This document shows, piece after piece, positions 1-64,000 of a stretch of 64,000 bases of DNA (position 1 is its first letter; the number at the start of each line of letters is the position of its first letter). The notes under the pieces were generated by a model, which did not search any database, was not told where the DNA came from, and saw only the letters and a program-made list of their open reading frames with translations. Both the position numbers and the translations under genes were made by a program. Source of the stretch: Dehalococcoidia bacterium (GTDB taxonomy: Bacteria; Chloroflexota; Dehalococcoidia; Bin125); contig JAJEJC010000007.1 in the NCBI GenBank assembly GCA_022828105.1, forward strand, positions 454,885 to 518,884. The letters run 5' to 3'.

Positions 1-713
1 ATCAGTTCGTTGTTGTAGCGAAACCATTCAACGCCGATGCGATCAGTCGCCTGGCTCGGCGACTCGCCAGGCAGGCGGAACTCAGGATCATCGGCGCCGA
101 CGAGCACTTCCGTCCACTCGAAGATCTGGTCCCAGTCCTCCTCTGGGACGCCGCCCATCGCGCAGATCGCGGCGACCGGCAGCTTGGCCGAGAGCTCGTG
201 GACAAGGTCGACGGCCGATCGCGAGCCCTTCTCGGCAAAGTCGGCGACGACCTTCTCGGCGAAGTCGGAAACGTAGTTCTCCGCCATCTCCGCGAAGTGG
301 TCTTCGAGCATCTTCATCATCCGCGGCGTGAAATGCCGCGCGACAAGCCCGCGGTGCTGACGGTGTTCGGGCGGGTCGAGGTAGATGAAGTCGGGCGGGT
401 CGTCCGGGTGACCGCCGGTACGGTTGGTGCCGGCCTCGCGCTGGCGCGAGGCAGTGCCAAGCTTCGACGCGCGGTTCAGCCGAAGCATCTGCGAGTTGGA
501 GAACAGCTCCGGGTGCGACGAGATGTAGCGAATGTCGGCGTGCTTGGTGATCGCCCAGAAGGGCTCATAGCCGGGCCGCTGGTACCAGTAGACCGGCGCT
601 TCCTGGCGAAGCAGATCCCACTCGGCCCAGGGATAGCCGATGTCGCGGTAGCGGTCGGAGTCGGTGATGTCGACGGTGTCGACCGTCAGTGCGGGCGCTT
701 CGGCGATGACCAT
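1..713 (-). CDS. Cytochrome P450, amino-terminal part (cut by window edge)
   Basis: About 237 residues of a cytochrome P450 are visible; the rest lies beyond the left edge. The start is an ATG at 713 with a strong GGAGGAG ribosome site just upstream. The recognisable part is the N-terminal substrate/C-helix region with LDPPEHRQHR, the usual bacterial P450 motif for residues near the heme propionates, preceded by an EAPVYW segment and FSNSQ. The I-helix and heme-ligand Cys are not in the window, so activity cannot be judged. The opening resembles actinobacterial sterol and terpenoid hydroxylases (CYP125/CYP142-like), which is inference. It is transcribed divergently from the alpha/beta hydrolase at 826, and the shared spacer carries two inverted repeats. 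Confidence 0.88.
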   Translation of the reverse strand, partial: MVIAEAPALTVDTVDITDSDRYRDIGYPWAEWDLLRQEAPVYWYQRPGYEPFWAITKHADIRYISSHPELFSNSQMLRLNRASKLGTASRQREAGTNRTGGHPDDPPDFIYLDPPEHRQHRGLVARHFTPRMMKMLEDHFAEMAENYVSDFAEKVVADFAEKGSRSAVDLVHELSAKLPVAAICAMGGVPEEDWDQIFEWTEVLVGADDPEFRLPGESPSQATDRIGVEWFRYNNEL

Positions 714-728
714 GTGTCTCCTCCAACG

Positions 729-771
729 TCCCATCACAGATGGGATGGACTCCGTCTGTTCAGAGACAGAC
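729..771. promoter_or_regulatory. Two inverted repeats in the P450/hydrolase divergent spacer
   Basis: TCCCATC-ACA-GATGGGA (729-745) is a perfect 7-bp inverted repeat, and GTCTGT-TCAGAG-ACAGAC (754-771) a perfect 6-bp one. Both sit between two divergently transcribed genes, where a dimeric repressor such as a TetR-family protein would bind. No regulator gene is adjacent, so the operator role is inference. Confidence 0.4.
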
Positions 772-825
772 TAGCGCCGTCACTTTAGACTTTGCGCGAC
801 GCCCAACAGAAGCAGGAGAGGCCCG

Positions 826-1686
826 ATGGCAGAAGTGATGCGACCGGACGGCACGATCATTCACTACGAGGTCTACGGCGAGGGCAACAGCGAGATTCCT
901 CTGTTGCTGTTCGCGCCGGGCGGAGTCAACTCGCAGATCGAGTTCTGGCAGCGCTCGATCATCAATCCGATTGAGGCCTTCTCGGACGAGTTCACGGTGA
1001 TCGGCATGGATCAGCGTCACTGCGGTCAGTCCAAGACCGGGCTCACGGCGTTCAGCTACGACGAGGCGATGAAGGACCAGATAGCAGTGCTCAACGACCT
1101 CGGCGTCGCGCGCGCGCACGTGATGGGCGGATGCATCGGCTGCGCGTACGCCTTGCGACTCGCCGACCAGGCTCCTGCACGCGTCGCCGGGGTCGTGATG
1201 CAGGATCCGGTCGGGCTGGACGAGACGAACTCGCCCGAGACCTTCTACGAAATGTTCAATCCGACGATTCGGCTCTGCCGCGCGGAGGGCCTGGAAGCAG
1301 TGATTGAGGCCGCTCAGCGCGATCCGGTTTTCATGCAGAACGACGAGGCCGGTCCGTTCGCGCAGCGCATTCACGACGAACCGCTGTTCGCCGAGGCGGT
1401 GCGCAACATCCGACGCGAGGGCTACATCGCCCTGGTCGTCGAGTTCCGCGACGGGATGTGGCCGCCGGTCGAACCCTACTTCGCCGTCAACGAGGTCGCG
1501 GTGCAGCGCACCTATTCGCCGATGCTGGTCATCCCCGGCGCGGACCCGTTCCACCCGACCGGGATCGGGCATCGCATCTGCAACGAGGCACCCAATGCCC
1601 GCTGCCTCGACGTCGACGCCCGCTCGCCGGAGAAGCTTCCGGCTACGCTCGACTCAATCCGCCAGTTTCTCCGCGAGACCGGCTAA
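826..1686 (+). CDS. Alpha/beta hydrolase-fold protein with a Cys at the nucleophile elbow
   Basis: A 286-residue alpha/beta hydrolase. The ATG at 826 follows an AGGAGAG ribosome site. Visible fold marks are the oxyanion-side strand LLLFAPGG (residues 27-34), MDQRHCGQS (61-69) and a nucleophile elbow GGCIG (101-105). The usual Ser is replaced by Cys103, as in dienelactone hydrolases. The C-terminal MLVIPGADPFHP segment is where the acid and His are expected, and His occurs both there and in GIGHR. Substrate unknown. The next gene (AIM24 family) starts 17 nt after the stop, so the two may be cotranscribed. Alternatives are haloperoxidase-like or ester hydrolase activity. Confidence 0.82.
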   Translation: MAEVMRPDGTIIHYEVYGEGNSEIPLLLFAPGGVNSQIEFWQRSIINPIEAFSDEFTVIGMDQRHCGQSKTGLTAFSYDEAMKDQIAVLNDLGVARAHVMGGCIGCAYALRLADQAPARVAGVVMQDPVGLDETNSPETFYEMFNPTIRLCRAEGLEAVIEAAQRDPVFMQNDEAGPFAQRIHDEPLFAEAVRNIRREGYIALVVEFRDGMWPPVEPYFAVNEVAVQRTYSPMLVIPGADPFHPTGIGHRICNEAPNARCLDVDARSPEKLPATLDSIRQFLRETG

Positions 1687-1703
1687 ACAAAGGAACATCA
1701 CCC

Positions 1704-2375
1704 ATGCAGTACGAGATTCTTCACCGACCGTCGTATGCTCTCGGGCGGATCGAATTGGCGTCGGGCGAGCAGCTACAGGCTGAGGCCGGGGCGATGGTCT
1801 CGATGTCGGCCAGTATCTCGATCGAGACGGGGATGCGAGGCGGGCTGCTGGGCGGTCTGAAGCGCTCCGTGCTAGGCGGCGAGAGCTTCTTCATCAACAC
1901 CTTCACCGCAGAGCAGTCGGGCGAAGTCACGATTGCGCCCGGGCTGCCGGGCGACATCCAGGTGATCGAGATGAGCGGTGGGTCCGTCCTCGTGCAGTCG
2001 GGATCGTTCCTCGCAGCGACAAACGACATCGAGGTCGACACGTCCTGGGGCGGAGCGAAGAGCTTCTTCTCCGGCGAAGGGCTGATCCTGCTGCGCTGCT
2101 CGGGACACGGCTTGTTGTTCCTGTCCAGTTACGGCGCGATTCACCTGAAAGAGCTCAATGCCGGCGAGCAGTACACCGTCGATACCGGGCACATGGTCGC
2201 CTTCGACGACACGGTCAAGTACAGCGTGGGTCGCTCCGGAGGCTGGAAGACCACGCTGCTCTCGGGCGAGGGACTGGTCTGCAAGCTGGAAGGTCCGGGC
2301 CGCTTCTACATGCAGACGCGCAGTCAGGATGCGTTCCTGAGCTGGCTGCTGCCCAAGATTCCCAAACAGTCATAG
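1704..2375 (+). CDS. AIM24 / TIGR00266 family protein
   Basis: A 223-residue AIM24-family protein. The start is the ATG at 1704, with AAAGGAA upstream; reading further upstream would run through the hydrolase. The family forms a beta-sandwich or trimer of unknown biochemical role, named after a mitochondrial protein, and bacterial members are often near membrane or stress genes. Recognisable family blocks are the N-terminal MQYEILHRPSYALGRIEL, the glycine-rich GGLLGGLKR, a central GGSVLVQSGSFLA, and the C-terminal GEGLVCKLEGPGRFYMQTR. There is no signal peptide. It lies 17 nt after the hydrolase and 51 nt before the TauE/SafE transporter, in the same direction. Confidence 0.85.
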   Translation: MQYEILHRPSYALGRIELASGEQLQAEAGAMVSMSASISIETGMRGGLLGGLKRSVLGGESFFINTFTAEQSGEVTIAPGLPGDIQVIEMSGGSVLVQSGSFLAATNDIEVDTSWGGAKSFFSGEGLILLRCSGHGLLFLSSYGAIHLKELNAGEQYTVDTGHMVAFDDTVKYSVGRSGGWKTTLLSGEGLVCKLEGPGRFYMQTRSQDAFLSWLLPKIPKQS

Positions 2376-2426
2376 CGTCCGGTTGAAACCGGCGGATACC
2401 GGCTCACGCCGTCGTAGCCTGCTGGC

Positions 2427-3239
2427 ATGGACTGGCTTGAGTTCGTCGCCCTGATCGGGGTCGGCCTGCTGGTCGGCGTGTACGCGACGGCCGTTGGAGC
2501 CGGCGGCGGCTTCCTGTTTGCGCCGGTATTGCTCACCCGCCATGCCGAGTCGAGTCCGGCCGAGGTCGCGATGGCGTCGATGTGCCTGGTGCTGGCAACA
2601 TCCGGTCTGGCGGCCGCGCGGCTAGCCCGCGAAGGACGGATCGACTACCGCGTCGTCGGCATGGCGGCGGCCATTGCCGTACCGGCCGGCGTGATCGGCG
2701 CGACCGGGACGGCGCAGCTACCCCGAGACGTCTTTGCCGGCGGATTCACCGTGCTGCTTGCGACGCTGGGCATGTACCTGATCTGGAGACCGACGGGAGA
2801 CGCGGGCCAGGTCGGCCGGCGCGGCTGGCGGCGCATGATCCGCGATGGACGCGGAGAGCTGTACCTCTACTGGATTCCCGTCCGCCGCTCGCTCGGCGCG
2901 GTTGCGGTGACCTCGCTACTGACTTCCCTGGCCGGCATCGGCGGCGGACTCTTCTTCGCCACGATCACGATTCGCGTCATGCGCATGCCGGCCTGGCTGG
3001 GCGTGCCCGCGTCGCACAGCATCGTGACCGGCATCGCGATCGCCGTGGTCATCTTTCACACTGCGACGCAGCACTTCGGCGATCCGCTCAACGACGTGCC
3101 GCCGCTGCTGATCGGCGCGTTGATCGCCAACCCGATCGGCCTGCGCGTCGCCGCCCGGATTCGCGAGTCGATGCTCTCGCGGCTGCTCGCGCTGGGCATG
3201 ATCGCGGTGGCGGTGCGGGTCGCCTTCGAGGCCTTCTAG
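2427..3239 (+). CDS. Sulfite exporter TauE/SafE family membrane protein
   Basis: A 270-residue polytopic membrane protein with about seven or eight hydrophobic segments. It opens with LIGVGLLVGVYATAVGAGGG, whose glycine-rich end is the first half of the duplicated TauE/SafE signature. The second half appears near residues 165-200 as SLAGIGGGLFF followed by GVPASHSIVTGIAIAVV. Members export sulfite, sulfoacetate or other organosulfonates, or carry other anions; the substrate here is not indicated. It is convergent with priA, with only 5 nt between the stop codons. Confidence 0.9.
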   Translation: MDWLEFVALIGVGLLVGVYATAVGAGGGFLFAPVLLTRHAESSPAEVAMASMCLVLATSGLAAARLAREGRIDYRVVGMAAAIAVPAGVIGATGTAQLPRDVFAGGFTVLLATLGMYLIWRPTGDAGQVGRRGWRRMIRDGRGELYLYWIPVRRSLGAVAVTSLLTSLAGIGGGLFFATITIRVMRMPAWLGVPASHSIVTGIAIAVVIFHTATQHFGDPLNDVPPLLIGALIANPIGLRVAARIRESMLSRLLALGMIAVAVRVAFEAF

Positions 3240-3244
3240 TCCGA

Positions 3245-5695
3245 CTAGCCGACCGGATCGACATCGACCGACCAGCCGCGGCCGAAGTCGAGCTGTGCCA
3301 ACAGCGACAGCGGCGCGTCGCCCTTGAGCAGCACCTGCCGACGCCACTGCTTGCGGCGGCGGGCGGGATACGCAGGCGCCGGACCGATGATCCGGGCTAC
3401 CGCGCCGGGGGTCCGGCTTCTCAGCACGCTCAATTCACGAACCACGCGACCCGCCTCGGCGTCGGCTTCCTCCGGCGAGGATCTGCTCACGGTGAGTCTC
3501 GCCAGTCTGCCAAAGGGCGGATAGTCGAGTTGCCGGCGCGCATCCATTTCAGCCTGGTAGAACGCCTCGTAGTCATGCGCCGCCGCCGCGGCGACGGCGT
3601 AGTGATCGGGCGAGTAGGTCTGGATGATCACGCGTCCACCGAGCGCTCCGCGACCGGCGCGTCCGGCGACCTGGGACAGCAACTGAAACGCGCGCTCGGC
3701 TGCGGTGTAGTCGGACTCCCGCAGCGAGAGATCGGCGTTCACGACCCCGGCCACGGTGACGCTGGGTAGATCGAGGCCCTTGGCGATCATCTGCGTTCCG
3801 ATCAGCACTCGGGAGCGTCGATCCGCGAACTCGGCGAGCAGCGCCTCGTGCGAACCAGCAGATGATGCCGTGTCGCGATCCCAGCGCGTAATCGGGATTT
3901 CGCCCCAACGGCGCCGCACCTCTGCCTCGAGTTGGGCGGTTCCAAAGCTCATCGCTCTGATCCGCTCGTCGGCGCACGCCGGGCAGCGCGTCGGCGGCGG
4001 TCGTCGCTCGCCGCACTCGTGGCAGAGGAGATATGGGCCGGGGCGATGCAGGGTGAGCGCGATTGAGCAACGCGTACATCCGACCGCCTCTCCGCAGGCG
4101 CGACAGACCAGCGCCGACACTCCCCTCCGGTTGAGAAACAACAGTATCTGCTCGTCACGCGAGAGCGCCTGTGAGATTGCCGAGTCCAGTTCGCGGCTGA
4201 ACACCGATCGGACGCCGGCGGCGAGCTCCTCGCGCAGATCGACGATGTCGACCACGGGTTGCGGAATAACCCGCGGTCCATTGCCCCCCGACTGAATCCG
4301 CTGGGTCAATCGCAGCAGTCGACTCTGTCCGGCGCGGGCCCTGGCCATCGAGACCACGCTTGGCGTTCCCGAACCGAGCAGTGTGCCCAGCCGACTGCGA
4401 GCCGCCATCTCTCGAGCGACCGCTACGGCGTGATAGCGCGGCTGCGGATCGGTCTGCTTGTATGTCCACTCGTGCTCCTCGTCGACGATCACCAGCGCGA
4501 CACGCTTGATCGGACCGAAGAGCGCGGAACGGGCGCCTATCAGGATGCGTTTCTCCCCCGCGTACACCTGCCGCCACTGCTCGCGCGCTTCGGCGCGGGC
4601 GAGTCCTGAGTGCCGTACGGCAACCTGACCCGGAAATCGGGCCTCGAACCGGGCGATGGTCTGCGGTGCGAGCGCGATCTCGGGAACCAGGACCATCACG
4701 CCGCCGCCCGATGCGAGCGCGCGCTCGGTCGCCGCCAGGTACACCTCGGTCTTGCCGCTGCCGGTCACGCCGTGAAGCATGAAGACCTGACCGTCTTCAG
4801 AGTCCATGGACTGCGTGATTGCATCGACGGCTGACCGCTGTTCCCGCGTCAACTCCGGCGCTGGGATCGGATCGAGGCGGTCGATCGGCGCGCCTACGTC
4901 CTGTCGCGAGAGGTAACCGGCCTGTTCGAGGTCGTCCATGTCTGCACGCGTGGCCGTGCTGCGCCGTCTGGCTACCTGCTCGTCAAGCGGTCCGTCCGCC
5001 AAGAGGCGCAGCAGCTCAAGCTGCCGCCGCTCCGAAGCCGTGCGGCGCAGCGACGCCGCGATAGACCGCGCCTGCTGCCGGTCGATGGCGAGCTTGATTA
5101 CGCCGCCCTGACGAACGGCGAGCGAGCTCCCATCGAGCCATGATTCCAACTGCTTGCGCCCGCCCAGCATCCGCGCCGCGTCGTCGTCCGACAGACCATC
5201 CGGACGATCGCTGAGGGCGGCCAATAGGTCGCCCGGCCTCGACCGCTTGCCCTGCGGCCAGGCAGCGATCACTTCCCGAAGCTGCGCTCCCGTTATGGAA
5301 AGTACAAGCCGCTTCGGAATCGTCGGCTTCACCGGCACGAGTGGACGGAAAGACTCCACCGACCGTCGCGGCCGCGTCGGCGTACCGGGCGGAAGGAAGA
5401 GCTGAACGCAGGACGCGATCGGAGCGAGGTAGCGATCCGACATCCAGCCGGCGAGATCGAGCTGCTCGGATGACAGCAGCGGGCCGGGGTCGAGCACCCG
5501 CTCGATTGTGCGCGGGTCCGCCACTTCGCTCTCGGACGTGACCGCGAGCACGATGCCAATCGCCCATTGTGAACGCCAGGGGACGACCACCGACATTCCG
5601 CGCCGCAGCTCCATGTCCGGTCGGGCCGCGTAGGTGAAGGCGCCGGGCTGAGGGCTTCCGCTCAGGACGGCGACTTCGGCGTATCGTTCGATCAT
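3245..5695 (-). CDS. priA: Primosomal replication restart helicase PriA
   Basis: An 816-residue PriA helicase that loads the replisome at collapsed forks. The DNA-binding N-terminal domain is followed by a superfamily 2 helicase core with Walker A GVTGSGKTEVYL and the DEEH box in VIVDEEHEWTYKQ. The zinc-ribbon insertion has paired Cys motifs (CRACGEAVGC, CHECGER, CPAC). The late helicase motifs GTQMIAKGLDLPSV and QVAGRAGRG are intact. The length is near normal for the family. The ATG at 5695 is divergent from the CoA transferase start at 5780, so the 84-nt spacer must hold both promoters. Confidence 0.97.
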   Translation of the reverse strand: MIERYAEVAVLSGSPQPGAFTYAARPDMELRRGMSVVVPWRSQWAIGIVLAVTSESEVADPRTIERVLDPGPLLSSEQLDLAGWMSDRYLAPIASCVQLFLPPGTPTRPRRSVESFRPLVPVKPTIPKRLVLSITGAQLREVIAAWPQGKRSRPGDLLAALSDRPDGLSDDDAARMLGGRKQLESWLDGSSLAVRQGGVIKLAIDRQQARSIAASLRRTASERRQLELLRLLADGPLDEQVARRRSTATRADMDDLEQAGYLSRQDVGAPIDRLDPIPAPELTREQRSAVDAITQSMDSEDGQVFMLHGVTGSGKTEVYLAATERALASGGGVMVLVPEIALAPQTIARFEARFPGQVAVRHSGLARAEAREQWRQVYAGEKRILIGARSALFGPIKRVALVIVDEEHEWTYKQTDPQPRYHAVAVAREMAARSRLGTLLGSGTPSVVSMARARAGQSRLLRLTQRIQSGGNGPRVIPQPVVDIVDLREELAAGVRSVFSRELDSAISQALSRDEQILLFLNRRGVSALVCRACGEAVGCTRCSIALTLHRPGPYLLCHECGERRPPPTRCPACADERIRAMSFGTAQLEAEVRRRWGEIPITRWDRDTASSAGSHEALLAEFADRRSRVLIGTQMIAKGLDLPSVTVAGVVNADLSLRESDYTAAERAFQLLSQVAGRAGRGALGGRVIIQTYSPDHYAVAAAAAHDYEAFYQAEMDARRQLDYPPFGRLARLTVSRSSPEEADAEAGRVVRELSVLRSRTPGAVARIIGPAPAYPARRRKQWRRQVLLKGDAPLSLLAQLDFGRGWSVDVDPVG

Positions 5696-5779
5696 TCGCG
5701 GAGTCCTGTACTGGAGCAGGTGTTAGCGTCGCACTCGGACAACGTGTGTGACTTGAAGGTTGATGAATGGGAGCGTCAG

Positions 5780-7072
5780 ATGTCCAGTGATCGGACCGAT
5801 CAGGGCGCCGATGCCCAGCCGTTCGATGGTATTCGGGTCGTCGAGTTCGGACAGTTCGTCGCCGTGCCGTTCGCCGCGCAGTTGCTGGCGGAAGGCGGCG
5901 CCGAAGTCATCAAGATTGAGTCGTTGGAGGGCGACCCTACCCGCAGGCTTGCGCAGATCGCGCCGATGGAGTCGCGCATCTACCTATCCCGCAACCGCGG
6001 CAAGCGATCGCTACCGCTGCACTTGCGGCACGAACGGGCGCAACAGATCATTGAGGCGCTATTGGTTCGCGCCGACGTGGCCCTGATGAACTTTCGCCCA
6101 GGACTGGCCGAGCAGTTTGGTCTGGATGCCGCGTCCCTGAAGCAACGCTTTCCGCGCCTGGTGATTGCGACCGTGACGCCGTTCGGCCGCTACGGCCCCG
6201 ATGCGGGTCTCGCGGGCATGGACATCGTCGTACAGGCGCGCAGCGGTCTGATGGTCGCCAACGGGCGGTCGGGAGACGGCAGACCGCTGAGCGGCGACCC
6301 GGTCAGCGCCGACTACATGGCGGCGATGTCGCTCGCGTTTGGGATCGCCTCGGCACTGCTGCGCCGCACCGTGACCGGCAAGGGCGGCGAAGTGCATGCG
6401 TCGCTGATGCAAGCGGCGATGACACTGAACAACAACCAGATGCTGCGCGTCGAGTCGGTCGACGGTCCCGTCCACGACGAGTCGAAGCGGATGCTGGCCG
6501 AGATGCGGCAGCGCGGCGCGCCCTACGACGAGCAACGTATGGCGCAGCCATCGGCGCGAGCGCGGATCATGGCCGACATCTACTTTCGCACCTACACCAC
6601 GTCGGACGGCTGGCTTGCCGTGGCCTGCGGCAGCACGCGTCTGCGGGCCGCGTTCAGCCTGGCGATCGGCCTGGAGGACGAGTACACGGGCGACGATCCG
6701 AATCACCATCCCGAGCACTACGAGGGGCTACGTGAACAGGCGGAAGCGATCATGGCGGCCGAGTCGACATCGCACTGGGAAGGCGTGTTGTCCGAGGCCG
6801 GCGTCCCGGTCTCGCGAGTGCTGATGCCGTTCGAGATCCTCGACGACCCGCAGACGGCGGCGAACGAAATGCTGTACGACCTTGAACATCCGAGGGTCGG
6901 CACGATCAGGATGCTCGCGCCGCCGGTCGCGTTGGACGAATCGGGCTTCCGTCAGCCCGGGGCAACCCGCCCGTTCGCCAGCGAAACGCGGGACATCCTG
7001 GGCGAGTTGGGGTTCGATGGCCCGGACATTGACGGGTTCGTCGAATCGGGCGTCACGCGACACTCAATCTGA
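5780..7072 (+). CDS. CaiB/BaiF family III CoA transferase
   Basis: A 430-residue formyl-CoA/carnitine-CoA transferase-type enzyme that moves CoA between carboxylic acids through an aspartyl-CoA thioester. The ATG at 5780 is preferred over the in-frame GTG at 5720 because the conserved domain begins with FDGIRVVEFGQFVAVPFAAQ. The expected catalytic Asp is in GLAGMDIVVQ, about residue 148. Other family blocks are GAEVIKIE, LSRNRGKRSL and LMNFRPG. The substrate cannot be read from the sequence. The 3' end overlaps lysS on the other strand by 9 nt. Confidence 0.92.
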   Translation: MSSDRTDQGADAQPFDGIRVVEFGQFVAVPFAAQLLAEGGAEVIKIESLEGDPTRRLAQIAPMESRIYLSRNRGKRSLPLHLRHERAQQIIEALLVRADVALMNFRPGLAEQFGLDAASLKQRFPRLVIATVTPFGRYGPDAGLAGMDIVVQARSGLMVANGRSGDGRPLSGDPVSADYMAAMSLAFGIASALLRRTVTGKGGEVHASLMQAAMTLNNNQMLRVESVDGPVHDESKRMLAEMRQRGAPYDEQRMAQPSARARIMADIYFRTYTTSDGWLAVACGSTRLRAAFSLAIGLEDEYTGDDPNHHPEHYEGLREQAEAIMAAESTSHWEGVLSEAGVPVSRVLMPFEILDDPQTAANEMLYDLEHPRVGTIRMLAPPVALDESGFRQPGATRPFASETRDILGELGFDGPDIDGFVESGVTRHSI

Positions 7073-8575
7073 CAGCTTGCGCATCTGCGGGAAGAGGATC
7101 ACGTCGCGAATGGACTGCGAGTTGGTCAACAACATGGCGAGGCGATCCATGCCCATGCCCAGACCGCCGGTCGGAGGCATGCCGTGTTCCAGGGCAACGA
7201 GAAAGTCCTCGTCCATCTGCTCAGCCTCCTCGTCGCCTTCCGACTTGAGGCGGAGCTGCTCTTCGAATCGCGCGCGTTGATCGACAGGGTCGTTTAGCTC
7301 GGTGTAGGCGTTCGCCAGTTCCCAACCGGCGACGAACAGCTCGAACCGCTCGACCAGCGTCTCGTCATATTCGGTTCGCTTGGCCAGCGGTGAGATCGCA
7401 AGCGGATAGTCGAGCAGGAAGGTCGGTTGGCGCAGATTCGGCTCGACTCTCTCCGAGACCAGCTCATCGAACAGCTTGCCCCAGCCTGCGTTGGGTGGAA
7501 TGCCGATGCCCTGCTCGCGCAGCAAGTCTTCCATGGCTTCGACAGTCGGATAGTCGCGGAAGTCGACTCCGACGTGTTCCTGCACGGCGTCGACCATTGT
7601 GACGCGGCGGAACGGCGGGGTGAAGTCGATCTCACCGTCTGCCCAGGGGACGCGCGTCGATCCGGCGACCTCGGCACTGATGTAGGCAAGACTCTGCTCG
7701 ACCATCTCTGCCACGCCGTGATAGTCGGTGTAGGCCTCGTAGCTCTCCATCATCGTGAACTCGGGGTTCCAGCGATTTCCGATGCCCTCGTTGCGGAACA
7801 GCCTGCCTATCTCGTAGACCTTGTCGAACCCGCCGACAATCAGTCGCTTCAAGTGCAGCTCCAGCGCAATCCGCAATTGCCGGGGCTCGTCGAGCGCGTT
7901 GAGGTGCGTCAGGAACGGTCTCGCCGCCGCGCCGCCCGCCTCGGTCTGCAGGACCGGCGTTTCCACTTCGAGGAATCCACGAGCGTCCATGAACCGACGC
8001 ATGGCAGAGATCACCTCCGAGCGGCGGCGCAGGACCTCCTTGGCATCGTGATTGGCGATCAGATCGAGGTATCGCTGTCGATAACGGGTCTCGATGTCCT
8101 GCAGCCCGTGGTACTTCTCCGGCGGTGGACGCAGCGACTTGGTCAGCATGGCGAGGCGCTCGGCCTGAACGGAGATCTCGCCGCGCCGGGAGCGGATCAG
8201 CGGTCCCGAAGCTTCAATGAAATCGCCGAGATCGAACGCATCAAGCAGCGACCATGCGTCACCAAGCGCGCGCTCGCTGGCCAGTATCTGGATTGCCGCC
8301 GAGTCGTCCTCGATATCTACAAACGCGATCCTGCCCATGTTGCGCAGCGCTGTGATCCGGCCGGCAAGCGTGACCACGGGACCGTCGGAGTCGGGAGTGC
8401 GCGCTTCATGATCTTCGAACATTCGGCGGCCAGCCGCGATGTCGTGCGTTCTGGCGGTGCGCGGCGGATACGGCTCGACGCCCTGGGCCCGCAAGGCTTC
8501 CGCCTTGGCCTGACGCTCGGCGATGATCTCACGCAAGTAGGGCGTTTCTGAACCAGTCGTCGAGGATTGAGTCAT
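7064..8575 (-). CDS. lysS: Lysyl-tRNA synthetase, class II
   Basis: A 503-residue class II lysyl-tRNA synthetase. The N-terminal OB-fold anticodon-binding domain (GRITALRNMGRIAFVDIED, around residues 70-90) is followed by the catalytic core. Motif 1 is in FLEVETPVLQ, motif 2 in RNEGIGNRWNPEFTMMESY, and motif 3 is GGLGMGMDRLAMLL near the C-terminus. The length is normal. It lies 56 nt downstream of the greA-like gene in the same direction, the common bacterial greA-lysS arrangement, so cotranscription is likely. Confidence 0.97.
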   Translation of the reverse strand: MTQSSTTGSETPYLREIIAERQAKAEALRAQGVEPYPPRTARTHDIAAGRRMFEDHEARTPDSDGPVVTLAGRITALRNMGRIAFVDIEDDSAAIQILASERALGDAWSLLDAFDLGDFIEASGPLIRSRRGEISVQAERLAMLTKSLRPPPEKYHGLQDIETRYRQRYLDLIANHDAKEVLRRRSEVISAMRRFMDARGFLEVETPVLQTEAGGAAARPFLTHLNALDEPRQLRIALELHLKRLIVGGFDKVYEIGRLFRNEGIGNRWNPEFTMMESYEAYTDYHGVAEMVEQSLAYISAEVAGSTRVPWADGEIDFTPPFRRVTMVDAVQEHVGVDFRDYPTVEAMEDLLREQGIGIPPNAGWGKLFDELVSERVEPNLRQPTFLLDYPLAISPLAKRTEYDETLVERFELFVAGWELANAYTELNDPVDQRARFEEQLRLKSEGDEEAEQMDEDFLVALEHGMPPTGGLGMGMDRLAMLLTNSQSIRDVILFPQMRKLSD

Positions 8576-8631
8576 CTCAGTGTGTCTCTCAGGCTGCGGC
8601 CCCCTGCCGCGTAGCCGGAGACCGAACGTGA

Positions 8632-9180
8632 CTAGGAAATGGCCTTGACCTTGAACTTGCGCACACCGGTCGGCGTGGAGACTTCGACCGTGTCGCCGAC
8701 CCTCGCGCCGAGCAGCGCCTTGCCCACGGGAGACTCGTCGGAGAGCAAGCCGTTCTTGGGATCGACCTCCGCCGGCCCCACGATTCGGTAGTTGACATCG
8801 GTTCGCTTGGGCATCGGCCGCACGGTCACGGTCGAACCGAGACGCACCACTTCCGACCCGCGAATCTCCTGCTCATCGATCACCTCGGCGGCCGAGATCA
8901 CAGCTTCAATCTCGCGAATCCGACCCTCGATAAAGGCCTGTTCGTTCTTGGTCTCGCCGCCGTCGCCTTCGTCGCGGGCGCCGGGCGAATCTTCCCGAAC
9001 CTGTTGGATCAGTTCGGCCGCCTGGCGGCGGCGCTCCTTGAGTGTGAGCAGTTCCGCGCGCAGACGTTGCAGGCCGTCAGCAGTGATTGGCACCGAACGT
9101 CGAAGCACCACGTGATCTGCCTGACCGATCAATAGTTCGTCACGCCGTATTGCGTTATGGCAGGCTACGATAGCAGGCAT
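8632..9180 (-). CDS. greA: GreA/GreB family transcription elongation factor with divergent tip
   Basis: A Gre-family factor: N-terminal coiled coil, then a FKBP-like domain with the RIVGPAEVDPKNGLLSDESP block and the GKALLGARVGDTVEV core. These proteins enter the RNA polymerase secondary channel and stimulate transcript cleavage. The standard tip motif GDLKENAEY is absent; the same place reads ARDEGDGGETKNEQAF, acidic but different. The ATG at 9180 gives a 29-residue extension before PITADGLQRLRAELL where the family begins, so a GTG at 9111 or 9108 may be the real start. Upstream of lysS. It could be a Gfh-like paralogue instead of GreA. Confidence 0.8.
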   Translation of the reverse strand: MPAIVACHNAIRRDELLIGQADHVVLRRSVPITADGLQRLRAELLTLKERRRQAAELIQQVREDSPGARDEGDGGETKNEQAFIEGRIREIEAVISAAEVIDEQEIRGSEVVRLGSTVTVRPMPKRTDVNYRIVGPAEVDPKNGLLSDESPVGKALLGARVGDTVEVSTPTGVRKFKVKAIS

Positions 9181-9221
9181 GGCACGGGCAGTTTCCCAGC
9201 GGATCCGGGCGATCGTGTAAC

Positions 9222-10403
9222 GTGCGTCACACTTTCACAATCTCCATCCTGTCCGCTCTGATTGGGGCCTTGTGCGGCGCCCTGATCGTGGCGTTCGTCG
9301 GCAACGATGACTCCGGCGACGAGGACCTCGACCCCACGATTGCGGCCGCGATTACCACGGCGGTGAGCGACGCGGTCGAGCAGGCAGCCAACCAGTCCAG
9401 CGCTCGGATCGCCGAACAGGTCGTGGACTCCATCGACGAACGCGAGCGCCGCATCGGTGAGATCTTCGCGCGCGTGGTCCGCTCGGTCGTCGTGATCGAC
9501 GCCGAAGGTCCCGAGCGCGTCAACGATGCAGGAGTGACGGTGGTCCCGGCCGCCCTGGCGACCGGATTCGTGCTCGACGACGAAGGTCACGTGGTCACGG
9601 CTGCCCACGTGCTTGAGGGCATGACGAGATTCACCGTGATCTTCCACGGCGATCGGCGAGTCTCGGCCTTCCGCGTCGGCGACGACCGTCCGTTTTCCGA
9701 TGTCGCGGTGCTGAGGGTCGAGCCGGACGATGAGACATTTGTGCCCGACGTGCCGGTGTTTGGAGCGAGCGACTCGGTAGCGGTGGGTGAGACCGTGATT
9801 GCGATTGGCAATACGCTCTTGGGACGGGAAATCGCACTCACCGTTGGTGTGGTGAGCAATCCCGACACGACGTTCTTTCGCGAGCGTTACGAGCAGGAAG
9901 ACCTGATCCAGACGGACGCTGCGCTGAATCACGGGAACTCGGGAGGCATTCTTGTCGACCTCGACGGCAGCATCGTGGGCATGACGGCAGTGATTGCGCG
10001 GGAGACCGTGGACGGCGGCTTTGTCGACGGGGTCGGCTTCGCGGTGCAGATTGATGCCGTGCTGGAGGTCGCTCGCGGTATTGCCGCCGACGGCTTCTAT
10101 CCGCGCCCCAGCTTCGGTGTCGTGCAGGAACGCCTGCTGACTCCGACGGCAGCCGTGCAACTGGACCTGGACGTGAGCGAAGGCGCATTCCTGATCGAGA
10201 TCGAACGGCGCGGCGCGTTCGCCCGCGCGGGCATCCGCCCCGGTGACGTGCTGCTCAATCTGAACGGCGTGGCGATCAATGCCGAGACGCCCTATCTCAA
10301 CGCGCTTGCCCGCCTGGAGCCGCAGGTGCCGGTGCTCGTGCATATCCACCGCGCCGGCGAGGAGTACCGTCTCAGCGTCGCGCCTGATCTGCGTGCGCCG
10401 TGA
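9222..10403 (+). CDS. HtrA/DegP-like S1C serine protease with PDZ domain
   Basis: A 393-residue membrane-anchored protease. GTG start at 9222. Residues 7-27 form a hydrophobic anchor, followed by an acidic, Ala-rich stalk (30-80). The trypsin-like domain has all three catalytic residues: His129 in VVTAAHVLEG, Asp160 in FSDVAVLRV and Ser240 in NHGNSGG. A C-terminal PDZ domain includes FARAGIRPGDVLLNLNG. HtrA proteins degrade misfolded envelope proteins or act as regulated sheddases. It is divergent from the greA-like gene (41-nt spacer) and overlaps the next gene by 4 nt (GTGA), so the two are translationally coupled. Confidence 0.92.
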   Translation: MRHTFTISILSALIGALCGALIVAFVGNDDSGDEDLDPTIAAAITTAVSDAVEQAANQSSARIAEQVVDSIDERERRIGEIFARVVRSVVVIDAEGPERVNDAGVTVVPAALATGFVLDDEGHVVTAAHVLEGMTRFTVIFHGDRRVSAFRVGDDRPFSDVAVLRVEPDDETFVPDVPVFGASDSVAVGETVIAIGNTLLGREIALTVGVVSNPDTTFFRERYEQEDLIQTDAALNHGNSGGILVDLDGSIVGMTAVIARETVDGGFVDGVGFAVQIDAVLEVARGIAADGFYPRPSFGVVQERLLTPTAAVQLDLDVSEGAFLIEIERRGAFARAGIRPGDVLLNLNGVAINAETPYLNALARLEPQVPVLVHIHRAGEEYRLSVAPDLRAP

Positions 10404-12250
10404 GCAGCAGCGAAGGCGGCGGGTGGCAGCCGCGTCCCGTGCGGCGTTTGGGCGAGCAGCCTGAACCGCCGCGGGAGCGTGAGATCCGCGCCAGGCGTCC
10501 GCCCGATCCCGCGCCGTTCGACCCGGACCCGGCCGAGCCGCCGCCCGAGTTTCCGCCTCCCTCCGAGACGGGTTCGGTCACCAGACCGGGGAGCGGCCGG
10601 GGTTCCTTCAACCGCCAGGCCCCGCCGTCGCGCGGCGGCGGCGTGCTGATTGTGCTGATCATCGCTGCCTTGTTGGTGGGCGTCGTGATCGTGCTCTTCT
10701 TTGAGCCGGGACTGATCGACGCCAACTTCAACACCGACGCCGATGACGAACTCTCCGGCACCACCGGCGAGGGCATCCCGACCGCCCTGTTCGAAGCGCG
10801 CCTGGCGGAGCGGCCGCCTGCGATTCCGGAGATCCTTGGCGCGGTCTCGCCCGTGTACGAGTTTCGCGTTCCCGAGCAGCGGCTCGGGCCGTTCGTGTTC
10901 GAGGCCGAACTCACCAACCCCACGCAGGATCCGCGCAACCTGGGCGCATACACCTGGAACGGCGATGAGTGGACCCGGCTCGGCGACGCGAACCTGAGCA
11001 GCGACGGCGCCAGCGCACGGATCGAACTGACCGACGCTCCGGCCAACCTGGTCATCCTGCGCCGCCTGCAGTTCCGTGACGTGATCGCCGGACGCGTGCC
11101 GCGCGGAGAGGAGCCGCAGGCGATCCTGGCCGGCTCGCTGACCTTGATTCACCCCGACGGCTGGCACCCGAGTGAAGACGGCTCGCTGCTCGGCGGCGTC
11201 GATCTCGTCAACGCGTCGATTCCCCAAAACCGTTGGCCAACCGTCTATGCCTCTGTGGACCAGGCCGACCTGGTCAACGACATTCTCGCTTCGGACAATC
11301 TGCGCCGCCAACACATCGCCAATATCCAGCATGCGATCAAGAGCAGCCTGCACGACGGCGTCGACATTCACTATCTCAATGTCTCTCCGGCGCTGCAGTC
11401 ACAGTTCACGTCGTTCATCAGCGAGTTGGCCGGCCGCCTGCACCGCGAGGACCGCGGCATATCGGTGCACATACCGATCACCGCCTCGGGCGGAGTGGGC
11501 GAGGGCGGCTACGACCTCTCTCAGCTCGGCGCGGCGGCCGACTTCATCGTGATGCAACCGCCGCTGGACCCGACCCTGTTCGACGCGGCGATCGCCGCTT
11601 CACTTCCGACCGTGCTCGAGCGCATTGAGTCCAGCAAGGTGCTGCTGGCCCTGCCTTCCAACGCCGTCGTGCGAGACGCGGCTGGATTTCGGCAGATCAC
11701 GCAGCGTGATGCGCTCGACATCGCCTCGCTGATCAGCATCCGCGAGCCGGGACCGTACCGTCCCGGCATGCGGGTGACGTTGCAGGGCAACTCAATCCTG
11801 TTGGACAACCTGGCCGGCGGACTGCGCTGGGACAGCGTCAATCGCATTGTGACCTTCACCTATCCAGACCAGACCGGATCGGCCGTGACTGTCTGGATCC
11901 ACAACCGCTTCAGCGCCGCGTTCCAGCTCCAGGTTGTCTCGGATTATGAGCTGGGCGGCATCTACATCAGCAACGCCTCGGCGGATCCTGGCAATGCGAA
12001 TCTCTGGCCCGCGGTGGCGGCATTCTTCGAGTCGGGACTGCCGGATCTGCGCCTGCCCAATGCCATCCTCTTCGACCCGATCTTTAGCGTCGAGGCAGGA
12101 CAGCTCTCGGGAGCGAGCGGGGGCGGCTGGCAGTTCTGGGACCTTCCGCCGGAATCAGGCGACTATCGTGCCCAGCTCGTCGTCTCCGACGGCGATGTGC
12201 GCGTCGGCCACGTGATCACGGTGCCGGTCCGCGCCGAAGGAGAAGAGTGA
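10400..12250 (+). CDS. Membrane-anchored extracellular protein with a GH18-like region
   Basis: A 616-residue protein with a proline/arginine-rich cytoplasmic N-terminus (1-70), one membrane segment at about residues 75-97 (VLIVLIIAALLVGVVIVLFF) and a large extracellular part. The region near residues 290-440 resembles a family 18 glycosyl hydrolase barrel: DGVDIHYLNVSP sits where the DxxDxDxE catalytic motif would be, but the catalytic Glu is not evident, followed by VHIPITAS and ADFIVMQPP. It may be a binding or structural relative. It is coupled to the HtrA gene by a GTGA overlap and to rsmD by TGATG, suggesting cell-surface work alongside the protease. No function is established. Confidence 0.75.
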   Translation: MSSSEGGGWQPRPVRRLGEQPEPPREREIRARRPPDPAPFDPDPAEPPPEFPPPSETGSVTRPGSGRGSFNRQAPPSRGGGVLIVLIIAALLVGVVIVLFFEPGLIDANFNTDADDELSGTTGEGIPTALFEARLAERPPAIPEILGAVSPVYEFRVPEQRLGPFVFEAELTNPTQDPRNLGAYTWNGDEWTRLGDANLSSDGASARIELTDAPANLVILRRLQFRDVIAGRVPRGEEPQAILAGSLTLIHPDGWHPSEDGSLLGGVDLVNASIPQNRWPTVYASVDQADLVNDILASDNLRRQHIANIQHAIKSSLHDGVDIHYLNVSPALQSQFTSFISELAGRLHREDRGISVHIPITASGGVGEGGYDLSQLGAAADFIVMQPPLDPTLFDAAIAASLPTVLERIESSKVLLALPSNAVVRDAAGFRQITQRDALDIASLISIREPGPYRPGMRVTLQGNSILLDNLAGGLRWDSVNRIVTFTYPDQTGSAVTVWIHNRFSAAFQLQVVSDYELGGIYISNASADPGNANLWPAVAAFFESGLPDLRLPNAILFDPIFSVEAGQLSGASGGGWQFWDLPPESGDYRAQLVVSDGDVRVGHVITVPVRAEGEE

Positions 12251-12831
12251 TGTCCCGCGCTCAGCCGCGCGTATCCGGCGGCGCGCTCTCCGGCAGACGG
12301 CTGCGCACGCCGGCCAGCGGGACGCGGCCAGCCACCGCGATCGTTCGCTCGGCCATCTTCGACCGCCCGGATATCGGCGCGGTGGTCGACGGGGCGAAAG
12401 TAGTCGACTTCTATGCGGGAGCCGGCTATCTCGGCATCGAGGCGCTCAGTCGCGGGGCTGAGTCGGTCGACTTCGTCGAGCGCAACGGATCGGCCTGCGC
12501 GGTGATCCGGCGCAATATCGACGAGCTGGGACTGTCCAATCGCGCGCGCGTGCACCGACTGCCCGTCGAGCGCTGCTTTTCGAGGATCCCTCTCGATCCT
12601 GATTTGATCTTCATCGATCCGCCCTACCGCGTTGACGCGCTTGCGGTGATCGAGGCATTCGTGGCGCGGGCTTCGCTGCCTGAGGGTTCAATTGCGGTCT
12701 GGCGGCGACAGACCTCCACCTCGGGCGGAGTCGCTCCGCCGCCGGTTCGGATTGGCGACCTAGTGCGGATCGATCAGCGGCGCTATGGTGACGGCGCTAT
12801 CGACACATATCGCGCGGAGGCACCGACATGA
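12250..12831 (+). CDS. rsmD: RsmD-family 16S rRNA (guanine966-N2)-methyltransferase
   Basis: A 193-residue SAM-dependent methyltransferase of the RsmD family, which modifies G966 of 16S rRNA. Visible blocks: GTRPATAIVRSAIFD (family N-terminus), the SAM-binding DFYAGAGYLGIEALSRGAE, the acidic strand VDFVERN and the catalytic DPPY (IFIDPPYRVD). The ATG at 12250 overlaps the previous stop (TGATG), and the stop overlaps coaD (ATGA). rsmD-coaD adjacency is very common in bacteria, which supports both calls. Confidence 0.93.
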   Translation: MSRAQPRVSGGALSGRRLRTPASGTRPATAIVRSAIFDRPDIGAVVDGAKVVDFYAGAGYLGIEALSRGAESVDFVERNGSACAVIRRNIDELGLSNRARVHRLPVERCFSRIPLDPDLIFIDPPYRVDALAVIEAFVARASLPEGSIAVWRRQTSTSGGVAPPPVRIGDLVRIDQRRYGDGAIDTYRAEAPT

Positions 12832-13319
12832 CGATCGCGCTCTACCCAGGCGGATTCGACCCGATCACAAACGGCCATCTCGACATCGTGCAGCGCGCAG
12901 CGGCAATGTTCGACGAAGTGGTCATGGCGATCTATCCCCGATCGAGCGAGACGTTCGACGTCGACGAGCGGCTCGCGATGATCGAGGGCGCGACCAGGCA
13001 CTGTCACAACGTCCGCGCGGCCAAATTCACCGGTCTGGTGGTCAACTTTGCCGATGAGGTCGGCGCAAGCGTGCTGGTCCGTGGGATCCGTGCCGTGACC
13101 GGCTTCGAGGCCGAGTTTGACATGGCGCTGATGAACAAGAAAATGGCGCCGCATATCGAGTCCGTCTTCCTCATGTCGGGCCACGAGCATCTCTTCATCT
13201 CGGCGAGCCGCATTCGTGAACTGGCGTCGCTCAGGCATCCCGTTGACGACCTGGTCCCGCCCAATGTCGCCGAGGCGCTGACACAGAAGTACGGACCGCC
13301 GCTCCCGCGATCCGTCTGA
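12828..13319 (+). CDS. coaD: Phosphopantetheine adenylyltransferase
   Basis: A 163-residue nucleotidyltransferase for the fourth step of coenzyme A synthesis (4'-phosphopantetheine + ATP to dephospho-CoA). It has the N-terminal YPGGFDPITNGHLDIVQRA with the (T/H)xGH-type motif NGH, RGIRAVTGFEAEFDMALMNK and the C-terminal ISASRIRELASL in place of the usual ISSS.VKE. Length is typical. The ATG overlaps the rsmD stop by 4 nt. Confidence 0.97.
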   Translation: MTIALYPGGFDPITNGHLDIVQRAAAMFDEVVMAIYPRSSETFDVDERLAMIEGATRHCHNVRAAKFTGLVVNFADEVGASVLVRGIRAVTGFEAEFDMALMNKKMAPHIESVFLMSGHEHLFISASRIRELASLRHPVDDLVPPNVAEALTQKYGPPLPRSV

Positions 13320-13393
13320 GCGTCGTTGATCGCGGTTTCTGCGCTAGAGTCGAATCCAGGCGAACGGCGCGGGGCTCTTGGCAGGAGCTCATC

Positions 13394-13978
13394 ATCGACC
13401 TGCTTGAACTGATCGAACAGATTGAACAGGCGATCCTGGACGGTCGCCGCAGCCGCTTCGGTTCGGGTTGGACCGTGGATCGCGAGCAGCTCCTTGACCT
13501 GATCGACCGCCTGCGCATGGCTGCGCCGGCATCGTCCGAGCAAGCGCAGCGGCTGCTGGAAGAACGAGAACGCCTGATCGAGCAGACCCAGGAAGAAGCC
13601 GCGGTGCTATCGGCGCAAGCGCGGCGGGAGGCCGAGCAACAAGTCTCCGTGCACGAACTGGTCCAGACCGCCGAGGCGCGGGCGCAGAGCATAGTCGACC
13701 AGGCGCACCTGACCGCCACCGAGACCATCACGCGGGCCAACCAGGAGGCGGCCGCGGTGCGCGGACAGGCGACCACCGAGGCCGTCTCCCAGGCGCTGGA
13801 AGCCGATCGCTATTCGCTGGAGATGCTGCGTCGCCTGAACGACCAACTGCGCACCATGCAGACTTCGGTCAGCGGGGCCGTGGAGCAACTCGAATACAAG
13901 GTGGAGCAGAGCGAACAGTCAGAATCGCTGGACCAACGAGACCAGGCTGCCCGACGCGCGCTCACGAGTGAGCTGTAG
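13394..13978 (+). CDS. Coiled-coil protein downstream of coaD (likely ATC start)
   Basis: A long, charged, mostly helical protein of about 194 residues with a continuous coiled coil from about residue 55 to 175. The open frame has a GTG at 13475, but clearly coding sequence continues upstream to an ATC at 13394. That reading gives an MDLLELIEQIEQ opening, matching the typical 'MDILELLDRLEEL' start of a common protein family I recall beside coaD in Chloroflexota. AGGAG at 13383-13387 is correctly spaced, and no ATG, GTG or TTG lies in frame between them. Often mislabelled as ATP synthase subunit b; DivIVA-like scaffolding is another guess. Function unknown. Confidence 0.7.
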   Translation: MDLLELIEQIEQAILDGRRSRFGSGWTVDREQLLDLIDRLRMAAPASSEQAQRLLEERERLIEQTQEEAAVLSAQARREAEQQVSVHELVQTAEARAQSIVDQAHLTATETITRANQEAAAVRGQATTEAVSQALEADRYSLEMLRRLNDQLRTMQTSVSGAVEQLEYKVEQSEQSESLDQRDQAARRALTSEL

Positions 13979-14023
13979 CGGACGAGTCAGCCGACACTCC
14001 GCTGAATCAGCGATCATCCGGAC

Positions 14024-15073
14024 CTAGTCTGCGACCGCCGCGAGTTGCGGCTGGGCCGCCAGCGGGTGCCCGACCGCTTCGCCAACGCGTTCGAGCGAGC
14101 GCATCAGCGTATCGAAGTTCTCGAAGGTCAACGACTGTGGACCGTCCGACAGCGCGTGGTCGGGATTCGGGTGCACCTCGACCATCAGGCCGTCCGCGCC
14201 GACCGCCATCGAGGCGCGAGCCATCGGCTCGACCAGGTACCAATGGCCGGTGCCGTGGGCAGGGTCGCTCACGATCGGCAGGTGGCTCAACCGCTTGACC
14301 ACCGGGATGGCCGACAGGTCCAGCGTGTTGCGCGTCGAGGTCTCGAAGGTCCGGATGCCGCGCTCGCAGAGGATGACATCACGGTTGCCCTTGGCCATGA
14401 TGTACTCGGCGGCCAGCAGCCACTCGTCGATCGTGGCCGAGAGGCCGCGCTTGAGCATGACCGGCTTGTGCGCCAGACCAACCTCGTCGAGCAGCATGAA
14501 GTTCTGCATGTTGCGGGTACCGATTTGGAGGATGTCGGCGTAGCGCGCGACCAACTCGACGTCGCGAGTCTCCATCACCTCGGTGATCACCGGAAGGCCG
14601 GTCTCCTCGCGAGCCGTGGCAAGGTGTTGCAGGCCCTCTTCGCCCAGACCGCGGAACGCGTAGGGCGACGTGCGAGGCTTGAATGCGCCGCCGCGCAAGA
14701 CCTGCGCTCCCGCGGCGGCCACCGCCCGCGCGGTCTTGACCATGTGCTCTTCGTTCTCGATCGAACAGGGCCCGGCCATCACGACCATGGAGCCGTCGCC
14801 GATCCTGACTCCGCCGACATCGATCACGGTGTCCTCGGGCTGGAACTCGCGACCCGTCAGCTTGTACGGACGCGAAATCGCGATTACCTCGTCAACGCCG
14901 CTCATCCGGGACATCTGGGTGCGAATGTCCGGATCGCCAATCACGCCCACCGCGCCGATCACGACGCGTTCCTCGCCCGGAGAGAGGTGTCCCTCGAGGT
15001 TGAACTCCTTGAGTCGCGCGAGCACGCCGCGAACCTGCTCGTCGGTCGCGCCCATTCTCATCACAATCAGCAT
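14024..15073 (-). CDS. aroF: 3-deoxy-7-phosphoheptulonate synthase (DAHP synthase), AroAbeta type
   Basis: A 349-residue DAHP synthase: condenses phosphoenolpyruvate and erythrose 4-phosphate at the entry of the shikimate pathway. An N-terminal ferredoxin-like regulatory domain ([20 protein letters not shown]) of about 70 residues is followed by the barrel, with [13 protein letters not shown], the [13 protein letters not shown] substrate motif, [14 protein letters not shown] and [10 protein letters not shown]. The regulatory domain is of the kind feedback-inhibited by aromatic amino acids or prephenate. It starts 16 nt after the aroH stop and closes the trp-aro run. Confidence 0.95.
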
Positions 15074-15089
15074 GTCGTCACCTTTTCGC

Positions 15090-15554
15090 TCACTCGCTGT
15101 ACGGTTCCGGACTTCCCTTTAAGCTTCTCAGGAAATCTCGGACCGAAGTCGAAGATTCTGTGTTAACCGTTAAGTCCGTTCTCAGCACTCTCGCACCGCG
15201 CAGGTAGACGTGCTGGATCTGGTTCTGGCGCAGCGGCGTGTTGACGTGCAACAGGATTCGCAGGCAGGACGGCAACGAACCGGGGACCTGCATATCGTGA
15301 CCGCACATGAGCGCCGCGTGGCTCCACTTGTACGTGAGCCTCGCCGCGACTGCCGGAAACTCCGCATTGAGATCCGGAGTGGTGGTGAACCAGGCCGAAG
15401 CCACTTCGCTCGAATCGATGTCGTTGCGCAGGATCATTTCGCCGAGCAACTCTTCAGTCGCTTCGATAATCTCCTCGCGCGTATTGCCTTCGACCGTTGT
15501 CGCGCCGCGAACGCCTCGCAAGCGCCAGACAGGTTCGGGGTCAGGACTCGGCAT
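15090..15554 (-). CDS. aroH: Chorismate mutase, AroH class
   Basis: A 154-residue monofunctional chorismate mutase of the trimeric AroH type (chorismate to prephenate, toward Phe/Tyr). The family begins with [20 protein letters not shown]; the catalytic Arg is expected in the RGVRGA loop. Other conserved parts are [17 protein letters not shown] and the active-site Arg in CLRILLHVN, with HVYLRGA near the end. Upstream, 15555-15731 is a 177-nt spacer to trpA without a gene. The placement after trpA and before aroF gives one strand covering the chorismate branch point. Confidence 0.94.
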
Positions 15555-15731
15555 CGTTAAGTGCTCGGTGCGTTTTGGACTGTGGAAAACGGAGGGGGTT
15601 GCTCAAACGGTGCGATCTGCGATTCGACGCCAGGCGTCGGCACGCGATCTAGCGACCGGCGGCAAAGACGCCGGCCGCGGAGATATAGACGCAGTCGAAG
15701 AACGAGCGCTGATGCAGTGCTGCACAGTGGT

Positions 15732-16607
15732 TCATTCGTCCGTCTCTTCACTCCGGCGGCCGGTGGCCACCTCGAGGTATCGCTCCACGGCCGCTGCGCG
15801 GCCGTCCGGCGGCGCTGATCCAATTGTCGCGGTCAGCGCTGAGCCGATGATAGCAGCAGGCACCAGTTTTCCAACTTCGAGGACGTGTTCACGTCTGCTG
15901 ATCCCGAATCCGACTGCCAACGGCGTGTCTGTCCTGGCCTGTACGCGGCGGACGAAGGCAGCGAAATCCTGCGCAACCTGCTCCCGCGCTCCGGTCACGC
16001 CGGTCAGAGAGACGAGATAGATGAACCCCGAAGCTCGCTGCGCCACGGCGTCGATCCGCTCCTGGGTCGACGTCGGGGCAAGCAGATAGACCAGGCAGAT
16101 GCCGTGACGGGCCAACACCTCGCGCGCGGCGTCCGACTCGTCGACCGGGAGATCGACAATGATGACGCCATCCACGCCGGCCTCCGCGGCGCGACGTGCG
16201 AGCGCTTCCAGAGGTTCGCCGACGGCGGCTCCCGGGGCCTGGACCGCGTCGTCGGACGCGGATCCGCAGGCAAGGAACGGGTTGAGGTAGCCCATCAGCG
16301 TGAGCGGGGCGTCAGGCGACGCCTCACGGGCCACGCGCACCGCCTCGAGCGCGGTCTCCAGCGTCGCGCCGGCCGACAGCGCCACGTTGTAGGCATCCTG
16401 GTGCACCGGTCCATCGGCGAGCGGGTCGGAGAACGGCACGCCGATCTCAAATCCCGCGGCGCCGCCGCGCAGCGCCGCACGCACCAGATCGGGCGTCTCG
16501 GCAGGCGTGGGAAATCCGGCGGTCAGGAAGGGAAACAGGAGCGGACCGTCACCGCGTTCGGCGGAAGCGGCGAACGCCGTGCGGTATCGCTGTCCGAGTT
16601 CGGGCAT
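15732..16607 (-). CDS. trpA: Tryptophan synthase alpha chain
   Basis: A 291-residue TIM-barrel subunit that cleaves indole-3-glycerol phosphate to indole. The catalytic Glu lies in FEIGVPFSDPLADGPVHQDA, the catalytic Asp in LTLMGYLNPFL-proximal sequence is less clear, GVIIVDLPVDE is intact and the phosphate loop is near AVGFGISRREHV. A short insertion (CGSASDDAVQAPGAAVGE) follows NPFLA, making it slightly longer than usual. It starts 10 nt after the CPBP protease gene that separates it from trpB. Confidence 0.95.
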   Translation of the reverse strand: MPELGQRYRTAFAASAERGDGPLLFPFLTAGFPTPAETPDLVRAALRGGAAGFEIGVPFSDPLADGPVHQDAYNVALSAGATLETALEAVRVAREASPDAPLTLMGYLNPFLACGSASDDAVQAPGAAVGEPLEALARRAAEAGVDGVIIVDLPVDESDAAREVLARHGICLVYLLAPTSTQERIDAVAQRASGFIYLVSLTGVTGAREQVAQDFAAFVRRVQARTDTPLAVGFGISRREHVLEVGKLVPAAIIGSALTATIGSAPPDGRAAAVERYLEVATGRRSEETDE

Positions 16608-16617
16608 TCCGGCCTCC

Positions 16618-17367
16618 TCAACCGAGTTGCTGTACCAGCGTCGCCGAGAATCCGATTACGTTGAAGCCGAAGTGCGCCATCGACGCGGCGGTCAGTGAGC
16701 CAGTGCGCAGATAGACGACGCCGAGGATCACGCCGGCAATCGCGAACGGAATCAGGCTGCCGAGGTCGGCGTGCAGGGCCGAGAACACGGCCGACGAAAT
16801 CAGAAATGCGGGAATCATGCCCCAGTACGGCTTGAGACCACCCAGGACGAACCCGCGGGCAAACGCCTCCTCGTAGATTGGCGCGCAAAGGACGACCAGG
16901 ATGCCCAGGGCGACCATCACCGACGTATGCACAAAGAGGCGGTCGTCGTCGATCGTCGACTGCGGCTCCAACGACTCGGCCCCCAACGCGATCACGATGC
17001 CGGAGTAGGCGAACAGCACGGCATAGATAGCCAGCACACCGCCAACCGCCGAGGACAGATCGCTCGTCTTCGGCCGACGCCAGACCACCACGCCGGATTG
17101 TCCGCGACGCCGCATGATCAGGATGGGCAGGACGAGCCAACCGAGCAGACCGGCCAATCCCTGCCCGATCACAAAGATCAGCAGTCCTGTCTCGCTGGTC
17201 GCCTCGCCGCCGTCCATCTCGGTGACGATGGCCGTGGTCAACACGATCACCAGCAGCCAGACGAACGTGCAGAGTAGTCCCCAACCAATGAGTCGGAAAC
17301 CGGCCATTCCGCGGTCTCTGGGCTGGTCGCGCGGCTCGCGGGACTCAGCGCTCGGCAGGGGCGCCAC
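16618..17367 (-). CDS. CPBP family intramembrane metalloprotease (CAAX-type)
   Basis: A 249-residue polytopic membrane protein of the CPBP/Abi family. The family motifs are complete: EEAFARG (the EExxxR motif), FSALHADLGS (FxxxH) and HFGFNVI (HxxxN), which together coordinate the metal inside the membrane. About six to eight hydrophobic segments. The start is either GTG at 17367 or ATG at 17307 (MAGFRLIGWG). Located between trpB and trpA with gaps of 2 and 10 nt, so it is almost certainly in the operon. Its connection with tryptophan synthesis is unexplained; substrate unknown. Confidence 0.88.
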   Translation of the reverse strand: MAPLPSAESREPRDQPRDRGMAGFRLIGWGLLCTFVWLLVIVLTTAIVTEMDGGEATSETGLLIFVIGQGLAGLLGWLVLPILIMRRRGQSGVVVWRRPKTSDLSSAVGGVLAIYAVLFAYSGIVIALGAESLEPQSTIDDDRLFVHTSVMVALGILVVLCAPIYEEAFARGFVLGGLKPYWGMIPAFLISSAVFSALHADLGSLIPFAIAGVILGVVYLRTGSLTAASMAHFGFNVIGFSATLVQQLG

Positions 17368-17369
17368 GA

Positions 17370-18551
17370 TTAGCGCTCACGCGACGCCAACGCGTCGCGG
17401 ACGATTTCCACGTCCTTATCGCCGCGACCGGAGAGCCCGATCAGGATTGTCTCGTCGGGGCTCATTGTCGGGGCGATCCTGGAGGCGTACGCAATCGCGT
17501 GCGCGGTCTCGAGCGCGGGAATGATGCCCTCGGTCTCGGAGAGCAGCTTCAGCCCGTCGAGCGCTTCGTCATCGGTGACCGAGACGTACTCGGCCCGCTC
17601 GGTCAGCATCAGCCAGGCGTGCTCCGGTCCGACGCCGGGATAGTCGAGCCCGGCCGAGATCGAGTGGGCTTCGGTGATCTGCCCGTGCTCATCCTGCAGC
17701 ACGTAGGTCCGGGTGCCGTGCAGCACACCCGGAGCTCCCGCTGAGAGCGTCGCCGCGTGGCGGGCATTGAGTCCCTCGCCGGCGGCTTCGACGCCGATCA
17801 GCCGCACGTGATCGTCGATCAGCGGATGGAAGAGGCCGATCGCGTTGCTGCCTCCGCCGACGCAGGCGATGGCGACATCGGGCAGCTTGCCGATCTTCTC
17901 CTCCAATTGTCGCTTCGCTTCGTTACCGATGCAGGACTGCAACTCACGCACGATCAGGGGATACGGGTGCGGGCCGATCGCGCTGCCGATCAGGTAGTGG
18001 GTGTTGCGAACGTTGGTGACCCAGTCGCGGATCGCCTCGTTGATCGCGTCCTTGAGCGTGCGGGCGCCCGACTTGACCGGCACAACCTCCGTGCCCAGGA
18101 GGTTCATGCGGAAGACATTGAGCGCCTGACGACGGACATCTTCCTCGCCCATGTAGACAATGCACTCGATGCCGAAGCGGGCGCACGCCGTCGCGGTCGC
18201 GACGCCGTGCTGACCGGCGCCGGTTTCTGCGATGATTCGGGGCTTGCCCATTCGCCGCGCCAGCAGCACCTGACCGAGCGCGTTGTTGATCTTGTGCGCG
18301 CCGGTGTGCGCGAGATCCTCGCGCTTGAGCCAGATCTGCGCGCCGCCGAGCTGTTCCGACAGACGCGGCGCGTGAGTCAACGGCGTTTCTCGGCCAACGT
18401 AGTCGCGCAGCAACCCATCGAGCTCGGCGCGAAAGTCCGGGTCGGCCTGCGCATCGGCCCATGCGTCTTCCAGCTCCGCCAACGCGGGCATCAATGTCTC
18501 GGGCGCGAATTGTCCCCCGAAGGGACCAAAAGCTCCACTCTCTCGGGTCAC
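17370..18551 (-). CDS. trpB: Tryptophan synthase beta chain
   Basis: A 393-residue PLP enzyme that joins indole and serine. The GTG start at 18551 overlaps the trpF stop (GTGA) and gives the family's normal beginning [19 protein letters not shown]. The PLP-binding Lys is in [13 protein letters not shown], the catalytic Glu in [14 protein letters not shown], and the phosphate loop in [12 protein letters not shown]. The C-terminal [10 protein letters not shown] is intact. A trpB1-type protein by length and motifs. Confidence 0.97.
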
Positions 18552-19231
18552 GACACATCCTCCGCTTTCGCCGCCGCGATGAACGCACGGATTTTCTCTT
18601 GGTCTTTGCTGCCGTCGGTCTCGAGTCCCGAGGAGGCATCGACGGCCCATGGCTGCACAGCCCGCACCGCCTCCGCCACGTTGTCCGGGTTGAGCCCGCC
18701 GGCCAACACCAGCGGGCGGCTCAATGCGACCTCTGCGGCGATTGACCAGTCGATGCGCTGTCCCATGCCGCCGCCCTGCTTCGACATGGCGTCGAGCATG
18801 GCAATCGTATTCGGCGCGCGATCGATCTCCCGCAGCACCGATCCTGCGTTCATCCCATCGGCCACGTGAACGACGCGCACGACGGCGCGGCGGATTCGTC
18901 TCGCCAGCGCCGGGTGTTCGCTGCCGCTGAGCTGTACCAGATCGAGATCGACCTGATCGAGCACGCGTTCAATCTCGTCGACCGACTGTCCCGCAAAGAC
19001 GCCAACCAGCAGCGGTTGACCGGCCGCACGGCGCTCACGCTCGACCGTTTCGGTCGTCGATTCGGCAATCTCCACCCTTGGTCCGAGCTCGCGGCGGACG
19101 GCGCGGGCGACCTTGAGATCGATTCGCCTCGGCGCGTCGGCGAAGATCATTCCGATCTCATCGGCGCCCGCTTCTCGCGCCCAGACGGCGTGTTCGACCT
19201 CGCGCACGGAGCACACCTTGACGAATGTCAT
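18548..19231 (-). CDS. trpF: Phosphoribosylanthranilate isomerase
   Basis: A 227-residue TIM-barrel isomerase for step three of tryptophan synthesis. It starts with [24 protein letters not shown]: the catalytic Cys in KVCS replaces the more common [18 protein letters not shown] and [13 protein letters not shown] are intact, the latter holding the phosphate-binding and family-specific SSGLE motif; the catalytic general acid Asp is probably that of VDASSG. Overlaps of 4 nt with both trpC (ATGA) and trpB (GTGA) indicate coupled translation. Confidence 0.94.
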
Positions 19232-20013
19232 CGGCCCAGCAATTCCCTTGCCTTGGCGTGAGGGTCGTCGGCGGAGGACAGCGCCTCACCGATCAGTACA
19301 GCGTTGACGCCGCAGGCTTCCATCCGCTGCATGTCCTCGCGCGTGCGTACGCCGCTCGCGGCGACGACGGGCACGGACGGCGGAATCCGGTCTCTCAATC
19401 TCTCCGTCGTACTCAGATCCTCTTCGAAAGTGTGCAGATTGCGGTTGTTGATCCCGATTGCGGTGGCTCCCGCTGCCAGCGCCATCTCGGTCTCGGCTTC
19501 GTCGGTGACCTCGACGAACGCAGTCAGGCCGAATTCGTCGCCGGCCCGGCTGAGGGTCTCAAGCGCGTCGGCGTCGAGTGTCTTGGCGATCAGCAAGTAG
19601 GCGTCTGCGCCTAAGGCCGCCGCTTCGGCGACCTGGTACGGATCGACGTGGAACTCCTTGCGCAGTACCGGCAGCCCGCTGCCTCGCAGCACTTCGGCCG
19701 CCTCGCAGAGATCGGAGTCTGTGGCGAAGAACGCGGGCGAAGTCAGCACCGAGACGGCAATCGCTCCAATCTCGCAGTACGTTCGGGCCAGTTCGGCGGG
19801 CGCGAGGTCGGGCGCGAACAGGCCCTTGGAGGGCGATCCGCGCTTGACTTCGGCGATCAGGCCAACGCCCGGCGACTGCAACGCGGCGATGAAGTCGTTG
19901 CGATCTACGTGCGACGTTGCCCGTTCACGGAGTTCGGCAATCGGAGCGGCCAGCTTGCGTGCGGCGACCTCTCTGCGCGTGTCGTCAACGATACGCTCAA
20001 GCACGGACGCCAT
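19228..20013 (-). CDS. trpC: Indole-3-glycerol phosphate synthase
   Basis: A 261-residue TIM-barrel synthase for step four of the pathway. The start is the ATG at 20013, sharing one base with the trpD stop (TAATG). It opens with SVLERIVDDTRREVAARK, followed by the catalytic Lys segment LIAEVKRGSPSKG, VLTSPAFFATDSD, LRKEFHVDPYQV and the phosphate motif region INNRNLHTFEEDLSTTERL. VVAASGVRTREDM is intact. A standalone enzyme, not fused to trpF. Confidence 0.96.
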   Translation of the reverse strand: MASVLERIVDDTRREVAARKLAAPIAELRERATSHVDRNDFIAALQSPGVGLIAEVKRGSPSKGLFAPDLAPAELARTYCEIGAIAVSVLTSPAFFATDSDLCEAAEVLRGSGLPVLRKEFHVDPYQVAEAAALGADAYLLIAKTLDADALETLSRAGDEFGLTAFVEVTDEAETEMALAAGATAIGINNRNLHTFEEDLSTTERLRDRIPPSVPVVAASGVRTREDMQRMEACGVNAVLIGEALSSADDPHAKARELLGR

Positions 20014-21069
20014 TATGTCGCCTCTGTCGCTTCGGTTTCGGCGGCGATCGCCTGCGATCGCTCGACCCACAACTCCAGCTTACGCAGCGCGCGCTGATCG
20101 TCGATGCACTCGGCGGCGCGGCTGACGCCCTCGGCGAACGTCGGCACCTCTTCCGCCGCGAGCAGTCCGGCGGCGGCGTTGAGCGTGACGAAGCCGGTCA
20201 GCGCCGAGGTCGTTCCACCCAGCACGTCGCGCATCATCTCTGCCGACTCCTCGGCGGACCCGCCGCCGCGCACCGCGCTCAGCGGCACCGACCGAATCTG
20301 GAAGTCTTGCGGCGAGACGGTGAACTCGGTGACTTGCCCGCCTTCGACCTGCCAGCAGCTTGTCTCTCCTTGCGGCGAGACTTCGTCCAGTCCTTCGTGA
20401 CCGTGCACGACCAGACCGCGGCGAACGCCGAGCCGACCCAGCACCGTCGCCATCAGCGGACCCAGGTCAGGTTGCGGTACGCCGATCAGCTGGTGCGTGG
20501 CCCGGGCCGGATTTGTAAGCGGTCCGAGGATGTTAAAGACAGTGCGGACGCCGATCCGTTGTCGGATCGGGGCCACGTGGCGCATGGCCGGATGAAACGC
20601 CTGGGCGAACAGGAATCCGAATCCGACTTCGCGGACGAGTCGTGCGGCCAGTTCGGGATTGACGCTGATCCGTCCGCCGAGCGCCTCGAGCACGTCGGCG
20701 CTGCCGACGCTGGAGGACATGGCCCGGTTGCCGTGCTTGGCGACCGGGACGCCGCAGCCGGCCATGACGAACGCGGCGGCGGTCGAGGAGTTGAACGCGT
20801 GCGTGCCCGAACCACCGGTGCCGGCGGTGTCGGCGAGGCGCGGCAGGTCTGAGAGGTCGACTCGCAGCGCGTGATCACGCATGGCTCGGGCGAGGCCGAC
20901 AATCTCGTCGGCAGACTCGCCCTTCATGCGCAGACCGGTCAGCAGGGCCGCCGCCTGCACTTCGTCGGCCTGGCCCGACATCAACGCGTCCATTGCGGCC
21001 GACGCTTCGCGATCGGAGAGATCTCGGCCCTCGTCGATCACCGCTGCCAGCGCCGCACCCAGATCGGCG

Positions 21070-21077
<8 letters not shown>
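20013..21077 (-). CDS. trpD: Anthranilate phosphoribosyltransferase
   Basis: A 354-residue transferase joining anthranilate and PRPP. Core motifs: [17 protein letters not shown] (PRPP-binding GTGGD-like motif, with GTGGSGT here), [41 protein letters not shown] and [10 protein letters not shown]. Slightly long for the family because of the C-terminal region. It overlaps trpG by 8 nt and trpC by 1 nt. Confidence 0.95.
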
Positions 21078-21667
<590 letters not shown>

Positions 21668-21678
<11 letters not shown>

Positions 21679-22474
21679 TGGAGGCAGCCTCCCGTTCTCG
21701 GAGTATGCGGCGCAACGTGCGGAAACCCTCGACCGCGCGGGGGAACCCGCAGTAGGGAGCGGCCGTCGCCATCACGCCTTCAAGTTCTTGTTCGGTCACG
21801 CCATGGTTGAGCGCGCCGGGGATGTGGAACTGCAGCTCGTCGGGTTTGGTCAGCGCGACCAGGATCGACACCACCACCAGCGAGCGGTCGCGGCGAGAGA
21901 GCTGCGTGCGAGACCAGAGGTCGCCGAAGGCAAACTCGAAGGCGAGCTTGCCGACCGGCCCGATCCGTTCCATTCCGGCCAGCGCTTCGGCCGGATCCTG
22001 CGCCTCGTCTCGTCCGTTGAGCGTGCGCATCACGTCGACCGCGTCGCGGTGACGCTGGTCGTCGTCCTTGTAGTCGGCGGGCGGGATCCGGTACGGCTTG
22101 CCGTCCTGTTCGCTCCACATCTCGACCAACACGTTGATCATCTCGTTACCGGCGGGAAACCCGGAGTACCCGGCGATTTGCAGCGCGATCTCAGTGATTT
22201 CCTCGCGCGAGACGCCGTTGGCCGGGCCGAACGAGGCGTGGAACCGCACGGCCTGCAGTCGTTCCAGCGCGCCCAGCATCGCCAACGCGACAATCGTGCG
22301 GTCGCGGCGCGAGAGCTCGTCGCCCTGCCAGACCTGGCCGAAGATGTAGTCCACCACGTAGCTGCCGAACGCGCCCGTGCGCTGCTCAGCGGCGGAGGCA
22401 AAGCCGGCCGGTTGGCCGGTCATTTCAGCCAACAACTCGCTGCCCGCCTTGCGCCGTTCGGTGTGTGTAGTCAT
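21668..22474 (-). CDS. Carboxymuconolactone decarboxylase (CMD) family protein, two CMD domains
   Basis: A 268-residue protein with two CMD/AhpD-like helical domains. The first is around residues 25-125 ([28 protein letters not shown], then [20 protein letters not shown]), the second around 160-255 ([27 protein letters not shown], then [20 protein letters not shown]). No AhpD-type CxxC is present, so it is not an obvious peroxidase-type reductase. Encoded inside the trp operon, between the NUDIX-CMD gene (9-nt gap) and trpG (11-nt overlap). Role in tryptophan metabolism unknown; handling of an aromatic intermediate or by-product is speculation. Confidence 0.85.
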
Positions 22475-22483
22475 TGCAATGCC

Positions 22484-23203
22484 TCAGTTCTCCGGCTCGT
22501 TCGTTGGCGCGCATTCTAGGCTCGCGGCGCGGCCCAGCTCGGCGGCCACAACGCCAACCTGCTCCAACTCCGCCTGCGTCCAGCCGAGCCTCAGGGCAGA
22601 CCGAACTTCGGTCTCCCAGTCGAGGTCGCGTCCCAGCGCGCTACTTGCCGCGACGCGTGCCGCCAGCCGGGTCAATGCGATATCGCGCTCTGCCAGGGAG
22701 TCGGAATCCGGTTGCGGGAACACTGACAGGGAGTCGCTCTCGGCGAACAACTCGTCCAGCGAGGTGTCCGCCTCAAAGTCCCAACCCGAGCCGAGGCGTT
22801 CGATCACCGTCGCGAGCAGCTCGGCCTGTTGTTCGGGAAGCTCGGCGAGCGCCGATGCTGCGTCCCACCATTCCATCCCGTCGAACGGATTCGACTCGTC
22901 GTCCGGCGTGGCGTCAAGCGTCTCTTTGACGGTGACCAGGTAGGCATTGTGAATCGCATGCCTCCCGCTCGTCGGTTCGCGGCCGTAGACCGTGCAGGCA
23001 TAGGCGGCGGCGACGCGCTGACGCAGGAGGTGGGCGAACAATCGCGGCACGGTGTCGTCCGGTTCCTCACTCAGCGGCGTGACGTCTCCGGGCAGCCACC
23101 AGCGCCCGGGCCAGAGCGTCTCCTGGCTGCGGCGGCGCAGCAGCAGGACGCGTCCCTCGCTGTCGAGCGAGACGCCGTAACCGATGATCAGCGACTCCGA
23201 CAT
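22484..23203 (-). CDS. NUDIX-like domain fused to a CMD-like helical domain
   Basis: A 239-residue protein with two parts. Residues 3-125 resemble a NUDIX fold (GYGVSLDSEGRVLLLRRRSQ, then LWPGRWWLPGGD-like LWPGRWWLPGD), but the full NUDIX box (GX5EX7REUXEEXGU) is not recognisable, so hydrolase activity is doubtful. Residues 165-235 resemble a CMD domain (ERDIALTRLAARVAASSALGRD, LDWETEVRSALRLGWTQAELE). The start is the ATG at 23203, sharing one base with the trpE stop (TGATG). This puts two adjacent CMD-containing genes between trpE and trpG. No known function. Confidence 0.6.
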   Translation of the reverse strand: MSESLIIGYGVSLDSEGRVLLLRRRSQETLWPGRWWLPGDVTPLSEEPDDTVPRLFAHLLRQRVAAAYACTVYGREPTSGRHAIHNAYLVTVKETLDATPDDESNPFDGMEWWDAASALAELPEQQAELLATVIERLGSGWDFEADTSLDELFAESDSLSVFPQPDSDSLAERDIALTRLAARVAASSALGRDLDWETEVRSALRLGWTQAELEQVGVVAAELGRAASLECAPTNEPEN

Positions 23204-24711
23204 CAATAGCCTCGGACTCCTCGAGCCCCGGACCCGGCGCGCGAGCGCTCTTCCGCCAGGTCGAGCGCGGTAAACATGCCCATCGCCTTGTTCACCGTCT
23301 CGTCGAACTCGAACGTGGGCGTCGAGTCGAAGACGATGCCGCCGCCGGCCTGCACCGAGGCGACGCCGTCCTGCATGATGATCGTGCGAATCGTGATCGC
23401 CGTCTCCATGTTGCCGCCGAAGCCGAAGTAGCCAAGCGCTCCGGCATATGGGCCGCGCTGATCCTCCTCCAACTCGGAGATGATTTCCATCGCGCGGATC
23501 TTGGGCGCGCCCGAGACGGTGCCGGCCGGAAACGTGGCCCGAACGGCGTCAAACGAACTGGCGCCCTCGGCGAGGTCGGCCTCGACGTGGGAGACCAGGT
23601 GCATGACGTGGCTGTAGCGCTCAACATCGAGCTCCTGGGTGACCCGAACCGTGCCCGGCTTGGCGACGCGGCCGATGTCGTTGCGGCCCAGGTCGAGCAA
23701 CATCACGTGCTCGGCAATCTCCTTTTCGTCGCTTCGCAGTTCGGCTTCCAGCGCGCGATCTTCATCGTCGTCCAGGCCCCGTCGGCGAGTGCCGGCGATC
23801 GGGTGCGTTGACACCTTGCCGTCCTCGACAATCACCAACAGTTCGGGAGATGTCCCGACGATCTGGTGGTCGTCCATCTCCAGATAGTACGTATAGGGCG
23901 AGGGATTGACCGTGCGCAGCGTGCGATAGACGTTGAACGGGTGCACAAACGTCTCGCGCGAGAAGCGCTGGGAGTAGACGCATTGGATGATGTCCCCGGC
24001 GACGACGTAGTCGATGATCTGCTTGACATCGGAGAAGTACGCCTCTCGCTCCATGTTGGAGCGGATCGCGCTGGTGTGACCGACCGGCTCAGGCGCGTCG
24101 CCGGGCGGAATCGGCGGGCCGGACTGCAATCGTTCGACCAGTTCGTCAATCCGGAATTCGGCCGCTCGGTAGGCCGCTTCGACATCGCCGTCGAGGCGCG
24201 CGTGCGTCACGACCTTGATCACGTGCTTGAGATGGTCGAAGAGCAGCACGGTGTCGACGAATTGAAACAACGCCTCGGGCAGACCATGCGGGTCGTGACC
24301 GGCGGGTTGTACTCGCGGCTCGAAGTGCCGGATCGATTCGTAGCCGAGGTATCCGACCGCGCCGCCATGAAAGGGCGGCAGGTCGGGGTTGGGTACGAGA
24401 TCGAAGCGGCTGAGTTCGGATTCCACTTCGTTGAGCGGATCGACATCGCCGCCCGACGGCGCGCGGAACACCCGGTACGGCTCGGTGCCGATGAAGGAGT
24501 AGCGACTCGGACGCTCGCCGCCCTCTACCGATTCGAGCAGGAACGAGTACGCGCCGCGTTTGACCTTGAGAAAGGCGGAGACGGGTGTTTCGAGGTCGGC
24601 CAGGACTTCGCGATAGATCGCGGCGAAATTGCCTCGGCCGGACGCAGCGGCATCGGCAGCCAACTGCTTGAATTCGTCGAGGCTAGGGGTGAGTTCACCG
24701 GTTGACGGCAT
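23203..24711 (-). CDS. trpE: Anthranilate synthase component I
   Basis: A 502-residue chorismate-using enzyme. The ATG at 24711 has CAGGAG upstream and gives the normal start; longer readings to 25278 run through the promoter and leader. The N-terminal part has the feedback site LLESVEGGERPSRYSFIG (Ser of LLES binds tryptophan in homologues). The C-terminal catalytic part has IQCVYSQRFS, HPIAGTRRRG, ELRSDEKEIAEHVMLLDLGRND, VSGAPKIRAMEII and GYFGFGGNMETAITIRT. First gene of the operon. Confidence 0.96.
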   Translation of the reverse strand: MPSTGELTPSLDEFKQLAADAAASGRGNFAAIYREVLADLETPVSAFLKVKRGAYSFLLESVEGGERPSRYSFIGTEPYRVFRAPSGGDVDPLNEVESELSRFDLVPNPDLPPFHGGAVGYLGYESIRHFEPRVQPAGHDPHGLPEALFQFVDTVLLFDHLKHVIKVVTHARLDGDVEAAYRAAEFRIDELVERLQSGPPIPPGDAPEPVGHTSAIRSNMEREAYFSDVKQIIDYVVAGDIIQCVYSQRFSRETFVHPFNVYRTLRTVNPSPYTYYLEMDDHQIVGTSPELLVIVEDGKVSTHPIAGTRRRGLDDDEDRALEAELRSDEKEIAEHVMLLDLGRNDIGRVAKPGTVRVTQELDVERYSHVMHLVSHVEADLAEGASSFDAVRATFPAGTVSGAPKIRAMEIISELEEDQRGPYAGALGYFGFGGNMETAITIRTIIMQDGVASVQAGGGIVFDSTPTFEFDETVNKAMGMFTALDLAEERSRAGSGARGVRGY

Positions 24712-24782
24712 GGGAACAGGCTCCTGGGATGCACGCGGTGCGCTGCGGGATGCGTTGCAAGCGGCCGCGTCGGCGGGACGAC

Positions 24783-24884
24783 TTAGTCTGCGCCTCGCCA
24801 GACCCCCTGGCCGCCCGACGTATGGCAGAGCGCGGACAGCCGCGTGCGCGGTCCCATCTCGCCCATTGACCACAGCGCGGACAT
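24783..24884 (-). CDS. Possible trp leader peptide
   Basis: A 33-codon open frame on the trpE transcript: ATG at 24884 with AGGAG 7-8 nt upstream, opening MSALWSMGEM, with Trp codons at positions 5 and 29, ending at TAA 24783. It begins about 20 nt after the predicted transcription start and 70 nt before trpE. Two separated Trp codons are weaker than the tandem Trp of classical trpL, and no clear U-rich terminator was found between it and trpE, so attenuation is possible but not shown. Confidence 0.4.
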   Translation of the reverse strand: MSALWSMGEMGPRTRLSALCHTSGGQGVWRGAD

Positions 24885-24907
24885 CGCGTGCTCCTGTTCC
24901 TGTCAGA

Positions 24908-24935
24908 ATCCTACGGCAGTCGTCCGCGTTGTCAA
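24908..24935 (-). promoter_or_regulatory. Predicted trpE operon promoter
   Basis: On the minus strand, a perfect -35 TTGACA (24935-24930), a 16-nt spacer and TAGGAT (24913-24908) as -10. The start of transcription would fall near 24901, just ahead of the candidate leader peptide. Confidence 0.6.
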
Positions 24936-24996
24936 ACCTCGCGTGCGACACATACCGGTGGTATGAAGCTCCAACGCTGATCGAGCGCTCGCCGAT

Positions 24997-25026
24997 TTGT
25001 TGCCGCATACCCTTCCGTGCTACTCT
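24997..25026 (+). promoter_or_regulatory. Weak predicted promoter of the birA-side leader RNA
   Basis: TTGTTG (24997-25002), an 18-nt spacer and TACTCT (25021-25026). The match is only moderate, but it would start RNA near 25033, immediately before the strong ribosome site at 25037. It is back to back with the trpE promoter. Confidence 0.35.
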
Positions 25027-25053
25027 CCGAGGCAGGAAAGGAGGTGATGCAAC

Positions 25054-25119
25054 TTGGGACATAGTCAACGATCGCCCAGGTACCGACGACGCAGCGCAGT
25101 GGAGGTGGGCGCCTCCTAG
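25054..25119 (+). CDS. Very short ORF in the leader before birA (21 codons)
   Basis: A TTG-initiated 21-codon frame ending in TAG at 25117. It reads M-GHSQRSPRYRRR-SAVEVGAS, strongly basic in the middle. It follows one of the best ribosome sites in the window, AAAGGAGGTGAT (25037-25048), with GGAGG 9 nt from the TTG. An ATG at 25047 would give only MQLGT and is too close to the site. The ORF overlaps the 5' arm of a long RNA helix, the layout of a regulatory upstream ORF. Not recognised as a named leader peptide. Confidence 0.45.
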   Translation: MGHSQRSPRYRRRSAVEVGAS

Positions 25120-25154
25120 CCGCTGACACCAAACGTCGCCCGGATACCTGGGCG
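25073..25154 (+). ncRNA. Long-range RNA helix in the pre-birA leader
   Basis: CGCCCAGGTACCG (25073-25085) pairs with CGGATACCTGGGCG (25141-25154): 13 base pairs with a single bulged A. CGACG (25087-25091) then pairs with CGTCG (25134-25138). Inside lies a smaller hairpin GGAGG-TGGGCG-CCTCC (25101-25116). The 5' arm is inside the 21-codon ORF. CTGGGCG (25148-25154) can also pair with CGCCCAG (25174-25180) in the following terminator-like hairpin, so two alternative folds exist. Pairings are read by eye; no energies were calculated. Confidence 0.55.
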
Positions 25155-25161
25155 AACCACG

Positions 25162-25198
25162 ACGACCCCGAGCCGCCCAGCTCGGGGTCGTGTCGTTT
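25162..25198 (+). terminator. Strong hairpin before birA, terminator or attenuator
   Basis: ACGACCCCGAGC (25162-25173), loop CGCCCA, GCTCGGGGTCGT (25180-25191): a 12-bp GC-rich stem followed by GTCGTTT. The U tract is short, so termination strength is uncertain. It lies 20 nt before the birA start and would either end the short leader RNA or attenuate birA. Confidence 0.55.
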
Positions 25199-25217
25199 AA
25201 CGCTCTAGCCTTGTTCC

Positions 25218-26048
25218 ATGAGCGCTCAGGATCTGCTCCCGCCTCACCAACGACTCGACCTGGACTGCGTTCGGTCAATGCTCGCCACTCGCAAGATTGG
25301 TCGAACCGTGCGCTACCGCGTGCAGACCACCTCGACCATGGACGACGCCCGCCGGCTCGCCGCCGATGGCGCGCCTCACGGCACGGTGGTCGTCGCCGAC
25401 GAACAGACCGCCGGACGCGGCACCAAGGGCCGCATCTGGGTCTCTCCGCCGGGACAGAGCATCCACGCGACGATCATCGTGCGTCCCGAAGTCGAACAAC
25501 TCAAGCGTCTCAGCATCATCAGTCCCGTCGCGGCCGCGGACGCCGTGCTCGCGACGTCGCCACTCGAACCGGAAATCAAGTGGCCCAACGACATCCAGAT
25601 CGCGGCGCGCAAGCTGGGCGGAATCCTGATCGAAGCCGAATGGGATGCCGACGGCCCAACTTGCGCGCTGATCGGCATCGGCCTGAATGTCAACTTCGAT
25701 CCCGCTCCCTGGGCTACTCAGATCGATCGTCCCGCCACCAGCCTGATGATTGAACTCGGAGAACGCCGGCGACGTGAGCCTGTGCTCGCCGCGCTGCTCA
25801 ATGCGTTCGAGCTTCGCTATCTCCAGGCCGCCTCTGCCCCGCACGCCTTGCACGAATCCTGGCGATCCCGGCTCAATACCCTCAATCGTTCGGTAACGAT
25901 CACGTCGCCGAGCGGCGAGGAGTTTCACGGCACGGCGACCGACGTCGAGCCGAGCGGCGCGCTGGTCGTTGCAGGCGGCGGGGGCGAGCTGCGCTCCTTC
26001 ATCGCTGGCGAAGTCACGCTCCGAGAAGCCGACGCACCCAGCGCGTAA
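25218..26048 (+). CDS. birA: Biotin--[acetyl-CoA-carboxylase] ligase
   Basis: A 276-residue biotin protein ligase: makes biotinyl-5'-AMP and attaches biotin to carboxylase carrier domains. Core motifs: TTSTMDDARRLAADGAPHGT, the biotin/ATP loop QTAGRGTKGRIWVSPPG (GRGR/K motif), EIKWPNDIQIAARKLGGIL and IGIGLNVNF. A C-terminal SH3-like domain (GEEFHGTATDVEPSGALVV) is present. There is no N-terminal winged-helix repressor domain, so it is a group I ligase. The ATG at 25218 has no clear ribosome site. The last 35 nt overlap the convergent repeat-protein gene. Confidence 0.95.
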   Translation: MSAQDLLPPHQRLDLDCVRSMLATRKIGRTVRYRVQTTSTMDDARRLAADGAPHGTVVVADEQTAGRGTKGRIWVSPPGQSIHATIIVRPEVEQLKRLSIISPVAAADAVLATSPLEPEIKWPNDIQIAARKLGGILIEAEWDADGPTCALIGIGLNVNFDPAPWATQIDRPATSLMIELGERRRREPVLAALLNAFELRYLQAASAPHALHESWRSRLNTLNRSVTITSPSGEEFHGTATDVEPSGALVVAGGGGELRSFIAGEVTLREADAPSA

Positions 26049-29000
26049 AGGCCGAAGTCGCCCCGGTCACAATCAACGACGGAGCCGCAACCTTGCCGTC
26101 CGTCGGCATTTGTTGCCAGGACCCCGCAATCAGGTCAAGCACACATCCGCCCAGCAAGCGCGCCGCCTCCAGGCCGGCGAGCGAGACCTCGACGCCCTGC
26201 GCTCGCGGCGCGCCGTTTGGATCCTGCAGTTCCAACAGCCATCCGCTGACCTGGTTGCCCGCCGAACCGTCCGCGCAAGCCGGTGGAACCTGTTCGAGCA
26301 GTCGCATCAGCCGCCCCGCGTTGCTCAGTCGAGAGACGGAGATCCCCGTTGCGTCCTTCAACGAATCGGGGAGTTGAACCGACAATCGCAAACCACCGAC
26401 CATTACAGTCTGGACGCCGTCGCCCGGCGCCGCGCCGAATCGAGCGCCGTCCGCCGACGCGAATGCTCGCGATAGCTCCCGCTCAAACGACGTCGTGCCG
26501 CCGCTGGCTCGCAGCCTGGCCTGCTCGACGAGCAGCTCGTCGGTTCTCGGCGATGGTGTGAGATTCTCCGCCGACATGTCGAACACCGCTAACGGCAGGC
26601 CCGAGCGATCTCGGACCATTCCTCCGCTTCCCGGCGAATAGCGCAATCGTGTGGCATCAAGTGACGTCACCGCCTCCATCAGCGTCAGGGTGATCGTCTC
26701 ATCCGCCCATTCCAGGCCAGAGACGCCGATCTCTCGGTGACCCGCAAGGACAACGAAGTCGGCGGCCGGCGCATCGATCGCACCGATTTGTTGATTGAGT
26801 ACCAGCACTACCTCGCGCGCGTTGACGGTGGCCGAGATCGCAAGCGGCGCAGTCTCCGTGTAATTCTGTACCACGAACCCGCCGCTGGTCACGAGCACGC
26901 CGCTGAGTCCGGCCAGTCCATTCCGCCCTTGCAAGATGTACACCACGCCGAACAGGTCCAGGTCGTCCGGCAGGCTGTGCTTCAGTTGCAACTGCACCGA
27001 AGAGCCGCTGATCGTGACCGACGCGATCTCGACTTCCAGGTCGGGTCCCACCAATGAAAACCAGGCAGCAGCAACGGTTCGTTGGAGCAGCGGTTGATCG
27101 AAATTGAGGATGACCAGATCATCCAGGCCGAACCCGGTGGTGAACTTGGGCGGCTCGGTCTGATTGACAATCGGGACGGACAGGCTGCCAACGGTGAGGC
27201 CACCGCCCTGCAGCGACGTTCCTGAGTATGTCAGGGTCGTCTCCGCGTCGGCGTCGATGCCCGGAGACTCGAGTTGCAACGTGAGCACCCGGCCTTCGAT
27301 CCCTTGCACCTCAGTCACGCGACCATTGGCAGTAATCGCGAACTCCGATGCGCTGGGCAGCGACGGATCAAGCGGCTGGTCAAAGGTCAGCTCGAGCCGG
27401 TCCGTTACTGCAACTGCAGACACCGCGCACGGAGCAGCGCGTTCAACGGCGCGCTCCAGTGAAATCGTCGGCGAGCCGTCCGACGGCAACCAGGCGATCG
27501 TCAGTGAGTCGCCGATGCACACCGCTGCATCCGGAACAAGACGAATCATGCCTGCGCCTTGATCGACCGTGAGTGCTCGTGACTCGCCATTGACCTGGAG
27601 CGACCACCCTTGATCGGTAAGCCGTGTGCCTGCGACAAGTGTCAGTTCCAGCGCACCGTGATCAGATTCGACGCAAACCAACCCAAGCGTCTGGTCGATC
27701 AGGTTCTCCAGCGCGAACCTGAATCCCACGATCGGGCGGTCGTCATCGTCGAGCCAGGCGTTCTCGTTCGGCGAGTAGGCAAGAGCCAAGGCTGCGCACT
27801 CAGGTACCGAGCGCTGCAGATCGACGGTCAGGCTCTGCCGCTCTGCACGTACCTGTTTGACCGCGACCATTTCCTGGTCTGTAGTCACACGCAGTGGATC
27901 GGAGCTGAGATTCGCATCCTCTCGCAACGCCCCGTCGAATGCGACGACGATCTTCGAAGGCTCGGCCCGGTCGAACGTCTTGCCCGTTGGCGCCGCAGCC
28001 GTCACGTTGGTCACACTGATCGACGCGAACGAAGCCACGACGTTCTCCGGCAGTGACGTGTCCCTGAGATTCCACTTGGCGCCATCAACCGACTGCACCT
28101 GGTAGCTCAGCTTCACGGTGTCGCCTCTGCTCGTCCGTTCGTCAAGCCGCAGCGTGACCGTGTTCCCCGAAACCTCCACTTCCGCAATCGACGCTACCTC
28201 TGACGAGGCTGCACCTGAGAGTGTTCGTTCAACCGTGAACCATGTCGGATTGTTGGCCGCGGTGCAGTCGAAGCCGGCGACGTTGGCTTCCAGCCACTCA
28301 CAGTTCGGTGGCGGAACGTAGTCGTCGTCCGAGTCCAACGTCTGGTCAAACTCAATCAGAATCAGATCGCGGTTGACACCCGCGCTCGTCAGTTGGGGCG
28401 CGACGTCAACGTTGTTCGTGATGTCAATGCTGAATGTCGCAACGCGATTGCCGTCGCCTTGTTGTTCCGGATCGCCGTCATCATCCCGCAGACCGCCGGA
28501 TTCTGGCTGGGTATAGCTCAGCTCGGCGGTCGCGCCTTCGCGGATCCAATGCTCTGCCGTGAACTCAATCAGCAGCTGATCGCCTTCCGAGCGATCGGAG
28601 TCGACAGTGACTGCCTTGATCTCCAATGCAGGCGTGAATGCAAACCACGATGAGTCCAGGGAGCCGGTCGGGTCCAGGCGCTGGTCGAAACGCAACACGA
28701 CTCGATTGGCTCCCGGTACTGATCCAGACGCATCGGCGCTGGCCGATACGGGGAACGGCGCGTAGTCAGTCGCGTTGCCGACCGACTTGGTGAAACCGAG
28801 GGCCAGTACGCCGCTAGCGCTCGCGAGACCGCCCACGTCGGGCGCCGAGTAGGTGAGTTCGTAGTCGGCGTCCTCGGTCGCCGACGGCGTCACGCCCAAC
28901 GTCACCGTCGAGCCCGCTACGCTCGCGGTCTCAACCTTCAGGTTGCCCGATTCAACTGTGAACCAAGCCGCCTTGACACTGACGTCCTCGTCCAACGCTC

Positions 29001-32000
29001 GATCGAACACCAACGAAAGCGAAGTGTCGTCCAGCGTCGCCGATTCCGGCGATGGGGCGGTCTTGGTCAGATTCTTGAGCTGGTAGTTGTTGATCTGAGC
29101 GCGTCGTTCGCCGTCCTCATCTTCTCGAATCCGAATCGTTCCGGTCGATGGAAAGTACCTGACGAGCACAGTGTCCAGCTCATCGACCGCTTTCGACAGC
29201 GCTATCACGATCTTGCCGACGCCAGCCGGGCCGTCGTTCGACACCTGAATAGAGTCGACGCTGATGTTGCTGTCGATCCCCGACACAGTGAAATGGTCGG
29301 TCGGATAGCCGTCCCTAAAGCGCGTGTCGTCGAAGATGTCCTGATCGAGGGTGATCACGATCATGTCGTCCTTGACTGTCCCCGCCGCGGGTTCCGGCGC
29401 CGTATCCGTCTGGTTGTCCAGCGAGAGGTTGAACGAGGCCGAACGCTTCCCACCTGGATCAGCGAGCCCACCGCTGCTCGGCTGGACGTAACTGAGCGTT
29501 GCCATCTCGTCTTCGACCAACGACCGTGTGAGCGTCACCGTCAATCCGTCGTCGCCGTCGTATGACACCGCGGACACGCCCGCCGTTGGGTCAGCGCTGA
29601 CACCAAAGTCCGTTGCAGCCAGTGCAGAATCGCTGTCGATCGTCTGGTCGAAGACGAGCGAGATGGTCTCCTCGTTCGCGGTCGCCGACTGCACCTGGGG
29701 CGCAACATCGGTCTGATTGGTGACTGTTTCGGAGAACGAAGCCACCGTTGCAGCATCAGAGGTTGCGAGCGGCGACTCCGTTGGCGCGGTGTACGTCAGT
29801 GTGTACCCAGCACCCTCGGACAGCGCCATCGCGAGGCCAAGGCTCACGCTCATCGCGCTCACGTTCACCGAGTCAATAGACGGCCCGTCCTCTCCCAGCG
29901 AAAACGCCGACGCATCCGGCGTGGAATCGGTGTCCAGCTCCAGTGAAAAGGTGATTTCGATCTTGCGCTCATTGGCCGCAACCGAGCGGATCAACGGCAC
30001 CGGCGTCTCGTTGGTCACCCCCAGCGACGCGAACGACTCGGCGAACAGCGCCTGCCCGGAACGCTTGATCCCGTCGGTTTGGGGCTTGGTGTAGCCGACC
30101 GTGATCGCGTCGTCGTGGACGACGGCGGCGCTGAGCGCAAGCGTGACGGTCGATTCAGCGATCGAGACCGAGCTGACAGTTGCAGTGGCGCCGGACAGGC
30201 TGAACGCCGAGGCCGAAGGTTTGGACATGGTGTCGAGCGCCCGGTCGAAGCTGATCGCGAGCGTCGACCCATTGACCGTCGCCCCCGTCGGTCGCGGCAA
30301 GCCGTCGGCGCCGTTCGTCACCGACTGTGCCGACCATGAGTCAACCAGGTGTCCGCCGCTCAGGGACTGGAGTTTGCCATCCATGGCTCCGGTGGGCTGT
30401 GTGTATGCGACGGTGATCGTCTCGCCGAGATCCGCCTTCGGCGAGAGCGTCAGCGCGACCGTCGAGCCGTCGACCGATACGCCGCTCACCGCCGCGGTCC
30501 CGCCCGCGAGCGTGAACGCCGACGACTCGGGTACTCCCGCCGAGGTCTCCAGCAGCGCCTTGCTCATCGTGATCGAGAGCGTGTCGCCAGCGGCGTTGAT
30601 CGCGGCCGAGACGAATGTGGGCGTCGGATCTGGCGTCGCATTCGTCACTTCCAGCGAGCTGAACGACGCGGTGAACAGTGCCTGCCCGGAGCGCTTGATT
30701 CCGCCGGTTTCGGGCTTGGTGTAGCTGACGACGATCGTTTCGTCGTGGGCGACGGCGGCACTGAGTGCCAGGCTGACGGTTGAGCCTGCAATCGAGACCG
30801 AGCTAACAGTCGCAGTGGCGCCAGTCGGGCTGAACGTCGAAGCCGTCGGCGTGGAAGCGGTGTCCAGTGCCCGGTCGAAGGTGATCGTCAGAGTCGATCT
30901 GTTGACTGTTGCCCCTGTCGGTCGCGGCACGCCGTCAGCGTCGTTGGTCACCGACTGCGCGGACCACGAGTCGACCAGGTGCCCGCCGCTCAGGGACTGG
31001 AGCTTGCCGTCTTCGGCAGCGGTGGGCTGGGTGTAGGCGATGGTGGTCGTCTCGCCGACATCCGCCTTCGGAGAGAGCGCCAGCGAGACCGTCTTGCCCT
31101 TCACGGACACGCCGCTCACCGCCGCGTTTCCGCCCGAGTGCGTGAACGCCGACGCCCCAGGCACACCCGTCGAGGTCGCGAGCAGCGCCTTGCTCATCGT
31201 GATCGTGAGCGTGTCGCCTGCGGCATTGATCGCTGCCGAAACGAACGTGGGCGTCGGATCGACCGTTGCATTGGTCACTTCCAGCGAGCTGAACGACGCG
31301 GAAAACAGCGCCTGCCCGGAGCGCTTGATTCCGCCGATTTCGGGCTTTGTGTAGCTGACGACGATCGTGTCGTCGTGGGCGACGGCGGCACTGAGTGCCA
31401 GGCTGACGGTTGAACCTGCAATCGAGACCGAACTGACAGTCGCAGTGGCGCCAGTCAGGCTGAACGCCGATGCCGCTGGCGTCGACATGTTGTCCAGGGT
31501 CCGATCGAAGCGAACTGCGAGGGACGAGCCGTTGACTGTCGCTCCAGTCGGTCGCGGCACGCCATCTGCGCCGTTGGTGACCGACTGCGCAGTCCACGAG
31601 TCGACCAAGTGCCCGCCGCTCAGGGACTGCAACTTGCCATCCGTGGCGCCGGTCGGCTGCGTGTAGGCGACTGTGATCGTCTCGCCGACATCTGCCTTCG
31701 GAGACAGCGTCAGCGCAACAGTCGCGCCCTTGACCGACACACCGCTCACCGCCGCAGTCCCGCCCGCAAGCGTGAACGCCGACGCCCCAGGCACACCCGT
31801 CGAGGTCGCGAGCAGCGCCTTGCTCATCGTGATCGAAAGCGTGTCGCCGGCCGCGTTGATCGCTGCCGAGACGAACGTGGGCAAGTTGCTTGGCGTGTTG
31901 TTGGTCACTACCTGATTGCTGAAGCTGTCGGCGTCGCGATTGTTGCGGGCTTCGATCCTCGGCGACTCTTCGGGCTTCGCGTATGTGACGGTCAAAGAGT

Positions 32001-33252
32001 CGCTCGGCAACACCGCCGCCGACAACGTCAGTGTGACCACACTGCCGCTGAAGCTGATTGCGCTGACGCTTACATCCTCCACGCCGCCAACGGTCAATGC
32101 CGACGCAGGGGCGACGCTCTTGAGTGGCATGTCGAACGTGATCGTGAGCGTGTTGCCATTGACGGCCGCGCTATCGACCACCGGTTTGGTCGTCGGGGTC
32201 GAGCTGACAACTGATTGACTAGTGAAGTCTGCTGCCTGTTTTGCGCCGTCGGCCTGCTGCAATGGCGAGTCACTGGGAGGCGTGTACGAGAGTTGAAACC
32301 CAGGATCCAGGTTGCCTCGGATTACTTCCGATACGGTCAGCGAGACCGTACTGCCCGACACGGCAACCGAGTTAATCGCCAACTCGTAGGGCTTGTCGCT
32401 GATTGTGAAGGACGACTTGTCGGGCACGCTGTCTTCGTCGAGCGCTTCCGAGTAGGTCAACGTGATCACGTCCCACAGCGCAGTGGCCGAGTCCAGTTCG
32501 GGCGGGCTGTCGACGCGGTTGGTCACGTCGCGAGCGGTCCAACTCTGGACAAGCTGCTCGCCTTGATCCGCATCCTGGGGCGGATCTCCGTCGTCGGCAT
32601 CGCTGCGGTCGTATGCAACGGTGACGCTGTCTCCCTCACTGATCGGTGTGCTGCCGAACTGAATCTCCAGCCGCTTGGGATTGCTGGATGTGATGAAGAC
32701 ATCGTTGATAGGCTCTGAGCTTCCGTCGATGTTGGCGGTATAGGCCGCGATCGTCAGCCAACCGTTCTCTCCTGTTGCGACGGCTTCGCAGAAGGTCACG
32801 TAGACGAACCGGCCGGTGGTGTCGGTCTCGATCGACTCGATCTGGGGCGCGTTGTCTGTCCGGTTGGTCACCGCGAGGTTGGCGAAGTCCTGGAGTTCGG
32901 TCCCCGCAGCAGTGATCGTCGATTCGGCCCGCTCGTAGCTCACCGTGATTGGCGTGGAATCGCAGTCCGGGTCCCCAACCGCTTCCGCAAGCGACAACGT
33001 GATTGTGGTTCCGTCGACGCTAGCCGAATCGATGGACAGCGCCGCCTCGCCCGCAGTCGCCGTGAAATCCGACTCTTCGGCCTCGCTGGACGCGTCCACC
33101 GCCGCCGACAGCGTGATTGTCAGCGTGTCTCCGTCGACGCCGGCCGACGACGCGGTCAGCGCGGCCTGCGTCTCCACCAGCTCGGTCAGCAGGTAGAGAA
33201 CCGAAAACGACGCCAGCAGCGCCGCGGTAACCAGAATCGTCGGACGACACAC
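26014..33252 (-). CDS. Giant SwmB-type repeat surface protein (2412 residues)
   Basis: A secreted or surface protein of 2412 residues. GTG start at 33252, hydrophobic N-terminal signal (residues 5-22). It consists almost wholly of about 21 SwmB/Ig-like beta domains of 90-105 residues. Each begins near 'xxSAxVNGxTLTITFDxALD' and ends near 'SFxxxxVTNxT', often with VxYTxP in the middle. Such repeats are known from the cyanobacterial swimming/surface protein SwmB and large adhesins. The C-terminal 160 residues are not of this repeat (includes GDGVQTVMVGGLRLSVQLP). No LPxTG, dockerin or clear C-terminal membrane anchor is seen. Probable adhesin, surface coat or matrix protein. Confidence 0.85.
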   Translation of the reverse strand: MCRPTILVTAALLASFSVLYLLTELVETQAALTASSAGVDGDTLTITLSAAVDASSEAEESDFTATAGEAALSIDSASVDGTTITLSLAEAVGDPDCDSTPITVSYERAESTITAAGTELQDFANLAVTNRTDNAPQIESIETDTTGRFVYVTFCEAVATGENGWLTIAAYTANIDGSSEPINDVFITSSNPKRLEIQFGSTPISEGDSVTVAYDRSDADDGDPPQDADQGEQLVQSWTARDVTNRVDSPPELDSATALWDVITLTYSEALDEDSVPDKSSFTISDKPYELAINSVAVSGSTVSLTVSEVIRGNLDPGFQLSYTPPSDSPLQQADGAKQAADFTSQSVVSSTPTTKPVVDSAAVNGNTLTITFDMPLKSVAPASALTVGGVEDVSVSAISFSGSVVTLTLSAAVLPSDSLTVTYAKPEESPRIEARNNRDADSFSNQVVTNNTPSNLPTFVSAAINAAGDTLSITMSKALLATSTGVPGASAFTLAGGTAAVSGVSVKGATVALTLSPKADVGETITVAYTQPTGATDGKLQSLSGGHLVDSWTAQSVTNGADGVPRPTGATVNGSSLAVRFDRTLDNMSTPAASAFSLTGATATVSSVSIAGSTVSLALSAAVAHDDTIVVSYTKPEIGGIKRSGQALFSASFSSLEVTNATVDPTPTFVSAAINAAGDTLTITMSKALLATSTGVPGASAFTHSGGNAAVSGVSVKGKTVSLALSPKADVGETTTIAYTQPTAAEDGKLQSLSGGHLVDSWSAQSVTNDADGVPRPTGATVNRSTLTITFDRALDTASTPTASTFSPTGATATVSSVSIAGSTVSLALSAAVAHDETIVVSYTKPETGGIKRSGQALFTASFSSLEVTNATPDPTPTFVSAAINAAGDTLSITMSKALLETSAGVPESSAFTLAGGTAAVSGVSVDGSTVALTLSPKADLGETITVAYTQPTGAMDGKLQSLSGGHLVDSWSAQSVTNGADGLPRPTGATVNGSTLAISFDRALDTMSKPSASAFSLSGATATVSSVSIAESTVTLALSAAVVHDDAITVGYTKPQTDGIKRSGQALFAESFASLGVTNETPVPLIRSVAANERKIEITFSLELDTDSTPDASAFSLGEDGPSIDSVNVSAMSVSLGLAMALSEGAGYTLTYTAPTESPLATSDAATVASFSETVTNQTDVAPQVQSATANEETISLVFDQTIDSDSALAATDFGVSADPTAGVSAVSYDGDDGLTVTLTRSLVEDEMATLSYVQPSSGGLADPGGKRSASFNLSLDNQTDTAPEPAAGTVKDDMIVITLDQDIFDDTRFRDGYPTDHFTVSGIDSNISVDSIQVSNDGPAGVGKIVIALSKAVDELDTVLVRYFPSTGTIRIREDEDGERRAQINNYQLKNLTKTAPSPESATLDDTSLSLVFDRALDEDVSVKAAWFTVESGNLKVETASVAGSTVTLGVTPSATEDADYELTYSAPDVGGLASASGVLALGFTKSVGNATDYAPFPVSASADASGSVPGANRVVLRFDQRLDPTGSLDSSWFAFTPALEIKAVTVDSDRSEGDQLLIEFTAEHWIREGATAELSYTQPESGGLRDDDGDPEQQGDGNRVATFSIDITNNVDVAPQLTSAGVNRDLILIEFDQTLDSDDDYVPPPNCEWLEANVAGFDCTAANNPTWFTVERTLSGAASSEVASIAEVEVSGNTVTLRLDERTSRGDTVKLSYQVQSVDGAKWNLRDTSLPENVVASFASISVTNVTAAAPTGKTFDRAEPSKIVVAFDGALREDANLSSDPLRVTTDQEMVAVKQVRAERQSLTVDLQRSVPECAALALAYSPNENAWLDDDDRPIVGFRFALENLIDQTLGLVCVESDHGALELTLVAGTRLTDQGWSLQVNGESRALTVDQGAGMIRLVPDAAVCIGDSLTIAWLPSDGSPTISLERAVERAAPCAVSAVAVTDRLELTFDQPLDPSLPSASEFAITANGRVTEVQGIEGRVLTLQLESPGIDADAETTLTYSGTSLQGGGLTVGSLSVPIVNQTEPPKFTTGFGLDDLVILNFDQPLLQRTVAAAWFSLVGPDLEVEIASVTISGSSVQLQLKHSLPDDLDLFGVVYILQGRNGLAGLSGVLVTSGGFVVQNYTETAPLAISATVNAREVVLVLNQQIGAIDAPAADFVVLAGHREIGVSGLEWADETITLTLMEAVTSLDATRLRYSPGSGGMVRDRSGLPLAVFDMSAENLTPSPRTDELLVEQARLRASGGTTSFERELSRAFASADGARFGAAPGDGVQTVMVGGLRLSVQLPDSLKDATGISVSRLSNAGRLMRLLEQVPPACADGSAGNQVSGWLLELQDPNGAPRAQGVEVSLAGLEAARLLGGCVLDLIAGSWQQMPTDGKVAAPSLIVTGATSAFTRWVRRLLGA
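30000..31890 (-). repeat. Three tandem 630-bp repeat units inside the giant gene
   Basis: Three near-identical 630-bp units, each coding for 210 residues (two SwmB domains). The landmark CCGCCGCTCAGGGACTG occurs in each unit, with its ten-base blocks at 30351, 30981 and 31611, exactly 630 bp apart. Protein units start TFVSAAINAAGDTL and contain RPTGATVN. The high DNA identity implies recent duplication or gene conversion and likely length variation between strains. Confidence 0.85.
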
Positions 33253-33330
33253 CCGACGATGTTATGGACGGCACACGCTTCGATCACTAAATTGCAAAAC
33301 AGTCACAATCCACCGCTTCACGTGCGATCT

Positions 33331-34131
33331 TTAGTGTCCACTCCACTCCGGGGGACGCTTCTCGACGAAGGCGCGCGGGCCCTCCTTGGCGTCCTCGGAG
33401 TTGAGCACCGTGCGGCTGACCCACTGGCCGACCCGGTAGGACTCGTCGATCTGCAGTTGCCGCCACTGCTGGGCCATGAACTTGGTGCCCTCGACGGCCA
33501 GCGGCGTGTTGGCCGCAATCATCTCGGCGATCTCGACCGCCCGCGGCAGCAGCGCCTCCGGCTCCAGGATTTCCCGGATCACACCCATCCGCAGCGCTTC
33601 CTCCGGCGAGACTCGGTCGGCGGTCAGCATGATGTACAGCGCGTCGCCGATCGGCAGCATCCGCGCCAGGTGGTGGATCGCATAGCCGGGCAGGATCCCG
33701 CGCTGCACTTCGAACAGGCCGAAGTAGGCCTCCGACGAGGCGATGCGGATGTCACAGTCCAATGCCCGTTCGAGGCCGCCGGCGATGCAGAGCCCGTTGA
33801 TCGCGGCAATGAACGGCTTGCGCGCCCGCGAAAACGGCATCGACTCCTTGAAGTCGTAGCCCATCGTGTCGCGCTGACCCTCGCGCGCCTGGTTCTGCTC
33901 GTTCATCTCTTTGAGGTCGGCCCCTGCCGAAAACGCACGCCCGGCGCCGGTCAGGATGCCCACCCGCATCTCCGGGTCGGCCTCCATATCGGCCACCGCT
34001 TCACGCGTCAGCCGCCGCAGATCGCCGCCCAGCGCATTCAGCCGGTGCGGCCGGTTCATCGTCAGGATCGCGTAGTGGTCGAACTTCTCGTAGATCAGAT
34101 CCGGGCCACTGCCCGCCTCGTGGTCAGCCAT
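33331..34131 (-). CDS. Enoyl-CoA hydratase/isomerase (crotonase) family protein
   Basis: A 266-residue crotonase-fold enzyme. It shows LTMNRPHRLNALGGDL, the oxyanion-hole segment AGRAFSAGADLKEM, the second oxyanion loop NGLCIAGGLERALDCDIRI with a Glu in GGLE, and FGLFEVQRGILPG with a Glu in FEV. The acidic residues are consistent with hydratase or isomerase activity on a CoA thioester, but the exact reaction cannot be assigned. It begins 10 nt after the SDR gene stop, so they probably form an operon. Confidence 0.9.
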   Translation of the reverse strand: MADHEAGSGPDLIYEKFDHYAILTMNRPHRLNALGGDLRRLTREAVADMEADPEMRVGILTGAGRAFSAGADLKEMNEQNQAREGQRDTMGYDFKESMPFSRARKPFIAAINGLCIAGGLERALDCDIRIASSEAYFGLFEVQRGILPGYAIHHLARMLPIGDALYIMLTADRVSPEEALRMGVIREILEPEALLPRAVEIAEMIAANTPLAVEGTKFMAQQWRQLQIDESYRVGQWVSRTVLNSEDAKEGPRAFVEKRPPEWSGH

Positions 34132-34141
34132 CAGCCGCTCC

Positions 34142-34927
34142 CTACAGGTCCGCGAGAATGTCGCGCATCTCTCGATCGTCGACGATGTTGCCGGTGTACG
34201 TCGCCGGTTGACTCGCGATCCAGACGCTGGCCCTGGCCATCCAGTCCGCCGACTCGAAGTCGGTCTGCGGATTGTCCGGCGTGGTCAGCGCGTACCAGTG
34301 GCCCGGCGTCTTGATCAGATACCTCAAGGTGAGCACATTGCAGGCGATCTGGTACTGCTGCAGCTCCATCGCCCACCCCTGCGTGATCCGCTCCAGCCCC
34401 GCCTTGACCATGCCGTAGAACTGCCCGCCCTCTCGTACGTCGTCGTAGGGTCCGGGACCGGGAAAATCAGCCGCGCCCGAAGAGATGTTGATGATGTCGC
34501 CACCCGACTCCTTCATGTGCTCGATGGCGCACTTGGCCAGCAGCACCGGTCCGCGCAGATCGAGCTGCCAGATCAAGTCGATGTGTCGGTCCTGGACCGA
34601 TTCCAGCGTGCCCGGCACGAGCACCGCCGCATTGTTGATCAGGATGTCGAGACCTCCGAGCTCGGAAGCCGTCGTGTCGATCGCGCGGACAATCGACTCC
34701 GGATCGCGAACATCGAGCCGGATCGGGACGGCGTGGCCTCCGTCCTGCCGAATCTCCTCGGCCACAGTACGGATCGTGCCCGGCAGGCGAGGGTCGGGCG
34801 AGGCTTCATCCGAGCGCGCCGCTACCGCCACCGCTGCGCCGTGCGCCGCCAGTCCACGCGCGATATCGGCTCCGATCCCGCGACTGGAACCGGTGACCAG
34901 CGCCTTCCGACCGTCGAGCAGTCCCAT
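34142..34927 (-). CDS. SDR family NAD(P)-dependent oxidoreductase
   Basis: A 261-residue classical short-chain dehydrogenase. The cofactor motif TGSSRGIGADIARGL lies near residue 12, NNAAVL near residue 88, the catalytic Ser in INISSGAA, and Tyr/Lys in FYGMVKAGLE (YxxxK). A short insertion (GPGPYDDVREGG) precedes the Tyr. Substrate unknown; placed directly upstream of the crotonase in an acyl-CoA type context. Confidence 0.9.
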   Translation of the reverse strand: MGLLDGRKALVTGSSRGIGADIARGLAAHGAAVAVAARSDEASPDPRLPGTIRTVAEEIRQDGGHAVPIRLDVRDPESIVRAIDTTASELGGLDILINNAAVLVPGTLESVQDRHIDLIWQLDLRGPVLLAKCAIEHMKESGGDIINISSGAADFPGPGPYDDVREGGQFYGMVKAGLERITQGWAMELQQYQIACNVLTLRYLIKTPGHWYALTTPDNPQTDFESADWMARASVWIASQPATYTGNIVDDREMRDILADL

Positions 34928-35004
34928 GAGATCACACCTTCCTGAGCGTCTGGATTCAGCGCCGTCAGTCTAGTCGCCGCTCATCCCGGCGATACCATGC
35001 GCCC

Positions 35005-35718
35005 ATGGCGACGGCTCAAACACTGATCGTGGCGCGAATGCGCTCGTTGCTGGGCGGCATGTTCGTCATGGGGGCCGACGATCGACGCCGAGACGAGCGC
35101 CCGGCACACGCGGTCAACCTCCCCCCGTTCCGCGCCGCCGAGCGTCCGGTCACGAACGAGCAGTACGCCGCGTTCGTCGAACAAGCCGACGCAGCGCCGC
35201 CGCCATTCTGGTCTCAGGAACACTTCCGCATTCCCGACGCGCCGGTCGTCGGCACCTCATGGCACGACGCTGTTGCCTACTGCGAGTGGTTGTCTGGGCA
35301 GATCGGCATGCACTTCCGACTCCCGACCGAGGCCGAGCGGGAGTACGCCGCCCGCGGAGGGCTCGACGGCGCCGACTGGCCCGAGCCGACGGACGCGTGG
35401 CCGGACGACCCAGCCCGCGCCGAGGTCGCCGCGGCAGAGCACCCCCACGTCCCGCTCGACGCCTGCCGCAACGGCTTTGGCCTCTACTGCATGGCAGACA
35501 ACGTGCATGAGTGGTGCTCCGACTGGTACGACCGCAACTACTACGCCCGCTCGCTGGAGACCGACCCGACCGGACCGTCCGAGGGTGTGCGCCGTGCCAG
35601 CCGCGGCGGCTCCTGGCGTCACCGGATCAAGTTCACCCGCGTCAGCGCGCGCTCGAGCCTCTCGCCGAGCTACCGCTACAACGACTACGGCTTCCGCATC
35701 TACGCCGATGCCGAGTGA
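35005..35718 (+). CDS. SUMF1/FGE-sulfatase domain protein lacking the catalytic cysteines
   Basis: A 237-residue protein made of one formylglycine-generating-enzyme-type domain: GGMFVMGAD, RPVTNEQYAAFV, VVGTSWHDAVAYCEWLS, FRLPTEAEREYAARGG, GLYCMADNVHEWCSDWY and SRGGSW. In aerobic FGEs the two catalytic Cys follow RGGSW; here that stretch reads RGGSWRHRIKFTRVSAR with no Cys. It therefore probably does not activate sulfatases. Related domains occur in EgtB-like and other oxygenase or scaffolding proteins. The MetE-like gene begins 23 nt after the stop. Confidence 0.85.
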   Translation: MATAQTLIVARMRSLLGGMFVMGADDRRRDERPAHAVNLPPFRAAERPVTNEQYAAFVEQADAAPPPFWSQEHFRIPDAPVVGTSWHDAVAYCEWLSGQIGMHFRLPTEAEREYAARGGLDGADWPEPTDAWPDDPARAEVAAAEHPHVPLDACRNGFGLYCMADNVHEWCSDWYDRNYYARSLETDPTGPSEGVRRASRGGSWRHRIKFTRVSARSSLSPSYRYNDYGFRIYADAE

Positions 35719-35741
35719 GTCGAGTGAGTCAGGAGCGCCTC

Positions 35742-36749
35742 ATGGCCATCCGCACCACCGTCGTCGGCTCCTGGCCGATCCCGTTCGGTCAGCGCCTGGA
35801 GTTGAAGCGCTACTACGCAGGCGAACTCTCGGACGAGGAAGCGAGCGGCGTGCTCACGGCCGCGGCGCGGATCGCGATGGACGAACAGATCGCCTGCGGG
35901 CTCGATCAGTTCATGGGTGGCGAGGTCTTCGCGCCCGATTTCCTGCATCACATCCCGCCGCGCCTGGCGGGACTCCAGACGCTTGCCCCGCGCGTCACCT
36001 CGCAGGGACAGCAGGGTGTCGGACGCTACCGCGTAATCGGCAAGGTGACTGCGCCGCGCGGCACCGGACACGCCAAGGCCTGGCGCCGGGAGCGCGCGAT
36101 CGAACCGCGCCTCGACAAGGCCTCCGTACCGTCTCCACTAACGATCGGCGGCGGCTTCGTCAGCGACGGGGACACAGGCGAGTCCGGACACCTCAACGAC
36201 TTGATCGAGGTGGTCCAGGACGAGATCGGCGACATGGTCGACAATGGCCTCAAAGAGATCCAACTCGACGCACCAGGCGAAGCGGTCAACCTCGTCTCCG
36301 AGCGCCAGACCGCAGACTCGTTGTTCTCGTTGGTCAAGGAGCCGCTCGAGCCGGCAGCCAGCATCACGCGGACGATCCATTTCTGCCTCGGCGATATCGC
36401 CCGAAGGCCGTCGATCGAGGTGCAGAATCTGCGCGCGCTGATCCCCTTCATCCAACGGCTCGACGGCATCGTCGACCGCGTCCACGTCGAATGCTCCTAC
36501 TCGGGGCAGTGGGAAGAACATGCTCTGCTGGCCGAACTGCCGGACAGCATGCAGATCATCGCCGGGATTGCCGATGTGAAATCAAGACCCGCTCCGGTCA
36601 GCGAACTACGCGAGAAGATCGAACAGCTCGCGGAGGTCATCCCGCCCGAGCGCCTGCTCGTGTCCACCAGTTGCGGCGTCGGCCGCGTCCCACACGACGA
36701 AGCCATCCGCCTGATGCGCAACCTGGTCAAAGCGGCGGCGCTGGACTAG
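35742..36749 (+). CDS. Cobalamin-independent methionine synthase-like protein (MetE C-terminal domain family)
   Basis: A 335-residue UROD/MetE-barrel protein. The ATG at 35742 with AGGAGCG upstream gives the family start RTTVVGSWPIP. Other blocks: LDQFMGGEVFAPDF, GKVTAPRG, IQLDAPGEAV, RVHVECSYSGQW and VSTSCGVGR, whose Cys is a likely zinc ligand. Standalone C-terminal-type MetE proteins include archaeal core methionine synthases and enzymes that demethylate other substrates; the methyl donor here is unknown. Downstream of the SUMF1-domain gene, likely cotranscribed. Confidence 0.85.
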   Translation: MAIRTTVVGSWPIPFGQRLELKRYYAGELSDEEASGVLTAAARIAMDEQIACGLDQFMGGEVFAPDFLHHIPPRLAGLQTLAPRVTSQGQQGVGRYRVIGKVTAPRGTGHAKAWRRERAIEPRLDKASVPSPLTIGGGFVSDGDTGESGHLNDLIEVVQDEIGDMVDNGLKEIQLDAPGEAVNLVSERQTADSLFSLVKEPLEPAASITRTIHFCLGDIARRPSIEVQNLRALIPFIQRLDGIVDRVHVECSYSGQWEEHALLAELPDSMQIIAGIADVKSRPAPVSELREKIEQLAEVIPPERLLVSTSCGVGRVPHDEAIRLMRNLVKAAALD

Positions 36750-36760
36750 CGGCACCCCAA

Positions 36761-37056
36761 GTGCGGCTAGAGTTTCGGTCTCAGCGGCTGAAGAGAGCCT
36801 TTGATGATCCGCGACGCGCGGTGGATTGTGGGGACCCACGGTTGGGCGCCGCTACATAGAACGCTTAGCGCTGGTGGCGCTAGAACCGACATGGGAAGGG
36901 CTGTTCGACATCAGATCGCTCAATCTGCATCCGCTGCACGGCAGACGCCATGGCGAGTTCGCAGTTCGATTGACCGGAGGGTGGCGGTTGATCCTTCGTC
37001 CCGGCGCTGAGCGGGGTCACATCTATATCATTGACGTGGAGGACTACCATGGCTGA
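36761..37056 (+). pseudogene. higB: higB-like toxin gene with a one-base frameshift
   Basis: Type II toxin of the RelE/HigB fold, broken by a frameshift. The GTG at 36761 opens VRLEFRSQRLKRAFDDPRRAVD, the usual HigB start, but this frame stops at 36859. The rest continues from about 36826 in another frame as WGPTVGRRYIERL through LHPLHGRRHGEFAVRLTGGW and ends IIDVEDYHG at 37056. One missing base near 36825-36828 explains the break. Joined, it would be about 98 residues, normal for the family. It precedes and overlaps higA by 8 nt. Either inactivated, a sequencing error, or (less likely) a programmed shift. Confidence 0.75.
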
Positions 37057-37357
37057 GTTCAAGCCGACTCATCTGCCTGGATTTCCGGTGCACCCGGGCC
37101 TATTCCTCAGAGAGGAAATCGAGGCACGAGAATCGAGCGTGGAACAGCTTGCTGAGTTGACGGGACGCTCTGTGGGCGAGTTGCTGGCGGTGGTACATGA
37201 GCGAGCGTTGATCGATGAGAGCCTGGCCGAAGATCTTGGCCGCGCCCTGGGCACCAGTTCGGAAGTCTGGGCAAACAGCACGACGTTGTACCTGTTGACC
37301 CTCGAACGCGACTATCTGCGTGACGGCGCGATCGAGATGATTGCAGCCGCCGACTAG
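37049..37357 (+). CDS. higA: HigA-like antitoxin, XRE-type HTH
   Basis: A 102-residue antitoxin/repressor. ATG at 37049, overlapping the higB end by 8 nt. It shows the VapI/HigA pattern: HPGLFLREEIEARESSVEQL, the helix-turn-helix AELTGRSVGELLAVVH and GRALGTSSEVWANSTTLYLL. HigA normally binds the operon promoter and the toxin. Its frame is intact although the toxin's is not. Confidence 0.85.
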   Translation: MAEFKPTHLPGFPVHPGLFLREEIEARESSVEQLAELTGRSVGELLAVVHERALIDESLAEDLGRALGTSSEVWANSTTLYLLTLERDYLRDGAIEMIAAAD

Positions 37358-38139
37358 TAGTAGATCCCCCGACCGACGCCGCCGCCCGCGGCGATCGTGT
37401 CGCCCGTGATCGCGATTGACTTCGGCGAGGCCAGGAACGCCACGATGTTGGCGATGTCGTCCGAGTCGATGATCGTCCGCACTGAGTTGCCTGACGCCAT
37501 CCGTTGCTCGGCCTCCTCCAGCGAGATACCGTTCGACTCCGCAATCTGAGCGATCCGCTCTGGCGTCGCTTCAGTCCGTGTCAGACCCGGATGCACCACC
37601 GTGACGTTGATTCCGTCCGGACCGAGCTCGTCGGCCAGATTCTTGGTCATCGCCGCCACAGACACATTGCGGATCGAACCGACCGTATTGCCGCTGCCTC
37701 GCGCCGCCAGTCCCGACACGTTGACGATTCGGCCCCAGCCCTGCTCCTGCATGTAGGGAGCGGCCGCGCGCGAGCAGCGCAGGTAGCCCAGCACTTTGAC
37801 CTGCAGGTCGGCCATCGCGTGTTCCGCGGTCAGGTCAGCCAGCTTCATCGGGCCGTGCACGCTGCCCGGCGAGGCCGCGTTGTTGACCAGGATGTCCAGC
37901 CCGCCCAGCGCCTGCGCCGCGCTCGAGACCATCGCTTCGACCGACTCATCGTCCGACATCTCGCAGCTGAACCACCCCTTCGCCCCGACCTCATCGGCCG
38001 CCGCCGCCAGACGCTCTGGATCGCGAGCCGAAATCACAACGTCGCAACCCTCCTCGATCAGCACCCGCGCGATCGCCTTGCCGATTCCCCGGCTGCCGCC
38101 GGTGACCAGCGCTCGCTTGCCCTGCAGTTGCAGATCCAT
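37354..38139 (-). CDS. SDR-fold protein lacking the catalytic Tyr and Lys
   Basis: A 261-residue Rossmann-fold SDR. The cofactor site TGGSRGIGKAIARVL and NNAASPGS are normal and the Ser position is in VNVSGLAARG. Where classical SDRs have YxASKAA, this protein reads IRNVSVAAMTKNLADEL, so the catalytic Tyr and Lys are both missing. The following INVTVVHPGLTRTE is family-typical. It may bind NAD(P) without the standard chemistry. The stop overlaps the higA stop region by 4 nt. It starts 1 nt after the phosphoesterase gene ends. Confidence 0.88.
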   Translation of the reverse strand: MDLQLQGKRALVTGGSRGIGKAIARVLIEEGCDVVISARDPERLAAAADEVGAKGWFSCEMSDDESVEAMVSSAAQALGGLDILVNNAASPGSVHGPMKLADLTAEHAMADLQVKVLGYLRCSRAAAPYMQEQGWGRIVNVSGLAARGSGNTVGSIRNVSVAAMTKNLADELGPDGINVTVVHPGLTRTEATPERIAQIAESNGISLEEAEQRMASGNSVRTIIDSDDIANIVAFLASPKSIAITGDTIAAGGGVGRGIYY

Positions 38140-38140
38140 G

Positions 38141-38806
38141 TCAGGCTCCGTTCAATCTCGATTCAGGGACGACGCGCTCGTGCGGCGCTTTGAGGAACTC
38201 TTCGGCCTCAATTGCGTGTCCGTCGAGCGACGCCTCGACGACATGCCCGTACTCGATCACAACATGCTGCGGACGCGTGGGATTGCGATGACCGTCGCTC
38301 GGCCCCAGCGCCACGATTTCCGCCTCGAGCCGATGCGGCGTGACTGTTAGCATCCCAATCGCCCCCAGCCTCGTCGACAGATGGTGAGGCAACGACGGAC
38401 TGCCGGGATTGATCAGCAACACGTCGTCCCGATACTCCAGTCGCTCCACGTGCGTGTCGCCGCCGATCAACACGTCCACCCACTCGTCGTCAAGCGACGC
38501 CGCCAGGATTTCGCCGATCGGCCGCGACTCGGGCCGCAACTCGTGCGCCAGTCCAATCCGAAATCCCTCGACATCGAGAAATTTGTGTTCGGCCAGTCGC
38601 GGGTCGTCGAAGATGTCATTGTTGCCCCGTACCGCCAGCACCGGCGCGAACTGCTCGCACCAGTCGAGGACGGCCGGCACGGTGATGTCGCCGCCGTGCA
38701 GAATCAGATCGACGCCGGCAAGCGCCATGCCGGTCTCGGGACCCAACTCGTCCATCGAATGCAGCAGTTGAGGGAGGTGCGTGTCAGAGATCAGGCCGAT
38801 GCGCAT
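38141..38806 (-). CDS. Metallophosphoesterase, YfcE/MJ0936-like
   Basis: A 221-residue calcineurin-like phosphoesterase. All metal-binding motifs are present: ISDTHLP (DxH), LHGGDIT (GD), VRGNNDIFD (GNND), and a GGDTHVERLEY / NPGSPSLPHH pair corresponding to GHTH and the family NPGS. The GHTH motif reads GDTH. Members hydrolyse phosphodiesters such as cyclic nucleotides; the substrate is unknown. Operon with the downstream SDR-fold gene. Confidence 0.88.
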   Translation of the reverse strand: MRIGLISDTHLPQLLHSMDELGPETGMALAGVDLILHGGDITVPAVLDWCEQFAPVLAVRGNNDIFDDPRLAEHKFLDVEGFRIGLAHELRPESRPIGEILAASLDDEWVDVLIGGDTHVERLEYRDDVLLINPGSPSLPHHLSTRLGAIGMLTVTPHRLEAEIVALGPSDGHRNPTRPQHVVIEYGHVVEASLDGHAIEAEEFLKAPHERVVPESRLNGA

Positions 38807-38906
38807 GACGGCAGGCTACGCCTGAGCCGAGATCGGCGCTAGCCTGTTCCCGCTTACGTCGAATCGGCGACCCACTGGCGTCGCCTCGACGCGGAAAGGT
38901 TGTGAA

Positions 38907-40091
38907 ATGGCACAGGAACGACTGGCAGCAATCGCCGGCATCCACGAGTATCCGTTGCGGGTCGCCCCAGGCGTCTCGTCGATGCAGATCAAGGCCGAGT
39001 CGATGAAGCGCGCGCTCGACGACGCCGGCCTCGACTGGGGCGACGTGGACGGACTCTACGACGCGCTCGACGGCGAAGGCGGCGGCGGACTCGGACTCGC
39101 CGCCTACTTGGGCATCAAGCCGCGACTGCTCGACACGACGCAGGTTGGCGGCTCCTCCTACGAGTTCCACGCATCGCATGCGCTGCGCGACATCGCCGCC
39201 GGACGCTGCAACGTGGCCGTCACGACCTACGGTTCGACCGCGGCTTCGATGCGCGTGCCGATCGGCACCGGCGGCATGGGCCGAGGCGGCGCGTCCTGGC
39301 AGCAGAACATGGAATCTCCCTACGGAGGGACCCTGATCTCGAACTACGCGATGGTCGCGCACCGGCACATGCACGAGTACGGCACCACGACCGAGCAGCT
39401 CGCCCAGATCTCGGTCGCCACCCGCAAGCACGCGATGCGCAATCCCGAGGCGGTCAAGGCGATGACTGACCTGCAGTTCGTCAAGGTCGACGAGATCACC
39501 GTTGAAGACGTGCTCGAGTCGCGCGTGATCGCCGACCCGCTGCACCTGCTTGAGTGCTGCATGATCTCCGACGGCGGCGGCGCGGCCGTCTTCGTTTCGC
39601 CCGAGATTGCGCGCGACATCAAGAAGAAGCCGGTCTGGATCATCGGCGCTGGCGAAGCGACCAAGTACCGCGAGAACGGCGGCGACATCACCACCTCGGC
39701 TGGCGCACAGTCGGCGCCCGCCGCCTTCGGTCAGGCCGGCGTCACGCCCGACGAGATCGACATCGCCATGATCTACGACTCGTTTAGCATCACGGTCGCG
39801 GTGATGCTCGAAGACCTCGGCTTCTGCGCCAAGGGCGAGGTCGGCCGCTTCATCGAAGACGGCCATCTCGCCTTCGACCAGCCGGGTCTCACGCTCAACA
39901 CCGACGGCGGCGGACTCTCCTCCAACCACCCGGGCATGCGCGGACTCTTCCTCCTGCTCGAATCCGTCCGCCAGCTTCGCGGCGAGTCGACCAGCCAGGT
40001 CGACGGCGCAAGCCTCGCCGTTGCGCACGGCAACGGCGGCCTGCTCGGCGGCACGCACACCGGCGGCACCGTCATCCTCGCCGCCGACTAA
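38907..40091 (+). CDS. Thiolase-fold protein of the lipid-transfer/Ltp2 group
   Basis: A 394-residue thiolase-fold protein. It begins AIAGIHEYPLRVAPGVSSMQ, with the N-terminal half ending in an AAYLGIKPRLLDTTQVGGSS block. The usual nucleophilic Cys is not at its position: VGGSSYEFHASHAL has Ser. C-terminal motifs are DSFSITVAVMLEDLGF, LNTDGGGLSSNHPG and AVAHGNGGLLGGTHTGG. These features match SCP-x/Ltp2-type proteins, some of which are retro-aldolases in sterol side-chain degradation and work with a DUF35 partner, encoded here 26 nt downstream. Confidence 0.85.
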   Translation: MAQERLAAIAGIHEYPLRVAPGVSSMQIKAESMKRALDDAGLDWGDVDGLYDALDGEGGGGLGLAAYLGIKPRLLDTTQVGGSSYEFHASHALRDIAAGRCNVAVTTYGSTAASMRVPIGTGGMGRGGASWQQNMESPYGGTLISNYAMVAHRHMHEYGTTTEQLAQISVATRKHAMRNPEAVKAMTDLQFVKVDEITVEDVLESRVIADPLHLLECCMISDGGGAAVFVSPEIARDIKKKPVWIIGAGEATKYRENGGDITTSAGAQSAPAAFGQAGVTPDEIDIAMIYDSFSITVAVMLEDLGFCAKGEVGRFIEDGHLAFDQPGLTLNTDGGGLSSNHPGMRGLFLLLESVRQLRGESTSQVDGASLAVAHGNGGLLGGTHTGGTVILAAD

Positions 40092-40117
40092 CTCGCACCA
40101 CCGAAAGGCACTCAATC

Positions 40118-40531
40118 ATGGCCAACCGACCACAACCCAGCTTCCCCGAACCGGACACGCAGCACTTCTGGGACGGCTGCAAAGCCGGCGAACTCCGCTA
40201 TCAGACCGATCCCGACGGCAACGTCGTCTTCTACCCGCGCGGACACTCGACCGTCACCGGCGACCGCGAGCTGAGCTGGAACGTCTCCTCGGGGCTCGGC
40301 ACGGTCTACACCTACTCGGTCGTCAGACAGAACCGGATGCCCGGATTCCAGGAGCTCGGCGCGTACGCCGTCGCCTACATCGATCTCGACGAAGGCTTCC
40401 GGATGATGAGCACCATCGTCGGCGTCGACGATCCCACTCAGGACATCCACATCGGCCAGCGCGTCCAGGTCGAGTTCGAAGAGCAGTCGGGCGACGATTC
40501 CTATCCGATTCCCGTCTTCCGCCCGGTCTGA
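40118..40531 (+). CDS. DUF35 OB-fold protein without the zinc-ribbon cysteines
   Basis: A 137-residue DUF35/OB-fold protein, the usual partner of thiolase-like enzymes. The start FPEPDTQHFWDGCKAGELRYQ is typical, as are GLGTVYTYSVVRQNRMPGF and AYIDLDEGFRMMSTIVG. The rubredoxin-like zinc ribbon normally has CxxC...CxxC; here the region reads TDPDGNVVFYPRGHSTVTGD with no Cys. The OB-fold is complete. Probably forms a complex with the preceding protein. Confidence 0.87.
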   Translation: MANRPQPSFPEPDTQHFWDGCKAGELRYQTDPDGNVVFYPRGHSTVTGDRELSWNVSSGLGTVYTYSVVRQNRMPGFQELGAYAVAYIDLDEGFRMMSTIVGVDDPTQDIHIGQRVQVEFEEQSGDDSYPIPVFRPV

Positions 40532-40630
40532 CATCGGAGTGTTATCCAGTACACACGTTCTCTGATGCACGGGCTGGCTGCCGCCTGGAACTGCGCGACG
40601 ACTGTGGCCTGAGTCGATAGGCTCACGGGG

Positions 40631-41698
40631 ATGTCTCAACGCCCGACCACTTTGGCCGACCGCTGGAGCGCCGACATCTTGGCTGCTGCGCCGCAGCATG
40701 GAGGAGATCGGCAACAGGCAATCGAGGCCCACGGCCTGGTCAAGCACTTCGGCGACATCCACGCCGTCAATGGCATCGACCTTCGCGTCCCCCCCGGACA
40801 GATTTTCGGCTTCCTCGGACAGAACGGCAGCGGCAAGACCACCACGGTCCGTATGTTGACCACTCTCCTGCGCCCGACCGAGGGCGCGGCCAACGTGGCC
40901 GGATACAACGTCCTGACCCAGGACCGCCAGGTCCGCCGCGCGATCGGGGTCGCGCTCCAGGAGGCCGGACTCGACATCCTCCAGACCGGCCGAGAACTGT
41001 TGCGACTCCAATCGCGGCTCTACAACGTTCCCCGCGGCGAGATTGAATCACGCATCGCGCACCTGCTCGACGTCGTCGACCTGACCGAGGACGCCGACCG
41101 CCGCATCGAGGGCTACTCGGGCGGCATGCAGCGCCGCCTCGACCTCGCCTCTGCGCTGGTCCACTCGCCCTCGATCATCTTCCTCGACGAGCCCACCACC
41201 GGCCTCGATCCCATCTCCCGCCAGAACCTCTGGGACTACATCGTCAGGCTCAATCGCGAGGACGGCGTGACATTCTTCCTGACCACGCAGTACCTGGAGG
41301 AGGCTGACCAGCTCTGCGACGAGATCGCCATCCTCGACGCCGGTGAGATCGTTCAGCAAGGGACGCCCGATCAGCTCAAGGCAACCGTTTCCGCCGACGT
41401 GATCTACGTCCAGGTGGAGGGCGACGAGCGGGCGCAGCAGCGCGCCGTCTCCGCCTTGCTGCCGCTGCCCAACGTCGAAGACGCCAACTGGGACTTCAAC
41501 GAAGGCATCGCCGTCTACAGCAAGAGCGGTCACGACACTCTGCCGCGCGTAGTCCGTACGTTGGACGACGAACGCCTGCCCTTCAGCAATCTGCGCCTCG
41601 CCCGGGCCACGCTCGACGACGTCTTCTTCAAGGCCACCGGACACCGGATCGAACCCGGCGACGGGGCCGCCCAACCGACCCAGGCTGGATCTGCATGA
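40631..41698 (+). CDS. ABC exporter ATP-binding subunit, DrrA-type
   Basis: A 355-residue ABC ATPase. Walker A is GQNGSGKTTTVRML, the signature YSGGMQRRLDLASALVHSP, Walker B IIFLDEPTTGLDP. The N-terminal extension (about 35 residues) and C-terminal domain ending with VDDVFFKATGHR-like LDDVFFKATGHR are typical of daunorubicin-resistance-type exporters. It overlaps the permease gene by 4 nt (ATGA). Confidence 0.94.
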   Translation: MSQRPTTLADRWSADILAAAPQHGGDRQQAIEAHGLVKHFGDIHAVNGIDLRVPPGQIFGFLGQNGSGKTTTVRMLTTLLRPTEGAANVAGYNVLTQDRQVRRAIGVALQEAGLDILQTGRELLRLQSRLYNVPRGEIESRIAHLLDVVDLTEDADRRIEGYSGGMQRRLDLASALVHSPSIIFLDEPTTGLDPISRQNLWDYIVRLNREDGVTFFLTTQYLEEADQLCDEIAILDAGEIVQQGTPDQLKATVSADVIYVQVEGDERAQQRAVSALLPLPNVEDANWDFNEGIAVYSKSGHDTLPRVVRTLDDERLPFSNLRLARATLDDVFFKATGHRIEPGDGAAQPTQAGSA

Positions 41699-42585
41699 GC
41701 ACGCTCGAAGCACCCTCCGCCCTGGAGACCACATCCGCGCGCGAGTCCGGACCGCTGCGGGTCCTGACCGACGCCCGCTACCTCGCCATGCGCGCGATCC
41801 GCGAGTCAATGCGTCAGCCCGGCGTCGAGATCACCAACATCTTCATTCCCCTCTTCTTCCTCGCCGTCTCCACCGGCGCGATCGCCAACTTCTCCGAGCG
41901 CGGCTTCGGCGTCGACAACTATCTCGCCTTCCAGTTGCCCGTCGCCGTGCTCCAGGCCGTCGCCGGATCGTCCTCCGCTTCCGGTATCGCCATCGTGCTC
42001 GACATGGAGCGCGGCTACTTCGACAAGCTGCTGCTCACGCCCGCCTCGCGCTGGTCGCTGATCATCGGACGCGTCTGGGCCGACGCCGTGCGCGCCATCT
42101 TCTTCGCCACGATCATGCTCGTCGCCGCGCTCGTCGCCGGCTCCGGCATGGCCACCGGCGTCGGCGGGGCCATCCTGATCCTGATCATCGCCGGACTCTT
42201 CGGCGGCGCATACAGCGGGATCGGCATCTTCATCGCCATGCGCACCGGCAATGCTCAGGCCGCCCAGGCCGGATTCCTGCTCTTCTTCCCCCTGCTCTTC
42301 ATGGCTCCCGCCTTTGCACCGCTCGCCGTCTTCGACGACTGGCTGCGGATCATCGCCACGATCAACCCCGTCACCTACATCATGGAAGGCATGCGCGGCC
42401 TGGTTATGGAGGGCTACGCCTGGCCGATCACCGAGGGCGGACAGATCGTCTTCGGCTCCGACGGACTCCCGCAGACCAAGGATCCGCCCGCCCTGCACTG
42501 GGCATTCGTCTCGCTCGCCGGTTTCAGCGCGTTTACGCTCACCATCGCCGCGCTCGCGCTCCGAGCCCGAACCCGCGCCGACTAA
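41695..42585 (+). CDS. ABC-2 type exporter permease, DrrB-type
   Basis: A 296-residue membrane protein with six predicted segments. The ABC-2 pattern is visible: ITNIFIPLFFLAVSTGAI (first segment), LDMERGYFDKLLLTPASRWSL (coupling region), then GAILILIIAGLFGGAYSGIG and NPVTYIMEGMRGLV. With the ATPase it should form a two-gene exporter for a drug, lipid or natural product; cargo unknown. Confidence 0.93.
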   Translation: MSTLEAPSALETTSARESGPLRVLTDARYLAMRAIRESMRQPGVEITNIFIPLFFLAVSTGAIANFSERGFGVDNYLAFQLPVAVLQAVAGSSSASGIAIVLDMERGYFDKLLLTPASRWSLIIGRVWADAVRAIFFATIMLVAALVAGSGMATGVGGAILILIIAGLFGGAYSGIGIFIAMRTGNAQAAQAGFLLFFPLLFMAPAFAPLAVFDDWLRIIATINPVTYIMEGMRGLVMEGYAWPITEGGQIVFGSDGLPQTKDPPALHWAFVSLAGFSAFTLTIAALALRARTRAD

Positions 42586-42621
42586 CCGTCCCGCTTTCCC
42601 AACAACACACGAGAGGATCTC

Positions 42622-43401
42622 ATGCACCGACTCCGACACTCAAGGCCGCACCTGTTCGCACTACTATCGCTCGCCCTCCTGGCCGTGGCCGCGGCCGTCG
42701 TCACTGCCATCGTCACCGCAAGCGATTCCCGCACCAACGCCCAGGACGTCCGCATCCTTGCCCGCCAGACCGACTCCGGCGCCGCCGAGGTCGCGCTGCA
42801 AGTCCGCGGCGACGACCACACCTGGGGCGAGCGCATCCTGCCCCGCCAGCGATTCCTCGGCCCCGACTCCGAGCCCGGCCGCTGGCGCTCCAGCACCGCG
42901 ATCAGCATCGAGTCCGACGCAGGCGTCGACCCCGCAGCCGTCGGCCGAACCGCGACCGCAGAAATGCGCGGCGCAAACGGCGAGTCGATGGGACGCGTCA
43001 CCATCATCCAGGGACCGCGCGGCCTGCTCGTCCAGGCCCGCCTGACCGGCGTGCCCGAGGGCTGGCACGGATTCCACATCCACGAGACCGGCGCCTGCGA
43101 TCCCGACTTCTCGGCCGCCGGCGGCCACTACAACCCCGACGGCATCGGCCACGGCGTGCTGCATCCTGACGGGCATCACCCCGGCGACACCGTCAACATC
43201 TACGCCCATGCCGACGGCATCGCCAACGCCGACCAATACACGGTCGACGCGACGCTCGGCGACGCGACCGTCAGTGGCGGACCGGCGACGCTGTTCGACG
43301 CCGACGGCTCGGCGATCATCGTTCACGAGGGTCCCGACAGCTACGGCGCAGACCCCGGCGCGGGCGCCCGCATCGCCTGCGGCGTGATCACCCTCAACTG
43401 A
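42622..43401 (+). CDS. sodC: Secreted Cu/Zn superoxide dismutase-family protein
   Basis: A 259-residue exported protein. ATG at 42622; signal or anchor segment at residues 10-33 (LFALLSLALLAVAAAVVTAI). Residues 35-110 form a region without an obvious family. Residues 120-258 are a SodC domain: GWHGFHIHETGACDP (copper His pair and disulfide Cys), GGHYNPDGIGHG, HHPGDTVNI (zinc ligands, Asp), AIIVHEGPDSYG (last copper His) and RIACGVI (second disulfide Cys). Ligands look complete, so it probably detoxifies external superoxide. Confidence 0.88.
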   Translation: MHRLRHSRPHLFALLSLALLAVAAAVVTAIVTASDSRTNAQDVRILARQTDSGAAEVALQVRGDDHTWGERILPRQRFLGPDSEPGRWRSSTAISIESDAGVDPAAVGRTATAEMRGANGESMGRVTIIQGPRGLLVQARLTGVPEGWHGFHIHETGACDPDFSAAGGHYNPDGIGHGVLHPDGHHPGDTVNIYAHADGIANADQYTVDATLGDATVSGGPATLFDADGSAIIVHEGPDSYGADPGAGARIACGVITLN

Positions 43402-43412
43402 CTCGATTCCCT

Positions 43413-43435
43413 CTCCCCCCGCTTCGCGGGGGGAG
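43413..43435. repeat. Palindromic repeat element, copy 1
   Basis: CTCCCCCCGC-TTC-GCGGGGGGAG, a perfect 10-bp stem followed by ATGCCGA. The same element recurs at 44029. Looks like a dispersed REP-like element between sodC and sodN; could help terminate sodC transcripts. Confidence 0.6.
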
Positions 43436-43555
43436 ATGCCGAAGGCAGAGGGGGGCTCCCCGCACGCCATCACCACCCCTCCAGTTGCCCAACATCACGG
43501 CACTCGATAGCCTCAGACTGCACGCAATCCGCAATCATCCCCCGAGGAGCCACGA

Positions 43556-43960
43556 ATGTCCGTCTTCCAGACCGCCTCCGCCCACTGCGACCTGCCCTGC
43601 GGCGTCTACGACCCGGCCCAGGCCAAAATCGAAGCCATGTCCGTCCTCAAGTCGATGGAGAAGTACAACGACTCCGACGACCACGACTTCAAGGCCCGCT
43701 GCCTGGTCGTCAAGGAGCAGCGCGCCGAGGAAGTCAAGCACCACCTCTGGGTGCTCTGGACCGACTTCTTCAAGCCCCACCACCTCGAGGCCGACGCCTC
43801 AATCCACGAGCTGATGTGGAACGCGACCAAGGTCGCCGGCGAAGCCAAGAAGACCAACGACGTGGCCAAGGGCCAGGAACTCATCGACCTCATCGACCAG
43901 ATCAGCGAAAAGTTCTGGGCCACCGCCGAAGGCCCCGGCGCCGGCGTCTACGCGCAGTAG
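43556..43960 (+). CDS. sodN: Nickel superoxide dismutase
   Basis: A 134-residue NiSOD. The Ni-hook HCDLPCGVY starts at residue 10: His10, Cys11 and Cys15 are the ligands after removal of the nine-residue leader MSVFQTASA. The rest matches the family's four-helix bundle (DPAQAKIEAMSVLKSMEKY, VKHHLWVLWTDFFKP, LMWNATKVAGEAKK). NiSOD acts as a hexamer. Maturation needs a peptidase that exposes His1; its usual gene (sodX) is not nearby. Confidence 0.95.
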   Translation: MSVFQTASAHCDLPCGVYDPAQAKIEAMSVLKSMEKYNDSDDHDFKARCLVVKEQRAEEVKHHLWVLWTDFFKPHHLEADASIHELMWNATKVAGEAKKTNDVAKGQELIDLIDQISEKFWATAEGPGAGVYAQ

Positions 43961-43985
43961 ACCCTGCCGCACCTTGCGCAAGCAG

Positions 43986-44011
43986 CCCCTCTCCCCCGGC
44001 GGGGAGAGGGG
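43986..44011. repeat. Palindromic hairpin after sodN
   Basis: CCCCTCTCCCC-CGGC-GGGGAGAGGGG, an 11-bp perfect stem 26 nt after the sodN stop. No U tract follows. It may be a REP-type element or a factor-dependent 3' end. Confidence 0.5.
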
Positions 44012-44028
44012 CGCTCTGTACCCACTCT

Positions 44029-44051
44029 CTCCCCCCGCTTCACGGGGGGAG
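44029..44051. repeat. Palindromic repeat element, copy 2
   Basis: CTCCCCCCGC-TTC-ACGGGGGGAG, the same element as at 43413 with one mismatch in the stem, again followed by ATGCCGA. From here to 44299 no gene is supported; the sequence becomes less GC-rich toward the promoter at 44300. Confidence 0.6.
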
Positions 44052-44299
44052 ATGCCGAGTGGCCCGCCACGCACTTGGTGCCTAGCAGCCGCTGGGCGTT
44101 CCACACGTGGGGCTTCTAGTCCCCGCGGCCGAGCAGACAACACCCCCGCCGTCCTCGAACGCGGCAAGGCGCGGGAACCATGAGAGCGTACCTTGTTTGG
44201 CTACCCGCGCTTGCTAAGCCTGCGAGAGTCGCGGCCCCTCATCCGTATCTTCACCTGACGCGAGGAAGTCCACATAATCTCGTCACTCGGAAGAACCAC

Positions 44300-44327
44300 T
44301 TGACAAAGCCTGAGGCTGTGTTACATT
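44300..44327 (+). promoter_or_regulatory. Predicted promoter of the DUF3800 unit
   Basis: Perfect -35 TTGACA (44300-44305), a 16-nt spacer and TACATT (44322-44327). Transcription would start near 44334, right at the first base of a structured RNA segment. Confidence 0.6.
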
Positions 44328-44333
44328 GGCACA

Positions 44334-44391
44334 GCGCCTGGGAGAGTCGCGACGCGACTCTAGTCGGAGTTCGACCTCCGACCCTAGGCGC
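44334..44391 (+). ncRNA. Three-way-junction RNA leader before DUF3800 gene
   Basis: Fifty-eight bases that fold completely. A closing stem GCGCCTGGG (44334-44342) pairs with CCTAGGCGC (44383-44391) with one G-U. Hairpin 1 is AGAGTCGC-GAC-GCGACTCT (44343-44361), a single A links to hairpin 2, GTCGGAG-TTCGAC-CTCCGAC (44363-44382). Only one base is unpaired outside loops. It looks like a tRNA without a D arm, but there is no anticodon loop, so it is not a tRNA. It lies between promoter and start codon. Function unknown: mRNA leader, protein-binding RNA or separate small RNA. Confidence 0.55.
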
Positions 44392-44411
44392 TTTCTGGTG
44401 AGAGAAGCCCA

Positions 44412-45290
44412 ATGCGCCTATGTTACATTGACGAGTCAGGAACCCCAGAGATCCCCGGACCGACTTCCCACTATGTGCTGGTTGGCCTATCAATCCCTGC
44501 AGATAAGTGGAGGCGCTACTTTGACGACATTGAACACGTCAAAAGGCGTTACGGCTTAGAGGACAGGGAGATTCACGTAGCTTGGATGATGAGGCGATAT
44601 CCAGAAGAAACGGCCATTCGAAGCTTTGGTTCTATGAGTTTCGATGACCGACGAAAAGCTGCGCTCGAGCATCGACAAGCATCGCTATCTCGACTAAAGG
44701 CTGCCGATTCAAGGAAGTTTCGCCAGCAAAAGAAGAATCTTAGGAAGACGGACGCCTACGCACACTTGACACTCGACGAAAGGCGTCAACTAGTACGTGA
44801 ACTCGCTATGCTCATTTCAGGATGGGGCATGGTGAGAATGTTCGCAGAATGTGTAGACAAGAACCATTTTGTTCCAGAAATCGCCGGCAAGTCGGTGGAC
44901 GAACAGGCATTGGAACAAGTTGTATCGCGCTTTGAGCGATATCTGCAAAATCTTGGACAGGACCTAGGACTCCTCATTCACGACAACAATCAGACAGTTG
45001 CCAAGAGGCACACCAACCTCATGCGATCATTCCTACGAAAGGGAACCCTTTGGACCGATGTTCGCCACGTGATTGAAACGCCGATGTTCGTGGACAGTGA
45101 GTTGACAGGAATGATTCAATTGGCTGATCTATGTGGGTACGCCTTGAGGAGATATCTGGAAAATTCTGAGTCGGAGTTGTTCAACCTTGTCTTCCGTCGC
45201 GCGGATCGAGTCGGACAAACAGCGGTCGGAGTCAGGCACTTCACGCGCCCTGCATGCGAATGCAAAATCTGCGAAGCTCACCGAGTATAG
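44412..45290 (+). CDS. DUF3800 domain-containing protein
   Basis: A 292-residue DUF3800 protein, a family with a predicted RNase H-like fold found often in mobile elements and defence regions. It begins with the family signature MRLCYIDESGTPEI and ends with the acidic motif GMIQLADLCGYALRRYLE; both would supply metal-binding acids (Asp7, Glu8 and the Asp of LADL). A C-terminal ACECKIC resembles half a metal site. Base composition and AGA/AGG codon use are less GC-rich than neighbours, suggesting transfer. It has a dedicated promoter and structured leader. Downstream 45291-45517 holds no recognisable gene. Confidence 0.8.
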   Translation: MRLCYIDESGTPEIPGPTSHYVLVGLSIPADKWRRYFDDIEHVKRRYGLEDREIHVAWMMRRYPEETAIRSFGSMSFDDRRKAALEHRQASLSRLKAADSRKFRQQKKNLRKTDAYAHLTLDERRQLVRELAMLISGWGMVRMFAECVDKNHFVPEIAGKSVDEQALEQVVSRFERYLQNLGQDLGLLIHDNNQTVAKRHTNLMRSFLRKGTLWTDVRHVIETPMFVDSELTGMIQLADLCGYALRRYLENSESELFNLVFRRADRVGQTAVGVRHFTRPACECKICEAHRV

Positions 45291-45517
45291 CTCACGGAGC
45301 TTGGTCCCACTTGCCGCATGCAGCGAAAGGGCTGAGTGAGCCTATATCCATCCGAAACGGCCGGAATCTACCACATCCATCTGACATCCTCCTGTTAGCT
45401 CGGACCGGCGATCGGTCATAGGTTCGATCCAGTCCCAACTCCGCTCGGCAGAATCAAACACACCAAACCCATTCAAATCGCTCTAACGTACTAAGGCGAA
45501 CGCGAGCCCGCCTAAGA

Positions 45518-45807
45518 GCATTCCACCCCGCTGACGCCGTCGCATGCAGCGTGAGCACAAGCCCTGCCGGAACGGCAACTCCCTCGAGCACATCGCCGAC
45601 AAGCTCAAGGTCTCCGTCGCCACCGCCTACGCCGACTTGCGCCTGATCGAGACCAACTGGGACGAATTCGCTCAAGCCACGCACCAGGACGCCCTCCCAC
45701 AGCAACGCCCGACGAAACGCCGAGTCACGCCGAGCCCGCGCCCGCACCGTCTCCTTGAAGTCCCGCGTCAGTGCCATCGTTCGCCTCTCTCGCCCAACGC
45801 CATCTAG
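45518..45807 (+). pseudogene. Decayed copy of the following HTH gene
   Basis: Clear similarity to the first third of the gene at 45892: ATTCCACCCCGCTGACGCCG aligns with its start, but CGA has become the stop TGA at 45532. The frame then reads EHIADKLKVSVATAYADLRLIE, parallel to EQIADQVNVSIATVHADLRLLE. After about 45700 the similarity ends. A remnant of a tandem duplication. Confidence 0.6.
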
Positions 45808-45891
45808 CCCCACTTGCCCCCTCCGCAATCCCCGACACACCCCACCCTCTCCCAACCGCGCTACCGTTCAACATAGAACAGGAGTGCGGAG

Positions 45892-46584
45892 ATGAACATT
45901 TCACCCCGTCGACGCCGACGCATCTTCCACGAGCACGCACTCCGGCAAGCCGGCCAGACCCTCGAACAGATCGCCGACCAGGTCAACGTCTCCATCGCCA
46001 CCGTCCACGCCGACCTGCGCCTGCTCGAGGCGCACTGGCTCCTGCTCACCCAGGACATCCACGATGATCTCCTGGTCCAGCAAATCGCCCGCCTCGACCA
46101 ACGCCTCGAGCGCCTCAGCCGCCTCGACCCCGTCGATCACGCCCGCCGCGCCCTCGGCCCCGACACCCACCTCACGATTGACCAGATCACGCAGATCGAG
46201 GACCGCCACGAGCGACGCCTCGTCCAAACCGAGCGCGAGTTCCGCATGCTCCTCAAACAACTCCACAATCGCCACATCATCGGCAGCATGCGCTCCCCCG
46301 ACCACCCCGACGACGAGTTCGCCGACCACGAAACCGACCGAAAAAACCTGAAAGAACCAGAAACGATTCCGCTCCCAATTCCCCAGGAAACACAGGCGAA
46401 CGTCGCTCCAGCAACCTCAGAAAAAATACCTGCTGAAAACCTGAAACCGACACCGGCGCTGCCCCGCAGCGCTAAGGCCGAAGCCCTTCGCCTCACGAGG
46501 GAACAACAGGCCGCCCAGGCCAGTGGCGACGCCCTCGCAGAACTCAACGCCCTCGACCAACTGGTCAACCTCTACAACCCGTAG
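45892..46584 (+). CDS. HTH and coiled-coil protein next to the serine recombinase
   Basis: A 230-residue protein. Residues 1-15 are very basic (MNISPRRRRRIFHEH), residues 20-48 form a helix-turn-helix (TLEQIADQVNVSIATVHADL), residues 50-125 are charged helices, and the C-terminal 100 residues are low-complexity with a short helix at the end. GGAG lies just before the ATG. The end overlaps the convergent recombinase by 168 nt. It may be a DNA-binding accessory factor of the mobile region; no family name is certain. Confidence 0.65.
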   Translation: MNISPRRRRRIFHEHALRQAGQTLEQIADQVNVSIATVHADLRLLEAHWLLLTQDIHDDLLVQQIARLDQRLERLSRLDPVDHARRALGPDTHLTIDQITQIEDRHERRLVQTEREFRMLLKQLHNRHIIGSMRSPDHPDDEFADHETDRKNLKEPETIPLPIPQETQANVAPATSEKIPAENLKPTPALPRSAKAEALRLTREQQAAQASGDALAELNALDQLVNLYNP

Positions 46585-48180
46585 CCGCAACCGTGGTCCA
46601 CCATCATGTACCGAATTGCGAACTCCTTCTGCGAGCGCCACTTCTGCGGCATCTGTGCGGCCAATCGGACTGTCTTCTGGCATCGGGATCGTGTAGTTGA
46701 TCACGGCCCGGCCGGGCTCGACGTCGATGCGCTTGATGAAGGTGCGCAGGAACGCCTTCGACTCGGTGATGTCGCTGGTGCGCAAGAAGTCGGCCATGTC
46801 GGCGGCGAACTCGGCGACGACCTCGGCCTTGTCCAGCAGCACGCGCCGTTCGGCCAGAGCCTTCCTTGCTTGCTCGGCGGCCGTCTCTAACTGCTCCTTG
46901 CGCGCCATGTGCTCGCGGATGCGCGGTGCGGCGTCGTCGATTTCGAGATCGGTCTTCTCGATCACCCGCCAGATGCGGTCCAGCATCTGCTGAATCTCGC
47001 GTAGCTCTTCCTCGATCATCTCCAGACGCTCGCGCTCCTCGCGTGCGGCGCCGTCCATCTCCTCGTCCAACATCTTGACCAACTCGCGGATGTTGCTCTC
47101 GGTCAGCACGTGGTCGCGCAGCTGGTCGAGGACCAGGGTCTCGAACCGCTTGGCGTTGAGCCTGGGCGTCTCACAGCTGCCCGAGCCACGCTTGAGCAAC
47201 GAGCCGCAGACGTAGTAGGAATAGCGCCCGCCCTTGGCCTCGGACGCCGTCAACTGCTTGCCGCAAAGCGCGCAAGCGACCAGGCCGGAGAGCAGGTAGG
47301 GACTGGACGCACGGCGCGGGTTGGATTTGGCCGGCGCCCGCGCTTCGAGCATGGCCCCGACCTGTTCGAACTCTTCCTTGGAGACGATCGCGGGCACCGC
47401 ATGCTCGACTCGGACCGGCTCCGAGCCGTCGGTCGCCTTGAGTCCCCAGACCAGGGTGCCCATGTAGACCTCGTTCGAGAGGATCTTGTGGACCGCCGTC
47501 TTGAGCCAACGCTTGCCCTTGGCCGAGGGAATGCCCTCTGAGTTGAGCGTCTTCACGATCTCGAGGATGCTCTGTCCGCGCAGCGCCATCTCGAAGATGC
47601 GCCGCACGACGGCGTCCCTGGGCGGGTCAAGCTCGAGCCGAGGGCGCTGCTTGCCGCCGTCCGTGACGTAGACCTTGCGATAGCCGAGCGGTGCGTGCGA
47701 CGCCAGGTAGAAGCCGCGTGAGGCCGACTCGCGCATCCCCCGGCGGACCTCCTGGGCGAGGTTCTCCGAGTAGAACTCATCCACGCTCTCGATGATGGCC
47801 TCCATCAGCTTGCCGGTCGGCGTGTCGTCGGCGTGTTCAGTGATCGAGGTGACGCGGATGCCACGCCGCCTGAGCATCGATTTGAAGGCGACGGCGTGTT
47901 CGCGCTTGCGGGTGAAGCGGGAGAACTTCCAGACCAGGATTTCCTGGAAGGGCGACTCGGTCTCCGAGGCTTCGTCCAGCATCTTGCGGAACTGGGGTCG
48001 GTCGGCTACGCGGCCCGACTCGGCCTCGTCGACGTACTCGCGGACGACACGGTAGCCGTTCCGCTCGGCGAAGTCGCGCAGGGCGCGGAGTTGGGCGGCG
48101 ACCGAGAGGTCAACGTCCTGGCGGTCCGACGAAACTCGCGCATACAGCGCGGCGGGGATGCGGTCCGATTCGAGTCTCAT
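46417..48180 (-). CDS. Large serine recombinase
   Basis: A 587-residue site-specific serine recombinase. The ATG at 48180, with GGAGAGGA upstream, places the catalytic Ser17 in YARVSSDRQ. Resolvase domain about 1-150 (RPQFRKMLDEA, EILVWKFSRFTRKREHAVAF), recombinase domain about 165-270 (PLGYRKVYV, SNEVYMGTLVWG), zinc ribbon CALCGKQ...YYVCGS near residue 310, then a long coiled coil. Homologues end near VEPGRAVINYTIPMPED plus about 30 residues; here the frame runs on through the HTH gene's antisense, so the last 60 or so residues are unusual. The likely mover of this accessory region. Confidence 0.93.
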   Translation of the reverse strand: MRLESDRIPAALYARVSSDRQDVDLSVAAQLRALRDFAERNGYRVVREYVDEAESGRVADRPQFRKMLDEASETESPFQEILVWKFSRFTRKREHAVAFKSMLRRRGIRVTSITEHADDTPTGKLMEAIIESVDEFYSENLAQEVRRGMRESASRGFYLASHAPLGYRKVYVTDGGKQRPRLELDPPRDAVVRRIFEMALRGQSILEIVKTLNSEGIPSAKGKRWLKTAVHKILSNEVYMGTLVWGLKATDGSEPVRVEHAVPAIVSKEEFEQVGAMLEARAPAKSNPRRASSPYLLSGLVACALCGKQLTASEAKGGRYSYYVCGSLLKRGSGSCETPRLNAKRFETLVLDQLRDHVLTESNIRELVKMLDEEMDGAAREERERLEMIEEELREIQQMLDRIWRVIEKTDLEIDDAAPRIREHMARKEQLETAAEQARKALAERRVLLDKAEVVAEFAADMADFLRTSDITESKAFLRTFIKRIDVEPGRAVINYTIPMPEDSPIGRTDAAEVALAEGVRNSVHDGGPRLRLRVVEVDQLVEGVEFCEGVATGLGGLLFPREAKGFGLSAAGQRRCRFQVFSRYFF

Positions 48181-48350
48181 GGTAGTGTCCTCTCCGCCGG
48201 CGGGCGATCTCTCACCCTCCGTGAACTGTGCAGTTCTTGTTCGAAACATCTTACCCCGACCCATCCAGCGGATGTACTTGAACGTGACCTCGCTCACCAG
48301 TTGCGACAATCGCGTTGGGCCTGTTCGCCTCGCTTGGATAACCTGAACCC

Positions 48351-50159
48351 ATGAACTTGACCGCTCGCCTCGCCAACGGCCGGGAGCGTGTGAAGGGTCG
48401 CGTCGCTTGGCCGGCGAACTTCTACCTGGGCGACGCCACGCGATGGATGATCGGCGTCGGCCTTGCGGTCGGAATCGGGCTGTCTCTCGCCGTACTCTTG
48501 CCGCCGCTGGCGGCCTTGCCCTCGGATCCTGCGGTCATCACTCGGGTAGCCGGCGTGGTTCTACAAGCGCAAGCTGCCATGATGGCCATCTCGTTGGCGG
48601 TGATGGCCTTCATCGTCGGGGGCGTTCAGCGACGGCGCGACGTGGACGATCCGCTCTACGAGTGGTTCCTCGACAGGGCCCGGATTCGTCCTGTCTTCGC
48701 CCTGAGCGCATGGTCCTTGCTCGGGACGGGGGCTGCCTTCTTCCTGGCCGACCTCGGCATCGGCCAGCCGAATCCGAATCTACTCTTGTTCGCGGGCGGC
48801 TCGATCGGAGCGTCCATCTTCTCGACCGTCGGATTCGCACTCTGGGCGCTGCGGACGTTACAGCCCAGTCGCTATCGCGAGTACAAGCGAGTAGTCACGA
48901 TCGACCAAGTCCAACGCGCCTCCGCCAGATACTCCAGGGAGGTCATTCGCTCAGAGTCTCCGGACCTGCGGCATACCATTTGGGCCCGGAGTGAAGGCCG
49001 CGCAGCAGATCGTGCGCTTGAACGGATCGTCGACGACGCCGAGCGTACGATCCGCGACGGACGATTCGTGGACTTTCGCGATTCGATAGACCTGCTCCGC
49101 GATTGCGTCAGCGTGGCAATCGAAGAGGGGGCTCCGGATCTGGAGCGGCTCTCGCCGTTCGTGACCAAGGCTCATTTCAGCGACTGGCCGATCCGGCGCC
49201 CGTTGTCGCACGGCCTCTACCGGCTCCGTACCATGGCGCTCGCGGAGGGCCGCCCGGATTACGCCAACCTGATTCATGTACAGAGCCGGGAGTGGTTGAG
49301 CATCGGGACCGTCAAACAGCATCTGTTGCTCGTCGATCTGGCCATCGCGCTGCTGCGGGACGAGTACCGACTCACACAGCGGTTCTCTGGATCGGCCAAC
49401 CTGAGTCTGGAATGGAGCACCAACCGATTGATAGGGGTGGTGTTTGAGCATCTGATTGAAGTGGCGGACGACGAGGAACCAGAGGTCAGCGATGCCGCTC
49501 GCTACCAACTCTCCATCGACCTCATTGGGCTCCTCCAAGACTGGGCGGGAGATCTGCTCAATCGAGTCGAGCTCGATCTACTGGCCGAGTGGCTCGACCA
49601 GGCAGGCAACTACTTGGCTGTCATGTCGTGGGAGGACACAGAGGCGCATAGATTCGGCGCAATGATGCATCGCCGTCGACCGTGTCTGATCTCTCACCTT
49701 CGCTTGGCGGTGGCTGCGATCGCGGGCCGAGCGCTGCAACACGGCAACGACGCTGTGCTCGATCTGTGGGTGAACGAGATGGACTATGGCGCGCCTCCGG
49801 CTTTTCCCGCAGAGCAAGTGACATCCGATATGGCTTTGCTGAACTGGACCCCAGCGCTCGCGATACTTGATGAGAGTTGGGAACGGTGGTTGAAGGCCGA
49901 CATGAACCAAAGCGAAGCTTCGTTCTCAAAATCAAACCGCTACCCGCTCCTGGCTTACCTCTGGCTCGCGGCTCGCGAGAGCTCGATCCGTGCGATACCT
50001 CCAGCGGGGACAGTCGTCACCGATCTGCGGCAACTGTACCGAAGGCACAGGGGTTCCGTGCTGGAACACGTGTGTGGAGACGAGAGCCGCCGCGTGGAGG
50101 TCGATGAGGCACTCCGCCTGTGGTTGGGCCTGCCTCTCTCCCGCAGAGAAGACCGGTAG
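48351..50159 (+). CDS. Membrane protein with four TM segments and a large soluble domain
   Basis: A 602-residue protein of unknown function. Four hydrophobic segments lie in the first 170 residues (WMIGVGLAVGIGLSLAVLLPP, AAMMAISLAVMAFIVGG, VFALSAWSLLGTGAAFFLA, GGSIGASIFSTVGFALWAL), followed by about 430 mostly helical, soluble residues. Divergent from the recombinase (170-nt spacer). No catalytic motif is recognisable. A membrane-anchored helical sensor or effector would suit an accessory region, but this is a guess. After the stop, 50160-50462 contains no supported gene. Confidence 0.7.
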   Translation: MNLTARLANGRERVKGRVAWPANFYLGDATRWMIGVGLAVGIGLSLAVLLPPLAALPSDPAVITRVAGVVLQAQAAMMAISLAVMAFIVGGVQRRRDVDDPLYEWFLDRARIRPVFALSAWSLLGTGAAFFLADLGIGQPNPNLLLFAGGSIGASIFSTVGFALWALRTLQPSRYREYKRVVTIDQVQRASARYSREVIRSESPDLRHTIWARSEGRAADRALERIVDDAERTIRDGRFVDFRDSIDLLRDCVSVAIEEGAPDLERLSPFVTKAHFSDWPIRRPLSHGLYRLRTMALAEGRPDYANLIHVQSREWLSIGTVKQHLLLVDLAIALLRDEYRLTQRFSGSANLSLEWSTNRLIGVVFEHLIEVADDEEPEVSDAARYQLSIDLIGLLQDWAGDLLNRVELDLLAEWLDQAGNYLAVMSWEDTEAHRFGAMMHRRRPCLISHLRLAVAAIAGRALQHGNDAVLDLWVNEMDYGAPPAFPAEQVTSDMALLNWTPALAILDESWERWLKADMNQSEASFSKSNRYPLLAYLWLAARESSIRAIPPAGTVVTDLRQLYRRHRGSVLEHVCGDESRRVEVDEALRLWLGLPLSRREDR

Positions 50160-50462
50160 CGGTGAGGGGTCGGCACCTCAGCATCTACTTGGATTTGCCG
50201 ATGGCCAAGGCGACGGCACGTCGCCGCGGTTCGCCGACCGCGAGGTCTTTGGCAGTCTGTGTCTGCGTCTTGCTTGGGCTCTATCTGCCCGTGGAAGATG
50301 CAGCGGGCGCGCTCGGCGTACTCTTGCCGGACGACTGGATGCCAGCCCGGACAGATTGATCGCATTCCGACTTCGGGCGGCGAATGTTGACATCCGGAGT
50401 TCCTACCGCGCCAGAGCGCCGCAGACAGCGCCAATGGCTCGGACACCGTCCGCCTCGATCTT

Positions 50463-51237
50463 CTATGTTCCAACCCACTCAGCGTCCGCCAGCATCCCAC
50501 ATGGAGCGCGTGCAGCCGCCGGGCAAGCGTCCCGGGACCCTTTAGCGCCGTTCCGGGCGAACAAGGTCACATGCGACACAGGCAGCTGGAGCGACGCGCG
50601 TTCGAGATTGAGCGCCAGCAGGCGTTCCAGAATCCGCTCAGCTGAGGGAGCGTCGTCGCAGCCGTAGGCGGCGAAGTCGGCAGCGGCGAGCTTGTCGTGC
50701 AAGTTGACCAGCCAAGTCGGGCGCTCGTTGTAGAGATTGGTCAGGGTTCGCCTCTTCAACTGCTGCTCAGCGTGTTCATCGATGGGCAGCAGGCGGGGCG
50801 GGAGCGAGGGGATCACGTCGAGGACCTTGCGGACCCACTCGGGCGGGTTGAGCCAGAGTCGGCGCTTCTCGTCACGGTCGCGAGCGGCCTCGCCGATGGC
50901 ATCGCGGTGCTGAAGCTGCTCTGGAGTCAGGGCGTCGTCGGGGGTGTTGAGCGGCCAGTGGAAAGGGAGGGTCTCGAAGGTCATGGTCGGTGTGTGGCGG
51001 GGGTCGTTGCCGACGCCGATCCAAGTCCCCATCCGCAGCGACCACAATTCGTGCACCCGCGAGTGAAGGACGCCAGCCGTTGTGCTGCAGCACCTCGACG
51101 TTGCTGCTCAGGAAGGGCGCGGGGCCGACCTGGTTGGCGACATCGAGGAGGGTCGCTTCAGCCGCTTCGGTCTCGAAGACGAACAGCACGAGTGGTAGCT
51201 GACCGGATGGAAGCAGCTCAAAGTCAGAGCATTGCAT
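50463..51237 (-). pseudogene. Duplicated 3' fragment of the MmeI-like gene
   Basis: Positions about 50589-51076 encode a second copy of the C-terminal 160 residues of the protein at 52594: VLHSRVHELWSLRMGTW, FHWPLNTPDDALTPEQLQHR, RRTLTNLYNERPTWL and LLALNLERASL. It continues past the normal end for 41 unrelated residues. Upstream it is joined, in another frame, to a stretch beginning MQCSDFELLPSGQLPLVLFV (51237-51085) of unknown origin. No methyltransferase or nuclease motif is included, so it is a remnant. 51238-51544 shows nothing else. Confidence 0.65.
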
Positions 51238-51544
51238 TCGAGACTGCCTCGCCCGATAGCCTCGCTCTCAACGGGCCGGCCTCGCCGAGGGCAGCGGCGT
51301 GACGGCTTGATCAACTGCTGAACGCGTGAGCCTCTCAGCCATCCCAAGCCTTCGTCTCACCCAAGTCGGCAACCGTACTTGGTTCAGACGCACCAAAAGG
51401 AACCGCACAACCAGGAAACGCGTGATCCTCCCCCTCTCGAACGCCAAAGGGCGACTTCGAAGCAGATTCACTTTGAAGCGTTGCCGATTCGTCTGGCAAG
51501 TTCGTCACTTCCCTCGACCGATGTGGATCTAGGCGTCTACAACT

Positions 51545-52486
51545 TCAGCCCAAGCCTCGAGCCTTCTTGTGAGCACGCCAGAGCTTGCGCCAGACCAAGA
51601 GCTCGGCGATCTGCGTCGATATGTCCTCGGCGGTGCCCGGTTGGCCGATGTTTCGCACCGCCACGGTGGCGCTTCGCTCGCCCAGCTCGGAGTGCCGAAT
51701 GCTGCACCGGCAACGGACGCTCTCGGCGACAAGCACAGATTCGCGCCCGGGCTGCTCATCGTCATGCGATGGCTCGGGCAAGAACGACAACCTCGCTCGC
51801 TCCTGGTAGCTGGACCCTTGATAGGCCTCGCTCAACTGAGACTCGAAGCGCTGAGTTTCCCTATAGAATGGACTCACTTCGAATAGGGACTCCACTTCCA
51901 AGCCATCGGCCCAGTTCTGAAGCGACTCTGTCCGTTCATTAGCAGGCAGCCCTGTGGCGTCGCGAAGGGCGTCTTCAGCGCCAGCATGGAAGCGCTGAGC
52001 GAACAAACGGTTGCTGAGGGTGTAGCCGATCAGTCCGTCAACGATCGTCAACTCAAGGCCGTCTTCTTCGTCGGAGTACCACTCCCTGAACTCCTCTGAA
52101 CCGACGACGAAGAAGGGCAGCCCATGCTGCAAGGCGTACTCAAGCTTGAGCCGGAGATTGCGCTTCCGCCGCGGATTGTCCGTTTGTTCTCGCGGTACAT
52201 ACTCGGATCGTCGACTGAAGCCCTGGAGTAGGCCGTCGAACTCGATAGCCAGAAGCGGCTCACCCTGCCGCGTGGCGATCACATAATCGACACTGGTCTT
52301 GCGGAAGAATTCGGAGCTGTCTGCGACACTGTCCGAAGCGTGCATGCTTTTGCCGAGGTCGAACAGCGCGGTCCACGGCAACTGCGGCAAAATGAGGAAG
52401 CGGTCTCCCCAAGTCGATTGGATCGCGTGGAACAGCTCGGTTTCTTTGCCGCTGCCGAATATTGAACTTCGCAATCGCACGCCCAT
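51545..52486 (-). CDS. DUF2726-like putative restriction nuclease
   Basis: A protein of about 313 residues (ATG at 52486; a GTG six bases later is better spaced from GAGGAGGG, and a longer reading to 52555 is possible). The N-terminal half resembles DUF2726/PD-(D/E)XK proteins: SGKETELFHAIQSTWGDRFL, LPQLPWTALFDL, Asp67 in SVDYVIATRQG and Glu82/Asp84 in LLAIEFDG, then RRKRNLRLKLEYALQHGLPF. The C-terminal half is unknown. Located between the MmeI-like gene and the fragment of its 3' end. Confidence 0.65.
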   Translation of the reverse strand: MGVRLRSSIFGSGKETELFHAIQSTWGDRFLILPQLPWTALFDLGKSMHASDSVADSSEFFRKTSVDYVIATRQGEPLLAIEFDGLLQGFSRRSEYVPREQTDNPRRKRNLRLKLEYALQHGLPFFVVGSEEFREWYSDEEDGLELTIVDGLIGYTLSNRLFAQRFHAGAEDALRDATGLPANERTESLQNWADGLEVESLFEVSPFYRETQRFESQLSEAYQGSSYQERARLSFLPEPSHDDEQPGRESVLVAESVRCRCSIRHSELGERSATVAVRNIGQPGTAEDISTQIAELLVWRKLWRAHKKARGLG

Positions 52487-52593
52487 CCCTCCTCGCCGGG
52501 CCAACTGTATCGTGTTCTCTTCGTAGCGGCAGGCGCAACTCGAAGCCCGAGCCATTCAGAGCGGGAAGTCGCCGGATTCCGGGTCACGAGTGA

Positions 52594-55497
52594 CTAGAGC
52601 GATGCTCGCTCCAGGTTGAGCAAAAGCAGGCGCTCCAGGATTTCCTCGTCGACGATATCGGCGGGCCAACCGTAGGCAGCGCAGACGGCGGCGTCGAGGT
52701 TGTCGTGGAGGTTGTCGAGCCAGGTGGGACGTTCGTTGTAGAGATTGGTCAGGGTTCGCTTCTTCAACTGTTTCGCGGCGTGTTCGTTGACGGGCAGCAG
52801 GCGCATGGGCAGCGAGGGGATCACATCGGGCTCCTCGCGGACCCACTCCGGCGGATTGAGCCAGCGTCGGCGCTTCTCGTCCAACTCCTTCGCCGCCGCG
52901 CCGATGGCGTCGCGATGCTGTCGCTGCTTCGGGGTCAGCGCCTCGTCGGGCGTGTTCAGCGGCCAGGGGAAAGGGAAGGTCTCGAGGGTCGTGGTCGGCG
53001 TGTAGCGGGGGCGATCTTCGAGGCTGGTGCCCATGCGCAGTGACCAGAGTCCGTGCACTCGGGAGTGGAGGACACCAAAGGCATAGTCGTCGTCGCGCGC
53101 GATGACGATTACGACGTTGTGAGGGTTGGTTAGGGGATCGAGCCAAACGAATACTCGGTGCTTGGCAACCATCGATGTGGCGAGGTAGCGGGACAGCGGC
53201 TTGATAGCTTCTCGCATGGCTGGTCGCGGGCGCTCGTGCAGCCACCATTCAGAACGAGTAGTTCGGCTATGGGCCCTTGTCTCTTTGGCCTGTTGGGACA
53301 CGAACTCAAACGGAGCTTCGTACTCGGCAGCGTCCGATTCAGTCATCGCCGTGCCATAGTCGACAATGAACATATCCCGCGGACGTCGAGTGATGTCCAT
53401 CCCATTGACCCACGGAACTACTACGTCCGCATTCGGTCTCCCGTTGACATTGGTTGGCTTACGCAGCATCTCGCGTCCTGTTTCACCATCGCATTCAAAT
53501 GATCCTCCCTTGGTATCTCCCATGAAGGAGGCTCCCGTGTTTTCTGGCAGTATGTCGGCGCGGGTCAAATCGATTCCGACAGACAAGTCTGTGTTGATGG
53601 CGGAAACCTCTGTGCCATCAAGGATCCGCTCGTAGTCGCTTCCGTCGTCCTGACCCACGATTGAGACTCGAACGGCAGCACCATCAACTACCCATGGCTC
53701 ATCTGACCATGCCAGGAATAGCTCACCACTCTTCTTAATCGCATCTAGGACGGCGCGATTCGCACCACCTCGTATGGAGTTGGTTGCCAGCAGCCCTGCC
53801 CGAGCACTTACTCCTTGCTGAATCTGACGTCGAGCTTGTTCGTGCCAATAACAGGCAAGATCGGAGTTGCGATCAACTGTTCCGTTCCAAGCAAGGAAGA
53901 CGTCATCGACATATCTGTCACCAAGCGACAATCGCATGAGTTTGGTACCCAGAAACGGCGGGTTGCCGACGATGAACTCGGCCCTCGGCCACGTCGCCGG
54001 GATGGGGTCGCCTTCTTCGTCCTCGGCGAGAATGGCGTCTCGAAGCTCGATGTTGTCGAGCGGTTGCAGGACGGGGTCGCGAGGGAAGCCGTAGCCGTGG
54101 TCGAGCATCCACTGGATGTGTCCGATCCAGATGGCGACGCCGGCGAGCTCCTTGGCGTAGGGATTGATCTCGATGCCGAGCACGTTGTGCGGGTCGACGC
54201 GGGGGAACTCGCCGGTGATGCGCAGGCGCTCGGCGCCCCAGCGGATGGCCTCCTGTTCGAGGTCCTTGAGCAGGCGCAGGGTGACGTAGAGGAAGTTGCC
54301 CGACCCGCAGGCGGGGTCGAGCACGCGCACGGCGCGCAGGCGCTCGAGGAAGCCGCGCCACTCGGCTTCAGCGTTCTGTTCCCATTTCGGCAGGTTGGCG
54401 CGACGCAGGCCCTCGCGCGTCAGTGGGCTGGGCTCGCGATCCTTCATCAGCGCGGCGACCCGATCCTGCATCGCAGCAAACTCGCGGCGCAGCGGCGTCA
54501 TCACGACCGGTTCGACGACCATCAGGATCTTCTCGCGGTCGGTGTAGTGCGCGCCGAGTTGTCCTCGTTTGGCCGGGTCGAGTCCGCGCTCGAAGAGCGT
54601 GCCGAGAATGGCCGGCTCGACCTGAGACCAGTCGAGGTTGGATGCGTCGGCGACGGTCCGCAGTTCGTCGCGCGTGAAGGCCAGCACGGAATCGTCGTCG
54701 AAGAGTCCGCCGTTGAACCACTCAATCCGCTGCGTGCCGAAGAACCGCCCCGCCTCGCGCTCGGACATCAGCCGGAAGAGATCGGCGAGTCCGTTGGTGA
54801 ACTCGTCCGGGTCGTCCTGGCGTGATGCAATCAGGTCGGTCATCAGGCGTCGCGGCAGCAGGCCGACGTCCTCGGCAAACAGGCAGAAGAGGACGCGGTT
54901 GAGGAAGTGCGCGACCGACTCGGGCTCGTAGCCGCGTTCCTGCATGGATCGGGCCAGGTCGGCGAAGCGCGAGGCCGCCGCCTGCGTGACCTCGTCCGGC
55001 GTCTGTCGGGGGCGCAATTCCTCCGGTTCGACCATGACGGCGCGCAGGATGCGCAGCGCCTCGGCAGTCTGGTCGCCGCCGGCGGCGAGGTCGTCCAGGC
55101 GGATCTCGTAGACGCGCGGCCGGGTGTTGGTGAAGTTGGTATGGACCTCGATCCGGCCCATGTCGCTGACGACAAGCGCGGGCGGGTTCTCGAGGTCTTC
55201 GCGGTAGTCGAGCAGTTGCCGGTAAGCGGCGGCGAGGTCGGCGCGGTCGCCCTTGTACTCCCAGCCGAAGTGTCCGCGTTTCCAGACGTCGGCCCAGCCC
55301 TGGCCGCCGCCGAGCTTCTCGACGCCGGCCTCGAACGTGTAGGACTCGCCGGCGGGATCGGCCTCGCCGGGCGTCTGCACGCCGAGCAGGCGGCAGAGAT
55401 CGATGAAATGTTCCTGGGACGAGGCTTTCTCGCGCTTGGCGTTTTCGCGCCACTTGGCGGCGAACCCGGCGGCGGAAAGCGTCGCAATCACGGACAC
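52594..55497 (-). CDS. MmeI-like (type IIL) restriction endonuclease/methyltransferase
   Basis: About 967 residues, combining nuclease, methyltransferase and recognition domain. The GTG at 55497 fits the family start; a TTG at 55545 is possible. N-terminal PD-(D/E)XK: Asp70 and Glu80-Tyr-Lys82 in ADVWKRGHFGWEYKG. Methyltransferase motif I is VLDPACGSGNFLYVTLRLL and motif IV GNPPFLGTKLMR. ATNSIRGGANRAVLDAIKK and WVVDGAAVRVSIVG are typical of the group. The C-terminal third is the target-recognition and helical region. Enzymes of this type methylate one strand and cut at a distance. Confidence 0.9.
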   Translation of the reverse strand: MSVIATLSAAGFAAKWRENAKREKASSQEHFIDLCRLLGVQTPGEADPAGESYTFEAGVEKLGGGQGWADVWKRGHFGWEYKGDRADLAAAYRQLLDYREDLENPPALVVSDMGRIEVHTNFTNTRPRVYEIRLDDLAAGGDQTAEALRILRAVMVEPEELRPRQTPDEVTQAAASRFADLARSMQERGYEPESVAHFLNRVLFCLFAEDVGLLPRRLMTDLIASRQDDPDEFTNGLADLFRLMSEREAGRFFGTQRIEWFNGGLFDDDSVLAFTRDELRTVADASNLDWSQVEPAILGTLFERGLDPAKRGQLGAHYTDREKILMVVEPVVMTPLRREFAAMQDRVAALMKDREPSPLTREGLRRANLPKWEQNAEAEWRGFLERLRAVRVLDPACGSGNFLYVTLRLLKDLEQEAIRWGAERLRITGEFPRVDPHNVLGIEINPYAKELAGVAIWIGHIQWMLDHGYGFPRDPVLQPLDNIELRDAILAEDEEGDPIPATWPRAEFIVGNPPFLGTKLMRLSLGDRYVDDVFLAWNGTVDRNSDLACYWHEQARRQIQQGVSARAGLLATNSIRGGANRAVLDAIKKSGELFLAWSDEPWVVDGAAVRVSIVGQDDGSDYERILDGTEVSAINTDLSVGIDLTRADILPENTGASFMGDTKGGSFECDGETGREMLRKPTNVNGRPNADVVVPWVNGMDITRRPRDMFIVDYGTAMTESDAAEYEAPFEFVSQQAKETRAHSRTTRSEWWLHERPRPAMREAIKPLSRYLATSMVAKHRVFVWLDPLTNPHNVVIVIARDDDYAFGVLHSRVHGLWSLRMGTSLEDRPRYTPTTTLETFPFPWPLNTPDEALTPKQRQHRDAIGAAAKELDEKRRRWLNPPEWVREEPDVIPSLPMRLLPVNEHAAKQLKKRTLTNLYNERPTWLDNLHDNLDAAVCAAYGWPADIVDEEILERLLLLNLERASL

Positions 55498-55737
55498 AGC
55501 CTCGTTCCCAAGTCGCCGATCGCACGGTTGCGCCAGGCGAGGCAATGCAACCAGCCTAGCCGTGAGGCCGATGCCGGTGAGCCGCGCCGGCTGGGACGAC
55601 GGCTCCCGTACGTCTAGCGCAGGTCATCGATGCAGGGCCGAACCGCGAGGCCGCGGGCTCCATGCCGCGCCTCGCATCAATGGCCCGGCAACTTCATCGC
55701 GCCCGCGGTTGAGCGAGTACTCTCGCCAGCCTGAGGT

Positions 55738-57387
55738 TCAGTCGCCGCCGCCGAATGCGGCGCCCGCTCGCCTGTCGCCCGGGGCTCTCCAGGCGGGCCC
55801 CAGCGGACCGTGCTGCTGCAACCGATCCCTGTCCGACACCAACAACGGCAGCTCGACCCCGGCGCGCTCGATCTCGGCGCGGGCCACGCGCCAGAAGTGA
55901 TCGCCGGCCAACGGGTCGTCGAAGGCGAACAGTACGAGCGGCCACGCGCCGTGATCCTGCAGCGGCCGCTTGGATGGGTAGTAACGCAGATAGAGAGCGA
56001 GCTTGGCGGCTATTGTGGAGGGCCGGATCGCACGACGCTCCCATTCGAGGAAGAACGGCTGGTCGCGGCCCTCGCAGCGGAGTACGCCGAAGGCGTCGGG
56101 CTGGACCGAGTAGAGCCGGCCGTCGAGGCGAAAGTAGCGCGAGGCCCGATGCGGCGGATCGAGCTGGCTCAGCTCACCGCCCCGCGAGCGCACCTGGTCA
56201 GCGAGCGCTGCGAGAAACTGGTGCACCGACTCAGTATGTATGAGGTGACGCAAGAGCTGACGGGTTCTCCTGCCGCGCAGGTTGCGCCAGCCGAAGGGGG
56301 CTTCAGGGTCGAGCGAGGCAGCGCTCCAGCGCTTGCGCGCCTGGCCGACCGAGGCGCGGTCACGGCGGGCGAGCAGGGCCAACCCTCGATCGCTGAGCGC
56401 GAGTCTGCGCTGGCCATCGATGCGCGGCGCCGTTACGAGGTCGAGCCGCCCCAGCCCGGCCGTCAGTTGCGAGACCCGGCGGCGGGCAACGCCGAGCAGC
56501 GCGGCCAGGTGGTCGGGCCGGATCCAGGGCCAGTCGCCGACCAGGTCGAGGGACCGCTTCTCGGATGTCTTGAGCCGGACGGGAAGCAGGCGGTCGGGTT
56601 CGCTGCCCCCCGTCCGGGCGGCCAGCGGTCGGGGCGGCTGAGACCGCCGGGGTGTCCGTTCGACCGTCCACTGACCCTCGGGCCGGACGTAGCCGAGCGC
56701 CTCCGTGAGGCTGAGCGCGCGGCCGCCCGAGGGCGTCCGCCAGATCGGAGCCTCGCCGGACTCGCGGGCGGCGTCGCGTTCGAGCGCGATGAAACACGCG
56801 ATCTGCGTGCTGCGCAGCAAGCGCCGGGCCTGGCGGAAGCGGACCTCGTCGGGCACGAGCAGCAGCGCGCCCGAGTAGGCCGGTCCATCGCGCAGCCGGC
56901 CGATGCGCACGGTGAACGCGGTCCGGTCCAGCGTCGGGCCCCAGCGGACCACGGCCAGGCTGCGCGCCCCGGAGAGCGCGAAGGCGGCGTCGGCCGGCTG
57001 CGAGCGGTACCAGCGCAGCCGCGGCGGGCCCTCGATCTCGGCCAACGCGGAGCCGAGTCGGTAGATCACGGCGACCGCGTCGATCCGCCGGAGCAAGGTC
57101 TGCCGCCATTGCTCGGAGACGGGATAGTCGCGCAGGACGGCCTCGCCGCTCCGGTCCTCGTTGGCGGCCAGCTGCTCGATTCCGTCGGCGGTGAGCAGGA
57201 ACCGGCGGGTGGGACGGATCAGCTCCGAGGCGTGAGCCAGGTCCTCGACCAGGCCCGCGCGCTGGAGACCGGCGAGGCGCTGATAGACGGCGCGCTCGGA
57301 CCAGCGCGAGAGGCGGGCCAGCTCGATCCGGTCGGCGAGCGGCGCCTCGGCCGCGAGGCGCAGCAGGTCGCGCTCGATCTCCCTCAT
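55738..57387 (-). CDS. Replication-relaxation family protein
   Basis: A 549-residue protein with two winged-helix parts, near residues 15-70 (LARLSRWSERAVYQRLAGLQ) and 290-345 (LAALLGVARRRVSQLTAGL, LALSDRGLALLARRDRAS), and a C-terminal nuclease-like domain typical of replication-relaxation proteins (YSVQPDAFGVLRCEG, FFLEWERRAIRPSTIAAKL, LYLRYYPSK). Named after plasmid replication functions; actual activity unclear. It is divergent from the HTH gene at 57718. The space 55498-55737 upstream of the RM gene has no gene. Confidence 0.78.
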   Translation of the reverse strand: MREIERDLLRLAAEAPLADRIELARLSRWSERAVYQRLAGLQRAGLVEDLAHASELIRPTRRFLLTADGIEQLAANEDRSGEAVLRDYPVSEQWRQTLLRRIDAVAVIYRLGSALAEIEGPPRLRWYRSQPADAAFALSGARSLAVVRWGPTLDRTAFTVRIGRLRDGPAYSGALLLVPDEVRFRQARRLLRSTQIACFIALERDAARESGEAPIWRTPSGGRALSLTEALGYVRPEGQWTVERTPRRSQPPRPLAARTGGSEPDRLLPVRLKTSEKRSLDLVGDWPWIRPDHLAALLGVARRRVSQLTAGLGRLDLVTAPRIDGQRRLALSDRGLALLARRDRASVGQARKRWSAASLDPEAPFGWRNLRGRRTRQLLRHLIHTESVHQFLAALADQVRSRGGELSQLDPPHRASRYFRLDGRLYSVQPDAFGVLRCEGRDQPFFLEWERRAIRPSTIAAKLALYLRYYPSKRPLQDHGAWPLVLFAFDDPLAGDHFWRVARAEIERAGVELPLLVSDRDRLQQHGPLGPAWRAPGDRRAGAAFGGGD

Positions 57388-57717
57388 CTACCGGCCTTCC
57401 ATCGGGCCCCAATCGACCTCTTCACGGCGGCGGGAAGTGTGTTTCAGGATGCCTCGCAGCTTATCCGAACGGATATGCTTCATAGATAACATTGGCCACT
57501 GCCGGACACGAGTTGTCCGGGCCTCGAGAACGGAGTCGTGTACAAGGAAAGGGAACTGTTGAACAGTGTCCGGCAGTTGGCGGCGCCCAGTGTTTTACCG
57601 AGCGGACGCGGTTTCTGGACAGCAATCGGCCAAGAAGTTTCTGCGCGGGCCGGCTGCACGGGGTTTGGCCAGCGGCAGGACAACGGCGGTGACTGCCGGA
57701 CAGGATTGGAGGCCTGG
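57388..57717. promoter_or_regulatory. Divergent regulatory region with repeated CTGCCGGACA boxes
   Basis: A 330-nt spacer between the divergent replication-relaxation and HTH genes. It has three exact copies of a 10-mer: CTGCCGGACA at 57499-57508, inverted as TGTCCGGCAG at 57567-57576, and direct again at 57693-57702; TGTCCGG also occurs at 57514. ACTGTTGAACAGT, a near palindrome, lies just before the middle copy. Candidate operators for the adjacent HTH protein. Confidence 0.5.
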
Positions 57718-58659
57718 ATGAACGGCGATGGATCGACTGAGCGGGGGGCGGGGACGGGCCCGGTGAGTGGTCCGGCGACGGTCCCGCCGGTGACGGGGGA
57801 GGGGCAGCTCTGGGCCCTCCTACAGGACCTGGTGGAGCGGGAGGGCCGGGACGCGGCGGCTGAGCGGCTGGGCCTGAGCGAGCGGACCATCCGGCGCACC
57901 CTGACGGACCGGCACCTGAGCCGGCGGATGACCGAGGCGCTGCTTCGAGAACGCGACAGACGGCGTGCGGAGCAGGGCTTGGAGGTGGAAGAACACGAGC
58001 AACCGGAACAGGGAGAACAGCTGGAGCGTCGTCTGACCGCCCTGGAGACGGAGTTCAATGACTGGGTCAATGTGCTGTGCGCCGACTTGGTCACGCAGGG
58101 AATGGAGTTGAGGTCGGTGCAGCAGCGGCTGGGGCTCAGCTGGGGCAAGACCCGCGGCCTGACACCCGACCGCCGCCTCCCCCCGAGGATCCACCCGCAG
58201 CTGGTCACGGTCGAGCCGGCGCCCGGCGACGCCGAAGTCTACCGCGAGGCCCTGCCGCTGGTCGCCGAGTGGCGGCGCACGCTGCGCGACCTGGACGAGG
58301 TTCCCCACACCTTGGCCTGGCTCAGACTGCAGGAGCGGCTGCTAGTCGTGGAGATCGAACTGCTCGACGACCACCGTCTGACCCTGCCTCCCACGGAGCT
58401 CCCCTGGGACGAGGTGCGGCGGCATGACGAACTGCGTCTGCGCCAGCGCGAACTGGCGGACTTGCGCCGGCAGCTCGCCTGGACCCAGGTCCTGCACATG
58501 CTCGCGCGGATCGCGACCGTCGGCTTGTGGGGCCGGGCGCCGAGCCTGGAACGGCAGTTGCGGCAAGGGCTGCGGTCTCGACAGGTCTCGCTGCTGCCGC
58601 CGCCGGCACCGCCCGCTGGGGTGGACGACGAGGCTGCGGAGAAGGGCAGCGATGGCTGA
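57718..58659 (+). CDS. HTH protein paired with the replication-relaxation gene
   Basis: A 313-residue protein; the ATG at 57718 follows TTGGAGG by 5 nt. An HTH is seen at residues 45-75 (AAAERLGLSERTIRRTLTDRHLSRRMTEALL), then a charged coiled coil (85-120), a second possible HTH (SVQQRLGLSWGKTRG) and helical regions. Its HTH block corresponds to the N-terminal module of the fused protein at 61930 (RTADKFGVSRYTLWRV). The C-terminus is Pro-rich. The following 58660-59135 stretch has no supported gene. Confidence 0.6.
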   Translation: MNGDGSTERGAGTGPVSGPATVPPVTGEGQLWALLQDLVEREGRDAAAERLGLSERTIRRTLTDRHLSRRMTEALLRERDRRRAEQGLEVEEHEQPEQGEQLERRLTALETEFNDWVNVLCADLVTQGMELRSVQQRLGLSWGKTRGLTPDRRLPPRIHPQLVTVEPAPGDAEVYREALPLVAEWRRTLRDLDEVPHTLAWLRLQERLLVVEIELLDDHRLTLPPTELPWDEVRRHDELRLRQRELADLRRQLAWTQVLHMLARIATVGLWGRAPSLERQLRQGLRSRQVSLLPPPAPPAGVDDEAAEKGSDG

Positions 58660-59135
58660 TCGCCCAGTGGGACGCTCGCCCGCGGCGAAAGGAACGGCGG
58701 CGGTCGGCCTCCGACCTGTGTGACGCTTACTCAGTGAGTCTCGAAGCTGGATCAGAGCCACACGAATCTTCGCGCGGAGGTGCTGGACATGTCCCTCGGG
58801 TCGCCCAGTGACCGACCGAGTGTCCGAGCCCGAGACGGAACGCAAGTCGGCGTGCTTCATCCTGAGTGGGTGCGATCCCAGCGCCGACGCTTGCAACCGG
58901 AATCGCAGCGACGAGTCCTGCCACCCCAACTGACTCGTGACCCTCTTTAGGCGCTGCCACCGCGATGTGCCCCGGGCGGACCCCTGCAACGCTACTGAGC
59001 GAATCCAGGATCCGCCGCTGTCGAAGCCGATCGATGCCGCGCGAAAGCGGACACAGAGACTAGCCGCGATGTACACGTAACCGCCCTACCGCGGGGTCCA
59101 AATCAGTCGCTTCAGGTGACGCGCGGGCGCTTGCC

Positions 59136-59456
59136 CTACCCCCCGTCGCGCTGCCACTCGTGGAGCGCGGTGTTGGTCCAGAACGTCGCCTCCGTGTGCG
59201 CCAAGGCCGCAGCAGCGGCTACGAGTTGGGCGGCCGCCGCGCGTCGCGTCTCCCGGCGCGCTTGCCACGCTTCGGTGTCGTCTGCGCCTCGGAGCTCGTC
59301 CCGGTCCGTCTCTTCCCAGTAATCGACTAGGCCTAACACGGCTTGGTCTAGCTTCTCCGAGTAGCTGTCCAGGTAGTCGCCGAACGACCCGTCGAACGCA
59401 CTCAGGTAGCGGTCGGCCATCTCGTCGCTCAACTTCGACATTTCCTCCGGCGTCAT
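59136..59456 (-). CDS. Small acidic hypothetical protein
   Basis: A 106-residue protein read from the ATG at 59456: helical and acidic at the start (MTPEEMSKLSDEMADRYL), with an alanine-rich C-terminal helix and a TFWTNTALHEWQRDGG end. The shape, an acidic helical bundle, would fit a phage- or plasmid-type small protein, but no family is recognised. Alone on its strand. Confidence 0.45.
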   Translation of the reverse strand: MTPEEMSKLSDEMADRYLSAFDGSFGDYLDSYSEKLDQAVLGLVDYWEETDRDELRGADDTEAWQARRETRRAAAAQLVAAAAALAHTEATFWTNTALHEWQRDGG

Positions 59457-60298
59457 CGTTCGGTCCTCTCGCTCAGTCGGGTCGTCATCGCTCGCTCCAA
59501 TCAGAGTAAGCCGCAAGAAGGCGGGCGAAACAGAGGCGTATGGAATCGTGGATGGGGTGTTGAACCGATAGCCGAGGGAGGTCTGCGATGCCCGGCGCGG
59601 CGGACAACGTCGCACGGAAGGGGATCGACCTCACTGTCGACGAGCGACGACCCTGTCCGAACGGCTATGCACGGTCCGCGTCAAACCGGCCTTCCGTCCG
59701 GACTACGCGCGAATCTTCACAGGCCCGGGTACCGTCGGCGCGTTGCCCAGTGACGCCGCCAACGGAACAAACAACGGCGCAACGCCCCACCGAGCAGTCA
59801 ACGCCGGTGCGCTGCGGGCACCCACGCCACGGCAACTCACCCGCTGGAGAGCCATCCAGAAGGCGCGACAACTCAGGATCTCGCCCGCAACCGTGAGCAA
59901 CGACGTCCGCACCAACGGCGTGTCTGGACGCACATACGGCCCTGTGTCATCCTCACTGGAGAGAATCGACCCTGACGGAATCGCTGCTCAGTTGAACGGA
60001 TCAAGTCGCTGCTCTTCGACAATCAACAATGGATGCACCCACGCCAGCAACACAGCGCCGGGCCTCGGCGGCGGCCTTTCATCAAGGCGCTATCGTGGAA
60101 AACCTGCGAACCAAGACGGTAGATGGGAAGGCCTCAGGACTGCCGAGGAAGATGGGGAATGCCGACTGCGAAAGGCAGGCATGGCAGCTGGCGCACAGAG
60201 GCGGGGTCGCATGACATCTCTACTTCTCAAGACTTCACCCGTACTCCGGCGGAGCGAACGACTGCGCCCGCGTTAGCCCCCAGTCGGGTCACCTCAGA
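59457..60298. other. Long stretch without a supported gene
   Basis: Several open frames overlap here on both strands, but none has a convincing ribosome site and family pattern. A piece near 59840-59930 (plus strand) encodes LRISPATVSNDVRTNGVSG, reminiscent of an HTH, and may be the leftover of a regulator gene. Otherwise nothing recognised. Confidence 0.4.
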
Positions 60299-61759
60299 GT
60301 GAGTTCAGAGTACGGGACGTGGCACGACTATCAAGAAGCCGTGGCCGCTGCGTTCAGGGAACTCGGCTGCAGCGCGGAAGTGGACAAGACCGTGACGGGC
60401 GCTCGCGGTCGGCACAAGATCGACGTCTATGTGACGTTTGAGAAGTTCGGACAGGAGTGTCGTTGGATCATTGAGACCAAGCTCCGGGCGAGGCCAGTGG
60501 ACAAGTCTGTGGTCCAGACCCTGCAGAGCATCGTTCAGAACGTTGGCGCAGACCGCGGAGTCATATTCTCGGAGAGTGGGTTTCAATCCGGTGCCTCCGC
60601 AGCGTCTCAGAGTACGAACATCCTCCTGCAAGACTCACTCGAGGACTTCAGGAGGACAGCGCACCTGCACTTGTCCCGCATCCCACTGATTCTCGAAGAA
60701 TCGGCCGAACAGGATGCCCCTCCCGTCTACGTCTTCCCCAACGGCTACCAACCCCATCACGTCCTCGAACACAACGGGCGGTTGTTCGTGAGCAACTGGG
60801 TCGGTCCTCAAGGCGGGAACATCGCGATCATCAACCCGACCGACCGGGCGATAGAGGGCATCGTCGAGCTCGACAAGTATGAGCGGCGGCGGCCGGACGA
60901 CGGGAGACGGACGATACGGCAACATCCACCGGGCAACGTTGCCTGCGCCGATGGCAAGCTGTTCGTCGGGCAGGTGTTATCGGAATTCGTGCTCGTCATT
61001 GACATCGACACACAGTCGATCGTCAAGAGGATCCCGATTCCCGGTGGCGGCGAAGGAGCGATCGTGGCTTCGCCCGATGGTCGTCAGGTTTACTTCGCCA
61101 GCAACAAGGTTCCTTCACTCTTCATCATCGACAGCGCGACCTACGAGTATTCGGCGGTCGACTACCCGGGGGGCGGTCGCGGCAGCCTCTCAGTTCGTCC
61201 TCATCCGTCCAAGCCCCTGCTCTACGTCGGGCTCCAACGAGGCGGCTCGGATGAGGGCGTCACCTATCCGGGAGGGAACTCGTTCCTGGCAGTCTACGAC
61301 CTGGGACGGCGCCGCTATGTAGGTAATGTCTATCTGGCTGAAGTAGACAACGGGCGAAGCGACGACGGTACGCCCATCGATCTGACGTTCGATGAAGCGG
61401 ACTCATGCCTCTACGTGGGCATGTTCCAGTCCTTGCGAGGGATCTGCCGTGTCGATGAACTGGGCGGAGAGCTGCTGGGCGAATTCCGGTTCGCACCGAA
61501 CTCCAGGAACAGGCATTTCCCTTGGGTCGATCCACTATCACAGGCTCTCTATCGAGACAAGCTGCTCTCAGTGAATAGCAACAACCGTGAACTCGTCACG
61601 CTGGACAAGCGCTCTGGCCGCGTCGAACGCTCCGTGTACCTCGGTGAAGCGCCGAACGGACCGCGTTCTGTGTTGGTCTTCGGCGACCTCGCAATCATTA
61701 GCTACCCGGAGCGTGGGGGGCTCATCTTCCACGATCTCGCGTCCACGAGTACAGACTGA
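60299..61759 (+). CDS. Mrr-like restriction nuclease fused to a YVTN/NHL-type beta-propeller
   Basis: A 486-residue two-domain protein; GTG start at 60299. Residues 1-130 resemble an Mrr-type PD-(D/E)XK nuclease: YQEAVAAAFRELGCSAEVDK, Asp42 in HKIDVYV, Glu59-Thr-Lys61 in WIIETKLRARPV, then QTLQSIVQNVGADRGVIFSE. Residues 140-486 form a beta-propeller: FPNGYQPHHVLEHNGRLFVSN, ACADGKLFVGQ, IVASPDGRQVYFAS, SVRPHPSKPLLYVG, LTFDEADSCLYVGM. Mrr domains cut modified or foreign DNA; propellers bind ligands or proteins. The fusion suggests a sensor-nuclease defence protein (inference). A recombinase remnant follows directly. Confidence 0.75.
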   Translation: MSSEYGTWHDYQEAVAAAFRELGCSAEVDKTVTGARGRHKIDVYVTFEKFGQECRWIIETKLRARPVDKSVVQTLQSIVQNVGADRGVIFSESGFQSGASAASQSTNILLQDSLEDFRRTAHLHLSRIPLILEESAEQDAPPVYVFPNGYQPHHVLEHNGRLFVSNWVGPQGGNIAIINPTDRAIEGIVELDKYERRRPDDGRRTIRQHPPGNVACADGKLFVGQVLSEFVLVIDIDTQSIVKRIPIPGGGEGAIVASPDGRQVYFASNKVPSLFIIDSATYEYSAVDYPGGGRGSLSVRPHPSKPLLYVGLQRGGSDEGVTYPGGNSFLAVYDLGRRRYVGNVYLAEVDNGRSDDGTPIDLTFDEADSCLYVGMFQSLRGICRVDELGGELLGEFRFAPNSRNRHFPWVDPLSQALYRDKLLSVNSNNRELVTLDKRSGRVERSVYLGEAPNGPRSVLVFGDLAIISYPERGGLIFHDLASTSTD

Positions 61760-61764
61760 TTTGC

Positions 61765-61929
61765 AAAGCCTTCAGTCAGAGCCACTTGAGTGGCATCTTT
61801 GCGTCCAATCAGGTTGTCTTCTCGCATCGGGTTCGTGTAGCGGATCACGGCCCGGCCGGGTTCCACGTCGATCCGCTTGATGGAAGTTTTCGGGTACGTC
61901 TTCGATTCGGTGAACCCGGCTTGGTGCTT
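61765..61929 (-). pseudogene. Remnant of a serine recombinase C-terminus
   Basis: Minus-strand reading gives FTESKTYPKTSIKRIDVEPG and RAVIRYTNPMREDNLIGRKD, matching ITESKAFLRTFIKRIDVEPG and RAVINYTIPMPEDSPIGRTD of the intact recombinase at 46417. DNA similarity is obvious over about 61790-61910 (GATCACGGCCCGGCCGGG is shared exactly). About 50 residues remain, and the catalytic part is missing. Confidence 0.75.
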
Positions 61930-63486
61930 CTATTGCGACGCGATGACTCGGAGCGCGATGCCGATGTAGGTGCCGTCCTCCGCCTGCTGCGGCGTCCAGC
62001 GGTCGAGCATGGGCCCGACGGCGGCGCGGTCGCGGCGGGCGAGGTAGGTCAGGCCGTGGTCGGAGAGGAGGTAGCCGTAGGGCTCCCGTTGAACCAACCC
62101 TAGCTCTCGCAGCGAGCGCAGCACCTCGTTGCTGCGGTGCACTCCGACGCCTCCGAGCAGACCGGCGAGCTGCTGGGGCGAGCAGAACGGCCAGTCGGCG
62201 AGCAGGTCAAGCACACGCTTCTCGGCGCGGCTGAGTGCTATGGCTAGCGCTTGTTCAAGTTGCTCGGCCGGCTCCGGCAGGCCGGCGCGAACGTCCTCCT
62301 TGGGATGCCGTCCGCTACCGACGTAGAGGCGTCGAAACGCGTCCGGGGATCGATGCACACGGCTGACGATCGCAGAGAGCGTAACGTTGGGCATCACTGT
62401 CGGTGTTGCAGCGAACCCGTAACCGCCTTGCTGCCAGACCTCGGACTCTCCCTTGCCAGCGATGATCTCGCCCGTCACGGCGACGAACGTCTGCTGGTGA
62501 TCGTGCGGGTCGGCGATGGCACGCAGGGCGCGACGCATGTCTTGCTCGGAGTCGGTGAGCACCAGCGTGACCATGGGACGCACACGAACGCCCAAGCGCT
62601 CGATCGTCCTGAGGCGATAGCGCAGGCTGGCGGCAGTCAGCATCGGGCCTTGCCGCACTACTCCAATCGTGCAGCCGCTGGACACCCGAACCAGCATGTC
62701 GTACGGCCCGGAGCGCCCGTGCTCAACTCTCACCCGGCTGCGACCGGCAGCGGCCTCGAAATCGCCGATCATCGCGGCGAAGGCGTACAGCACGGCGACG
62801 GCGTCGAGACTCTCGGCGAAGAGCCGGAACCAGTGCTTCGAGACAGGGTATCGTTGCAGGACTCGCTGGATGTGGGTCTCGCCACCGGCAAAGGCGATGA
62901 TGCCCGCCTCCGTCGGGAAGAATCGGCGCTGCGGTCGTTCGCCGAGCATCGCCAGTCGGTGGGGACGAGAATCTATCAGACCACGCTTAGCCATCCTCAC
63001 GAGGCGCTCTCGCAGCGTGGTCGCTGGCATGTCGGTCAGCGATGACAGCTCCGCGACCGTCGTCAGCGGCGCCTCGCAGAGCAACCGCAGCGTCTCTGAC
63101 TCGACCGTGGACAAGCCTCGCCTCGTGGCAGATGGTGACGCAGGAGAATGGCGTCGTCGGACGCGGTCCGTCTGCCACTTGAGCAGCATCGGGGAGGCGC
63201 CGTGCTCAGCAGTAACAGCCGCCATCAACCGCGGGCTAAAGTGATCCGACCAGATCACCCGCCACAGGGTGTACCGCGAGACGCCGAACTTGTCAGCCGT
63301 CCGTTGATGCCCACGCCGCAGCGAACAGGCCCGCAGATACTCGCGCACTGTCTTGGTCAACTCCGGAGTCCGCGTTGCCGTCGCTGCCAGTTGCTCGAAC
63401 CTCCACAAGTCTCTCGATAGCTCGAGTGTGCACAGCGAGAGCGGCGTCCACAATGGCGTCCGCGTCGGGTGTGGCGGATTTAGCAC
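61930..63486 (-). CDS. HTH-replication-relaxation fusion protein, C-terminally truncated
   Basis: 518 residues from a GTG at 63486. Residues 55-100 form an HTH module (RTADKFGVSRYTLWRVIWSD) similar to the separate protein at 57718. Residues 125-515 match the first 60-65% of the protein at 55738: winged helices ELSSLTDMPATTLRERLVRM and LAGLLGGVGVHRSNEVLRSL, then LSDHGLTYLARRDRAAVG. The C-terminal nuclease-like domain is absent: the frame stops at 61930, directly against the recombinase remnant, so the gene was probably cut by recombination. Likely non-functional or altered. Confidence 0.65.
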   Translation of the reverse strand: MLNPPHPTRTPLWTPLSLCTLELSRDLWRFEQLAATATRTPELTKTVREYLRACSLRRGHQRTADKFGVSRYTLWRVIWSDHFSPRLMAAVTAEHGASPMLLKWQTDRVRRRHSPASPSATRRGLSTVESETLRLLCEAPLTTVAELSSLTDMPATTLRERLVRMAKRGLIDSRPHRLAMLGERPQRRFFPTEAGIIAFAGGETHIQRVLQRYPVSKHWFRLFAESLDAVAVLYAFAAMIGDFEAAAGRSRVRVEHGRSGPYDMLVRVSSGCTIGVVRQGPMLTAASLRYRLRTIERLGVRVRPMVTLVLTDSEQDMRRALRAIADPHDHQQTFVAVTGEIIAGKGESEVWQQGGYGFAATPTVMPNVTLSAIVSRVHRSPDAFRRLYVGSGRHPKEDVRAGLPEPAEQLEQALAIALSRAEKRVLDLLADWPFCSPQQLAGLLGGVGVHRSNEVLRSLRELGLVQREPYGYLLSDHGLTYLARRDRAAVGPMLDRWTPQQAEDGTYIGIALRVIASQ

Positions 63487-63550
63487 CCTCGCTAAGGCTC
63501 GGAGGCCGATATGCTCAGAGCACCAAGGCGCTCAACGGAAGGGCCCTGCC

Positions 63551-63829
63551 ATGACGCTCCGTCGACCCGCCGATGAAGTCGCCCGTCTCGGCGACGAAAT
63601 CTACGACCGCGAGATCCGCCCGCTAGTCGAGGCCGAGCATCACGGCGAGTACGTGGCCATTGACGTCGACAGCGGCTCATGGGGACTCGCCGCCGACCTT
63701 CGAGAGGCGCGTCATCGACTGCGCTCGCTCCGACCGCAGGCCAACGACGTATGGCTGCTTCGTGTCGGACACCAGGCGTTGCACCATTTTGGCGGCCGTC
63801 CGTTAGGGGGCGCAAGGGACCAACAGTGA
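63551..63829 (+). CDS. Small protein paired with an aspartic protease
   Basis: A 92-residue protein read from the ATG at 63551 (MTLRRPADEVARLGDEIYDR; then EHHGEYVAIDVDSGSWGLAAD and WLLRVGHQALHHFGG). Small proteins of this kind often precede clan AA protease genes in bacteria, in the manner of an antitoxin-like partner, though no activity is established. The stop overlaps the next start (GTGA). Divergent from the fusion gene at 63486. Confidence 0.65.
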   Translation: MTLRRPADEVARLGDEIYDREIRPLVEAEHHGEYVAIDVDSGSWGLAADLREARHRLRSLRPQANDVWLLRVGHQALHHFGGRPLGGARDQQ

Positions 63830-64000
63830 TCGAGGGCGTGGTCAACGAGAGCCTGGAGGCGGTCATTGCGCTCACGATCGAAGGGCCTGGCGGGCAACCC
63901 CGATCGATTGACGCGGTTGTTGATACGGGCTTCGGCGGATTCCTCACCTTGCCGCCGAGGCTCATTGATGAGTTGGGTCTGCAGTTCGAAGGCGTGGGGA
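63826..64000 (+). CDS. Clan AA aspartic protease, amino-terminal part (cut by window edge)
   Basis: The first 58 residues of a retroviral-type single-domain aspartic protease, starting at a GTG that overlaps the previous stop. It opens MIEGVVNESLEAVIALTIEG and contains the catalytic triad VVDTGFGGFLTLP (Asp-Thr-Gly), then LIDELGLQF. The rest lies beyond the right edge. Such proteins dimerise and are common beside small antitoxin-like genes. Confidence 0.82.
   Translation, partial: MIEGVVNESLEAVIALTIEGPGGQPRSIDAVVDTGFGGFLTLPPRLIDELGLQFEGVG

Follow-up and report, generated by a model that had tools for sequence, protein, structure and literature searches.

A conserved element with two Shine-Dalgarno sequences beside birA in Dehalococcoidia: a putative ribosome-trapping mini-gene

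The window analysed here is a 64,000-nt stretch of DNA from a member of the Chloroflexota, class Dehalococcoidia, with close relatives among the Dehalococcoidia/Chloroflexota MAGs of the named collection. At positions 25037-25198 it carries a small element that the initial annotation read as an attenuator-like leader between divergent trpE and birA genes. All of the features listed in that annotation were found where it had placed them; trpE adjoins the element in the window genome but is not adjacent in the relatives that were read. Transcription of the plus strand is predicted to start at about 25032-25034 from the position of a -10 box, TACTCT (25021-25026), with a possible -35 box, TTGTTG (24997-25002), upstream. 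This agrees with the start near 25033 that had been predicted, and the spacing is kept, a TANNNT lying 14-16 nt 5' of GAAAGG in 21/21 loci of the family and f2 and at -18/-19 relative to GGAGG in most of 29 class-wide loci. The first Shine-Dalgarno sequence (SD1, AAAGGAGGTGAT, 25037-25048) is the complement of the 3' tail of 16S rRNA, is invariant in the family alignment and is the sole 12-nt match in the window, with none in a further 400 kb of the genome. It is followed by the mini-ORF LGHSQRSPRYRRRSAVEVGAS (25054-25119), which has a TTG start (its first residue read as M), 21 sense codons and a TAG stop. A long hairpin, P1 (25073-25154), begins within the ORF, with a 5' arm at about 25073-25091 and a 3' arm at about 25134-25154 in which CGCCCAG (25073-25079) pairs with CTGGGCG (25148-25154). 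Between the arms lie GGAGGTG (25101-25107), referred to here as SD2, whose first G is 16 nt 5' of the stop codon and whose GGAGG is 8 nt from the last sense codon, and an anti-SD, CGCCTCCT (25110-25117), for which SD1 (25039-25046) and SD2 are alternative partners. A predicted intrinsic terminator, a 12-bp hairpin with the loop CGCCCA and a weak U-run (25162-25191), has 4 pairs changed on both sides among relatives. The biotin protein ligase gene birA (25218-26048, 276 aa, Pfam PF03099 and PF02237) follows on the same strand, preceded by a -10 box of its own, TAGCCT (25206-25211), and is judged to be a neighbour outside the mini-gene. SD2 and the birA promoter were absent from the initial annotation. 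Directly behind birA the minus strand carries a very long repetitive ORF (26014-33252, 2412 aa).

The element is conserved far above its flanks. In a DNA search it was 86-96% identical within the genus, compared with about 70% for the BirA protein, and about 75-77% identical in genomes G015 and G002. The motif GNAAGGAGGTGRTGCNNNYTGG is present in 19/20 family genomes, at one true place in each, and the genome without it (G011) is a fragmented, 89%-complete assembly. The element is normally single-copy; one extra copy is found in G010 (C12:6089-6267), where SD1 is altered and the adjoining BirA match covers only the first 120 residues, possibly a decaying duplicate. RNAalifold gave no common pairs in the diverse alignment A2, and the model used for wider searches, R1, is a sequence-only model. 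A search with R1, which was built from sequences containing SD2, found counterparts in many other Dehalococcoidia families, usually as one strong site per genome.

The predicted RNA (25033-25205) folds at -79.4 kcal/mol compared with -62.1 +/- 4.1 kcal/mol in dinucleotide shuffles (0/200 as good; z -4.2, which, like the other z-score given here, is not a probability because members share descent). Among 15 sequences from the genus and G015, 8 pairs of P1 and the terminator had changed on both sides compared with 1.7 in shuffles, and covariation cells numbered 13 against 2.6 expected, both values being reached in 0/500 shuffles. This signal was abolished by shifting the pairing partners. In loci L154 and L155 the hairpin is again present, its arms having changed in a compensatory manner (GCGCCCTAGC/GCTAGGGCGC and GTGTCCTAGC/GCTAGGACAC). 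The perfect ribosome site, 21-codon ORF, hairpin and terminator of the initial annotation are therefore not only present but kept in relatives, with covariation in the helices. An Rfam scan at gathering level gave no family match in the window, and in six related loci tRNAs only; a permissive search gave chance-level matches only, the best being Ms_IGR-5 with an E-value of 0.16. Six variants of the mini-ORF peptide likewise had no match among Pfam and NCBIfam profiles. As no match was found in any of these collections, the element represents an RNA family not described before and a variant among the mini-ORF sRNAs.

The proposal of a classical attenuator, in which terminator formation before birA depends on where a ribosome stands on the ORF, draws on the layout in the window, where CTGGGCG is able to pair with the ORF or with the terminator loop, and on a persistent neighbour. 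BirA is codirectional and downstream in 19/19 family loci and adjoins the element in 24/29 class-wide R1 loci. Leader ORFs that overlap a hairpin and are followed by a terminator are also the textbook arrangement of trp-type attenuators. Several results weigh on the other side. TANNNT some 12-14 nt before the start codon is the signature of leaderless genes (PMC3160421), and in a genome sample made up of a 400-kb stretch and the window this motif peaks at -12 to -14 before in-frame starts, with 31 occurrences compared with 6 out of frame. By this peak, leaderless genes are common in the window genome (contig C9). The TANNNT of birA lies exactly at -12 from the ATG, 3' of the terminator, in 17/19 orthologs. 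No SD is visible before birA, so that RNA reading through from the element should translate birA poorly. The terminator therefore does not precede a gene transcribed from the promoter of the leader. In other lineages no codirectional gene follows. The five class-wide loci without BirA all belong to family f17, in which the next gene is convergent in all three clearly readable neighbourhoods. Outside the Dehalococcoidia, the layout of SD1, mini-ORF, anti-SD, hairpin and terminator recurs in Thermoflexus, before a convergent sigma factor gene, in a Caldilineaceae genome, before a convergent epimerase gene, and in two genomes of family f127; in Thermoflexus and f127 SD2 at -16 is absent despite the otherwise similar layout. 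The gene after the element is also convergent in G626. Because the next gene is convergent, there is nothing to attenuate in f17, Thermoflexus, Caldilineaceae and G626.

The alternative pairing also fails to persist. At -11.1 kcal/mol in the window's family (locus L001), the pairing of the 3' arm with the ORF or the terminator loop is available, as had been claimed, but strong pairing with the loop is confined to the genus and G015, the pairing being weak in L019 and absent from L016-L018 and L051. Compensatory changes are seen in P1 and the terminator, but a mutually exclusive antiterminator helix is not conserved beyond close relatives. No conserved regulatory codons or arrest motif were found in the leader peptides, in which only the EV encoded by SD2 is kept; the Arg-rich codons of the window ORF are not retained in other genera, and this ORF has no Trp codon. 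The element therefore differs from trp-type attenuators in its want of a regulated downstream gene, of conserved regulatory codons and of a conserved alternative helix. Because of the leaderless birA promoter, the unconserved antiterminator pairing and the elements without a codirectional downstream gene, the attenuation reading is set aside, and we regard it as very unlikely. The linkage to birA, kept in most Dehalococcoidia loci, counts against the independence of the element, but the constant neighbour may reflect conserved synteny only. At the level of sequence, comparison among relatives establishes the promoter, SD1, the ORF, the position of SD2, the hairpin, the terminator and independence from birA.

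The mini-ORF was studied in 37 unique ORFs from 48 loci. Start codons vary between ATG, TTG, CTG and GTG and stop codons between TAG, TAA and TGA, but position and frame are kept, and in 35/37 the distance from the first G of GGAGG to the start is 13-14 nt. TAG accounts for 27 of the stops, TAA for 9 and TGA for 1, compared with 147/303 (49%) TGA in the genome sample. This scarcity of TGA suggests either that RF1-type termination matters or that the CTAG sequence of the hairpin constrains the stop. The ORF ends in GAG GTN NNN NNN NNN stop in 27/37. SD2 stands precisely three codons ahead of the stop in 27/30, its E codon is GAG in 30/30 (background 55%), its V codon is GTG in 26/30 (background 30%) and the base before the E codon is G in 27/30 (background 33%), although the residue preceding E is variable. 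As these choices are far above background, the nucleotide string GGAGGTG, and not just the peptide, is on the sequence evidence under selection. When pairing with the 16S tail was profiled in 8-nt windows from the stop codon, it peaked at -16 with -11.7 kcal/mol, compared with -2.1 kcal/mol in codon-permuted ORFs; the automatic ORF collection used for this profile held a couple of spurious ORFs, which dilute the peak and do not create it. Ordinary genes of the genome sample have a mean of -1.95 kcal/mol at this position, with 1/303 at or below -9, and none of twenty further short ORFs that follow an equally perfect SD reach -9 at -16. No start codon is found 4-11 nt 3' of SD2 in 33/35 elements, and SD2 is for this reason not the ribosome site of a second gene. 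GGAGG is separated from the start codon of the mini-ORF by 8 nt in most class-wide loci and by 9 nt in the window's family, a spacing close to the 8 nt between the GGAGG of SD2 and the last sense codon. A ribosome whose A site holds the stop codon would therefore have SD2 at an initiation-like spacing. This geometry is a fact of the sequences, and from it an effect on the ribosome may be suspected; whether internal SDs slow ribosomes is debated.

Internal SDs stimulate frameshifts in prfB, where the spacing is short, and in dnaX, where it is longer, and an SD2 near the stop might accordingly drive programmed frameshifting to give a longer real product. The initiation-like spacing of SD2 is unlike either of these, and an unsystematic reading of the loci turned up neither conserved slippery codons nor a longer second frame, which makes this explanation extremely improbable.

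A similar arrangement is found in RNAs of other phyla. Ms_IGR-5 (RF02471), an actinobacterial sRNA, resembles the element in having its own transcription unit, a long SD near the 5' end, a mini-ORF, hairpins, a terminator and, in the genomes of the order that were searched, a copy number of no more than one. In 24 Mycobacteriales loci with a readable SD (from L201-L230) a 12-codon ORF was present in 24/24, with a C-terminus close to RTREVAVR; GAG GTG lies exactly three codons before the stop in all 24 loci, and pairing with the 16S tail peaks at -15/-16 with -10.5 kcal/mol. Ribosome footprints on this RNA have been reported in M. abscessus and M. smegmatis (PMC4974804). The shared layout of SD1, mini-ORF, GAGGTG N9 stop and terminator lies outside the Rfam definition. 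Homology is not shown, the window scoring 16.5 bits against a gathering cut-off of 45; complementarity of SD1 and anti-SD is in contrast to the element little developed (4/25), and the Tsukamurella locus is not beside birA, as far as its ORFs were recognised. Homology of the element to Ms_IGR-5 was considered and rejected: the full-length match is weak, and the Ms_IGR-5 and CC2171 models weakly match unrelated control genomes too.

Relatives of the alphaproteobacterial sRNA CC2171 (RF01867; L231-L253 and L195) resemble the element in having GAAAGGAGGTGATCC near the start, an ORF and, in 8/21, anti-SD complementarity. Some 15-17 nt of the 16S tail can pair with the SD, the ORF has 18-30 codons and often begins (M/V)SHCH, and pairing peaks at -16 with a mean of -4.9 kcal/mol (z -6). 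They differ in their peptide and in a weaker SD2, in the searched genomes they mostly fall below the family cut-off, and homology is not shown; the CC2171 model reported no match at 24700-25300 with E-values up to 5, leaving this region below the gathering cut-off. In Caulobacter, translation was found for two predicted ncRNAs, which may or may not include CC2171, and ribosome pauses coincide with internal SDs (PMC4117421). An RNA of the Armatimonadota type, for which no published description was found, occurs in L076, L083 (near position 7760, minus strand), L092, L094 and L129 and gave no Rfam match in the two loci scanned. Like the element it has a promoter, a perfect SD1, a short ORF and SD2, the last at -17 with -11.8 kcal/mol; it differs in its 10-codon ORF (MADQRGDSGG), in its own set of conserved hairpins and in the codon frame of SD2, which is read as R-G-D and not E-V. 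The likeness of these three kinds of RNA to the element is possibly one of convergence.

These comparisons bear on whether the element is an ordinary short mRNA for a functional micropeptide, in which the C-terminal EV would be a feature of the peptide and SD2 a by-product. The frame is kept while start and stop codons vary, and the Ms_IGR-5 ORFs are constant in length and C-terminus, both of which are in keeping with such a peptide. The GAG-GTG codons and the preceding G are kept beyond any amino-acid need, however, while the remainder of the peptide diverges, and variable columns within the genus number 5/8/9 by codon position, with no clear third-position bias. The Armatimonadota-type RNA codes nearly the same SD2 position in another frame, a further argument for selection on the nucleotides. 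On balance a micropeptide mRNA seems rather unlikely.

The anti-SD was examined for its ability to mask SD1, as the initial annotation had suggested for the CCTCC within it. Thermoflexus, Caldilineaceae, f127 and L051/L052 carry a 16S-tail copy (GCATCACCTC or a variant of it) towards the 3' end of the ORF, and in the window the duplex of SD1 with CGCCTCCT has -20.1 kcal/mol, with 1/200 shuffles as good. SD1:anti-SD pairing beats shuffles at the 5% level in 10/13 Dehalococcoidia and 12/29 independently found class loci, in 6/6 other Chloroflexota (two of which, from f127, were found by a pattern that included the anti-SD and are not independent evidence) and in 1/22 controls. A direct search of 288 class genomes with the anti-SD pattern found one true element (G124) among 6 matches, and controls were matched too. 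The predicted minimum fold has a masked SD1 in Thermoflexus, G626 and L018. In the window, masking as the main resting state was rejected: the equilibrium fold keeps the long hairpin dominant, leaves SD1 about half open and buries the anti-SD in a 6-bp helix with SD2. Pairing beyond shuffles thus holds in the Chloroflexota, but masking is not dominant in the window fold, and modelling leaves it a possible transient or lineage-specific state. Since the predicted fold engages SD2 with the element's anti-SD, SD2 would become accessible only during opening of the hairpin by a ribosome or helicase.

The same complementarity could be read as that of a trans-acting antisense sRNA, whose anti-SD represses other mRNAs through their SDs and whose SD1 is a built-in lock. 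Its excess over controls in Chloroflexota and CC2171 relatives, and the location of the anti-SD in the hairpin loop region in L154/L155, would fit this idea. Burial of the window anti-SD with SD2 would not, nor would the scarcity of complementarity in Ms_IGR-5; no target is known, and the support from f127 is weakened by the way its two members were found. We consider an antisense role unlikely.

Exceptionally long SDs are known elsewhere. The Flavobacterium rpsU mRNA has an extended SD through which bS21 autoregulates and the availability of the anti-SD is sensed (PMC9976891). The likeness to the element is in the length of the SD; rpsU differs in encoding a ribosomal protein and in having one SD, the element being a standalone mini-ORF with two. 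An extended SD was also seen at about 3716 in a Tsukamurella locus (L061), before an ORF of 405-419 aa found in three Tsukamurella genomes, which may encode a DnaJ-like protein; strong complementarity lies just 3' of this SD (-20.6 kcal/mol, 0/200 shuffles), and the site is possibly a thermosensor.

The reading that we favour, with a probability of roughly one half, is that the element is a standalone ribosome-trapping mini-gene of about 160 nt whose product is the ribosome-bound RNA, and that it does not control birA. Weighing against this reading are the pairing of SD2 with the anti-SD in the predicted fold, the lack of SD2 at -16 in the Thermoflexus and f127 RNAs, and the kept linkage to birA. 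From sequence we infer that it is transcribed and translated, that it traps ribosomes and that this serves a purpose. Its own promoter would yield an RNA with the 12-nt SD1 a few bases into the transcript, where ribosome loading would be highly efficient, and the loaded ribosome would translate the 20 or so codons of the mini-ORF. With the stop codon in the A site, the anti-SD of the ribosome would lie opposite SD2, 8 nt 5' of the last sense codon; were the SD helix to re-form there, release or recycling would be slowed and a ribosome or 30S subunit might be parked over the hairpin. The transcript would stop at the element's terminator. Left without a ribosome, it would close into the long hairpin, or in several lineages the anti-SD could mask SD1 instead. 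By analogy with the extended SD of rpsU, it may be conjectured that the ribosome-bound RNA serves to sense, or to absorb, either free ribosomes or the capacity for termination/recycling.

More tentatively, at least four phyla (Chloroflexota, Actinomycetota, Pseudomonadota and Armatimonadota) may carry an unrecognised class of two-SD mini-genes that includes Ms_IGR-5 and CC2171, for neither of which was a function found in the literature searched. In these an SD1 would load the ribosome onto an ORF of 10-30 codons and an SD2 would grip it at the stop, the RNAs acting as ribosome sensors or sinks. If this is true, two Rfam sRNA families, the Chloroflexota family described here and the Armatimonadota-type RNA would share one testable design, and should the cross-phylum SD2 rule hold experimentally, the kind to which the element belongs would qualify as a separate class. 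Several RNAs now listed as non-coding and without a function would then become translated, ribosome-handling RNAs, and with them the question of whether a terminating ribosome is held by SD-anti-SD pairing could be put in a natural setting.
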